Shown here one piece after another: positions 1 through 39,212 of a stretch of DNA of 39,212 nt (the stretch's first letter is position 1; the number at the start of each line of letters is the position of its first letter). The notes under the pieces were generated by a model. That model was not told the DNA's origin. It was given only the letters and a program-made list of their open reading frames with translations, and searched no databases. Origin of the DNA: an uncultured Bacteroidales bacterium (lineage in GTDB: Bacteria; Bacteroidota; Bacteroidia; Bacteroidales; UBA932); assembly GCA_900319975.1 (NCBI GenBank), contig ONQP01000017.1, forward strand, positions 1-39,212. The letters are read 5' to 3'. The translations under genes and the position numbers were made by a program.

Positions 1-1
1 G

Positions 2-463
2 GCCGACCGGGTTCGGCTGTCGCTGGACCGCAAGGCCGACGCGACGCTGTCGGTGGTCTGTGATTCGCTGTTCGTGGAGCAGGGGGGCTCGTCCAACCTG
101 GACGTGACGCACCGCTCGGCGGCGTCGGCGTTTGCCGTGTCCGGCAGCACGACGCTGCTGGTGAGAGGGGAGACCGGCCTGCTGAAGCTGGATGCGAAGG
201 GATTCTCGAAGTCGATCCTGAACGGCAAGGCGCCCGTGGCGCGCTACCGGATCGGGACGTCGTCGCAGGTCAACGCCGTCAGTCTCGACAACGCCCGCGC
301 CTTCGCCGAAGTGGCGGGGCTCAATTCCAGCCTGACGACTGCCGCTACCGACGAGCTGACCGTCGACCTCGGCACCGGCGCCACGGTCTACTTCCTGAAC
401 GATCCCACCCTCCGCGTCCTCTACCTCAAGAACGCCTCCCTCATCCCTTACGACCGGAAATAG
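2..463 (+). CDS. GIN-domain-like (DUF2807-type) secreted protein, C-terminal part
   Basis: The reading frame is open from base 2 and ends with TAG at 461-463, so only the last 153 residues are visible and the start lies outside the window. The visible part is a run of short alternating beta strands rich in Ser, Ala, Gly and Val, with repeated small-residue turns (VSGSTTLLVRGETGLLKLDA; VDLGTGATVYF) and an ending of the type strand-LKNASLIPY. This rhythm resembles the GIN/DUF2807 beta-solenoid head domain of Bacteroidota exported proteins, where strands alternate with 'SGAS' turns. No signal peptide can be assessed. The call rests on pattern resemblance only. Another repetitive beta-strand surface protein, or the C-terminal region of a FecR-like protein, is possible. 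The gene is followed by a long non-coding inverted repeat. Confidence 0.5.
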   Translation, partial: ADRVRLSLDRKADATLSVVCDSLFVEQGGSSNLDVTHRSAASAFAVSGSTTLLVRGETGLLKLDAKGFSKSILNGKAPVARYRIGTSSQVNAVSLDNARAFAEVAGLNSSLTTAATDELTVDLGTGATVYFLNDPTLRVLYLKNASLIPYDRK

Positions 464-473
464 TCTTGGCGGT

Positions 474-626
474 GGCTACTGTTGTGCCGGAAGGTTCCGT
501 TCCGCTTCGCTCCACTTCATCCCTCCCAAAGTCTACGGCGTCCCCGCTGACGCGGGAACTTGTATCCTTCGGGCCCCTCCCTCTAACGAGCCGAGGGTGG
601 CTACGCCTTCCGGCACAACAGTAGCC
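474..626. repeat. Non-coding element bounded by 21-bp perfect inverted repeats
   Basis: Bases 474-494 and 606-626 are exact reverse complements over 21 bases (the left arm starts GGCTACTGTTGTGCC, the right arm ends GGCACAACAGTAGCC). They enclose 111 bases without a convincing reading frame. A nine-base direct repeat GGTGGCTAC occurs at 471-479 and 596-604, and a small hairpin CCCGC/GCGGG lies inside. As RNA the whole would fold into a long-stemmed structure. It could be a miniature inverted-repeat element, a dispersed REP-like repeat, or a structured transcript end. Integron attC core sites are not present. Confidence 0.7.
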
Positions 627-649
627 CGCCGCTCGCTGAATGTCATACG

Positions 650-671
650 AAAAACGCCCCGAAACGGGGCG
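650..671 (-). terminator. Rho-independent terminator of the cinA transcript
   Basis: On the minus strand a seven-base perfect stem CGCCCCG / CGGGGCG (655-671) with a three-base loop is followed directly by five T residues (plus-strand A run 650-654). It lies about 60 bases past the cinA stop codon and is correctly oriented to end that leftward operon. Confidence 0.8.
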
Positions 672-683
672 GAAAGAGGGGTT

Positions 684-716
684 AACAAAAGTGTTATATG
701 GTATAACTCTTTTGTT
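684..716. repeat. Near-perfect AT-rich palindrome past the cinA stop
   Basis: Arms 684-698 (AACAAAAGTGTTATA) and 702-716 pair at 14 of 15 positions around a three-base centre. It sits between the cinA stop codon (731) and the GC-rich terminator. It may be a second transcript-end hairpin or a protein-binding palindrome. Twelve bases of the left arm (AACAAAAGTGTT) recur at 14640-14651 just upstream of rarA. Confidence 0.6.
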
Positions 717-730
717 TTGTAGACTGATTT

Positions 731-1213
731 CTACTTGTTTAAATCCTTTTCAATGTAAGCGGCCAAAGTTTGGAGGGCAACGTTGGCAAAACGGCGGATA
801 TTGCCCTTCCGGCCCAGGTCGCACTGGTAAATCCGGGTCTTCGTGCCGGCCGGACCGGTCACGCCGATCCAGACCGTGCCCTCCGGATAGTGCTCATCGC
901 CGCCCTCGGCGAGGCCGGTGGTCGCGACGGCGTAGGTGCTGCCCGTCAGGGCGCGGACACCTTCCGCCATGGCGGCGGCGACCTCTCCGCTGGTCAGGCC
1001 GAACTGCTCGACGGTGCGGGAGGGGACACCCAGGACCTTCTCCTTGATGGCCGTGGCATAGGAGGTGACGGAGCCGAGATACCAGGTGGACGAACCGGAC
1101 ACGGTGGTCAGCAGATGGGAAATCTGTCCGCCGGTGCAGGACTCGGCGGCGCTGAGGGTGCGGCCGCTATTCGACAGCAGCCGGGCTATCCGGTTTTGGA
1201 CTGTTTCGCTCAT
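731..1213 (-). CDS. pncC: CinA C-terminal-domain protein, nicotinamide-nucleotide amidase
   Basis: Stand-alone CinA C-terminal domain protein of 160 residues, the usual size of PncC. The family deamidates nicotinamide mononucleotide to nicotinate mononucleotide in the pyridine nucleotide salvage cycle, in the cytoplasm. The signature TLSAAESCTGGQI near the N-terminus carries the conserved Ser/Cys-Thr-Gly-Gly segment, and VATTGLAEGG with GTVWIG follows in the expected order. I chose the ATG at 1211-1213 (MSETVQ) because family members begin close to that helix; a start three codons upstream is possible. Even so the start lies inside the end of the upstream DHODH-like gene (47-base overlap), indicating co-transcription and perhaps coupled translation. 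A terminator follows at 650-671. Confidence 0.88.
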   Translation of the reverse strand: MSETVQNRIARLLSNSGRTLSAAESCTGGQISHLLTTVSGSSTWYLGSVTSYATAIKEKVLGVPSRTVEQFGLTSGEVAAAMAEGVRALTGSTYAVATTGLAEGGDEHYPEGTVWIGVTGPAGTKTRIYQCDLGRKGNIRRFANVALQTLAAYIEKDLNK

Positions 1214-2009
1214 TCTTGGCAAACTTCTTAAGCAGATATTTCAGGATGTTCCCGACGAACGGGGGACCCTGGCGGACCAGGGCGTTGCGCACTTCGACCA
1301 GCGAGGCACCGGCCTCGAGGGCCTCCGCGGCCTGCTCGGGCGATTCGATGTGCGTGTTGGCGATGATGGGCAGGCGGCCGTGGGAATATTCATGGATCTG
1401 GCGGATCTGCTCGAGGCTGCGGGCCTCGATGCCGTCGATGCCGTTCATCAGGCTGTAGTCGACGATGTCGTCGATCTCGGAGGCGGGAATCGACTTGGGG
1501 AGCTTGATGACGACGGGCTTGTAGATTTCTTCGGCTACACGGGCGTCCAGCAGGGGATCGAGCACGTCCGTGGTGGGGTTGGCCGTGATGTCGATGACGA
1601 AGAAATCGCAGAAGTCGTAGGCGAGGGTAAAGGCCGTGAGGTAGTCGTCGTTGATGCAGGCGGCCAGGATGTCGTCCTGCGGGTCGTCCTGGATCCGGCG
1701 CACGGCACGGCGGACGCCGTCGGCGTTCATCGGGCCCACCTCCACGAAGCTGAAGCCCAGGTTATTGAGGTCGTTGTACAGCTCGCCATAGAGGTCGAGA
1801 CCGGCGCCCAGGCCGACCGGATTGTAGAAATTCAGGCCGAAAACCTCGCGCTCCAGGCCCTCCGGGCGGTTTCTGTGGATCCAGCGGCTGACCAGGCGGC
1901 CGCCGGGAATCTTCTCGATCAACTCGAAATAGCGGAGGGCGATCCGCGAGGCGCTCTCGATGTCCCTTCTACGGACGAAGGGTTTGATCAGAATTCCGTA
2001 CAATCCCAT
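1167..2009 (-). CDS. Degenerate class-2 dihydroorotate-dehydrogenase-like TIM-barrel protein
   Basis: The N-terminal third clearly resembles quinone-linked PyrD: an amphipathic helical start, then LEREVFGLNFYNPVGLGAG (residues 52-70) and FVEVG (88-92). Family enzymes run 320-340 residues; this one has 280. The usual segment after FxEVG that includes the NRMGFNN flavin/orotate loop is missing, with residues 93-98 (PMNADG) in its place. The lysine of the AAGFDK motif is replaced (GAGLDL, residues 68-73), and the catalytic-serine motif NVSCPN reads DITANP (140-145). A barrel end with KLPKS and PIIANTHI is recognisable. It is therefore probably not a working DHODH, though the frame is intact. It overlaps cinA by 47 bases and has its own -7 box. 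It may be a repurposed paralogue of unknown role. Confidence 0.7.
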   Translation of the reverse strand: MGLYGILIKPFVRRRDIESASRIALRYFELIEKIPGGRLVSRWIHRNRPEGLEREVFGLNFYNPVGLGAGLDLYGELYNDLNNLGFSFVEVGPMNADGVRRAVRRIQDDPQDDILAACINDDYLTAFTLAYDFCDFFVIDITANPTTDVLDPLLDARVAEEIYKPVVIKLPKSIPASEIDDIVDYSLMNGIDGIEARSLEQIRQIHEYSHGRLPIIANTHIESPEQAAEALEAGASLVEVRNALVRQGPPFVGNILKYLLKKFAKNERNSPKPDSPAAVE

Positions 2010-2014
2010 AAGTA

Positions 2015-2022
2015 CAAAGATA
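2015..2022 (-). promoter_or_regulatory. Promoter -7 box for the DHODH-like gene and cinA
   Basis: TATCTTTG on the minus strand matches the Bacteroidota -7 consensus TAnnTTTG and lies five bases before the ATG at 2009. Transcription would start at or next to the start codon. No clear -33 TTG is present at 19-21 bases. Confidence 0.6.
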
Positions 2023-2036
2023 CATATTTCTTTTGA

Positions 2037-2483
2037 TTATGGGATTTCCTGGAAGGTTCCGTCGGTGTAGAAGACAACGATTTTGGATATATTCTTCTTA
2101 TTATTAAAGCTTTGCGCCTTGCTAACTAAATCGTCGGTGTAGCTGTTTTGCAGCTGGCTGGGCGCCTCTGCGACGGTTTCCTGCCGGTTTCCGGGCTCGT
2201 CGAAGAGTGAGTCTTCCGGGGCGGCGGGGAGGGGAGAAACCGGCCTTGCAGGGGCCTCGGAGGCAGGTTTGGCGCTTTCGTACATCCGTCCGCGGCCCGT
2301 GAGAAGCCACTCAAAATTGAGGGCAGGGTAGTGGCGGATCATACTTTCGAGAAAATCGAAGCCTGGCTTGTTGCGTCCGGACAGGATGTGGGAGACGCTG
2401 GCGCGTGCGACGCCGAGGGTCTCGGCGAACTGGGCCTGACTGATGTTCTCGGCGGCCAAAAACTGCTGAAGACGCTTGTTCAT
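2037..2483 (-). CDS. XRE-family helix-turn-helix transcriptional regulator
   Basis: A 148-residue protein with an N-terminal Cro/C1-type HTH (about residues 5-60; recognition region SQAQFAETLGVARASVSHIL then SGRNKPG) that should bind DNA as a dimer. The middle is a Pro/Ala/Glu-rich linker (about 70-115). It ends in a short conserved block ISKIVVFYTDGTFQEIP that is common in Bacteroidota members of this family and could be an oligomerisation or sensing strand pair. There is no metal- or ligand-binding domain. It is transcribed leftward from a well-formed promoter whose -7 box lies inside a palindrome, which suggests autoregulation. No toxin partner is adjacent. The regulon is unknown; the facing queA promoter region holds similar motifs. 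Confidence 0.85.
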   Translation of the reverse strand: MNKRLQQFLAAENISQAQFAETLGVARASVSHILSGRNKPGFDFLESMIRHYPALNFEWLLTGRGRMYESAKPASEAPARPVSPLPAAPEDSLFDEPGNRQETVAEAPSQLQNSYTDDLVSKAQSFNNKKNISKIVVFYTDGTFQEIP

Positions 2484-2498
2484 TTTTCGAAACGATTT

Positions 2499-2534
2499 GT
2501 TTACAAAAGTAACGAATGTTTTTTACATAATCAA
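2499..2534 (-). promoter_or_regulatory. Promoter of the XRE regulator with overlapping operator-like palindrome
   Basis: Minus-strand TTG (2532-2534), a 20-base spacer, then TACTTTTG (2504-2511), about 20 bases before the ATG. The -7 box is embedded in the imperfect palindrome GTTTAC-AAAA-GTAAC (2499-2513). A second imperfect pair GTTAC/GCAAC with five bases between lies at 2537-2551, just upstream of the -33 element. This is the geometry expected for repression by the encoded HTH protein, but binding is inferred. Confidence 0.6.
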
Positions 2535-2888
2535 CTGTTACAAATGGCAACTGTTGACAGGCTGTTCATAAAGCAGGGGATATGTAGATATAGTTCTAAT
2601 AAAGGAAATGCAAGTTAAGTTATTGATGTTCGTGGATGAATTTAGATGAATTATTCTGTAATCAACAGGTTTGGGGCTGTAAATAGGGGGTTCCGGGCAA
2701 AACCAACATCGTTGTTTACTTCAATTGAATTTCGTAAAGTATTGGGAATAAGCGATATAATCTACAATATAAATAGTAATCACTTTTTCTTATCGATGTT
2801 TTTAACACCCGACGCGCCCGGGGGATAAAACATTTGTAAACTTGCCAAATGTTTACAATCTTTTCACAAAAGTAAACAAAAATACACC
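2535..2888. other. AT-rich intergenic control region between the XRE gene and queA
   Basis: About 350 bases, markedly more AT-rich than the surrounding genes, with no reading frame that has a credible start and the local codon usage. The only ordered features I see are the GTTTAC/GTAAC-type motifs near both ends. The rest appears unstructured. Its composition could mean a DNA-bending control region or a remnant of acquired DNA. Confidence 0.5.
2834..2877. promoter_or_regulatory. Operator-like inverted repeats upstream of queA
   Basis: A perfect eight-base inverted repeat TTGTAAAC - nine bases - GTTTACAA occupies 2834-2858. A further AGTAAAC half lies at 2871-2877. GTTTACAA also occurs at 2499-2506 in the XRE promoter, so both may be bound by the same regulator. 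The sites end about 11 bases before the queA -33 element. Confidence 0.45.
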
Positions 2889-2919
2889 TTGCCCACCCCG
2901 TGAAAAAGCCGTATCTTTG
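2889..2919 (+). promoter_or_regulatory. queA promoter
   Basis: TTG (2889-2891), a 20-base spacer, then TATCTTTG (2912-2919), a full match to the Bacteroidota -33/-7 pattern. The ATG at 2924 starts four bases later, so the transcript should have almost no leader. Confidence 0.75.
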
Positions 2920-2923
2920 CAGC

Positions 2924-4126
2924 ATGATACCTGTCCTTCATATAGAAGATTACAACTATCCGCTCCCCGACGAGCGGATCGCCAAATATCCGCTTCCGGA
3001 GCGCGACGCGTCCAAATTGCTCGTATATCGCGACGGTCAGGTCGCGGAGCGCAAATTCCGTCATCTCGCGGAGGAATTGCCCGAAGGGGCGCTGATGGTC
3101 TTCAACGAGACCAAGGTCGTCCCTGCCCGCCTGTTCTTCAAGCGGCCTACGGGCGCACACATCGAAGTTTTCTGCCTCGAGCCGGACACGCCGGCCGAAT
3201 ACAACACCAATTTCGCCGCCACGGCGACCTGCCGCTGGAAATGCGTGATCGGCAACGCCAAACGCTGGAAAAACGACGAAATCCTCACCCTGGAGGGCGA
3301 CGAGTTCGAGGGCGTCTGGCCCAAGGCGCGCCTGATCGGCCGCGAGGGCCAGACCGGCATCGTCGAATTCAGCTGGGAGGGCGGCATTCCGTTCTCCGAA
3401 CTGCTCGAGCGCTGCGGCCGCGTGCCCATTCCGCCCTATCTGAACCGCGACACGGAGGCCATCGACCTGGAGCGCTACCAGACGCTCTACGCGCACATCC
3501 GCGGCTCCGTAGCGGCCCCCACGGCCGGCCTGCATTTCACCCAGCGGGTGCTGGACGAGATCGCGGCCAAGGATATCGATATCGAACGCGTGTGCCTGCA
3601 CGTGGGCGCGGGGACGTTCCTGCCGGTCAAGAGCTCGCTCGTGTCGGAGCATCCGATGCACCGCGAACCGTTCGTGGTGAGTCGCGACCTGCTGGTCCGC
3701 CTGCGCGAGCGCAAGCGCCCCGTCGTGGCCGTCGGCACGACCTCCGTGCGCACGCTCGAATCCCTCTATTATGTGGGCCTGAGCTGCCTGCAGACGGGCA
3801 AACCGGCCGACGTGGAGCAGTGGGCGCCGTACGGGCTGGGCGCGGATGCGCCGGGCCTGGAGGAGGCGCTGGACGCCATCATCGCGTATCTGGACGCCAA
3901 CGGGCTGCAGGAGCTGACGGTGGGCACGCGCATCATCATCGTGCCCGGATTCCGCTTTCGCGTGGTGGACGCGATGGTGACCAATTTCCACCAGCCGCAG
4001 AGCACGCTGCTGCTGCTGATCTCCGCCTTCGTGGACGGCGACTGGCACACGATCTACGACTACGCGCTGGCGAACGGCTTCCGTTTCCTGAGCTACGGCG
4101 ACTCATCTTTGCTTTTTAGACGCTGA
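2924..4126 (+). CDS. queA: S-adenosylmethionine:tRNA ribosyltransferase-isomerase QueA
   Basis: QueA moves the ribose of S-adenosylmethionine onto preQ1 at tRNA position 34, giving epoxyqueuosine, the penultimate queuosine step. It is cytoplasmic. Recognised by the opening YNYPLPDERIAKYPL with RDASKLLVY, then FNETKVVPARLFF (about 64-76), APTAGLHFT (about 198-206), LHVGAGTFLPV and TNFHQPQSTLLLLISAF near the end. Its 400 residues are somewhat longer than the usual 340-360. An upstream in-frame GTG at 2900 was rejected because it precedes the -7 box. Tgt, which acts earlier in the pathway, is encoded at 30344. The next gene's promoter lies inside the end of queA. Confidence 0.95.
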   Translation: MIPVLHIEDYNYPLPDERIAKYPLPERDASKLLVYRDGQVAERKFRHLAEELPEGALMVFNETKVVPARLFFKRPTGAHIEVFCLEPDTPAEYNTNFAATATCRWKCVIGNAKRWKNDEILTLEGDEFEGVWPKARLIGREGQTGIVEFSWEGGIPFSELLERCGRVPIPPYLNRDTEAIDLERYQTLYAHIRGSVAAPTAGLHFTQRVLDEIAAKDIDIERVCLHVGAGTFLPVKSSLVSEHPMHREPFVVSRDLLVRLRERKRPVVAVGTTSVRTLESLYYVGLSCLQTGKPADVEQWAPYGLGADAPGLEEALDAIIAYLDANGLQELTVGTRIIIVPGFRFRVVDAMVTNFHQPQSTLLLLISAFVDGDWHTIYDYALANGFRFLSYGDSSLLFRR

Positions 4127-4139
4127 TTTCGTAAATTTG
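4108..4139 (+). promoter_or_regulatory. Promoter of the acyltransferase gene, inside the queA 3' end
   Basis: TTTG (4108-4111), a 20-base spacer, TAAATTTG (4132-4139). It overlaps the last queA codons and its stop (4124-4126). The ATG at 4146 follows after six bases. Confidence 0.7.
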
Positions 4140-4145
4140 CTGTGT

Positions 4146-5291
4146 ATGAACGAGAATGAATTCGAGGACATACGCCCGTATACGGATGCAGAGGCCGTAG
4201 AGGCCCTTGCCCGGATGTCCCGGCACCCGATGATGCCGGTGGTGTCCAAATATCTTTTCCCCTCGGTTCCAGCCTCCGCGATGAGCCACATGCTCCGCGG
4301 CATCGGCAGCATCGACCAGTTCCAGAACGAAGTGATGATGGGCGTGATCGACGGCATCCTGGCCCGGACTTCCGACGGCTTCACCTGCAGCGGAATCGAG
4401 CATCTCAAGGGCATCCAGGGCCGTTTCCTGGCCGTTTCCAACCACCGCGACATCGTGCTCGACCCGGCCCTCATCCAGTATGTGATGAAGCAGGCCGGGC
4501 TGCCTTTCACGGAGATCTGCGTAGGGTCGAACCTCGTCACCAGCCAGCTGCTGGAGGACCTGCTGCGCTCCAACCGCATGATCAAGGTCATCCGCGGCAT
4601 CAAGGCCCGCGAGCTGTATCTCTCGTCGCAGCGCCTGTCGCAATACATCCGCGAGCGGATCACGTCCGGCGGCGCGTCCATCTGGATCGCGCAGCGCGAG
4701 GGCCGCACCAAGAACGGCCTGGACACGACCGAGCAGGGCCTGCTCAAGATGTTCGACATGAGCGGCACGGGCACGTTCGAGGAGAATTTCCGCGAGCTGA
4801 ACATCGTCCCTATGAGCATTTCCTACGAATATGAGTCCTGCGACGCGCGCAAGGCGCGGGAAGTGCTGCTGCGCCGCGAGGGCCCGTACGTCAAGAAGGA
4901 AGACGAAGACCTGCACAGCATCCTGACGGGCATCCGCCAGGCCAAGGGGCATATCCACCTGGAGATCGAGGAGCCGCTCACGGCGGAGGAGATCTTCGAG
5001 GCCTCGAAATGCGAGAAGAACGACCGCTACCAGTCCATCCGCCATCTGCTCGACCGCCGCATCATCGCGGGATACAAGTTGTGGAAGACCAATTACATGG
5101 CGCACGACCTGCTTTATGAGAAGCGCGAATTCGCCGAGGCGGGCAAGTATTCAGAGCAGGACCTGGCCGCATTCGAGAAATACATCGGCCACAAGCTCGG
5201 CAAACTCGAGCGACGGCTCGACAGGGCGGAGTTGCGCAAGATCTTCCTTGGCATCTACGCCGGTCCGGTGGACGCGAAGCAGGCGCTCTAG
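4146..5291 (+). CDS. 1-acyl-glycerol-phosphate acyltransferase-like protein
   Basis: A 381-residue member of the PlsC/PlsB acyltransferase superfamily, probably transferring acyl groups to a glycerol-phosphate lipid precursor at the inner membrane. The catalytic block is SNHRDIVLD (His100, Asp106). Spacing is H-x5-D rather than the canonical H-x4-D, which I believe is normal for this Bacteroidota subfamily. A substrate block SIWIAQREGRTKNG follows, where Glu-Gly-x-x matches the family EGTRS-type motif, then NIVPMSISYEYESCD. No clear membrane-spanning helix is visible, so peripheral membrane association is likely. The start is the ATG after the -7 box; a TTG three codons upstream lies within that box. 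The precise lipid substrate cannot be told. Confidence 0.8.
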   Translation: MNENEFEDIRPYTDAEAVEALARMSRHPMMPVVSKYLFPSVPASAMSHMLRGIGSIDQFQNEVMMGVIDGILARTSDGFTCSGIEHLKGIQGRFLAVSNHRDIVLDPALIQYVMKQAGLPFTEICVGSNLVTSQLLEDLLRSNRMIKVIRGIKARELYLSSQRLSQYIRERITSGGASIWIAQREGRTKNGLDTTEQGLLKMFDMSGTGTFEENFRELNIVPMSISYEYESCDARKAREVLLRREGPYVKKEDEDLHSILTGIRQAKGHIHLEIEEPLTAEEIFEASKCEKNDRYQSIRHLLDRRIIAGYKLWKTNYMAHDLLYEKREFAEAGKYSEQDLAAFEKYIGHKLGKLERRLDRAELRKIFLGIYAGPVDAKQAL

Positions 5292-5354
5292 GTCCCCTGC
5301 CTCGTTTGTTACACAATTTATATTATGTTAAGTTGCCCTTAGGGAACGAACCCC

Positions 5355-5942
5355 CTATTGGCCGTAATTCATATCCAGGACGCCTTTGTACTCGCGGACC
5401 TGGTTGCCGTCCTTGTCGTACACGCGCACGTTGACCAGACCTTTGGACGTGACGGAGAGTTTGAAGGAGAAACGGACGCCGTAGTCGTGCAACACCGTGA
5501 GGTCGATGTTTCTTTTGTTCTTCCTGGCGGCCTCTTTGTATTCCGTGATTTCGAATTCGCGGATGCCAATGTTGTCATTGGCGGACATCCGGTTTTTCTT
5601 GTTGACGTCGCCGTCGCCTGCCAGCTGGTAGTCGAGGATATCGCCGATGCGGCTGATAATCTTGTCGTCGTTCACGATGATCCAGTTGTCCGAGATCACC
5701 ACTTCCTGGCTGTTGATGTCGGCCTTTGGTATGTCGTAGAGGAGGCCGCTCTTGTTTCCTTTGTCGCCCAGCCCGATGGCGAACGACTCGCTGGACGGTT
5801 CCCAGCGGTTGACGACTTCGCGGTCGATAAGAATTCTATAATTCCGCCCGTCAAGGATCTCCAGGGCCGATTTGGACGGGTTCTGGGCGCTGCCGCAGAG
5901 GACGGATAAGAGCGCCGGCAACAAGGTGAGAAAATGCTTCAT
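5355..5942 (-). CDS. Small exported DUF4251-like protein
   Basis: 195 residues with a signal peptide (MKHFLTLLPALLSVLCGSAQ) and no lipobox or internal membrane helix, so probably periplasmic. The body has a LDGRNYRILIDREV block and a C-terminal strand set ending RFSFKLSVTSKGLVNVRVYDKDG then REYKGVL, which recalls DUF4251 proteins of Bacteroidota. The lipoprotein encoded at 7966-8472 shows the same order of blocks (R-x-Y-x-x-x-I-x-RE near the start; K-Y-E-L-S-V...EYEG at the end), so the two are likely paralogues on either side of the receptor gene. I chose the ATG directly before the signal peptide; an ATG nine codons upstream is less likely. Function unknown. Confidence 0.7.
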   Translation of the reverse strand: MKHFLTLLPALLSVLCGSAQNPSKSALEILDGRNYRILIDREVVNRWEPSSESFAIGLGDKGNKSGLLYDIPKADINSQEVVISDNWIIVNDDKIISRIGDILDYQLAGDGDVNKKNRMSANDNIGIREFEITEYKEAARKNKRNIDLTVLHDYGVRFSFKLSVTSKGLVNVRVYDKDGNQVREYKGVLDMNYGQ

Positions 5943-5987
5943 AGTGTTTGTGTTTAGTAGGTTACGCATGCAAAAATGATGCCTCCC

Positions 5988-7943
5988 CTACCGGATGCGG
6001 ACAAGCACGCCGGCCTGCACGCGGATGCCGGGCTGCGGGATGTTGCCGTGGTCGTAGTAGCTGATGTTCAGCAGGTTGCTTCCTTCCAGGAAAAGGCGGA
6101 AACGGCGCGCCTCCCAGGTCAGGCGCGCGTCGAGCAGCGAATACGGCTCGTAGGCGCGCTGGCCGCGGCTTTCGCCGCCCTCGAAGGCTTCGTAGCTGCC
6201 CACCCGGTCCAGCCAGGAATAGGCCAGATTCAGCGAAAGCGGCTCCAGGAGCTGGAGATCCGCCTGCAGGACGAGCTTGTTGCGCAGGTATTCCAGCGCG
6301 TAGGCGGACTGCAGGCCGGGTTCGAGTGCCTTGTCCTGGTCGATGTGGGCGTAGCCGGCGTTGAACGACCGGAGGAAGAAGGCGTCGCGGCCCAGCAGGA
6401 CGCCCGGCTGCACGCGCAGCGAGAATTCCTCGCCCAGCGTGTTGACCTGCGTGTGGTTGACGGACACCCAGAGGGCGTCCTCCCCTTCCGACAGGTCCTT
6501 GATCCAGTCGATCATGTCGGTCCCCTGGTGGCGGTAAATGGACGCAACGGCGCTGATGCCAGGGCGCAAGTATTTGATTCCCAATTCAAACGCCTGGATC
6601 CGCTCGGGCCGGAGGTATTTGTCGGCGGCGTGTCCGCCGACGGAATAATACAGCTCCGTGAAGGTCGGCTGGCGCAGCGAGGTGTTCCAGGAGGCGTACG
6701 CCTTCCAGCGGGCGCCGATGCGGACGCTCAGGTCCGCGCCCGGATAGAGCCGGAAGGGCTGGTTGCCCCAGCTGTTGCGGATCGCGGCGACGCCGGCGGA
6801 CGCCGTGAACCAGCGCAGGATGACGTTGTGCTCCAGGTAGAGGCTGAGGTGCGTGCGGCCCAGTCCCCTGTCGTAGCTGCGCTGCGTGCCGCGGATGGCG
6901 CGCGGCTGCGCCAGCGGCTCGCCGAGCGTGGTGCTGGCCACCTGCTCGCGGCGCAGCTCCGCGCCGAAGGCCGTCCGGCCGAGGGCCCAGGAGGTCCAGC
7001 CGCCGAGGTTGGCGCCGAACACGTCGGTGCTGTGGTAGTTGAACGGGACGCGCGTCTCGTCGCCGCGATAGAGCTCGAAACGGTCCGTGGAATGGTTCCA
7101 GTACAGGACCGGGTGCAGGTGCACGCGGCCTTTGGTCTCCGCCTGCACGGCGGCGAAGGTCTTGAGCCCGTGCTCGAACTGGTCGTCGAAGCGGGCGCTG
7201 TAGAAGGTGTTGGCGCCGTAGTCCTTGGCGCTCGCGCCGAGGTGCCAGCGGACGTCCGCCTGCGGGCTGCTCCAGCTGCCCTGGTAGAAGGACTTGAGCG
7301 TCCTCCAGTCGGCGTTCAGGCCGCCCGCCGCATTGCGGCTGTGCCCGTCCGAGCGGCCGTGGGAGGCCGAAATCTGGTGGTTCCAGCGGCCGCGCGCCAG
7401 GTTGGCGCGCACCCCGCCGCCCCAGGTGCCGAACGAGCCGCCCTGCAGGCGCAGGTCGGCGCCGGACTCCCCTTCCGTGCGGGTGACGATGTTGATCGCG
7501 CCCACCAGCGAGGAGGTGCCGTAGACGCGGCCGGCCGGGCCTTCGAGGATCTCGATGCGGTCGATTTCCGACAGGTCGACGGGCAGGTCCATCGCCAGGT
7601 GGCCCGTCTGCGGGTCGCTGACGTTGACGCCATTGAGCAGGACGGCCACCTGGTCGAAGGTGCCGCCGCGGATGCCGATGTCGGTCTGGATGCCCATCGC
7701 GCCGCGCTGGCGCACATCCACGCCGACGGCATATTTGAGCAGGTCGTTGACGCTCTGCACGGGGGCGGAGCGGATCTGCAGGGTGTCGAGGACCGTCACC
7801 ATCCGGGCGGACTGGTGGACGGTCAGGGGTGCGCGCGAGGCGCTGACGGTGACTTCTTCCAGGGATTCCTGTGCCTGAAGCACGGCAACGGCCGCCAGGA
7901 AGGCGGCCGTGCAACAGATGATCTTTCTCTCTATTCCGGCCAT
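5988..7943 (-). CDS. TonB-dependent outer-membrane receptor (BtuB-like)
   Basis: 651 residues: a signal peptide (1-24), a TonB-box-like EEVTVSASR (29-37), a plug domain with LLNGVNVSDPQTGH and RIEILEGPAGRVYGTSSLVGAINIVTR, then a long beta barrel ending in a terminal aromatic-basic strand. The size and plug signature match the vitamin B12/siderophore-type receptors rather than the larger SusC proteins. It has no N-terminal carboxypeptidase-like domain and no SusD partner nearby. It imports an unidentified ligand across the outer membrane using TonB energy. Neighbours are two small exported paralogues, one on each side on the same strand, which could be accessory factors. A -7 box just upstream suggests its own promoter in addition to read-through. 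Confidence 0.9.
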   Translation of the reverse strand: MAGIERKIICCTAAFLAAVAVLQAQESLEEVTVSASRAPLTVHQSARMVTVLDTLQIRSAPVQSVNDLLKYAVGVDVRQRGAMGIQTDIGIRGGTFDQVAVLLNGVNVSDPQTGHLAMDLPVDLSEIDRIEILEGPAGRVYGTSSLVGAINIVTRTEGESGADLRLQGGSFGTWGGGVRANLARGRWNHQISASHGRSDGHSRNAAGGLNADWRTLKSFYQGSWSSPQADVRWHLGASAKDYGANTFYSARFDDQFEHGLKTFAAVQAETKGRVHLHPVLYWNHSTDRFELYRGDETRVPFNYHSTDVFGANLGGWTSWALGRTAFGAELRREQVASTTLGEPLAQPRAIRGTQRSYDRGLGRTHLSLYLEHNVILRWFTASAGVAAIRNSWGNQPFRLYPGADLSVRIGARWKAYASWNTSLRQPTFTELYYSVGGHAADKYLRPERIQAFELGIKYLRPGISAVASIYRHQGTDMIDWIKDLSEGEDALWVSVNHTQVNTLGEEFSLRVQPGVLLGRDAFFLRSFNAGYAHIDQDKALEPGLQSAYALEYLRNKLVLQADLQLLEPLSLNLAYSWLDRVGSYEAFEGGESRGQRAYEPYSLLDARLTWEARRFRLFLEGSNLLNISYYDHGNIPQPGIRVQAGVLVRIR

Positions 7944-7951
7944 AGCGGCCG

Positions 7952-7959
7952 CAAATATA
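7952..7959 (-). promoter_or_regulatory. -7 box for the TonB receptor gene
   Basis: TATATTTG on the minus strand, eight bases before the receptor ATG and six bases downstream of the stop codon of the upstream lipoprotein gene. No good -33 match is present. Confidence 0.5.
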
Positions 7960-7965
7960 AGAAAA

Positions 7966-8472
7966 TTATCTTCTCGGGTAGCGGTATCCCGGCGTTTCGT
8001 GATCGCGTATCATCCAGCCTTCGTATTCGTGGCGGATGGAATTGTTGCGGTTGCGGACGATGAGCCGGAAGTAGCCGTCGTTATAGACGGAGAGTTCGTA
8101 CTTCCCTTCCAGCGAACGGCCGCGCTTGTAGTAGTTCCAGAAGCGGATGGTCCGGCACTGGCTGGTCCGCGTGTCCCGGTAGTTGGCAATCCGGTATTCG
8201 GTGTTGGGCTCCCGCATGTTGTAGAGCCTGTCTCCTTCCACGGAGAGGACGAAGTCGCGGATGTCGTTCGTGACGACGCGGCCGGTACGGGAGGCGGCGT
8301 GGGGGTTGTTGCGGATCTCGCGTTCGATGTTCAGGCTGTAGGAGCGGCGGTCGAGCCGCTCGCGGACGGAAAGCGTCCGGTGGTCGTCCCTGTTGTTGTA
8401 TACATAGCGGTAGGGGCTGCATCCGGTGAGGATGGCCAGCATGACGACGATAAGTAAGCTGTACTTCTTCAT
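7966..8472 (-). CDS. Small DUF4251-like lipoprotein
   Basis: 168 residues. The N-terminus MKKYSLLIVVMLAILTGCSPY is a lipoprotein signal with lipobox LTGC (Cys17), so it should be anchored in a membrane facing the periplasm or surface. The body is rich in Arg, Asn and Tyr, with a RLDRRSYSLNIEREI block and a C-terminal GKYELSVYNDG...EYEGWMI block matching the order seen in the protein encoded at 5355-5942. No catalytic motif is seen. It is transcribed leftward, 22 bases ahead of the TonB receptor start, and probably contributes to the same transport function. The molecular role is unknown. Confidence 0.7.
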   Translation of the reverse strand: MKKYSLLIVVMLAILTGCSPYRYVYNNRDDHRTLSVRERLDRRSYSLNIEREIRNNPHAASRTGRVVTNDIRDFVLSVEGDRLYNMREPNTEYRIANYRDTRTSQCRTIRFWNYYKRGRSLEGKYELSVYNDGYFRLIVRNRNNSIRHEYEGWMIRDHETPGYRYPRR

Positions 8473-8554
8473 AGTACCTTGTTTTTATGATTTCAAACGG
8501 CTCTGGAGCAAAATATGTGCCCGAGCGCAAAAACGGGATGTCAAGAATAATTGT

Positions 8555-8562
8555 TATCTTTG
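8555..8562 (+). promoter_or_regulatory. -7 box of the rlmD operon
   Basis: TATCTTTG, 22 bases before the rlmD ATG, in the divergent gap between the lipoprotein gene and rlmD. No clear TTG at the usual -33 distance. Confidence 0.6.
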
Positions 8563-8584
8563 AATGATATTTTGGAATTGTACT

Positions 8585-10003
8585 ATGTCAAGACACAGCA
8601 AACTGGACATCATCCTGGAGAATCTCGTCATCGAGTCCGTGGCGGCGGAGGGCAAGGCGATTGCCCATACGCCTGAGGGACAGGTGGTTTTCGTGGGATT
8701 CGCGGTGCCGGGAGATGTCGTCAACGTGCGTCTTGTCCGCAAGAAGAAGGCCTGGATGGAAGGGACGATCATCAAGCTCGTGAAGCCTTCCGAGCAGCGC
8801 CTGGAGCCGTTCTGCGAGCATTTCGCAGTGTGCGGCGGCTGCCGCTGGCAGCCTCTCCCCTACGAGATCCAGCTGGCTGCCAAGCAGCGCCAGGTCTATG
8901 ACCAGCTGACCCGCATCGGCCACCTCGAGGTGCCCGAATTCCGCCCGATCCTCGGTTCGGACAAGACCCGCTATTATCGCAACAAACTCGAATTCTCCGC
9001 TTCCAGCAAGCGCTGGATGACCTATGAGGAGATCGCCTCCGGGATGGAGAGCGAGCCCGGCCTGGGCTTCCACGTCGGCAAGTATTTCGACAAGGTGCTC
9101 GACATCGAGCGCTGCCACCTGCAGCCCGAGCCGACCAACGCCATCCGCCTGTTCATCAAGCACTGGTGCCTGGAGCACGGCGTGTCGTTCTACGACATCC
9201 GCGCCAACCGCGGCCAGCTGCGCAACATGTTCGTCCGCACGACGGACGCGGGCGCGGTGATGCTGATCGTCTGCTTCGGCGAGGATTTCCCGCTGCGCGC
9301 TCCCCTGCTGGACGCGGTGGCGGCCGAATTCCCGCAGATCACCTCGCTCTACTACGTGATCAACGACAAGAAGAACGACACGATCGGCGACCAGACCTGC
9401 ATCCTGCATTGCGGCGAGCCCGCGATCTATGAGGAGATGGAGGGCCTGCGCTTCAAGATCGGCCCCAAGTCCTTCTACCAGACCAACACCGGACAGGCCT
9501 ACAAGCTCTACTCCGTCACGCGCGAATTCGCGGGTCTGACGGGCTCCGAGACGGTCTATGACCTCTATACGGGCACGGGCACCATCGCCCAGTTCGTGGC
9601 CGGGCGCGCCAAGCGCGTCATCGGCATCGAGTACGTCCCCGAGGCCATCGAGGACGCCAAGATCAACGCAGAGGGCAACGGCATCACCAACTGCGAATTC
9701 TTCGCCGGCGACATGAAGGACGTCCTGACGGAGGACTTCATCGCGCAGCACGGCCGGCCCGACGTCATCATCGCGGACCCGCCGCGCGCCGGCATGCACC
9801 CGGACGTGGTGAAGACCATCCTGGCCGCCGCCCCGCGCCGTATCGTCTACGTGAGCTGCAATCCGGCCACGCAGGCGCGCGACATGGAGATGATGGCCGC
9901 CGACTACAGGATCACGGACGTCCAGCCCGTGGACATGTTCCCCCACACCTACCACGTGGAGAACGTCTGTTGCCTGGACCGAAAAGAGAAGACGGAAGAA
10001 TAG
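8585..10003 (+). CDS. rlmD: 23S rRNA (uracil-5-)-methyltransferase, RlmD/RumA family
   Basis: 472 residues of the TrmA/RlmD family, which methylates C5 of a uridine in 23S rRNA with S-adenosylmethionine. Domain order is intact: an N-terminal TRAM RNA-binding domain (about 1-65, VESVAAEGKAIAHTPEGQVVFV), an iron-sulphur cluster motif with Cys77, Cys83 and Cys86 (CEHFAVCGGC) plus a later Cys in DIERCHLQ, the SAM site VYDLYTGTGTIAQF, DPPRAGMH, and the catalytic cysteine in YVSCNPATQARD. Which uridine is modified cannot be decided, since RlmC, RlmD and TrmA-type enzymes are alike. It leads a three-gene run with the exchanger (3-base gap) and cysteate synthase. I chose the ATG with MSRHSK; an in-frame ATG seven codons upstream lacks support. 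Confidence 0.9.
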   Translation: MSRHSKLDIILENLVIESVAAEGKAIAHTPEGQVVFVGFAVPGDVVNVRLVRKKKAWMEGTIIKLVKPSEQRLEPFCEHFAVCGGCRWQPLPYEIQLAAKQRQVYDQLTRIGHLEVPEFRPILGSDKTRYYRNKLEFSASSKRWMTYEEIASGMESEPGLGFHVGKYFDKVLDIERCHLQPEPTNAIRLFIKHWCLEHGVSFYDIRANRGQLRNMFVRTTDAGAVMLIVCFGEDFPLRAPLLDAVAAEFPQITSLYYVINDKKNDTIGDQTCILHCGEPAIYEEMEGLRFKIGPKSFYQTNTGQAYKLYSVTREFAGLTGSETVYDLYTGTGTIAQFVAGRAKRVIGIEYVPEAIEDAKINAEGNGITNCEFFAGDMKDVLTEDFIAQHGRPDVIIADPPRAGMHPDVVKTILAAAPRRIVYVSCNPATQARDMEMMAADYRITDVQPVDMFPHTYHVENVCCLDRKEKTEE

Positions 10004-10006
10004 CCT

Positions 10007-10909
10007 ATGATACTGCAGATCATCTTGTTGCTGACGGGCCTGGCGCTGATCATCTTCGGCGCGGACTTCCTGGTGGACGGCTCGTCCGCCATCGCCCGCA
10101 AGGCCGGCATCAGCGAATTCGTGATCGGACTGACCATCGTGGGCTTCGGCACCAGCTGCCCGGAGCTGGTGGTGAGCCTGACCGGCGCCCTGCAGGGCAA
10201 TGCCGACATCTCGGTCGGCAACGTGGTCGGGGGCATGACCGCCGTCATCGCGCCGGTGGCCGTGACCCGTTCCAACAGCCGCCGGGACATCCCCATCGCG
10301 CTGCTCGTCACCGTGCTGTTCGTGGCCCTGGGCATGACCGGCCAGCAGATCTCCCGCTGGGAGGGCATCCTCTTCCTGCTGGTCTTCGCGGCCTATATGG
10401 TCTATTGCTTCAAGTCAGACACGGGCGCGCAGGAGGAGGCCGGGGCGAAGGTCAAGAGCCTCGGGCTCGCGATCGTGCTCGTGCTGGCCGGCCTGGCCGG
10501 CCTGATCTTCGGCGGTCAGCTTTTCGTCAACAACGCCACCGCCATCGCGCGCGCCGTGGGCGTGTCCGACAAGTTCATCGCCATCACGCTGCTGGCCGGC
10601 GGCACCTCCTTCCCGGAGCTGGCCACGTGCATCGTGGCGGCGGCCAAGAAGAAGGACCAGCTGGCGCTCGGCAACGTGCTGGGTTCCAACGTGTTCAATA
10701 TCCTCCTGATCCTCGGCGCCTCCTCCGTGGTGACTCCCCTCTCGACCCTCGCGCTGACCTGGGTGGACCTGGGCGTCCTGCTCGGCAGCGCCGTGATGAT
10801 CTGGCTGTGGACCTACACCGGCCGGCGGACGCACATCGACCGCTGGGAGGCCATCCTGATGCTGGTCTCCTTCTTCGGCTACTATACCTGGCTTTTCCTC
10901 AAAATGTAA
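10007..10909 (+). CDS. CaCA-family sodium/calcium exchanger-like protein with shortened alpha-1 repeat
   Basis: 300-residue polytopic membrane protein of the YrbG-type Ca2+/cation antiporter family, which exports Ca2+ against Na+ or H+. Two inverted alpha repeats carry the ion-binding acids: GFGTSCPEL (46-54) and GGTSFPEL (198-205). Repeat two continues canonically as GNVLGSNVFNILLILG (222-237). Repeat one reads GNVVG then directly GMTAVIAPV (71-84), so ten residues equivalent to SNVFNILLIL are absent. This removes part of a core helix and the conserved Ser-Asn of that repeat. Activity is therefore doubtful even though the frame is open throughout. It lies in a tight run between rlmD and cysteate synthase. 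Confidence 0.85.
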   Translation: MILQIILLLTGLALIIFGADFLVDGSSAIARKAGISEFVIGLTIVGFGTSCPELVVSLTGALQGNADISVGNVVGGMTAVIAPVAVTRSNSRRDIPIALLVTVLFVALGMTGQQISRWEGILFLLVFAAYMVYCFKSDTGAQEEAGAKVKSLGLAIVLVLAGLAGLIFGGQLFVNNATAIARAVGVSDKFIAITLLAGGTSFPELATCIVAAAKKKDQLALGNVLGSNVFNILLILGASSVVTPLSTLALTWVDLGVLLGSAVMIWLWTYTGRRTHIDRWEAILMLVSFFGYYTWLFLKM

Positions 10910-10921
10910 ATACATCCGAGT

Positions 10922-12205
10922 ATGAAATTTCTCCCTACCCAGTACCAACTGATGAACGTGGCGACCGGCCGGGTCTTCGACGACCGCGGCTGGGACCTGT
11001 CCGACCCGCAGGGCGGCGAACCGTCCCTGGTCCGAGCCGTCTATGCCCACAAGCGTTTCACGCCCCGGGACGACCTCCGGGGGCTGTACCGCTATGCGGA
11101 ATGGATGCCCATCCGCCGGACCCTCAAGAACTCCTGCGCGCCGGTGACGTACAAATCGAAAGGGTTGGCTAAATTTCTCGGATTGAACAACTTGTATATC
11201 ACCTTCTCCGGCTGGAATCCCAAGATCGGCGCCAAGATGGAGACCTGCTCCTTCAAGGAGACGGAGGCCTTCAGCGTGTGCGCGCGCATGGACAAGAAGG
11301 AGGAGCGCGTGCTGGTGGTCCAGTCCGCCGGCAACACGGCCCGCGCCTTCGCGCAGGTCTGCTCCGACAACGAGATTCCGGTGGTGATCTGCATCCCGGA
11401 GGACAATATCCACGACCTGTGGTTCCACAAGAAGCTGCACCGCTGCGTCAAGGTGGTCGCCGCTCCGCACGGCTGCGACTATTACGACGCCATCGCCGTG
11501 GGTGAGAAGCTGGCCCAGGATCCCCGCTACTTCCTCGAGGGCGGCGCCAAGAACGTGGCGCGCCGCGACGGAATGGGCACGACCCTGCTCAGCTGCGTGG
11601 AGAAGACCGGGCGCATCCCCGACGCCTATTTCCAGGCGGTCGGGTCCGGCACCGGCGCCATCGCGGCCTGGGAGAACGCCGAGCGCCTCGCCGCCGACGG
11701 CCGGTTCGGCCCCAACAAGATGCGCGTGTACATGGCCCAGAACCGGCCGTTCACGCTGATCCACGATTCGTGGAAGGCGCAGTCCCGCGCCCTCGCGGAG
11801 CTGGATCCCGTCGAGGGACGCCGCAACGCCGAGGTCATCCTCGCCAAGGTGCTTGCCAACCGCAAACCGCCCTACGGCCTTGCCGGCGGCGTGTTTGACG
11901 TGCTGCGCGAGAGCAAGGGCGACACCTTCACCTGCAGCAACGACGACATCATGTACTGGCTGCTGCAGTTCCGCAACCTCGAGGGCTACGACCTCCTCCC
12001 CGCCCCCTGCGCCGCCGTGGCCGCACTGGCCCAGGCCGTCGCGGACGGCGTGGTGACCAAGGATGAATGCATCATGCTCAACTGCACGGGCGGCGGCACC
12101 CTCGGATCCATGGCCAAGGGCTATGTGTTCAAGGAGCCGGACGTGGTCCTGGGTCCCGACCTGCCGGCCGAGGAGATCATCGCCGCGGTGGACCGCCTTT
12201 TCTAG
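10922..12205 (+). CDS. Cysteate synthase (PLP enzyme of the threonine-synthase fold)
   Basis: 427 residues, PLP-dependent fold-type II. The sequence follows the cysteate synthase family rather than threonine synthase: WMPI...PVTYKSKGLAKFLGLNNLYI, CSFKETEA with the PLP-binding lysine at residue 112, VVQSAGNTARAF, EGGAKNVARRDGMG, the phosphate-cup glycines GSGTGAIAAWE (about 242-252) and KPPYGLAGGVFD. The enzyme converts O-phosphoserine and sulphite to L-cysteate. In archaea this serves coenzyme M synthesis; in Bacteroidota it supplies cysteate for sulfonolipids (capnine, sulfobactins). It starts 12 bases after the exchanger gene. No cysteate acyltransferase is seen in the window. Its TAG stop overlaps the stop of the convergent gene through a shared CTAG. 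Confidence 0.85.
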   Translation: MKFLPTQYQLMNVATGRVFDDRGWDLSDPQGGEPSLVRAVYAHKRFTPRDDLRGLYRYAEWMPIRRTLKNSCAPVTYKSKGLAKFLGLNNLYITFSGWNPKIGAKMETCSFKETEAFSVCARMDKKEERVLVVQSAGNTARAFAQVCSDNEIPVVICIPEDNIHDLWFHKKLHRCVKVVAAPHGCDYYDAIAVGEKLAQDPRYFLEGGAKNVARRDGMGTTLLSCVEKTGRIPDAYFQAVGSGTGAIAAWENAERLAADGRFGPNKMRVYMAQNRPFTLIHDSWKAQSRALAELDPVEGRRNAEVILAKVLANRKPPYGLAGGVFDVLRESKGDTFTCSNDDIMYWLLQFRNLEGYDLLPAPCAAVAALAQAVADGVVTKDECIMLNCTGGGTLGSMAKGYVFKEPDVVLGPDLPAEEIIAAVDRLF

Positions 12206-12837
12206 AAACTGATCGCAATAGAGAAATCCAGGGCACAGTATCCCGCAATGTTCCTGCGGATATTGTGCTCCGGTATGTTGGCCGAACGCTCCGGATCCGG
12301 AATGGCCGGGTGGTCGATCAGGCCTTTCAGCCCGACGAGGAAATCCAGGTTGCAGGTGTCGCTGAGCCGGACGCGGTAGCCGGCGCCGGCCACGCCCAGG
12401 ACGGCCGTCTTGCCGGCCGTGGTGTGGATGTGCCAGGCCACGCCGCCCTGTCCGTACAGGAAGATGCCGTCGTTGTAGACCGCATGCGGATAGAAGGTGT
12501 AGCGGACCGACAGCGGGAGCAGGCGGTTGTCCTTGCCCATCCCCATGTAGCCGCCGCACAGCGAGACGAGGCTGCGCTCCCCGAGGATGTAGCCGACCTG
12601 CGCCGTGATCTGCGCGTTGGAGCTCCAGTGGAAGCCGATGTATTTGTCGTAGACGCGGTAGCCCTCGTCGCTGATGAAGTTGTAGCTGCGGGCCAGGAAG
12701 AAGGTCTGGGTATAGCCCCACTCCACCCCCACGCGGAGTCGGTTGAACACCGGTCCGTCGGGGAGGACGTGCGCCGCCGCCCTCGATGCAAATGCCGATA
12801 TCAGCAATATGATTAACAACAACTTGCGTCTCATCAT
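12202..12837 (-). CDS. Outer-membrane beta-barrel protein, unknown function
   Basis: 211 residues with a signal peptide (MMRRKLLLIILLISAFASRAAA) followed by repeated amphipathic strands with alternating aromatic and small residues (YTQTFFLARSYNF; LLPLSVRYTFYP; GIFLYGQGGVAWHI) and a terminal strand ending in Phe (YCALDFSIAISF), the usual signature for BAM-assembled barrels. About eight to ten strands would fit. No conserved functional motif is recognised. It overlaps the stop codon of the upstream barrel gene by one base (TGATG), which implies translational coupling, and ends within the cysteate synthase stop. Related small barrels in Bacteroidota are annotated only as outer membrane beta-barrel proteins. 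Confidence 0.75.
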   Translation of the reverse strand: MMRRKLLLIILLISAFASRAAAHVLPDGPVFNRLRVGVEWGYTQTFFLARSYNFISDEGYRVYDKYIGFHWSSNAQITAQVGYILGERSLVSLCGGYMGMGKDNRLLPLSVRYTFYPHAVYNDGIFLYGQGGVAWHIHTTAGKTAVLGVAGAGYRVRLSDTCNLDFLVGLKGLIDHPAIPDPERSANIPEHNIRRNIAGYCALDFSIAISF

Positions 12838-13412
12838 CAGAAGCGATACATAATGTTGAGCTGCGGGAAATAGGCGTGGTAGATGCCGGCGTGATAGAAC
12901 GTCAGGAGCACGTCGCTGGTGTCTTCGTCCATGCGCAGGTGCATGCCCGGCGCCACGGTGAAGCTGAGGTCCAGCGTCAGGCGGTCGAAGTCGAAGCGCA
13001 GGCCGATGTTGCCCGCCAGGGCGACCGCCAGGCCGGGCTTGTGCGTGAGCTGCCGGTCGAACTGGCTGAACAGGCCCTTCTCCCAGTCCTGGACATAGCC
13101 GATCTGGCCGCCCGCCCCGGCGTGCAGGGTCATGTCGAACTGCTCCTCCCAGAGCTGGTAGATGGCATAGTCATGCGTGTAGGTGATGCAGACGCCCATC
13201 TTCTGCGTGCGCCCGCCCAGCAGGCCGTAGAAGTCCGTGCGGAGCGTGAGGATGTTGGACTCCTCCCCCATCTCCGGCCCGAACAGGGCCGTGACGCCGA
13301 AGCCCTTGGGCGAATTGAAAACGCCCAGCAGGGCTTCCTGGCCCCGGGCCGCAGGGCCCAGAAGCAGGAATAACAGCACGGCTGCCAGTCGGATATGGAG
13401 CGTCCGGAGCAT
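12837..13412 (-). CDS. Outer-membrane beta-barrel protein, unknown function
   Basis: 191 residues. Signal peptide MLRTLHIRLAAVLLFLLLG...ARG, then beta strands (GFGVTALFG; TLRTDFYGLLG; MGVCITYTHDYAIY; TLHAGAGGQIGYV; DLSFTVAPGMHLRM) and a C-terminal Phe (YFPQLNIMYRF), consistent with an eight-stranded outer-membrane barrel. It is first of a two-gene leftward unit with the barrel protein encoded at 12202-12837; the two could form or assist one envelope function, which I cannot name. A -7 box TATATTCG stands four bases before the start codon. GTG and ATG codons further upstream would fall inside that promoter and were rejected. Confidence 0.75.
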   Translation of the reverse strand: MLRTLHIRLAAVLLFLLLGPAARGQEALLGVFNSPKGFGVTALFGPEMGEESNILTLRTDFYGLLGGRTQKMGVCITYTHDYAIYQLWEEQFDMTLHAGAGGQIGYVQDWEKGLFSQFDRQLTHKPGLAVALAGNIGLRFDFDRLTLDLSFTVAPGMHLRMDEDTSDVLLTFYHAGIYHAYFPQLNIMYRF

Positions 13413-13416
13413 GTCA

Positions 13417-13464
13417 CGAATATAGCCAAATCTTTGATTATTTCCTATGAAAGTACTATCTTCG
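13417..13464. promoter_or_regulatory. Divergent promoters between the barrel genes and the GNAT gene
   Basis: Rightward: TTTG (13433-13436), 20-base spacer, TATCTTCG (13457-13464), then the GNAT ATG at 13496. Leftward: TATATTCG on the minus strand (13417-13424), four bases before the barrel gene ATG. The rightward promoter is a full match; the leftward one lacks a clear -33 element. Confidence 0.65.
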
Positions 13465-13495
13465 CAGTACTGAAAACAACTAGAACCTATCCAAA

Positions 13496-14632
13496 ATGTC
13501 TATTGAGATTCGTCCTGTCCGGACCCGTTCCGAGCTCAAGAAGTTCGTCAATTTCCCGGAGAAACTGTATCGTGACAACCCTTATTATGTCCCGCCTCTC
13601 GTCTTCGACCAGATGGACACGCTGGACCAGGAGAAGGGCGCGGCGCAGGAATTCTGCGATTCCGAGCTGTACCTGGCCTACAAGGATGGCGAACTGGCCG
13701 GCCGCGTGGCCGCCATCGTCAACCACAAGGCCAACGAGCAGTGGAACCACAAGGAGGTCCGCTTCGGCTGGTATGACTTCATCGAGGACAAGGAGGTGGC
13801 CCAGGCCTTGATGGACAAGGTCTACGAATTCGGCCGCAAGTTCCAGATGGAGTCGGTCGTGGGCCCGCTGGGCTTCACCGACTTCGATCCCGAGGGCATG
13901 CTCGTCGAGGGCTACGACCAGCTGAGCACGATGGCGCTGATCTACAACTACCCCTATTATATCGACTATCTCAACGAGATGGGCTTCGGCAAGGACGCCG
14001 ACTGGATCGAGTACATCGTCACGGTCCCGACGGAGATGCCCGAGCGCTGGCCGCGCCTGGCCGCCATCATCGAGCAGCGCGCCAACGTCCACGTCCGCCA
14101 GCTGACCCGCAAGATCATCCGCAAGGAGGACTATGGTCACAAGGTGTTCCACTGCATCAACGAATGCTACAAGGACCTCTATAACTTCACGGTCCTGCCC
14201 GACCATATGGCCGAGAAGTATCTCGGATTCTACCTGAGCATCCTGGACCTGCGTTTCCTGTCGATGGTGGAGAACGAGAAGGGCGAGCTGGTGGCCTTCG
14301 GCATCTCGATGCCGTCGATCGTCAAGGCGCTGCAGAAGACGCGCGGCAAGCTGTTCCCCTTCGGCTGGTGGCCGCTGCTCAAGGCCATGTTCATCAAGCA
14401 CGGCGAGATGGCCGAGCTCCTGCTGATCGGTGTCCGTCCGGACTATCAGAACAGCGGCGTGAACTCCCTCGTCTTCATGGACATGTTCAGGAAGTTCAAC
14501 GCGATGGGCATCAAGCACTGCGAAAGCAACGCGGTTTTGGAGACGAACCTGAAGAATCAGGGGCAGTTCCGGGAGTTCAACCCGGTCAGCAAGAAGCGTC
14601 GCCGCTCTTTCATTAAAAAGCTTGAATATTAG
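13496..14632 (+). CDS. GNAT-like N-acyltransferase of the long Bacteroidota type
   Basis: 378 residues, cytoplasmic, no signal or membrane segment. It opens IEIRPVRTRSELKKFVNFP and PYYVPPL, followed by LYLAYKDGELAGRVAAIVNHKANE, a typical GNAT strand pair, then VVGPLGFTDFDPEGMLVEGYDQ. A second GNAT-like half near the end carries AELLLIGVRPDYQNSGVNSLVF, where the acetyl-CoA loop (V-R-P-x-x-Q-x-x-G) is recognisable, and closes with CESNAVLETN. It probably moves an acyl group to an amine, but the substrate is not known for this family. It has its own promoter and is followed closely by rarA (gap of about 35 bases). Confidence 0.75.
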   Translation: MSIEIRPVRTRSELKKFVNFPEKLYRDNPYYVPPLVFDQMDTLDQEKGAAQEFCDSELYLAYKDGELAGRVAAIVNHKANEQWNHKEVRFGWYDFIEDKEVAQALMDKVYEFGRKFQMESVVGPLGFTDFDPEGMLVEGYDQLSTMALIYNYPYYIDYLNEMGFGKDADWIEYIVTVPTEMPERWPRLAAIIEQRANVHVRQLTRKIIRKEDYGHKVFHCINECYKDLYNFTVLPDHMAEKYLGFYLSILDLRFLSMVENEKGELVAFGISMPSIVKALQKTRGKLFPFGWWPLLKAMFIKHGEMAELLLIGVRPDYQNSGVNSLVFMDMFRKFNAMGIKHCESNAVLETNLKNQGQFREFNPVSKKRRRSFIKKLEY

Positions 14633-14667
14633 AGAATAAAACAAAAGTGTTTGAGTCAGTAACAAAA

Positions 14668-15951
14668 ATGTTACCGCCTCTCCCGGAGCGGATGCGGCCC
14701 CAAAAGTTGTCCGACTACGTCGGTCAGCGGCACCTGGTCGGACCGGGATGCATCCTGCGGAACATGATGGACTCGGGCGCTTTGTCTTCCTTCATCCTCT
14801 GGGGCCCGCCGGGCGTCGGCAAGACCACGCTCGCGCGGATCATCGCCGGGACGCTGGACCGGGAGTTCTATACCCTGTCGGCCGTGAGCTCGGGCGTCAA
14901 GGACGTGCGCGAGGTGATCGACGCGGCCAAGGCCAAGTCGCTCTTCTCCCCTGCCGGCGCGCCGATTCTCTTCATCGACGAGATCCACCGTTTCAACAAG
15001 GCGCAGCAGGACGCGCTCCTGGGGGCCGTCGAGGCCGGTACCGTCATCCTGATCGGCGCCACGACGGCGAATCCCTCTTTCGAGGTGATCACGCCGCTGC
15101 TGTCGCGCTGCCAGGTCTTCGTGCTGAAGTCGCTGGAGGTCGAGGACCTGCAGCGGCTGCTGGACCGCGCGTTGCACGAGGACGAAGTCCTCAAGGAGCG
15201 CCGGATCGAGGTGCGGGAGACGGACGCGCTGTTCCGCCACAGCGGCGGCGACGCGCGTAAGTTGCTGAATATCCTGGAGATCGTAGTGGACGCGCAGGTC
15301 GGCAAGGCCGATCCGGTCGTGATCGACAACCGCACGGTCACGGAGTGTCTGCAGGAGAATGTCGCCATCTACGACAAGGGCGGCGAGATGCACTACGACA
15401 TCATTTCCGCCTTCATCAAGAGCGTCCGCGGGTCGGATCCCAATGCGGCGGTCTACTGGATGGCGCGGATGCTGGACGGCGGCGAGGATCCCCTCTTCAT
15501 CGCGCGCCGGCTCTGCATCCTGGCCGCCGAGGACATCGGCCTGGCCAATCCCAACGCGCTGCTGCTCGCGGACGCGACCTTCCGCATCGTGCATTCGATC
15601 GGTATGCCGGAGGCGCGCATCCCGCTCAGCGAGTGTGCCGTATACCTGGCCAGCTCGCCCAAGAGCAATTCGGCCTATCTGGCCATCGACAAGGCGCTCG
15701 CCGCGGCCAAGGCCGACCAGACGGCCGCCGTGCCGCTCTATCTGCGCAACGCGCCCACCAAGCTGATGGAGGACCTGGGCTATGCCGACGGCTATAAATA
15801 CGCCCACGACTTCCCCGGGCATTTCACGGACCTGGAATTCCTGCCTGAGAAGCTCTCCGGCACCGTTTTCTACGAGCCGCAGCCCAACCGCCAGGAGGAC
15901 AACCTCAAGGCCTATCTCTCCTCCTGCTGGCCCAAATACTACAAGAAGTAA
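14668..15951 (+). CDS. rarA: Replication-associated recombination protein A (RarA/MgsA AAA+ ATPase)
   Basis: 427 residues, AAA+ ATPase of the clamp-loader branch that acts at stalled replication forks with SSB. The opening LPERMRPQKLSDYVGQRHLVGP is diagnostic. Walker A GPPGVGKTT (46-54), Walker B LFIDEIHRFNKAQQDALL and sensor 1 GATTANPSFEV follow. The C-terminal tetramerisation region has YDIISAFIKSVRGSDPNAAVYWMARM, AAEDIGLANPNAL and SPKSNSAY. I prefer the ATG that puts the LPERMRP motif at the N-terminus as in the family. An in-frame GTG at 14647 would add seven residues. It follows the GNAT gene and converges tip-to-tail with the transglycosylase gene (stop codons adjacent). Confidence 0.93.
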   Translation: MLPPLPERMRPQKLSDYVGQRHLVGPGCILRNMMDSGALSSFILWGPPGVGKTTLARIIAGTLDREFYTLSAVSSGVKDVREVIDAAKAKSLFSPAGAPILFIDEIHRFNKAQQDALLGAVEAGTVILIGATTANPSFEVITPLLSRCQVFVLKSLEVEDLQRLLDRALHEDEVLKERRIEVRETDALFRHSGGDARKLLNILEIVVDAQVGKADPVVIDNRTVTECLQENVAIYDKGGEMHYDIISAFIKSVRGSDPNAAVYWMARMLDGGEDPLFIARRLCILAAEDIGLANPNALLLADATFRIVHSIGMPEARIPLSECAVYLASSPKSNSAYLAIDKALAAAKADQTAAVPLYLRNAPTKLMEDLGYADGYKYAHDFPGHFTDLEFLPEKLSGTVFYEPQPNRQEDNLKAYLSSCWPKYYKK

Positions 15952-17646
15952 TTATTTCTGCGGGATCGTAAGTTTCTGGCCGGCGCGGATGGCGTCGGAC
16001 TTGAGGCCGTTGGCGGCCTTGATGTCGTTGACGGAGACGCCTTTGTACTTGCTGGCGATCTTGGAGAGGGAGTCGCCGGACTTGACCGTGTAGATGACGG
16101 TCTTGGGCTTGCTGCTACTGCTGCCGCCCGACTTGCCGCCCGTGCTCCCCTGCGAGATCGAAGGACCGCCGTTCTTGTAGATATACAGCGTCTGGCCGAT
16201 CTGGATGCTGTTGGAGCGGAGGTTGTTCCAGCTCTTGAGCTGGTTGATGGTCACGCCGTATCTGGATGCGATCTTGCCCAGGAAATCCCCGCTCTTGACC
16301 TTGTATGCGATCCGCTGCTGGCTGCTGGAAGCGCTCTTGCCGGAACGGCCGGATGCCACGTCCGTCAGCACCTTGCCGCTCAGCAGCGAGTCGGCCTTGT
16401 AGGCATAGAGCGAGTCGCGGTTGGCGTCCAGGAAGTTGCCGGTCCAGTTGAAGGGAAGCTTCAGCACGTAAGGGTGCTTGTTGCCCGGAATGATGTCGTT
16501 GACATACTGCGGGTTGAGATTCTGCAGGTCGGACTTGGGCACGCCCACCACGGCCTCGATCTGGTCGAAATGGAGGTTGCGGCGGATCATGAAGGTGTCC
16601 GTCTGCACCGGCATGCCCGTCTGCTGCGGCGCGATGCCGTATTCGCGATAGTAGGTCATCGCGTACATCGCGCCCACGAAAGCGGGCACGTAACCGCGCG
16701 TCTCGCGCGGGAGGTATTCGTAGATGCTCCAGAAATCGCGCTTGCCGTTGGCGCGGCGGATCGCCTTGGAGACGTTGCCCGCGCCGCAGTTGTAGGAACT
16801 GATGGCCAGGGCCCAGTCGCCGAAGGTGCGGTAGGCGTCGCGCAGGTAGCGCGCAGCGGCCTCGACGGCCTTCTCCACGTCCAGGCGCTCATCCACGAAG
16901 GAATTGATCTCCAGGCCGTAGCCGACGCCCGTCTGGTACATGAACTGCCAGATGCCGCGCGCACCGGCGCGGGAAGTCGCGACCGGATTGAGCATCGACT
17001 CGATGACGGCCATGTACTTGAGCTCCTGCGGCAGGCCATAGCGGAGCAGGATGTCCTCGAAGACCGGGAAATAATAGTTGCTCAGGCCGAGCACGCGGCC
17101 CATCTTGGAGGGCATGCGCTCGGAATAGAGGATGATGTAGTTCTTGACGACGTCGTTGTAGGGCAGCGTGATGAAGGAATTCATCGCCGACAGGCGGCGC
17201 ATCATCTCGGCGTCGGAGACGTTGGACGAGAAGCGCACGGAGTCCATGTCGTATTCGTTGACGGTATCGAAATCGGCCGCCAGCGTGTTCTTGTACCAGA
17301 GCTGCAGCAGGCTGTCCTGCGCCTCCGGCGAATAGTCGAAGCTGCGGGAGCTGTCGTCCTCGAGGGAGGCGATCTCCTGCTCGTCGAGGAAGACGCGGCC
17401 GCGAAGGCTGTCCACCAGCATCTGGAGCGAATCCAGCTCGCTGCGGAGCACTTCGTTCTCCTGTCTGACCTGCTTGTTGTCGGGACGCCGGAAGAGTTCG
17501 CTGAAGACCTGACGCAGCGGCTTGCGCTCCTTGACGGGCGGCTGGCCCTGCGACAGGAAGGCGGTTTCGGTGACAGGCTCCGCCTGGGCGGCTTGCGGCA
17601 GGCAGAGGGCGGACAAGAGGAGGATCAGGATATAGCTTCTTTTCAT
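15952..17646 (-). CDS. Membrane-associated lytic murein transglycosylase with two LysM domains (MltD-like)
   Basis: 564 residues. A signal peptide (1-22) is followed by a charged coiled-coil-like stretch (about 55-95) and an SLT domain with the catalytic Glu216 in AVIESMLNPVATSRAGARGIWQFM-type sequence, then AISSYNCGAGNVSKAI and YLPRETRGYVPAFVGA. Two C-terminal LysM repeats (about 445-490 and 518-563; each with Y-x-V-K-S-G-D) bind peptidoglycan. The linker between them is Ser/Gly-rich. It cleaves glycan strands to 1,6-anhydro products in the periplasm. It is the last gene of the parA-parB-DUF5683 leftward set, a conserved Bacteroidota arrangement linking segregation and wall remodelling genes. 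Confidence 0.9.
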   Translation of the reverse strand: MKRSYILILLLSALCLPQAAQAEPVTETAFLSQGQPPVKERKPLRQVFSELFRRPDNKQVRQENEVLRSELDSLQMLVDSLRGRVFLDEQEIASLEDDSSRSFDYSPEAQDSLLQLWYKNTLAADFDTVNEYDMDSVRFSSNVSDAEMMRRLSAMNSFITLPYNDVVKNYIILYSERMPSKMGRVLGLSNYYFPVFEDILLRYGLPQELKYMAVIESMLNPVATSRAGARGIWQFMYQTGVGYGLEINSFVDERLDVEKAVEAAARYLRDAYRTFGDWALAISSYNCGAGNVSKAIRRANGKRDFWSIYEYLPRETRGYVPAFVGAMYAMTYYREYGIAPQQTGMPVQTDTFMIRRNLHFDQIEAVVGVPKSDLQNLNPQYVNDIIPGNKHPYVLKLPFNWTGNFLDANRDSLYAYKADSLLSGKVLTDVASGRSGKSASSSQQRIAYKVKSGDFLGKIASRYGVTINQLKSWNNLRSNSIQIGQTLYIYKNGGPSISQGSTGGKSGGSSSSKPKTVIYTVKSGDSLSKIASKYKGVSVNDIKAANGLKSDAIRAGQKLTIPQK

Positions 17647-17648
17647 TT

Positions 17649-18545
17649 TCAGAATCTTAAGTTCATCCGGAGCCCGAAGGCTGCCGGCTGGGATACGGGA
17701 TTGAGGGACGCGAACTGGTTCTCCGGCAGGATGACGGCCGGGGCCACCTTGAGGGCGATGTCGTCGTCCACCTCGAAATTGTGCATATACGAGAAGACGT
17801 TGGCGTCGATGACCTGCAGGAGGTATATGGCGGCCAGGCCGAGGACGGCATAGTCGCGGATGCGCCGGTATTGGTCGCGGTAATATTGGGCCTGGGTGGC
17901 CGAAATCGGGCCGGAGTAGCCCGGCTTCGACGCTTCGATGTAGATGTCGCGGAAACGCTCGTAGTTGGCCCGGTTGTCGGAATAGAAATGGACCGCGAAG
18001 CCCATCAGGCCCAGGTAGACGGGCAGCTTCCAGTATTCGTGGTTGTAGATCTGCCCGAGACCGGGAAGCAGGATCGAATAGAGCGTGGCCTTGCCGGGAT
18101 GGGGATAATCGCTGGGCTTGAAGTTGATCACGCCGTCCATCAGCGTGGCCCAGTAGGCGACGCCGGCGCCGATGAAGCAGTAGGTGGCGGCTTCTTTCTT
18201 GCCCTGGCTGTTCAGGTAGAAGCCCGCGCCCAGGCTGCCGCCGATGGTCCCATAGACGATCGGGAGCTTCCAGTACTGGCGGTTGTAGATCTGCGAGCCG
18301 CCGATGAACAGCGCCGAGCCGGCGGTCATCGTGCCGATGCGGATGTCGCGCTTGTGGCTCAGGCCGCCGAAATATTCCTTGAAAGAGAAAAGGACGTCGG
18401 TGGAGTCCTTGGCGGAGGCCGGGTCGTCGTTGTACTGCTGGTTGAAGGCCTGCTCCTTGAAGACCTGGGCGGATGCGTCCACGCTGAAAATGGCGGTGAA
18501 CAAGACCGCCATCAACAATATGCCGATTCCACCCAGACGCCTCAT
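17649..18545 (-). CDS. DUF5683 membrane protein
   Basis: 298 residues. Signal peptide MRRLGGIGILLMAVLFTAIFSVDASAQ, then several hydrophobic segments. Two similar blocks around Y-N-x-x-Y-W-K-L-P (QIYNRQYWKLPIVYG and QIYNHEYWKLPVYLG) and ILLPGLGQIYN are typical of DUF5683 proteins, whose function is unknown. The C-terminus ends RMNLRF. The same frame stays open far upstream, but that part is the antisense-free shadow of parB. The ATG at 18543-18545 overlaps the parB stop by one base (TGATG), so translation is probably coupled. It lies directly before the transglycosylase, a conserved order in the phylum, which hints at an envelope role. Confidence 0.85.
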   Translation of the reverse strand: MRRLGGIGILLMAVLFTAIFSVDASAQVFKEQAFNQQYNDDPASAKDSTDVLFSFKEYFGGLSHKRDIRIGTMTAGSALFIGGSQIYNRQYWKLPIVYGTIGGSLGAGFYLNSQGKKEAATYCFIGAGVAYWATLMDGVINFKPSDYPHPGKATLYSILLPGLGQIYNHEYWKLPVYLGLMGFAVHFYSDNRANYERFRDIYIEASKPGYSGPISATQAQYYRDQYRRIRDYAVLGLAAIYLLQVIDANVFSYMHNFEVDDDIALKVAPAVILPENQFASLNPVSQPAAFGLRMNLRF

Positions 18546-19492
18546 CAGAACTGCTTCTCCTCCAGCGCCTTCACAAATTTCTGCACTTCTTCGTCCGATT
18601 CGAAGTGGATGGTCATCACGCCCTTGCCGGAGGCATTGCGTTTCAGCGTAATGTCGTGGGAGAAATACTTGCCGACGTGCTCCAGGATCCGGTAGTAGTC
18701 CGGCGGGAGCTGCTGCGTGGGCTGGGCGTTGCGGACCTTGGCCTTGGCCGCGTCGGGGTCGACCTGGAGCTTGCGCACGATGCTCTCGAGTTCGCGGACG
18801 GACAGACCGTCGCGGATCACGAGGTCGCAGAGCTGCTCCTGCACCTCGGCGGACTCGACGCCGAGGATGGCCTTGGCGTGGCCGGCGCTCAGCAGGCCGA
18901 CCTTGATGTCGTGCTGCACCTTGGCGGGCAGCTTGAGCAGACGGAGGGTGTTGGCCACGGTGGCGCGCTTCTTCCCCACCCGCTCGGCGAGGCTGTCCTG
19001 CGTGAGCTGGCATTCGTCGATCAGACGGCGGTAGCTGAGGGCGAGCTCGATCGGGTCGAGGTCCTCGCGCTGGACGTTCTCGACGATGGCCATCTCCAGC
19101 ATGCCCTGGTCGTTGGCGTCGCGGATGTAGGCCGGGATGGTGGTCATTCCGGCAAGGCGGCAGGCCTTGTAGCGGCGCTCGCCGCTGATGATCTGGTAGC
19201 GGCGCTCCGTGATGCGGCGGACGGTGATGGGCTGGATGAGGCCGAGCGAACGGATGGAGGCGGCCAGCTCTTCGAGGGCCACCTGGTCGAAGGACATACG
19301 CGGCTGGAACGGGTTCGGCTCGATCATGTCCACGGGGATGCGGAGGATGTCCGCCGTATTCTCCTGGCGGCCGCGGCTCCCTACGATTTCTTTGTTGACA
19401 TAACCGACCGGCTTGCGGAGCTGGTCGGCATCGGGCACTTCGCCGAGCAGGGCGCTCAGGCCCTTGCCAAGTCCTCTGGGTTCTTTGCTCAT
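18545..19492 (-). CDS. parB: Chromosome-partitioning protein ParB
   Basis: 315 residues. The N-terminal basic stretch KEPRGLGKGLSALLGE interacts with ParA in the family. The ParB/Sulfiredoxin CTPase core has NPFQPRMSFD and GERRYKA (104-110), followed by a helix-turn-helix that binds parS (LTQDSLAERVGKKRATVANTLRLL) and a C-terminal dimerisation domain. ParB loads on parS and spreads as a CTP-dependent clamp, recruiting ParA and SMC. Its start overlaps the parA stop by four bases (ATGA). I found no acceptable parS site in the window. Confidence 0.95.
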   Translation of the reverse strand: MSKEPRGLGKGLSALLGEVPDADQLRKPVGYVNKEIVGSRGRQENTADILRIPVDMIEPNPFQPRMSFDQVALEELAASIRSLGLIQPITVRRITERRYQIISGERRYKACRLAGMTTIPAYIRDANDQGMLEMAIVENVQREDLDPIELALSYRRLIDECQLTQDSLAERVGKKRATVANTLRLLKLPAKVQHDIKVGLLSAGHAKAILGVESAEVQEQLCDLVIRDGLSVRELESIVRKLQVDPDAAKAKVRNAQPTQQLPPDYYRILEHVGKYFSHDITLKRNASGKGVMTIHFESDEEVQKFVKALEEKQF

Positions 19493-20265
19493 ACAGTTTC
19501 ACCGTTGTGCTCCAGGACCTCTTTCGCGAGATTGAGGTAGTTGGTGGAGCCGTTGCACATAATGTCGTATAGGATGATGGGTTTGCCGTGGGACGGAGCT
19601 TCGCTGAGGCGGATGTTGCGCTGGATCACCGTCTTGAAGACGAGATCGCGGAAATGCTCCCGCAGCTCGGCGAGCACCTGGGTGTGGACGCGGGTGCGTC
19701 CGTCGAACATCGTGACCACGAATCCTTCGATCGTCAGGTCGGGATTGACCCCGCCCTGCACCAGACGGATGGTCTGGAGGAGCTTGCCCAGGCCCTCGAG
19801 CGCGAAGAACTCCGGCTGGACCGGGATGATCACGGAGTCGGCCGCGGTGAGGGTGTTGACCGTGATGATGCCCAGCGAAGGCGAGCAGTCGATGATGATG
19901 AAGTCGTAGTTGTCCCGGATCGGGGCCAGGGCCTTCTTGAGCAGCGATTCGCGCTCCTCGGCCTCGAGCATCTCGAACTCGGCGCCCACGAGGTTGATGT
20001 GGGACGGGATCATATGGAGATTGGCGATCTCGGTCTGGATCAGGGCGTCCGCGACGTCGATCTGGCCGATCATCACCTCGTACAGGGTGCGCTGCTGGTC
20101 GTTGTCCGGCGCGAAGTTCAGACCCGAGGTCGTGTTGGCCTGCGGGTCGGCATCGATGATCAGCACCTTCTTCTCCAGTACGGCGAGCGAGGCTGCCAGG
20201 TTGATGGCGGTGGTCGTCTTGCCGACGCCTCCTTTCTGGTTTGCTATTGCGATGACTTTACCCAT
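19489..20265 (-). CDS. parA: Chromosome-partitioning ATPase ParA (Soj)
   Basis: 258 residues. Deviant Walker A motif KGGVGKTT (11-18) with the signature lysine, DADPQANTTSG, Walker B IIIDCSPSLG, and RNIRLSEAPSHGKPI near the end. ParA binds DNA as an ATP dimer, and ParB-stimulated hydrolysis drives origin segregation. It is the first gene of the leftward segregation set, facing the lipid kinase gene across a 55-base divergent promoter region. Length and motifs are fully canonical for a chromosomal ParA. Confidence 0.96.
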   Translation of the reverse strand: MGKVIAIANQKGGVGKTTTAINLAASLAVLEKKVLIIDADPQANTTSGLNFAPDNDQQRTLYEVMIGQIDVADALIQTEIANLHMIPSHINLVGAEFEMLEAEERESLLKKALAPIRDNYDFIIIDCSPSLGIITVNTLTAADSVIIPVQPEFFALEGLGKLLQTIRLVQGGVNPDLTIEGFVVTMFDGRTRVHTQVLAELREHFRDLVFKTVIQRNIRLSEAPSHGKPIILYDIMCNGSTNYLNLAKEVLEHNGETV

Positions 20266-20285
20266 AAATCCTAATAATGCTAGAA

Positions 20286-20316
20286 TTGCAAATTTAACAA
20301 AAAAATACTATTTTCG
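20286..20316. promoter_or_regulatory. Overlapping divergent promoters of parA and the lipid kinase gene
   Basis: Rightward: TTG (20286-20288), 20-base spacer, TATTTTCG (20309-20316), four bases before the kinase ATG. Leftward: TAAATTTG on the minus strand (20289-20296), 23 bases before the parA ATG. The leftward -7 box abuts the rightward -33 element, so the two promoters should compete for polymerase. Confidence 0.65.
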
Positions 20317-20320
20317 TGGT

Positions 20321-21277
20321 ATGTCTGAGACAAAAACCTCGTGGTATTTTATCGTCAATCCCAGAGCCGGTTCCGGCAAGACGATGTCCGAATGGGTGCC
20401 TGCGGAGCGGCTCCTTGAATCGGAAGGGGTTCCGTTCGTGACCGCGATGACGGATCACAAGAAACATGCCATCACCCTGGCCCGCGAGGCGGCTGCCGAA
20501 GGCTACCGCCGCATCGCTGCGGTGGGCGGTGACGGCTCCCTGCACGAGGTCCTGGGAGGGATCTGCCGCTGGTGCGAAGAGACCGGGACTCCCCCGGAGG
20601 ACTTCTACCTGGCCGTCATCCCGATCGGCTCCGGCAACGACTGGATCAAGTCCTGCCATGTCCCCGACAACGTCAAGGATGCGCTGACCCTGCTGATGGA
20701 CGGCTCGTTCGGCTGGATGGACATCGTCCGGAGCGTGAGCGACGGCGGCAAGGTCCACTACATGGCCAACTGCGCCGGCATCGGTTTCGATTCGCACGTG
20801 TGCGACCGGGTGAACCACCAGAAGGAGCGCGGCATGCGCGGCAAGATGATCTATCTCAACGCGCTCAGACACACGATTTTCCATCTCAAGCCCATCTCGG
20901 TGCTCGTCCGGGAGGACGGCGAGAACGTCTTCAGCGGCGAGATCTTCTCGCTGGCGGCGGGCAACGGCCCCTACTCCGGGGGCGGCATGCGGCAGGTGCC
21001 GCTGGCCGTCAACGACGACGGCATGCTGGACTACATGATCGTCCCGAAGGCCCGGCTCAGCAGCCTGGTGAAGGAGATTCCCCGCCTGTTCGCGGGCACG
21101 ACGCACGAGTCCGACCTGATCAAGACCGGACGCTGCCAGACACTCGAAATCGCTCCGCTGAACGAAGATTCGGCGGACCTGGTCGAGTATGACGGTGAGC
21201 TGGAGGGGCGCCTGCCCCTGATCCTGGAGGTGTCCCTCCACCGGATCCACGTGCTGAAGGGAAAGGCCAAAGACTAG
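20321..21277 (+). CDS. Diacylglycerol/sphingosine kinase-family lipid kinase
   Basis: 318 residues of the DAGK catalytic-domain family (YegS/DgkB-like, LCB5). An opening WYFIVNPRAGSGKT, the nucleotide loop GGDGS (69-73), PIGSGND (about 102-108) and AGNGPYSGGGM define the fold. Such enzymes phosphorylate diacylglycerol or long-chain bases at the inner membrane. In sphingolipid- or sulfonolipid-making Bacteroidota the lipid could be either, and the sequence does not say which. It is monocistronic from its own promoter, and its TAG stop is interlocked with the obg stop through a shared CTAG. Confidence 0.88.
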   Translation: MSETKTSWYFIVNPRAGSGKTMSEWVPAERLLESEGVPFVTAMTDHKKHAITLAREAAAEGYRRIAAVGGDGSLHEVLGGICRWCEETGTPPEDFYLAVIPIGSGNDWIKSCHVPDNVKDALTLLMDGSFGWMDIVRSVSDGGKVHYMANCAGIGFDSHVCDRVNHQKERGMRGKMIYLNALRHTIFHLKPISVLVREDGENVFSGEIFSLAAGNGPYSGGGMRQVPLAVNDDGMLDYMIVPKARLSSLVKEIPRLFAGTTHESDLIKTGRCQTLEIAPLNEDSADLVEYDGELEGRLPLILEVSLHRIHVLKGKAKD

Positions 21278-22266
21278 GCCTGCAGCGCTTTCCAGAGCAT
21301 ATCCTTCAATTCCTGCAGCCCTTCGCCGGTGCTGGAGGAGATGAAGACGTGCGGAACCTTGCGCGGCAGGTGCGGCTTGATCATCTTCTCGAGGTCGGCG
21401 TCGATGAGGTCGCACTTGGTGATGGCCAGCACGCGCTGCTTGGTCAGCAGCTCGGGATTGTAGAGCTTGAGCTCGGCGAGCAGGGTCTTGTAGGCGCCGG
21501 CGATGTCTTCCTCCTCCACGCTGACCATGAAGAGCAGCACGGAATTGCGCTCGATGTGGCGCAGGAAGCGGATGCCGATGCCCTTGCCTTCGTGGGCGCC
21601 CTCGATGATGCCCGGGATGTCGGCCATCACGAAGGATTTGTCGTCATAATAGCGGACGATGCCGAGGTTGGGCTCCAAAGTCGTGAAGGCGTAGGAGGCG
21701 ATCTTCGGCTTTGCGGCCGTAATCGTGGCTAAAAGGGTCGATTTTCCGGCATTGGGGAATCCGACGAGTCCGACATCGGCCAACAGCTTGAGTTCGAGAA
21801 TAAAGACCCCTTCCTCCCCTTCTTCGCCCGGCTGGGCGTAGCGGGGCGTCTGCTGGGTGGCGGACTTGAAGTTGTCGTTGCCCAGGCCGCCGCGGCCGCC
21901 GCGGCAGAGGATACGCTCCTCCCCCGCCTCCATCATCTCGAAGAGCACCTCGCCGGTCTCGGCGTTCTTGGCGACCGTGCCGATGGGCACGTCGAGGTAG
22001 ATGTCCTCGCCGTTCTTGCCGGTGCGCAGGGCGGAACCGCCCTTCTCGCCGTCCGTGGCGTGGATGTTCTTGCGGTACTTGAGGTGGATCAGCGTCCAGA
22101 ACTGCGGGTTGGCACGCAGGATGATGTGCCCGCCGCGCCCGCCGTCACCGCCGTCCGGTCCCCCCTTGGGGACGTATTTGGCACGGTGCAGGTGGGAACT
22201 GCCGGCTCCTCCGTGTCCGGAGGCGCAGTAGATCTTGACGTAGTCTATGAAATTCGATTCGGCCAT
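21274..22266 (-). CDS. obg: Ribosome-assembly GTPase Obg
   Basis: 330 residues. The glycine-rich Obg fold occupies about 1-158 (FIDYVKIYCASGHGGAG, GGPDGGDGGRGGHI). A G domain follows with G1 GFPNAGKST (169-177), ADIPGIIEGAHEGKGIG (switch II) and TKCD (G4). The C-terminal extension found in some Obg proteins is absent, as is usual in this phylum. It binds the 50S subunit and couples ribosome maturation to the nucleotide pool. In many Bacteroidota it directly follows hpt-adk. Here three other genes lie between, and a separate promoter precedes it. Confidence 0.95.
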   Translation of the reverse strand: MAESNFIDYVKIYCASGHGGAGSSHLHRAKYVPKGGPDGGDGGRGGHIILRANPQFWTLIHLKYRKNIHATDGEKGGSALRTGKNGEDIYLDVPIGTVAKNAETGEVLFEMMEAGEERILCRGGRGGLGNDNFKSATQQTPRYAQPGEEGEEGVFILELKLLADVGLVGFPNAGKSTLLATITAAKPKIASYAFTTLEPNLGIVRYYDDKSFVMADIPGIIEGAHEGKGIGIRFLRHIERNSVLLFMVSVEEEDIAGAYKTLLAELKLYNPELLTKQRVLAITKCDLIDADLEKMIKPHLPRKVPHVFISSSTGEGLQELKDMLWKALQA

Positions 22267-22273
22267 ACGGATG

Positions 22274-22305
22274 CAAAGTTACCGAATTTTTGCGGAATCC
22301 CGCAA
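22274..22305 (-). promoter_or_regulatory. obg promoter
   Basis: Minus-strand TTG (22303-22305), a 21-base spacer, TAACTTTG (22274-22281), seven bases before the obg ATG. It sits in the 44-base gap after the histidine kinase stop, so obg can be transcribed on its own. Confidence 0.6.
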
Positions 22306-22310
22306 TACCC

Positions 22311-23312
22311 CTAGCTGGGGAGCGTGAACAGGAAACGGGCGCCGCCGGAGTAGCTGCTGTCCAGCCGGACGTCGCCGCCCAGGCGGCGCGCCAGCGAACG
22401 CGCGACGGTCAGGCCGATGCCCGTGCCGTCGTAGTAGTCGTTGAGCTGCACGAATTCCTCGAAGATCTGCTCCGCCTTCTCCGGCGGGACGCCGATGCCG
22501 GTGTCCTCGACCACGAAGCGGACCTGCTCCGCATCCTTGACGACGCGCAGGGTGACGCGCTGCTTGTGCGCCGGGACGGCGTCCTGCGCAGCGCCGGCCG
22601 GCATGGTGAACTTGCGGGCGTTGTCGAGCACGAGGGCGAGGGCCCGTACGGCGGCGGATTTGTTGGTCGTGATCGTGTTCGCGGCAGCGTCCGCCAGCTC
22701 GAGGTCCAGGTCGATGTGCCGGGCCGTGGAGATGCCGGAAATGTCGGCGGCCTCCGAGGCGATCTGCAGCGCGGAGATGCTCTCGGTGCGCTCCAGGCGG
22801 GTCTGGCTGCTGGCATCGGAGAGCTCCAGCATCTTGTTGATCAGGTTGGTGATGCGGCCCGTATTCTGCGTGATCTGCTTCTTGAGGGTGGCGCGGGTCT
22901 CTTCGTCGAGATCGGAATCAGGCATCGCGAGGATCTGCGTGAAACCGGCCAGCAGATTGAGCGGGGTGCGGATTTCGTGGGAGATCTGGTGGATGAACTG
23001 GGTCTTCATCCGGGCAGATTCCTGCGCCCGCGCGTTGGCTTCCTCGAGGTCCCTGTAGGCGGCCTCCAGCCGCATCGCGGCCTGGTGGCGGAAGAAGAGG
23101 ACGATGATGAAGGCTACCACGATGAAGACGAGGGCGACGACGGTCCCGACGAAGCGCTCGCGCGGGACCATGTCCCCGGGCATCGACGGGGCGTAGCTGG
23201 ACACGGCTATGGGGGCGTCCTGCTGCTGGGCGAGCGCCTCGCAGCTGGTAGGTATCTGGCTGGGTGCGGTCAGGATGACCAGGAGTAGTATGAATCGTTT
23301 GATATGGTTCAT
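22311..23312 (-). CDS. Membrane sensor histidine kinase with minimal periplasmic part
   Basis: 333 residues. A first hydrophobic segment (5-19, possibly a cleaved signal) and a second (54-74) leave only about 35 periplasmic residues, too few for a sensor domain. A coiled-coil (about 77-102) leads to the DHp helix with phospho-acceptor His112 in FIHQISHEIRTPLN. The ATPase domain has LVLDNARKF (N box), DTGIGVPP (G1) and YDGTGIGLTVA (G2). All catalytic motifs are present, so it should autophosphorylate. No response regulator is adjacent. The seven-helix protein encoded just upstream (3-base gap) is the obvious candidate for the sensing part. Confidence 0.88.
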   Translation of the reverse strand: MNHIKRFILLLVILTAPSQIPTSCEALAQQQDAPIAVSSYAPSMPGDMVPRERFVGTVVALVFIVVAFIIVLFFRHQAAMRLEAAYRDLEEANARAQESARMKTQFIHQISHEIRTPLNLLAGFTQILAMPDSDLDEETRATLKKQITQNTGRITNLINKMLELSDASSQTRLERTESISALQIASEAADISGISTARHIDLDLELADAAANTITTNKSAAVRALALVLDNARKFTMPAGAAQDAVPAHKQRVTLRVVKDAEQVRFVVEDTGIGVPPEKAEQIFEEFVQLNDYYDGTGIGLTVARSLARRLGGDVRLDSSYSGGARFLFTLPS

Positions 23313-23315
23313 GGG

Positions 23316-24047
23316 CTAGGCCGTGGTATGCGTGTTTTCAGAGATTCTGGTGGCGTCTTCGACGACGGCGCCATAGTTGGACAGGGAATATACGATGTAG
23401 CCGAACATCACCGGGCTGAGCCAGCAGAGGACGATGTAAGGCCAGATTTCATGCGGGAAAATGCCCGTCAGGGCCACGCCGCCGATGCCGAAGAGGATGA
23501 TCAGGTCGCAGCAGAGCTGCAGCCAGCGGACGAAACTGCCCATGTTGCCGTTCGTGATCTTGATCATCCGCAGGCTCACGAGGTTGTAGGTCTTGTAGAA
23601 GACGAGCGTCCCGTAGGCGGCATACAGGAAGAAGATGCCGGTCGCCAGCGTCGTGTAGAACGGCTGTTCCTTCCAGGTCAGCGCCACCGTCCAGTAGGCG
23701 ACCAGCCCCAGGACGTAGATGGCGAGGTCGCGGATGACGACCTTCCGGGTCAGGAAATCCGGATTGAGCAGGGAGGTATACCCCCAGCTGAAACAGATGG
23801 CACCGATGTGGAAATACGTGGTGGTGAGCGCCGTGGAGACGGCGGGCCAGTACCACCTGAACTGGAAGACGGCGTGCAGGATATATCCTATGCCGAAGAT
23901 GACGAGCCAGAGGACCGTCAGGAGGCGCGTCCGCCGGTAAATGGGATACCGGGCATAGCGCGCCGTGCCCCGGAACAGCTTGAATGCCATTCCGAAATTG
24001 ATCAAGGCTGTCAGTATCAATGAAAACTGATAGAACTGCTGTTGCAT
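23316..24047 (-). CDS. Seven-helix integral membrane protein, putative sensor partner
   Basis: 243 residues with about seven hydrophobic helices and little else (for example LILTALINFGMAF, LLTVLWLVIFGIGYIL, LAIYVLGLVAYWTVAL, LCCDLIILFGIGGVAL, IVLCWLSPVMFGYIVYSL). No transporter, rhodopsin-lysine or enzymatic motif is recognised. The layout recalls the seven-helix input domains that Bacteroidota fuse to HTH or kinase outputs, but here the output domain is a separate gene, the histidine kinase three bases downstream. It lies between a nitroreductase and that kinase. What it senses is unknown. Confidence 0.65.
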   Translation of the reverse strand: MQQQFYQFSLILTALINFGMAFKLFRGTARYARYPIYRRTRLLTVLWLVIFGIGYILHAVFQFRWYWPAVSTALTTTYFHIGAICFSWGYTSLLNPDFLTRKVVIRDLAIYVLGLVAYWTVALTWKEQPFYTTLATGIFFLYAAYGTLVFYKTYNLVSLRMIKITNGNMGSFVRWLQLCCDLIILFGIGGVALTGIFPHEIWPYIVLCWLSPVMFGYIVYSLSNYGAVVEDATRISENTHTTA

Positions 24048-24055
24048 GGATTTGA

Positions 24056-24694
24056 TTAGAGGGTGAGGTCCTCGGGGGACAGCTTGGGGACATAGTGGAC
24101 GCCTTCGCGGCGGTAGTAGCCCAGGTCGTCGCCGGCGTGGACCGGGACGAGTTTGACCGTTTCGGCCGGACGGCCGACCGCCAGGACGGCAATCGGTTCG
24201 AGCGGCAGTCCAAGGGCGTCGCGGATGGGCTCGCGGTCGAAATTGCGGATGATCAGGCAGCCCAGGCCCATTTCCACGGCCTTCAGCGACATGGCCTGGA
24301 GCGAGATGCCCAGGTCGATGAGGATGCCGGGATTCTCCGGGACGGTGGAGCAGACGACGATGAACGCCTCCGGCTCCGTGCCCGGGAAGGGCAGCTGCAG
24401 ATGGGGCAGTCCCCTGCCCATCCGGATGTATTTGTTGACCTGGTCGGCCTCCGGGCCCTTGACGACGGGCCGGAAACGGAGACGCTGCAGGTTGACGCTG
24501 GATGCGACCTTGACGTTGACGGCGATCATCGCGTCCAGCTGGCGCCGGTGCACGACGTAGGCCTTGTCATAGCCGCGGTAGCTGCGGTTGTGCAGCAAAA
24601 GGGTATCAAGGCTCGGCCGCTGCGGGGCTTTCTTCTGCCCCGCAGCCTTGCCGAAGACCTCTTCGTATCTTTTCTCCAGGTAGTTGTCTGCCAT
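24056..24694 (-). CDS. Nitroreductase-family FMN protein
   Basis: 212 residues. The nitroreductase fold is recognised from the Arg-rich FMN-binding start HNRSYRGYDKAYVVHRRQLDAMI, VASSVNLQRLRFRPV, then DLGISLQAMSLKAVEMGLGCLIIRNFDRE and IAVLAVGRPAE near the C-terminus. Such proteins are dimeric flavoenzymes using NAD(P)H to reduce nitro compounds, quinones or flavins. The substrate is not predictable. Its ATG overlaps the adk stop by one base (TGATG), suggesting coupled translation with adk. It is not part of the usual hpt-adk-obg set, so it may mark the start of an inserted group with the two downstream sensor genes. Confidence 0.82.
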   Translation of the reverse strand: MADNYLEKRYEEVFGKAAGQKKAPQRPSLDTLLLHNRSYRGYDKAYVVHRRQLDAMIAVNVKVASSVNLQRLRFRPVVKGPEADQVNKYIRMGRGLPHLQLPFPGTEPEAFIVVCSTVPENPGILIDLGISLQAMSLKAVEMGLGCLIIRNFDREPIRDALGLPLEPIAVLAVGRPAETVKLVPVHAGDDLGYYRREGVHYVPKLSPEDLTL

Positions 24695-25272
24695 CAGGCG
24701 ATCTTGTCCATGAGGGCGAGGACGCGGGCGCGGTTCTCGGCGATCTCGCCGCCGTCCACGTTGACCTCCCAGTATTTGCCGGCGGCCTTGTAGTACTCGA
24801 TGAGCGGCTCGGTCTGCGCGTGGTAGGTCTTGATGCGGTTGTTGACCGTCTCGTCGGAGGCGTCGTCGGCACGGCCTTCGATGACGGCGCGGCCCTTGAT
24901 GCGCTCGCGGATCATGTCGTCGCTGATCATCAGGCCGGCGACGGCGGTCACGGACTCGCCGCGCTTCTCCAGGATCTTGTCGAGATCGGCGGCCTGCGAC
25001 AGGTTGCGCGGGAAGCCGTCCAGCAGGAAGCCATCCACGCCCTTGATGGTGTCGAAGGCGGTCTCGATCATGCCCTCCACGACGGAGTCGGGAACCAGCG
25101 AACCGGCGTCGATCAGGGTCTTGGCCTGCTTGCCGAGCTCGGTGCCGGCGGCGATCTCTGCACGGAGGAGCTCACCGGTGGAGATGTGCTTGAGGTTGTA
25201 CTTCTGGGCGATGGCACCGGCGTGGGTGCCCTTGCCGGCGCCCGGAGGGCCGAAAAGGATGTAATACTTCAT
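24694..25272 (-). CDS. adk: Adenylate kinase
   Basis: 192 residues; AMP + ATP to 2 ADP. P-loop GPPGAGKGT (8-16), AMP-site HISTGELLRAEI and DGFPRNLSQA, and a short LID region (KGRAVIEGRADDASDETVNNR split across about 125-147) without zinc cysteines, typical of the short-LID adenylate kinases of this phylum. I chose the ATG giving MKYYILFG, which leaves a four-base gap after hpt. An ATG five codons earlier would overlap the hpt stop. The hpt-adk pair is a conserved purine salvage and energy-charge unit. Confidence 0.95.
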   Translation of the reverse strand: MKYYILFGPPGAGKGTHAGAIAQKYNLKHISTGELLRAEIAAGTELGKQAKTLIDAGSLVPDSVVEGMIETAFDTIKGVDGFLLDGFPRNLSQAADLDKILEKRGESVTAVAGLMISDDMIRERIKGRAVIEGRADDASDETVNNRIKTYHAQTEPLIEYYKAAGKYWEVNVDGGEIAENRARVLALMDKIA

Positions 25273-25276
25273 GGGG

Positions 25277-25828
25277 TTATTCGTCAATTACGTAAATATC
25301 TCTGATGTTCCGGCCGAGTTCGTTGTAGTCGAGGCCGAATCCGACGATGAAGGCGTTGGGGATCTCCATGCCGACGTAGTCGAGCTTCTCCGGCTTGTTG
25401 TATACGTCGGGCTTGAGGAGCATCGTGGCAATGCGGACCTCGGCGGCGCCTTCCTTGTCGATGAGCATCTCCTTGAGGGCGACGATGGTGTTGCCCGTGT
25501 CGACGATGTCCTCGCAGATGATGACGCGGCGGCCGCGGACGTTGGAGGTCAGGCCCATCACGTTCAGCACCGTGCCCGTGGACTGGGTGCCCTGATAGGA
25601 AGAAAGCTTGACGGAGACGACCTGGAGCGGGAAATCGAGGCGCTGCAGGAGCTCGCCGGTGAAAGGAATGGAACCATTGAGGACGCACAGGATCACGGGG
25701 ATGTCCGTGCAGTCGTGGAAGTCGTGGTTGATCTCGCGGGCGACGCCGTCGATCGCGTCGAGGATGCGCTCATGACGGATGTACGGCTTGAATGTCTTGT
25801 CGTGGAGCTGGATTTTTTCGTCCTTCAT
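25277..25828 (-). CDS. hpt: Hypoxanthine phosphoribosyltransferase
   Basis: 183 residues. It salvages hypoxanthine (and often guanine) to the nucleotide using PRPP in the cytoplasm. Recognised from VLNGSIPFTGELLQRL (PPi loop), VKLSSYQGTQSTG (flexible loop) and the PRPP site VIICEDIVDTGNT, closed by PNAFIVGFGLDYNELGRNI. It is the first gene of the leftward hpt-adk-nitroreductase-sensor group. A candidate -7 box TAATTTCG lies at 25851-25858 on the minus strand. Confidence 0.94.
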   Translation of the reverse strand: MKDEKIQLHDKTFKPYIRHERILDAIDGVAREINHDFHDCTDIPVILCVLNGSIPFTGELLQRLDFPLQVVSVKLSSYQGTQSTGTVLNVMGLTSNVRGRRVIICEDIVDTGNTIVALKEMLIDKEGAAEVRIATMLLKPDVYNKPEKLDYVGMEIPNAFIVGFGLDYNELGRNIRDIYVIDE

Positions 25829-25850
25829 AATGGGGGGATGATAAATTTCA

Positions 25851-25878
25851 CGAAATTACGAAAAATAATTTAAATTTG
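25851..25878. promoter_or_regulatory. Divergent -7 boxes for hpt and the helix-hairpin-helix barrel gene
   Basis: Leftward TAATTTCG (minus, 25851-25858), 22 bases before the hpt ATG. Rightward TAAATTTG (25871-25878), 21 bases before the ATG at 25900. Neither has a convincing -33 element. Confidence 0.45.
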
Positions 25879-25899
25879 GGCAGAAACTTTTTGACAACT

Positions 25900-27489
25900 A
25901 TGAAACGACTTCTTCTTTTGCTGGCCCTTTCAGGGCCGGCGGGTTTCCAGCAGGCTCTGCTGACCCTGACCGGCGCCTCTTGCGCCGAAGAACTTTCCGA
26001 AGATGAAGTGCAGCGTTATCAGTCACTTGCGGCGCATCCCGTCGACCTGAACGGCGCCGGCCGGAGCCGGCTGCTGTCCACGGGACTGCTGACCCCTTTC
26101 CAGGTGGCTTCGCTGCTCGATTACCGCACCCGCACGGGTGCGATCCTGTCCTGGGCGGAGCTCGCCCTCGTGGACGGATTCAATGCCGGATTTGTCGATG
26201 CGCTGCGCGAATTCGCCTTCCTGGGCCTGCCGGAGGGCGAAGCCCCCGGGCAGCGGGAGGACCGGCGCCTGCACCAGACGCTGACGCTGCGGGGCGCGTG
26301 GCGCCCGGCGGAGGCGGTGTCCTGGGGAGCCAAGTACGAGGCGGCGCTGGGCGAGCGGGTGGCCGTGTACGCATCCGCGCGCACCACGCTGTCCGACCCG
26401 AAGCCGGGCTTCCCCACCCTGAGCGCGGCTTATTATGGACGCCGCGTGCTCGGGCAGGTGGTCGTGGGGCATTTCAACGCCCGGTTCGGGCAGGGGCTCG
26501 TGCAGTGGAGCGGCTTCCAGCTGAGCGGGTATTCCTCGCTGGGCGCGCTGCGCAAGAACGGCACGGGCTTCTCCCCTACCGGGTCCTACGGCGCCAGCCT
26601 GCTGGGCGTGGCGGCGGACTGGCATTTCGGTCCCTGGAGCCTCTCTACGGCCTATTCCTGGACTGGGCAGCGCCCGATCGTGAACCTGACGCGTACCTGG
26701 CGGACGGCCACGGCCGGGCTGACCGCGACGCGGGAAGCGGCTTCGCTGGAGGCACGCATCTCCTTGCCGGACTGGAGCCTGTTCGGCGAAGCCGCGTATG
26801 CCTGGCGCAGCGGCTTCTCGGCGCTGGCCGGCGCCTATTATGTGCCGTCCTATGGACACCGCTGGGGCTGGCTGCTGCGCTGGTACGGGCCGGCCGACAA
26901 GCGCTACAGCGGGCTCGCGGCCGGCTACGAGGCGCCGTCCTTCAGCGCCACGCTGGACGCCGGCTTCCGCACCGACACGGGCGCGCAGCAGTACAAGAGC
27001 GTCGTGCAGTGGCAGCCCGGATTCAGCTGGCGGGACATCTCATTCAGCCCCGCCCTGCGGCTGGCGGGCCGCTGCCGGCCCGGCGAGACCGCGCCCCTGC
27101 GCGTGGAGCTGCGCGCCACGCTCGGCGCGGAATACGGCCCCTGGCTGCTCGGCGGCCGCTATGACCTGGTGCGCGGCTGCGGCTGGGCCTGGCACTGGTA
27201 TGCGGAGGCCGCCTGCCGGCAGCCGAAATGGGCCGCCTACCTGCGCGGCGGCCTCTTCAAGGTGGACGACTGGGACGACCGCATCTATGTCTACGAACGT
27301 GACGCGCCGGGCACATTCAGTGTCCCGGCGCGCTACGGGCGCGGTTGGAGCGCCTCGCTCTATTTCTCCTGGCAGCCCGCCCGCCGCCACAGCCTCTGGC
27401 TCCGCCTCGAGACCGTCCGCTACCCCTGGAACCTCACCCCCAAGGACGGACGCTTCGAGTGCCGCCTCCAATACCGCTTCAAAATGTGA
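25900..27489 (+). CDS. Exported helix-hairpin-helix plus beta-barrel protein
   Basis: 529 residues. After a signal peptide (MKRLLLLLALSGPAGF...) comes an acidic helix and a ComEA-like helix-hairpin-helix region (about 45-95: HPVDLNGAGRSRLLSTGLLTPFQ, LLDYRTRTGAILSWAELALVDG). The rest is a long series of beta strands with alternating aromatics (YYGRRVLGQVVVGHFNARFG, WSLSTAYSW, FRTDTGAQQYKSVVQW) ending in a basic-aromatic final strand (LQYRFKM), which suggests an outer-membrane barrel of 14 or more strands. Bacteroidota proteins of this layout are annotated only as helix-hairpin-helix domain proteins. A link to DNA uptake is tempting but unsupported. The ATG at 25900 is preferred over a GTG/ATG eight codons upstream because it opens the signal peptide. 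Confidence 0.75.
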   Translation: MKRLLLLLALSGPAGFQQALLTLTGASCAEELSEDEVQRYQSLAAHPVDLNGAGRSRLLSTGLLTPFQVASLLDYRTRTGAILSWAELALVDGFNAGFVDALREFAFLGLPEGEAPGQREDRRLHQTLTLRGAWRPAEAVSWGAKYEAALGERVAVYASARTTLSDPKPGFPTLSAAYYGRRVLGQVVVGHFNARFGQGLVQWSGFQLSGYSSLGALRKNGTGFSPTGSYGASLLGVAADWHFGPWSLSTAYSWTGQRPIVNLTRTWRTATAGLTATREAASLEARISLPDWSLFGEAAYAWRSGFSALAGAYYVPSYGHRWGWLLRWYGPADKRYSGLAAGYEAPSFSATLDAGFRTDTGAQQYKSVVQWQPGFSWRDISFSPALRLAGRCRPGETAPLRVELRATLGAEYGPWLLGGRYDLVRGCGWAWHWYAEAACRQPKWAAYLRGGLFKVDDWDDRIYVYERDAPGTFSVPARYGRGWSASLYFSWQPARRHSLWLRLETVRYPWNLTPKDGRFECRLQYRFKM

Positions 27490-27501
27490 GTCGCATCCTG
27501 C

Positions 27502-28803
27502 TCACAGGACAGGCAGAACCTTCTCCATCTGGATGCCGCGGGAGCCTTTGACGAGGACGACGGCGTCGCGGACGGGGTGCGCCGCGAGGTGGGCGGCCAG
27601 GGCCGCGGAGTCGGCAAACCAGGGCTCGTCGCCCGGCTCGAGGCTCTCGAGCGCGCGGCGGAACTCCTCGCCGACCAGGCAGGCCGGGAGGCCGTCGCCG
27701 CGCAGCTGGCGCACCACTTTCTGGTGCTCGGCCAGCGACTCCTCCCCCAGCTCGCGCATGTCGCCCAGCAGGGCGAGCTTGCGCGGCGCCTGCACGTGGC
27801 GGAAGTTGTCCAGCGCGGCGCGCATCGAGGAAGGATTGGCGTTGTAGGCGTCTACGATCAGGGTGTTGGCCTGCGTGCGCACCATCTGCGAGCGGTTGTT
27901 GTCGGGGGCGAACTCCGCGATCGCGGCAATGGCGTCGGCGCGGGGCACGCCGAAATAGTCGCCGACCGCCAGGGCGGCAAGCACGTTGGTGGCGTTGTAG
28001 GCGCCGACGAGCTGCGTGCGGATGAGCTCCGCGCCCAGCTGGATGCGCAGGAACGGCTCCTCGGGCGTGGCCGGGAGGATCTGCGCGCCCTGCGCGGCAA
28101 TGCCGTAGCCGAAGGTATGGCAGGGCTGTTTGGCGGCCATTTCACGCAGGTCAGGGTCGTCTTCATTGAGGAAGATGACCGAACCGCGGTGGCTGCCGAG
28201 CCACTTGTAGAGCTCGCCCTTGGCGGCCTTGACCCCCTCGAAGGAACCGAATCCCAGCAGGTGGGCGCGGCCCACGTTGGTGATCAGGCCATAGTCGGGC
28301 TGGCTCACCCGGACCAGTTTGGCGATGTCGTCGGGGTGGTTGGCGCCCATCTCGATGACGGCGATCTCCGTCTCGGGCGTGATGGACAGCAGCGACAGGG
28401 GCACGCCGATGTCGTTGTTGAGATTGCCCTTGGTGGCGGTGATGCGGTATTTCTTCGCGAGCACGGCCGCGATGAGGTTCTTGGTGGTGGTCTTGCCGTT
28501 GGTGCCGGTCAGGCCGAGCACCGGCAGCTTGCCGTCCCGCACGTGCGTGCGGTGCCAGATGGCCAGGTCGCGCAGCGTCTGCAGCGGGTCGGCCACGCGG
28601 ATGAAGCGCGCGTCGGCGGGCAGCTCGGCGTCGTCGTTGACGACGGCCCACGCCGCCCCGCTCTCCAGCGCCTTGGCGGCATAGTCGTTGCCGTCGAAAT
28701 TCTCGCCCCGCAAGGCGAAGAAAATCTCTCCCCCGGCGATGGCGCGGCTGTCGGTGGTCACGCGGCCGCCGCAGGCCAGGTATTTCTGATACAGATCTTC
28801 CAT
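27502..28803 (-). CDS. murF: UDP-N-acetylmuramoyl-tripeptide--D-alanyl-D-alanine ligase
   Basis: 433 residues. MurF adds D-Ala-D-Ala to the UDP-MurNAc-tripeptide, the last cytoplasmic step of the peptidoglycan precursor. The N-terminal domain has VTTDSRAIAGGEIFFALRGENFDG, the ATP loop is GTNGKTTT (100-107), then ATKGNLNNDIGVPLSLL, EMGANHPDDIA, and the C-terminal DAYNANPSSMRAALDNF with LGDMRELGEES and VLVKGSRG. The ATG at 28803 is chosen because the upstream extension shows shadow composition and would run into dut. It is the last gene of a tgt-permease-dut-murF run, eight bases after dut. Confidence 0.95.
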   Translation of the reverse strand: MEDLYQKYLACGGRVTTDSRAIAGGEIFFALRGENFDGNDYAAKALESGAAWAVVNDDAELPADARFIRVADPLQTLRDLAIWHRTHVRDGKLPVLGLTGTNGKTTTKNLIAAVLAKKYRITATKGNLNNDIGVPLSLLSITPETEIAVIEMGANHPDDIAKLVRVSQPDYGLITNVGRAHLLGFGSFEGVKAAKGELYKWLGSHRGSVIFLNEDDPDLREMAAKQPCHTFGYGIAAQGAQILPATPEEPFLRIQLGAELIRTQLVGAYNATNVLAALAVGDYFGVPRADAIAAIAEFAPDNNRSQMVRTQANTLIVDAYNANPSSMRAALDNFRHVQAPRKLALLGDMRELGEESLAEHQKVVRQLRGDGLPACLVGEEFRRALESLEPGDEPWFADSAALAAHLAAHPVRDAVVLVKGSRGIQMEKVLPVL

Positions 28804-28811
28804 AAAAGCTT

Positions 28812-29246
28812 CTATTTCACGCCCGTGCTGCCGAATCCGCCGGCGCCCCGCTCCGAGGCGGCCAGCTCCTCGCTCTCCTCCCACTCGATCACCTCGTGGC
28901 GCGCGAGCACGAGTTGCGCGATGCGCTCGCCGCGCTCGATCACGAACGGCTCCGTGCCGAGGTTGACCAGAATCACGCAGACCTCGCCGCGGTAGTCCGC
29001 GTCGATGGTGCCGGGTGCGTTGAGCACCGTCACGCCGCGCTTGGCGGCCAGGCCGCTGCGCGGGCGCACCTGCACCTCATAGCCGGCCGGGATCTCCAGG
29101 AAGAGTCCCGTCGGGACCATGGCGCGCTGCATGGGCTTGAGTTCGATGGGTTCCGCATTGTCCGCGCGGACGTCCAGTCCGGCGGCCAGCGGCGTGGCAT
29201 AGGCGGGCAGCGGATTGCCGCTGCGGTTGATCACTTTGACTTTCAT
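28812..29246 (-). CDS. dut: Deoxyuridine triphosphatase (dUTPase)
   Basis: 144 residues, canonical trimeric dUTPase hydrolysing dUTP to dUMP. The five motifs appear in order: AGLDVRAD (I), [11 protein letters not shown] (II), [19 protein letters not shown] (III, catalytic Asp), GERIAQLVL (IV), and the Gly-rich C-terminal arm [10 protein letters not shown] (V) that closes over the active site. It lies four bases after the LptF/LptG-type permease gene and eight before murF. Confidence 0.96.
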
Positions 29247-29250
29247 ATGG

Positions 29251-30342
29251 CTATTTGCAAGCTCGTTTGTACAGGAAATAGGCGACGGCCATGAACAGCA
29301 GGTTCGGCAGCCACAGGGCGATGCCCGGCGGGAGCGTGTCCGTGTAGACGAACATCTCGCTCATCCGCAGGAAGAAGATGTAGCTGAAGGCCAGGCCGAT
29401 GCCGATACCGATGTTCCAGCCGATGCCGCCCCGCCGCTTGCGCGCGGACAGCGACACGCCGATGATGGTCAGGATGATGGCGGAGAAAGGCATCGTCAGG
29501 CGGCGCTGCTTCTCGATGCGGGCGTACATCACGTTGGGGTCGCCGCGCAGCTTCTGCGTGGCGATCAGTTCGTTGAGCGGCCCGAGGGCAAGCGTCTCGA
29601 CCGTCTTCTCGTTGTTGAAAAGGTCCTTGAGCTTGAGGTCGATGACCGTGTCCACCTGGTCGGCGAAATGGACGTCGTCCTTGAGGCCGGCGCTGTAGTC
29701 GCGGGTAATCACCTTGCGCAGCTTCCAGCCGGCGGAGGTGCTGTCCCAGGCCGCGCTCTCGGCGCTGACCTTGCGGACCAGCCTGTGCCCCTCCATGTCC
29801 TCGATGGTGAACTTGTAGGCGGTGTTGTTCCAGCGGCTGAATGATTCGATGTAGACGAACTGGCCCGGCGAGATCTGGTAGTGGATGTTGCGCAGGTTGA
29901 AATTGTTGTGGCGCTTGATGTACTTGGCTTCGAATTCGATGCGCGTGACGTTGGAATGCGGGATGACAAAGAGGTTGAGCCCCAGCGAGAGCAGCGCGAT
30001 CAGGGTCGCCGACGCGATGTAGGGCACCATCATCCGGTGGAAGTTCACGCCGCAGGACAGGATGGCGATGATCTCGGAGTTCGCCGCCATCCGCGAGGTG
30101 AAGAAGATCACCGTGATGAAGACGAACAGCGAGGCGAACATGTTGACCAGGTACGGGATGTAGTTGCAGTAGTAGTCGAAGATGATTTCCTTGAGCGGCG
30201 CCTCGTTCTTGACGAAGTTGTCGATCTTCTCCGAGAGGTCGAAGATGATGACCACGACGATGATGAGCAGCATTGACAGGAAGAAGGTCGAGATGAACTT
30301 CTTCGCAATGTACCAGTCTATTTTCGTGATCTTGTCGAACAT
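29251..30342 (-). CDS. LptF/LptG-family lipopolysaccharide export permease
   Basis: 363 residues. Membrane helices at both ends ([23 protein letters not shown]; three near the N-terminus, three near the C-terminus) flank a large periplasmic beta-jellyroll (about 110-270), the YjgP/YjgQ layout. These permeases form the LptB2FG extractor that moves LPS from the inner membrane to the Lpt bridge. LptF and LptG cannot be told apart by eye, and a paralogue should exist elsewhere. The ATG at 30342 is one base after the tgt stop, and a longer upstream reading frame is a shadow of tgt. Pairing with tgt is common in the phylum. Confidence 0.87.
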
Positions 30343-30343
30343 G

Positions 30344-31474
30344 CTAGATCCTTCTTGTGATGCGTTCCACGGCATCTTCCTTCCAGGCGGCGAAATCCCC
30401 CGCCTCGATGTGCGCGCGGGCCTGCCGGACCACGTCGAGGTAGAAGGCGAGGTTGTGCTGGCTCGCGAGCATCGCCGCGAACATCTCGCCGGCCACGAAC
30501 AGGTGGTGCAGGTAGGCGCGCGAGTAGGTGTGGTCCACAAAAGAGGTGCCGTCCGGGTCGATTTCGGAGAAATCCTGTGCCCACTTGGCATTGCGCATGT
30601 TCATGATGCCCTGCCAGGTGAAGAGCATGCCGTTGCGGCCGTTGCGCGTGGGCATCACGCAGTCGAACATGTCCACGCCGCGGGCGATGCCCTCGAGGAT
30701 GTTGGCCGGCGTGCCGACGCCCATCAGGTAGCGCGGACGGTCGTCCGGCAGCAGCGGGCAGACCAGCTCGAGCATCTCGTACATCTTCTCCGTGGGCTCC
30801 CCCACCGCCAGGCCGCCGATGGCATAGCCGTCGGCGTCGAACTGCACGGCGTGGTCCACCGCCTCGCGGCGCAGGTCGGGATAGACGCAGCCCTGGACGA
30901 TCGGGAAGAAGCACTGGTTGTAGCCGTAGAGCGGCTCCGTCTCGCGGAAACGCTTCGCATAGCGCTCCAGCCAGCTTTTGGTGAGGTCCAGGCTCTTGCG
31001 GGCGTAGGCGTGGTCGGCGTCGCCCGGGCAGCATTCGTCGAGCGCCATCATGATGTCGGCGCCGATGATGCGCTGGGTGTCGACGTTATTCTCCGGGGTG
31101 AACGTGTGCCGGGAACCGTCGATGTGGCTGCGGAACGTGCAGCCCTCGGCCGTGAGCTTGCGGATCGGGCTCAGCGAGAACACCTGGAAACCGCCGCTGT
31201 CCGTGAGGATGGGGCGCTCCCACGACTCGAACTTGTGCAGGCCGCCGGCGGCGCGGAGCGTGTCCAGGCCGGGGCGGAGGTAGAGGTGGTAGGTGTTGCC
31301 GAGGATGATCTCCGCGCGGATGTCTTCGCGCAGGTCGCGGTGATGGACGCCCTTGACGGAACCGACGGTCCCGACGGGCATGAATATGGGAGTATGGATC
31401 TGGCCGTGGTCCGTCTCCAGCACGCCCGCACGGGCGGCGGAGCGGGGGTCGGCCGCAGTCTTCGTAAATTTCAT
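30344..31474 (-). CDS. tgt: tRNA-guanine transglycosylase
   Basis: 376 residues. Tgt exchanges guanine-34 in GUN anticodons for preQ1, the step before QueA (encoded at 2924-4126). The catalytic acids are Asp92 (DSGGFQVFSL) and Asp271 (MFDCVMPTRNGRNG). GNTYHLYLRPG and GGLAVGEPTEKM are conserved. Unusually for bacterial Tgt, the zinc site CxCxxC is replaced by GTSFVD (309-314), while the flanking YSRAYLHHLF and the later HN pair remain. This may be a lineage trait. A -7 box stands four bases before the ATG. Confidence 0.95.
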   Translation of the reverse strand: MKFTKTAADPRSAARAGVLETDHGQIHTPIFMPVGTVGSVKGVHHRDLREDIRAEIILGNTYHLYLRPGLDTLRAAGGLHKFESWERPILTDSGGFQVFSLSPIRKLTAEGCTFRSHIDGSRHTFTPENNVDTQRIIGADIMMALDECCPGDADHAYARKSLDLTKSWLERYAKRFRETEPLYGYNQCFFPIVQGCVYPDLRREAVDHAVQFDADGYAIGGLAVGEPTEKMYEMLELVCPLLPDDRPRYLMGVGTPANILEGIARGVDMFDCVMPTRNGRNGMLFTWQGIMNMRNAKWAQDFSEIDPDGTSFVDHTYSRAYLHHLFVAGEMFAAMLASQHNLAFYLDVVRQARAHIEAGDFAAWKEDAVERITRRI

Positions 31475-31478
31475 CTTT

Positions 31479-31516
31479 CAAAGATAGTGAAATCCGGCGA
31501 AAAACTTGTATTTTTG
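31479..31516. promoter_or_regulatory. Divergent -7 boxes of tgt and the nucleoside permease gene
   Basis: Leftward TATCTTTG (minus, 31479-31486) is four bases before the tgt ATG. Rightward TATTTTTG (31509-31516) is 30 bases before the permease ATG. -33 elements are not clear for either. Confidence 0.55.
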
Positions 31517-31546
31517 TCTTCACAACGACTAATAAACCGACCTGAT

Positions 31547-32824
31547 ATGAACAAATCAAACATCGGCCTGCGGCTGATCCTGATGAATTTCCTGGAATTC
31601 GCCGCCTGGGGCGCCTACCTGACCTCGATGGGCAGTTTCCTCGCCCGTTCCGGCTTCGGCCCGCAGATCTGGCTCTTTTTCGCCACGCAAGGTTTCGTCT
31701 CCATCTTCATGCCTGCCCTGATGGGCATCGTCGCCGACAAATGGATCCCGGCGCAGAAGGTCCTTTCCCTCTGCCAGGGCGTCGCCGGCCTGTCGATGCT
31801 CGCCGCCGGCTGGTATGCGATGAGTGCCGGAGCCAATATCCAGTTCGGCACCTTCTATGCCCTGTACACCCTGAGCATCGCCTTCTTCATGCCGACCATC
31901 GCCATCTCCAACTCCGTGGCCTACAACGCCTTGGAGAAGAACGGCAAGGACCCGGTCAAGGCCTTCCCGCCGATCCGTGTCTTCGGCACCATCGGCTTCA
32001 TCCTCACGATGCTCTTCGTCAACTTCGTCAAGGGTGCCGACGGCGTGCAGTTCCAGCACACCTACAACCAGTTCTTCGTGTCCGGCATCCTCAGCCTGGC
32101 CCTCTGCCTCTATGCGCTGACGCTGCCTGACTGCCCGTGCAAGCCCAAGACCGCCGGCACGCAGTCCTTCGCCGAGGCCACGGGCCTGTCGGCCTTCCGC
32201 CTCTTCAAGGACCGCCAGTTCGCCGTGTTCTTCATCTTCTCGATGCTGCTCGGCGCCTCCCTGCAGATCACCAACGGCTACGCCAACACCTTCATCACCT
32301 CCTTCCAGGACAATCCCCTCTTCGCCAACGCCTGGGGCGCCAACAACGCCAACGCGCTGATCTCCCTGAGCCAGGTGTCCGAGACCCTCTGCATCCTGCT
32401 GATCCCCTTCTTCATGAAGAAATTCGGCATCAAGAAGGTGATGCTCATCGCGATGTTCGCCTGGGTGTTCCGCTTCGGCTTCTTCGGCGCCGGCAACCCC
32501 GGCAACGGCGTGTGGATGTTCGTCCTCAGCTGCATCGTCTACGGCGTGGCGTTCGACTTCTTCAACATCTCCGGCTCGCTGTTCGTCAACGAGAACACCG
32601 ACAAGGGCATCCGTTCCTCGGCACAGGGTCTGTTCATGCTGATGACCAACGGCCTCGGCGCCTCGATCGGCACCTGGGCGGCCGGACGCGTGGTCAACCA
32701 CTTCGTCTACAACGCCGCGGAGCCGTCCTGGAGCACCGCCTGGTACATTTTCGCGGCCTACGCCTTCGTGGTGGCCGTCCTCTTCGCCATCCTTTTCAAG
32801 GACCCGCAGAAGCAGAAAGCATAA
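31547..32824 (+). CDS. Nucleoside:H+ symporter-family MFS permease
   Basis: 425 residues, about twelve hydrophobic helices in two halves. The opening LRLILMNFLEFAAWGAYLTSMGSFL, FFMPTIAISNSVAYNAL, PPIRVFGTIGFIL and GIRSSAQGLFMLMTNGLGASIGTWAAG match the NupG/XapB nucleoside permeases of the major facilitator superfamily, in the inner membrane. Substrate preference within purine or pyrimidine nucleosides cannot be told. It is monocistronic, with its own -7 box and a strong terminator 20 bases past the stop. It complements the salvage enzyme hpt encoded elsewhere in the window. Confidence 0.88.
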   Translation: MNKSNIGLRLILMNFLEFAAWGAYLTSMGSFLARSGFGPQIWLFFATQGFVSIFMPALMGIVADKWIPAQKVLSLCQGVAGLSMLAAGWYAMSAGANIQFGTFYALYTLSIAFFMPTIAISNSVAYNALEKNGKDPVKAFPPIRVFGTIGFILTMLFVNFVKGADGVQFQHTYNQFFVSGILSLALCLYALTLPDCPCKPKTAGTQSFAEATGLSAFRLFKDRQFAVFFIFSMLLGASLQITNGYANTFITSFQDNPLFANAWGANNANALISLSQVSETLCILLIPFFMKKFGIKKVMLIAMFAWVFRFGFFGAGNPGNGVWMFVLSCIVYGVAFDFFNISGSLFVNENTDKGIRSSAQGLFMLMTNGLGASIGTWAAGRVVNHFVYNAAEPSWSTAWYIFAAYAFVVAVLFAILFKDPQKQKA

Positions 32825-32845
32825 GCGCAAACGCGACTTTTATCC

Positions 32846-32885
32846 AAAAGATCCGGGAGCTTTCGGGCCCCCGGATCTTTTTATT
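32846..32885 (+). terminator. Rho-independent terminator of the permease gene
   Basis: Perfect twelve-base stem AAAAGATCCGGG (32846-32857) / CCCGGATCTTTT (32870-32881) around a 12-base loop, followed by TTATTT. The A run on the other side means it could also work leftward, at the end of the minus-strand gene at 32916. Confidence 0.85.
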
Positions 32886-32915
32886 TCTGGTGCTGTCGGA
32901 ATCCCGCCCGGCCGC

Positions 32916-33578
32916 TTATTGGAGCCAGGTGGAGATGAGGGCGCAGGCGTCCTCGACCGTCTCGGGGACTTTCTTGCCGGATTTGAAGTAGGCCTCGATG
33001 TCGTCCTTGTGGGCCGGGAAGAGTTTCTTCAGGCTGGCCTTGTTGAATTTGGCGACAGCGTCCCGGCAGTAGAGGCTGATGGTTTCCGTGACCGTGTAGG
33101 CCACCGGCTGGCTGGCGTTCAGCTGCTGGGTCGCTCCTTCGGCGTACAACGAACTGTATTGGCGGATGGAACTCGTCTGGTCCTTGATGCCGTAAGCGCC
33201 TTTCTTCACGTCGCGGGTGATCCTGGTGTCCCGCCGGACGGCGATCCCGATCTCGTCGCTGACCGGATACAGCCGGTAGAAAGCTCCCCCGCTCCGGAGG
33301 AACCAGACCGTGTCGATCCGCACGCGGATGATGTTATCCGGATCATTTGCCGCGAGTTCGGTGCCTTTGTCGTCGAGGAAACGGAGCGACTGGTCCACCG
33401 CGCAGATGTTGACCATCCCCTGGGCGGGCGACTGACCGCGGAGGTAGACGATTCCTTGTGCGAAAGACGGCATCAGGTAGAAGTCTTCGTCCGGAATCTT
33501 GTTGCCGGACAGCTCCTGACCCTGCAGCGCGAGCGGCGCCAGGGCCAGCATCAGAAAGAGGCTGAGAAAGTGTTTCAT
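32916..33578 (-). CDS. Exported protein of unknown function
   Basis: 220 residues. Signal peptide MKHFLSLFLMLALAPLALQGQ without a lipobox, so probably periplasmic. The first half is strand-rich (FAQGIVYLRGQSPAQGMVNICAVDQSLRFLDDKGTEL, RVRIDTVWFLRSGGAFYRLYPVSDEIGIAVRRDTRI), and the second half carries helices with Lys/Glu (FNKASLKKLFPAHKDDIEAYFKSGKK). I do not recognise the family. The first half resembles secreted Bacteroidota proteins annotated only as hypothetical. Its ATG overlaps the stop of the SprT-like gene by four bases (ATGA), so they are co-translated. It precedes a terminator-like hairpin that is oriented to work both ways. Confidence 0.7.
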   Translation of the reverse strand: MKHFLSLFLMLALAPLALQGQELSGNKIPDEDFYLMPSFAQGIVYLRGQSPAQGMVNICAVDQSLRFLDDKGTELAANDPDNIIRVRIDTVWFLRSGGAFYRLYPVSDEIGIAVRRDTRITRDVKKGAYGIKDQTSSIRQYSSLYAEGATQQLNASQPVAYTVTETISLYCRDAVAKFNKASLKKLFPAHKDDIEAYFKSGKKVPETVEDACALISTWLQ

Positions 33579-34219
33579 ATCGTTGTAGATTCGTTCATAT
33601 GCTTGTGGAGCTCGTCCGGATCGACCGGGAAGAGCTTGGGGGTGCGGCAGCGCGGGAAGCGGTTGAACCAGGGGTCCGTGCTGCAATACCAGGCGCTGGC
33701 GCGGACGGTCGGCGACCACTTGAAGGCGCGGCGGATGGCGCGGATGCGCGGCTCCGCCACGACGGTCACGGCCGTGCGTCCGTCGGCGAGCTGAGAAATG
33801 CAAAAAAAGTGCCTGGAGATGCGCGTGTCGCGGTCCAGCTCTTCCGGCGTGGATTTGTGGGAAATGGTCAGGTGCCGGCCGTGCCGCTCGTTGATCTCCT
33901 TCATCTTCGCCCGGAAGGCCTTCCCGTGCGTAGAAGTGTCCCTGATGCCCTCCAGCGCGATCCAGTAGTGGATCATTTCGTGGATGAGCGTGTCCTCGAC
34001 CTCCGCTTCCTGCAGGTCGAAGCGCGTGCTGATGCGCAGCACGAAATCCTCGCGCCGCACGATCAGGCCCAGCCAGTCGCGCACGGGCCGATACTGCAGG
34101 CGCCCCACGAAGCTGCGGGCGTTGCTCAGGCGGATCGGAATACGCGGAAGAGCGCCCTCGAAACACATCGCGTTGAATGTGTCGAAGCGCTCCTCCAGGT
34201 ATTCGACGGTGGGCTTCAC
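33575..34219 (-). CDS. SprT-like zinc metalloprotease-domain protein
   Basis: 214 residues. The SprT-like domain is recognised from VEYLEERFDTFNAMCFEGALPRIPIRLSNAR, RISTRFDLQEAEVEDTLIHEMIHYW with the HExxH zinc motif (HEMIH), and THGKAFRAKMKEIN. A SprT zinc ribbon is not evident at the C-terminus, where only scattered cysteines occur. The eukaryotic relative Spartan degrades DNA-protein crosslinks; bacterial SprT-like proteins are uncharacterised, so substrate and role are open. It starts two bases after the kbl stop codon region and overlaps the next exported-protein gene by four bases, so kbl and these two genes probably share a transcript. Confidence 0.82.
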   Translation of the reverse strand: MKPTVEYLEERFDTFNAMCFEGALPRIPIRLSNARSFVGRLQYRPVRDWLGLIVRREDFVLRISTRFDLQEAEVEDTLIHEMIHYWIALEGIRDTSTHGKAFRAKMKEINERHGRHLTISHKSTPEELDRDTRISRHFFCISQLADGRTAVTVVAEPRIRAIRRAFKWSPTVRASAWYCSTDPWFNRFPRCRTPKLFPVDPDELHKHMNESTTI

Positions 34220-34220
34220 G

Positions 34221-35411
34221 CTATTTGATCACGCCCAGGTTTTTGCCGACCTTGATGAAGGCGGCGATGGCCTTGTCCAGTTGCTCGCGCGTGTGCGCGG
34301 CCGACAGCTGCACGCGGATGCGCGCCTGCCCCTTCGGGACGACGGGATAATAGAAACCCGTCACGAAGATGCCTTCCTTGGCCATTTCGGCCGCGAAGCG
34401 CTGGCTGAGCGGCGCGTCGTAGAGCATCACCGCGCAGATGGCGCTCTGCGTGGGCTTGATGTCGAAGCCCGCCGCGAGCATCTTCTCGCGGAAATAGGCG
34501 ACGTTCTCCTGCTGGCGGTCGTGGAGCGCGTCGCTCTCGTCGAGCATCTTGAAGAGCTCGATGCCCGCGGCGCAGATCATCGGCGGCAGCGAGTTGGAGA
34601 ACAGATACGGCCGGCTGCGCTGGCGCAGCATGTCGATGATCTCCTGCCGGCCGGTGGTGAAGCCGCCCACGGCGCCGCCGAAGCTCTTGCCGAGCGTGCC
34701 GGTGTGGATGTCGATGCGGCCGTAGAGGTTGTACAGCTCGGCCACGCCGCGGCCCTTCGGGCCCACGACGCCGGCGCTGTGGCTCTCGTCCACCATCACG
34801 AGCGCGTCGTATTTCTCCGCCAGTTCGCAGATCTTGTCCATCGGGGCGACGTTGCCGTCCATCGAGAACACGCCGTCGGTCACGATAATGCGGAAACGCT
34901 GCGCCTGGGCCTCCTGGAGGCATTTCTCCAGCTCGGCCATGTCGGCGTTGGCGTAGCGGTAGCGGACGGCCTTGCAGAGGCGCACGCCGTCGATGATGGA
35001 GGCGTGGTTGAGTGCGTCGGAGATGATGGCGTCGTCGGCGGTCAGCAGCGGCTCGAACACGCCGCCGTTGGCGTCGAAGCACGCCGCATAGAGGATGGTG
35101 TCGTCCGTATGGAAATAGGCGGAAATCGCCTTCTCGAGCTCGCGGTGCAGGTCCTGGCAGCCGCAGATGAAGCGGACGGAGGACATGCCGAAGCCCCGCT
35201 CGTCCATCGCCTTCTTGGCGGCGGCGATCAGGCGCGGGTTGTCCGAGAGGCCGAGATAGTTGTTGGCGCAGAAATTCAGGGCCTTGCTGCCGTCGGCGAG
35301 GGTGATCTCGGCGCCCTGCGGCGAGCAGATGGTCCGCTCGCGCTTGTAGAGGCCGGCCTCATCGATGGCTTTCAGCTCCTGTTGCAGATAAGATTGAAAC
35401 TTTCCGTACAT
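34221..35411 (-). CDS. kbl: Glycine C-acetyltransferase (2-amino-3-ketobutyrate CoA ligase)
   Basis: 396 residues, nearly colinear with E. coli KBL: NFCANNYLGLSDNP, GFGMSSVRFICGCQDLHRELE, DANGGVFEPLL, ISDALNHASIIDGVRLCKA, MVDESHSAGVVG, and the PLP lysine Lys242 in TGTLGKSFGGA, then RPYLFSNSLPP and GQARIRVQLSAAHT. It cleaves 2-amino-3-ketobutyrate with CoA to glycine and acetyl-CoA. Its partner enzyme TDH is encoded at 36655-37599 on the other strand. KBL belongs to the same alpha-oxoamine synthase family as the cysteate acyltransferase of sulfonolipid synthesis, but the close match to KBL and the TDH neighbour argue against that role. Confidence 0.95.
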   Translation of the reverse strand: MYGKFQSYLQQELKAIDEAGLYKRERTICSPQGAEITLADGSKALNFCANNYLGLSDNPRLIAAAKKAMDERGFGMSSVRFICGCQDLHRELEKAISAYFHTDDTILYAACFDANGGVFEPLLTADDAIISDALNHASIIDGVRLCKAVRYRYANADMAELEKCLQEAQAQRFRIIVTDGVFSMDGNVAPMDKICELAEKYDALVMVDESHSAGVVGPKGRGVAELYNLYGRIDIHTGTLGKSFGGAVGGFTTGRQEIIDMLRQRSRPYLFSNSLPPMICAAGIELFKMLDESDALHDRQQENVAYFREKMLAAGFDIKPTQSAICAVMLYDAPLSQRFAAEMAKEGIFVTGFYYPVVPKGQARIRVQLSAAHTREQLDKAIAAFIKVGKNLGVIK

Positions 35412-35443
35412 AGCTTATGTGGTTTGTTGTTGTCCTTGTTGAA

Positions 35444-35522
35444 CAAAGATAGTCACATTCTCCCGGATTTCCGCCATCTGCTTACATTTTGTTGCGGATC
35501 AGGAGATTTTTGGTTAACTTCG
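35444..35522. promoter_or_regulatory. Divergent promoters of kbl and the phosphotransferase-tdh unit
   Basis: Rightward: TTG (35492-35494), 20-base spacer, TAACTTCG (35515-35522), 19 bases before the ATG at 35542. Leftward: TATCTTTG (minus, 35444-35451), 32 bases before the kbl ATG, without a clear -33. The shared region would allow joint control of the two threonine-degradation genes. Confidence 0.6.
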
Positions 35523-35541
35523 CACTGCTTTTGACCGCATA

Positions 35542-36619
35542 ATGGAAGAAATCTTAAAACACTTTGATATCCAAGGGAATGTCCTTGAGGTCAAGCCGCT
35601 CGGCAACGGTCTCATCAACGACACCCTGCTCGTCGTCACCGACGGACCGGACAACTACGTCCTCCAGCGCATCAACGACGCCATCTTCCGGGACGTCGAC
35701 CTCCTGCAGCACAACATCGACTGCGCCACGGCGCACATCCGCCGCAATCCGCCGCAAGCTGGCCGGCGATCCCGACATCGACCGCAAGGTCCTGACCTTC
35801 CTCCCCTGCCGCGAGACCGGCAAGAGCTACTGGACCGACGGCAAGGCCTTCTGGCGCGTCTCCGTGTTCATCAAGGACGCCTTCACCTACGAACTTGTAG
35901 ATCCCAAATATTCCTATTTCGCGGGCAAGGCCTTCGGCCATTTCGAGGCGATGCTCGCCGACATTCCCGACAGGCTGGGCGAGACCATTCCCGACTTCCA
36001 CAACATGGAATTGCGCGCCCGGCAGCTCCACGAGGCCGTGCAGGCGGACGCCGCGGGCCGGATGGCGGAGCCCGAGGTCCGCGCCATCCTGGCCGACCTG
36101 CTCCCCTACGAGGAGGAGATGTGCAAGGCGGAGCGGATGTACCGCGAGGGCATCCTGCCCAAGCGCATCTGCCACTGCGACACCAAGGTCAACAACATGC
36201 TCTTCGACGCCGACGGCAACATCCTCTGCGTCATCGACCTGGACACGCTGATGCCCTCGTTCGTCTTCTCGGACTACGGCGATTTCCTCCGCACGGCGGC
36301 CAACGCCGTGGCCGAGGACGACCCGCACGTGGACCGGGTGCGCTTCAAGATGGACATCTTCGAGGCCTTCACCCGCGGCTACCTGGAGTCGGCGCGCGTC
36401 TTCCTGACGCCCGTGGAGATCGCGAACCTCCCCTACGCCGCCTGCCTCTTCCCGTATATGCAGGCCGTCCGCTTTTTCACGGACTACATCAACGGCGACA
36501 CCTACTACAAGATCAAGTACCCGGAGCACAACCTGGTCCGCACCCGCAACCAGGTGGCGCTGTTCCATGCGGCGCTCGACAAAGTCCCGGAGATGGAGGC
36601 GTTCATCGCTTCGCTCTGA
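35542..36619 (+). pseudogene. Aminoglycoside-phosphotransferase-fold kinase (hexosamine kinase-like), frameshifted
   Basis: The protein is recognisable as a Bacteroidota APH-fold kinase close to N-acetylhexosamine 1-kinases, which phosphorylate amino sugars in the cytoplasm. The first 68 codons from ATG 35542 are good (EVKPLGNGLINDTLL, DNYVLQRINDAIFRDVDLLQHNID, AHIRR). The frame then shifts, and the rest continues in the next frame (KLAGDPDIDRKVLTFLP onward) to TGA at 36617-36619, with the catalytic HCDTKVNNMLF, VIDLDTLMPSFVFSDYGDF and YPEHNLVRT all intact. The cause is a tandem ten-base duplication at 35737-35756. Removing one copy restores an uninterrupted protein of about 355 residues. As written the gene is broken. 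It could be a recent mutation, an assembly error or a switchable repeat. It precedes tdh by 35 bases. Confidence 0.88.
35737..35756 (+). repeat. Two-copy 10-bp tandem repeat causing the frameshift
   Basis: ATCCGCCGCA occurs twice in direct succession (35737-35746 and 35747-35756). One copy gives codons for His-Ile-Arg-Arg-Lys-Leu-Ala-Gly-Asp, which fits the family; two copies shift the frame by +1. Confidence 0.95.
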
Positions 36620-36654
36620 AAACAGAACCCCACAGACACTAAAACGATATTACG

Positions 36655-37599
36655 ATGAAAAATGTACTCGTCATCGGATCGACCGGCCAGATCGGCTCGG
36701 AGCTGACGATGCAACTTAGAAAGATTTATCACCAGGGCCGGATCGTCGCCGGCTACATCCCCGGATCCGCGCCCACGGGCGACCTGCTGGAAAGCGGTCC
36801 CGCCGAGCAGGCCAACGTCTGCAACGGACAGCAGATCGCGGAGATCGTCGACAAATACGACATCGACACCATCTACAACCTCGCCGCGCTACTCTCGGCC
36901 ACGGCCGAGCGGCTTCCGCTCAAGGCCTGGGACATCCAGATGAACGGCCTGATCAACATCCTGGAAGTGGCACGCGAGAAGCATTGCGCCGTGTTCACGC
37001 CCTCCTCCATCGGATCCTTCGGCCCGGACACCCCGCGCGACAATACGCCGCAGGACACCATCCAGCGCCCGACCTCGATGTACGGCGTGACCAAGGTCGC
37101 CACCGAGTTGCTCAGCGATTATTATTACCACAAATACGGCGTGGACACGCGCTCCCCCGGCCTGATCTCCTACAAGACCCTGCCCGGCGGCGGCACGACG
37201 GACTACGCCGTCGAGATCTACTACGCCGCGGTCAAGGGCGAAGAATTCGTCTGCCCGCTCGCGCACGGCACCTACCTCGACATGATGTATATGCCGGACG
37301 CCATCAAGGCCGCCATCAAGCTGATGGAGGCCGACCCGCGCTATCTGGTGCACCGCAATGCCTTCAACATCGCCTCGATGAGCTTCGACCCGGAAGGCGT
37401 GTATGAAGCCATCCGCAAGCACATCCCGACCTTCAAGATGCGCTACGAGGTGGATCCGGTCCGCCAGGCCATCGCGGACTCCTGGCCCAACAAAATGGAC
37501 GACGTCTGTGCCCGTAAAGAGTGGGGCTGGACGCCGTCCTATAATCTGGATTCAATGACCCGCGATATGATCAAACATCTGCGGGAAAAGCTGCTTTAA
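36655..37599 (+). CDS. tdh: L-threonine 3-dehydrogenase (short-chain, NAD-epimerase type)
   Basis: 314 residues of the extended short-chain dehydrogenase family. The NAD loop is GSTGQIG (8-14), the active-site pair Tyr143/Lys147 lies in SMYGVTKVATELL, and FTPSSIGSFGPDTP, GLISYKTLPGGGTTDYAVEIYYAA and CPLAHGTYLDMMYMPDAI match the non-metallo TDH type found in bacteria and animals. It oxidises threonine to 2-amino-3-ketobutyrate, the substrate of Kbl encoded just to the left on the opposite strand. It lies downstream of the frameshifted kinase gene with a 35-base gap, so ribosome drop-off in the kinase could affect transcript stability and TDH expression. Confidence 0.92.
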   Translation: MKNVLVIGSTGQIGSELTMQLRKIYHQGRIVAGYIPGSAPTGDLLESGPAEQANVCNGQQIAEIVDKYDIDTIYNLAALLSATAERLPLKAWDIQMNGLINILEVAREKHCAVFTPSSIGSFGPDTPRDNTPQDTIQRPTSMYGVTKVATELLSDYYYHKYGVDTRSPGLISYKTLPGGGTTDYAVEIYYAAVKGEEFVCPLAHGTYLDMMYMPDAIKAAIKLMEADPRYLVHRNAFNIASMSFDPEGVYEAIRKHIPTFKMRYEVDPVRQAIADSWPNKMDDVCARKEWGWTPSYNLDSMTRDMIKHLREKLL

Positions 37600-37602
37600 C
37601 GC

Positions 37603-38898
37603 CTATCTGCGACGCTTGCGGCCGCCACGCTTGTTGCCGAAGCGGCGCGTGACCGCGAAGATGATGATGGCGGCGAGCACCACGCCGATGACGATCATCG
37701 TCATCGCGTTGGCGTTCTCGCCCTTCACGCGGCCCCACATCGCCACGAGCTCCGGGGTCTTCTCGCCCCAGTCGTGCTCCTGGGCGCTGCGCTCGATGTC
37801 CTCGCGCTTCGGATAGAGCACCGGGTTGACGCGCACGGAGTCGGCCTCGGCGCCGAAGAAGTAGGTCAGGTCGATCGGCTCGAATTCCTCGTCGACGAAC
37901 TCATCCAGCACCTCGGTGGAACCGCTCACGGACACATAGCCGGTCTCCTCGACGTTGCGGATCACGATGTCCGGACGGCTCATGAAGTTGATCCAGTACT
38001 TCGCGGCCTTGGTGTTCCGGGCGTATTTCGGGATCACCCAGCCGTCAAACCACACGGTGAAGCCTTCCTTCGGGAGGGCGTAGCGCAGGTCGACGTCCAT
38101 CTCGGCGGCCTCTTCGATGGCCCAGACGGCGTCGCCGCTCCAGTTCAGGCTGATCCAGCCGCGCTCCTGCGTCATCTGGTCCTTGCCGAAATCGGCCTCC
38201 CAGCCTGCCACGAGCGGCTTGACCTGCTTCATGAACTGCTCGACGGCAGCCATGGAGGAGTCGGAAGAATCGAGCATCAGCTCGTCAGCGGTGACCTTGC
38301 CCTCGCGGAGGTCTTCCTGGCGCAGGAAGAAGATGATCTGCGAGAAGACGTCGCGGGCGGAGTCCTTGATGAAGATCTTGTCGGCGAACTTCTCGTTGCG
38401 CAGGATGTCCCAGGTGGAAGCTTCCTCCTCGGTGACATACTTGGCGTTGTAGAGGATGCCGGTGGTGCCCCACATATAGCCGACGGCGTAGTCGTTGGCG
38501 TTCTTGCCGCCACCGATCATCTTGTCGAAGCAGGCACGGATGTAGGGCGACATGTTGTCGTCGATGTAGTTGGGCGTCTGGCCGAAGTCGCGGTCGATCG
38601 GCAGGAGCAGGTCGCTCGCGAGCATGCGCTCGATGATGTAGTCCGAGGGGCAGACGACGTCGTAGTCCTCGTGGCCTTTCTCGATCTTGGAAAGCATCGT
38701 CTCGTTGATGTCGAAGGTCTGGTAGATGACCTTGACCGGCTCGCCGGTCTGCTCTTCATACCAGCTCTCGAACTCCTCGATGACGGTCTCGTCGATGTAG
38801 TCGGACCAGTTGTAGACTTTCAGGATCTGGCTCCGGTCCTGGGAGCAGCCGCACAGCAACAGGGCGGCGGCAGCCAAAAGGGTAAGGGATTTCTTCAT
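37603..38898 (-). CDS. potD: Spermidine/putrescine ABC transporter substrate-binding lipoprotein with C-terminal membrane anchor
   Basis: 431 residues. The N-terminus MKKSLTLLAAAALLLCGCSQ is a lipoprotein-type signal (Cys18). The binding protein follows PotD: LKVYNWSDYIDETVIEEFE, DVVCPSDYIIERM, YAVGYMWGTTGILYN, WISLNWSGDAVWA and FWFDGWVIPKYA-like sequence (TVWFDGWVIPKYARN). After about residue 398 comes an unusual tail: one hydrophobic helix (TMIVIGVVLAAIIIFAV) and a very basic end (RRFGNKRGGRKRRR). A substrate-binding protein normally has no such helix, so this one may be doubly anchored. It overlaps the potC stop by one base (TAATG). Confidence 0.9.
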   Translation of the reverse strand: MKKSLTLLAAAALLLCGCSQDRSQILKVYNWSDYIDETVIEEFESWYEEQTGEPVKVIYQTFDINETMLSKIEKGHEDYDVVCPSDYIIERMLASDLLLPIDRDFGQTPNYIDDNMSPYIRACFDKMIGGGKNANDYAVGYMWGTTGILYNAKYVTEEEASTWDILRNEKFADKIFIKDSARDVFSQIIFFLRQEDLREGKVTADELMLDSSDSSMAAVEQFMKQVKPLVAGWEADFGKDQMTQERGWISLNWSGDAVWAIEEAAEMDVDLRYALPKEGFTVWFDGWVIPKYARNTKAAKYWINFMSRPDIVIRNVEETGYVSVSGSTEVLDEFVDEEFEPIDLTYFFGAEADSVRVNPVLYPKREDIERSAQEHDWGEKTPELVAMWGRVKGENANAMTMIVIGVVLAAIIIFAVTRRFGNKRGGRKRRR

Positions 38899-39212
38899 TA
38901 TTTGTTTGCGGATTTTTTCATTTTCTCCTGGCGGACATTGATGATGACCAGCAGGACGAGGATAATCAGGAAAATCAGGGTCATCAGCGGCCGCAGCTCG
39001 GGCGTCAGGCCGCCCTTGCGCGCATCCGTGTAGATGTAGGTCGACAGCGTGTCGAGGCCGATGGTGCCGCGCGTGAAGAACGTCACGGCGAAATCGTCCA
39101 GCGACATCGTGAACGCGAGGATGAAACCGGAGACCATGCCGGGCCGCAGCTGGGGCACGAGCACCTTCCAGAGGGCCTGGCTGGGCGTGGCGCCCAGGTC
39201 GAGGGCCGCTTC
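38898..39212 (-). CDS. potC: Spermidine/putrescine ABC transporter permease PotC, C-terminal part
   Basis: The frame enters from beyond the right edge; 104 residues are visible. It begins within the EAA loop that contacts the ATPase (EAALDLGATPSQALWKVLVPQL, then RPG), followed by a helix with SLDDFAVTFFTRG, the conserved polyamine-permease segment, LSTYIYTDARKGGLTPELRPLMTL and a last hydrophobic helix with a basic tail. It belongs to the inner-membrane channel of the polyamine importer. potD follows with a one-base overlap. potA and potB are expected just beyond the window. Confidence 0.92.
   Translation of the reverse strand, partial: EAALDLGATPSQALWKVLVPQLRPGMVSGFILAFTMSLDDFAVTFFTRGTIGLDTLSTYIYTDARKGGLTPELRPLMTLIFLIILVLLVIINVRQEKMKKSANK

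Follow-up and report, generated by a model that had tools for sequence, protein, structure and literature searches.

Simple-sequence contingency genes, which are phase-variable, carry a tandem repeat within the reading frame, with a unit that is not a multiple of three. N-acetylhexosamine 1-kinase (NahK) is known from solved structures (PDB 4wh1, 4ocj and 4ocu), and spurious pseudogenes have been described from low-coverage assemblies (Cooley and Wright 2024, PMC11017572). Here we analysed a stretch of 39,212 nucleotides (the window) in which a kinase gene is interrupted by a short exact duplication. The locus resembles contingency genes in the position of its tandem repeat within a frame and in its non-triplet unit; it differs from them in having two units only, in lying in a metabolic gene and in showing no variation of copy number among relatives (one genome per species). 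It resembles NahK in that the intact homologue of a close relative is homologous over nearly the full length and in that the APH fold (PF01636) scores above cut-off, and differs in that the window gene lies in two frames and has kbl and tdh as neighbours; phosphorylation of GlcNAc/GalNAc at C1 is putative here. With the spurious pseudogenes of low-coverage assemblies it shares frameshifted genes in an otherwise sound assembly and relatives that lack them. The difference is that the lesions here are duplications and deletions of 9-43 bp, a kind that the relevant passages of that paper do not describe.

The kinase gene and its surroundings comprise the following features:

34221..35411, minus strand: kbl, glycine C-acetyltransferase (TIGR01822, E = 1e-205, above cut-off)
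35542..36642, plus strand: reading frame as deposited, open through 68 normal residues and then out of frame to TAA at 36642
35542..35745, plus strand: N-terminal piece of the kinase, 68 residues in the normal frame (from translation, aligned with relatives)
35737..35757, plus strand: 10-bp exact tandem duplication that breaks the frame, two copies of ATCCGCCGCA and one matching base; single copy in the nearest relative found
35759..36619, plus strand: C-terminal kinase piece, read in the other frame up to its stop codon (from translation; PF01636, E = 7.5e-11 for 35738-36616)
36655..37599, plus strand: tdh, L-threonine 3-dehydrogenase-like, without VRF at 37155; the relative's product matches solved threonine dehydrogenase

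The initial annotation had placed a ten-base tandem duplication at 35737..35756, splitting one gene into two frames, and both points stand. Two exact adjoining copies of ATCCGCCGCA occupy 35737-35746 and 35747-35756, and one extra base matches after the second copy, extending the perfect run to 35757. From the ATG at 35542 the gene encodes 68 normal residues, and its remainder runs in a different frame to the TGA at 36619; the kinase frame of the window is thus broken, and both pieces are collinear within a single intact gene of the nearest relative. The shifted frame has no early stop. The predicted product would consist of 68 kinase residues followed by unrelated sequence and, therefore, should be inactive. 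Programmed frameshifting as a rescue was considered by eye only and dismissed, no homopolymer being seen in the repeat. As a bare repeat the pair is only mildly unusual: no other exact tandem with a unit of 10, 11, 13, 14, 16, 17, 19 or 20 bp was found in the window, and at least one such tandem appeared in 5 of 100 dinucleotide-preserving shuffles of the window. It is the comparison with the intact collinear gene that makes it an event rather than a bare repeat.

The gene had been called hexosamine-kinase-like, which agrees with our searches. The intact homologue in the nearest relative matched solved NahK (4wh1) with E = 5.7e-63, aligning over residues 4-342 of 355, and the C-terminal piece in the window matched the APH family as listed above. 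The two window pieces carry the stretches PLGNGLINDT, CHCDTKVNN and VIDLDT, which align with solved NahK in the relative and which we take to be family motifs. To the extent examined, this bears out the earlier statement that all family motifs are intact. Against its own genome the C-terminal piece matched only itself (E <= 1e-5), and PADLOC assigned the kinase to none of its families. In two of the four relatives with annotated neighbours, the kinase is flanked by GH3 and GH109 genes. These flanks fit amino-sugar salvage but are only suggestive, and the substrate of the kinase is putative. By homology, the gene is a real one of the N-acetylhexosamine 1-kinase type.

We compared the duplication site across relatives, one genome per species. 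The source, an uncultured gut bacterium, is represented by a metagenome-assembled draft genome (MAG; G000) with 132 contigs and 88% completeness, in which the window forms contig C55. Of 400 genomes from the genus, 163 gave a match to the site region, and the 80 named relatives that were retained are MAGs or other uncultured assemblies, mostly of Bacteroidales or Bacteroidia and many from ruminants. The nearest relative found, G137, is a 5-contig genome with 94% identity over the duplication stretch; its kinase DNA has one ATCCGCCGCA copy and is 10 bp shorter exactly at the duplication. Among 110 kinase loci both pieces were in frame in 106, out of frame in one (the window itself, L001), and one piece was absent in three (L029, L066 and L107). 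Extending the set to 132 loci, some of them redundant, gave 127 in a single frame, two that were the window's own and three without one piece; as many of these loci are the same contigs, we counted by distinct gene sequence, of which the 127 hold 104. None of the 104 distinct single-frame sequences (again one genome per species) carries a second ATCCGCCGCA copy, and the exact unit is present once in 23 of them. On this comparison, the duplication is private to the source genome among the relatives seen. One of the 104 (L028, from G035) has a separate lesion: three in-frame TAG codons within an extra stretch close to the C-terminus.

Gene order around tdh was analysed in 30 loci, the best of the matches found in 123 of 200 genomes. 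In 28 of these 30, kbl and tdh are direct divergent neighbours (L137-L164, compared with window 34221-37599), and the kinase separates them only in the source genome and in G137; it is therefore probably a late insertion here. The initial annotation had also raised a polar effect on tdh. We judge this weak, because the shifted kinase frame has no early stop and remains open to 36642, 12 bases ahead of the tdh ATG at 36655. A search for terminator-like sites in 35400-36700 gave none; the search does not address Rho.

Polarised against two outgroups, the amino-acid changes in the kinase fell as two on the window branch and nine on the G137 branch, with four unclear. Neither these changes nor the comparison with G137 gave any sign of relaxed selection or of further lesions inside the window kinase, in keeping with the earlier observation that the rest of the gene shows no decay. 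The kinase was thus constrained up to the duplication event, or is so still. Since no other decay was found, the duplication should be either recent or an artefact, both among the options that had been listed at the outset.

The initial annotation described the duplication itself correctly; other lesions of the same genome had been missed. Relative to G137, tdh has a private in-frame 9-bp deletion at 37155, which removes VRF from DTRSVRFPG; these residues are kept by the other 29 of the 30 best-matching loci, and a solved designed threonine dehydrogenase has RSVRYPG at this position. A lesion of the same kind affects a separate gene:

10007..10909, plus strand: Na+/Ca2+ exchanger with a private in-frame 30-bp deletion at 10231

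This deletion removes SNIFNTLLIL of the first alpha repeat (compared with G137), whereas each of the 29 other loci among 30 retains a full-length GSNI[FC]N...ILG. Both deletions also appear in a comparison of window reading frames, for which 31 were chosen, three skipped and 28 compared, two of them across three genomes and the others across four. It excludes the kinase (which G159 and G008 do not have there), and some of its rows are probably shadow or composite frames. Over the 28 frames, private indels numbered two in the source genome (the 30 bp and 9 bp deletions), one in G137, six in G159 and 14 in G008, nine of the last being spurious products of one 156-residue match. Read by eye, the private indels of G137, G159 and G008 lie mostly in variable stretches.

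We also looked at other contigs of the source genome, sampling 60 stretches, 20 of which were short contigs consisting wholly of N (contigs below 3 kb are read as N); the readable sample, including the window, came to 625,311 bases. It contains five exact non-triplet tandems of 10-70 bp. Besides the kinase pair, a 10-bp tandem duplication splits the DAHP synthase gene (C72:1094-1113, L223), which is 10 bp shorter, with one copy, in G137, and a 43-bp tandem duplication splits the end of pyrB, with its PyrI_C domain (C78:797-882, L288), where the G137 match is 43 bp shorter; the remaining two look harmless on six-frame reading. The split DAHP synthase, in two frames, was the sole match in this genome (88% complete, contigs below 3 kb as N). 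Flanking homology at the three gene-breaking duplications was 0-1 base. A comparison sample of 1,480,960 bases from G137, G159/G008 and 80 MAG loci contained 10 comparable tandem sites, none of them judged gene-breaking (eight by eye, two by equal length of the homologue). Thus, there were three gene-breaking duplications in 625 kb of the source genome and none in 1,481 kb of the others, numbers that are small and partly by eye. The chance of all three falling in the source genome by its share of bases is 0.026, assuming equal proneness and for a pattern noticed post hoc. The five lesions also lie closer to contig ends than expected (P ~0.03, likewise post hoc, with three of them on one contig). 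Such lesions elsewhere in the same genome point away from a special property of the kinase site. A further candidate, a short in-frame repeat lacking four residues, was seen on contig C84 (L226).

Generally poor contig quality was considered as well and is not supported by the following counts. Among 46 genes conserved in G159/G008, a set that excludes the kinase and DAHP synthase, no frame splits were found. Searching G137 reading frames against the source genome gave eight split rows for 270 frames with matches, which we read as the kinase and its shadow (two), DAHP synthase (one) and gene ends or intergenic stretches (five). The reverse search gave six split rows for 236 frames: a DAHP synthase fragment (one), the kinase (two) and three read as shadow frames, of which 27577-28995 and 37774-39033 lie opposite called genes and 32916-34166 has no Pfam match.

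Two repeat features were observed in passing. Within the window, 130 bp at 484-613 are in the opposite orientation in G137, with a 98.5% match, and the reversed stretch is bounded by 21-bp perfect inverted repeats (474-494 and 606-626). Positions 474-626 could represent a segment capable of inversion or, alternatively, an intergenic repeat element that has inserted either way round; if a genuine switch is sought in this window, they are a better candidate than the kinase repeat. Beside pyrB (L288:560-1300), parts of about 25-55 bp match dispersed places, 12 in G137, 26 in G159 and 13 in G008 (the pyrB locus included), and are possibly members of a small intergenic repeat family.

We consider it rather probable that the kinase duplication is an assembly error of this MAG and that the organism most likely has an unbroken gene. 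The short duplications and deletions would then be errors caused by thin coverage during assembly; two ends might, for instance, have been joined with a short overlap left uncollapsed, a joining mechanism at which we guess. Our literature searches on this point gave no published description of an assembler fault that produces such lesions, or of such overlap joining, which counts against this reading. The indels hit conserved cores, including that of a biosynthetic gene for which no second copy was found, and therefore look unfiltered by selection, as if they were very young or absent from the organism; it is for this reason that we favour assembly error. The same reading is supported by the absence of a second copy from all 104 distinct relatives, by the DAHP synthase and pyrB duplications set against a larger comparison sample with none judged gene-breaking, by the finding that the only private indels in the 28 window frames each cut a motif kept by 29 of 30 loci, by the unrelaxed selection on the kinase, by the minimal flanking homology and by the proximity to contig ends. 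However, a 20-base repeat can be spanned by ordinary reads, the intact conserved genes indicate that the contigs are not error-ridden in general, and the excess rests on small counts at the chance level given above. A genuine and very recent loss of function, in which a kinase that is maybe dispensable was put out of action by a short tandem duplication within the population sampled, is a less likely but serious alternative. Base quality is otherwise good, the kinase of G035 has been damaged independently, the position between kbl and tdh is limited to the source genome and G137 among the 30 best tdh loci, and damage to tdh as well would be in keeping with the whole neighbourhood being lost. 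It is harder to reconcile with the kinase showing no relaxed selection, and with the hits to pyrB and to the sole detected DAHP synthase, as these would be hard to lose together (with the completeness and masking of contigs stated above).

The remaining explanations fare worse. That the lineage has a genuine process still generating short tandem duplications and short deletions genome-wide, such as a mobile element with 10-bp target duplications or an uncommon repair pathway, is very improbable; if it were true, the lesions in the kinase, DAHP synthase and pyrB would be natural ones that might revert. A footprint of a mobile element, either as a 10-bp target-site duplication or with the element lost from the assembly between the copies, would agree with the size of two of the three gene-breaking duplications, each of exactly 10 bp and with an additional match of 0-1 base. 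We nevertheless regard it as highly improbable, as the third is 43 bp and a PF01609 transposase was found in none of four genomes, compared with nine of 14 control genomes (for PF01609 only, contigs below 3 kb being N). A two-unit exact repeat can in principle slip back, and the initial annotation had thus allowed for on/off switching by slipped strands, with two copies OFF and one copy ON. The exact adjoining repeat and its non-triplet unit are what such a switch would need, but it has only two units, lies in a metabolic gene, and would leave the similar lesions elsewhere in the genome requiring a different cause. Phase variation was rejected on the comparison with the 104 relatives, and we hold a switch here to be extremely improbable.

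Assembly error thus being the preferred reading, the locus calls for caution: two clean adjacent copies in a MAG gene can mimic a switch, and this assembly has comparable lesions in genes expected to be intact. Screening the same genome for other private indels that remove motifs offers an inexpensive check on findings of this type. The duplication is an ordinary finding unless the lesions are confirmed in raw reads. If they are real, this organism would, unusually, have undergone several recent gene losses simultaneously.
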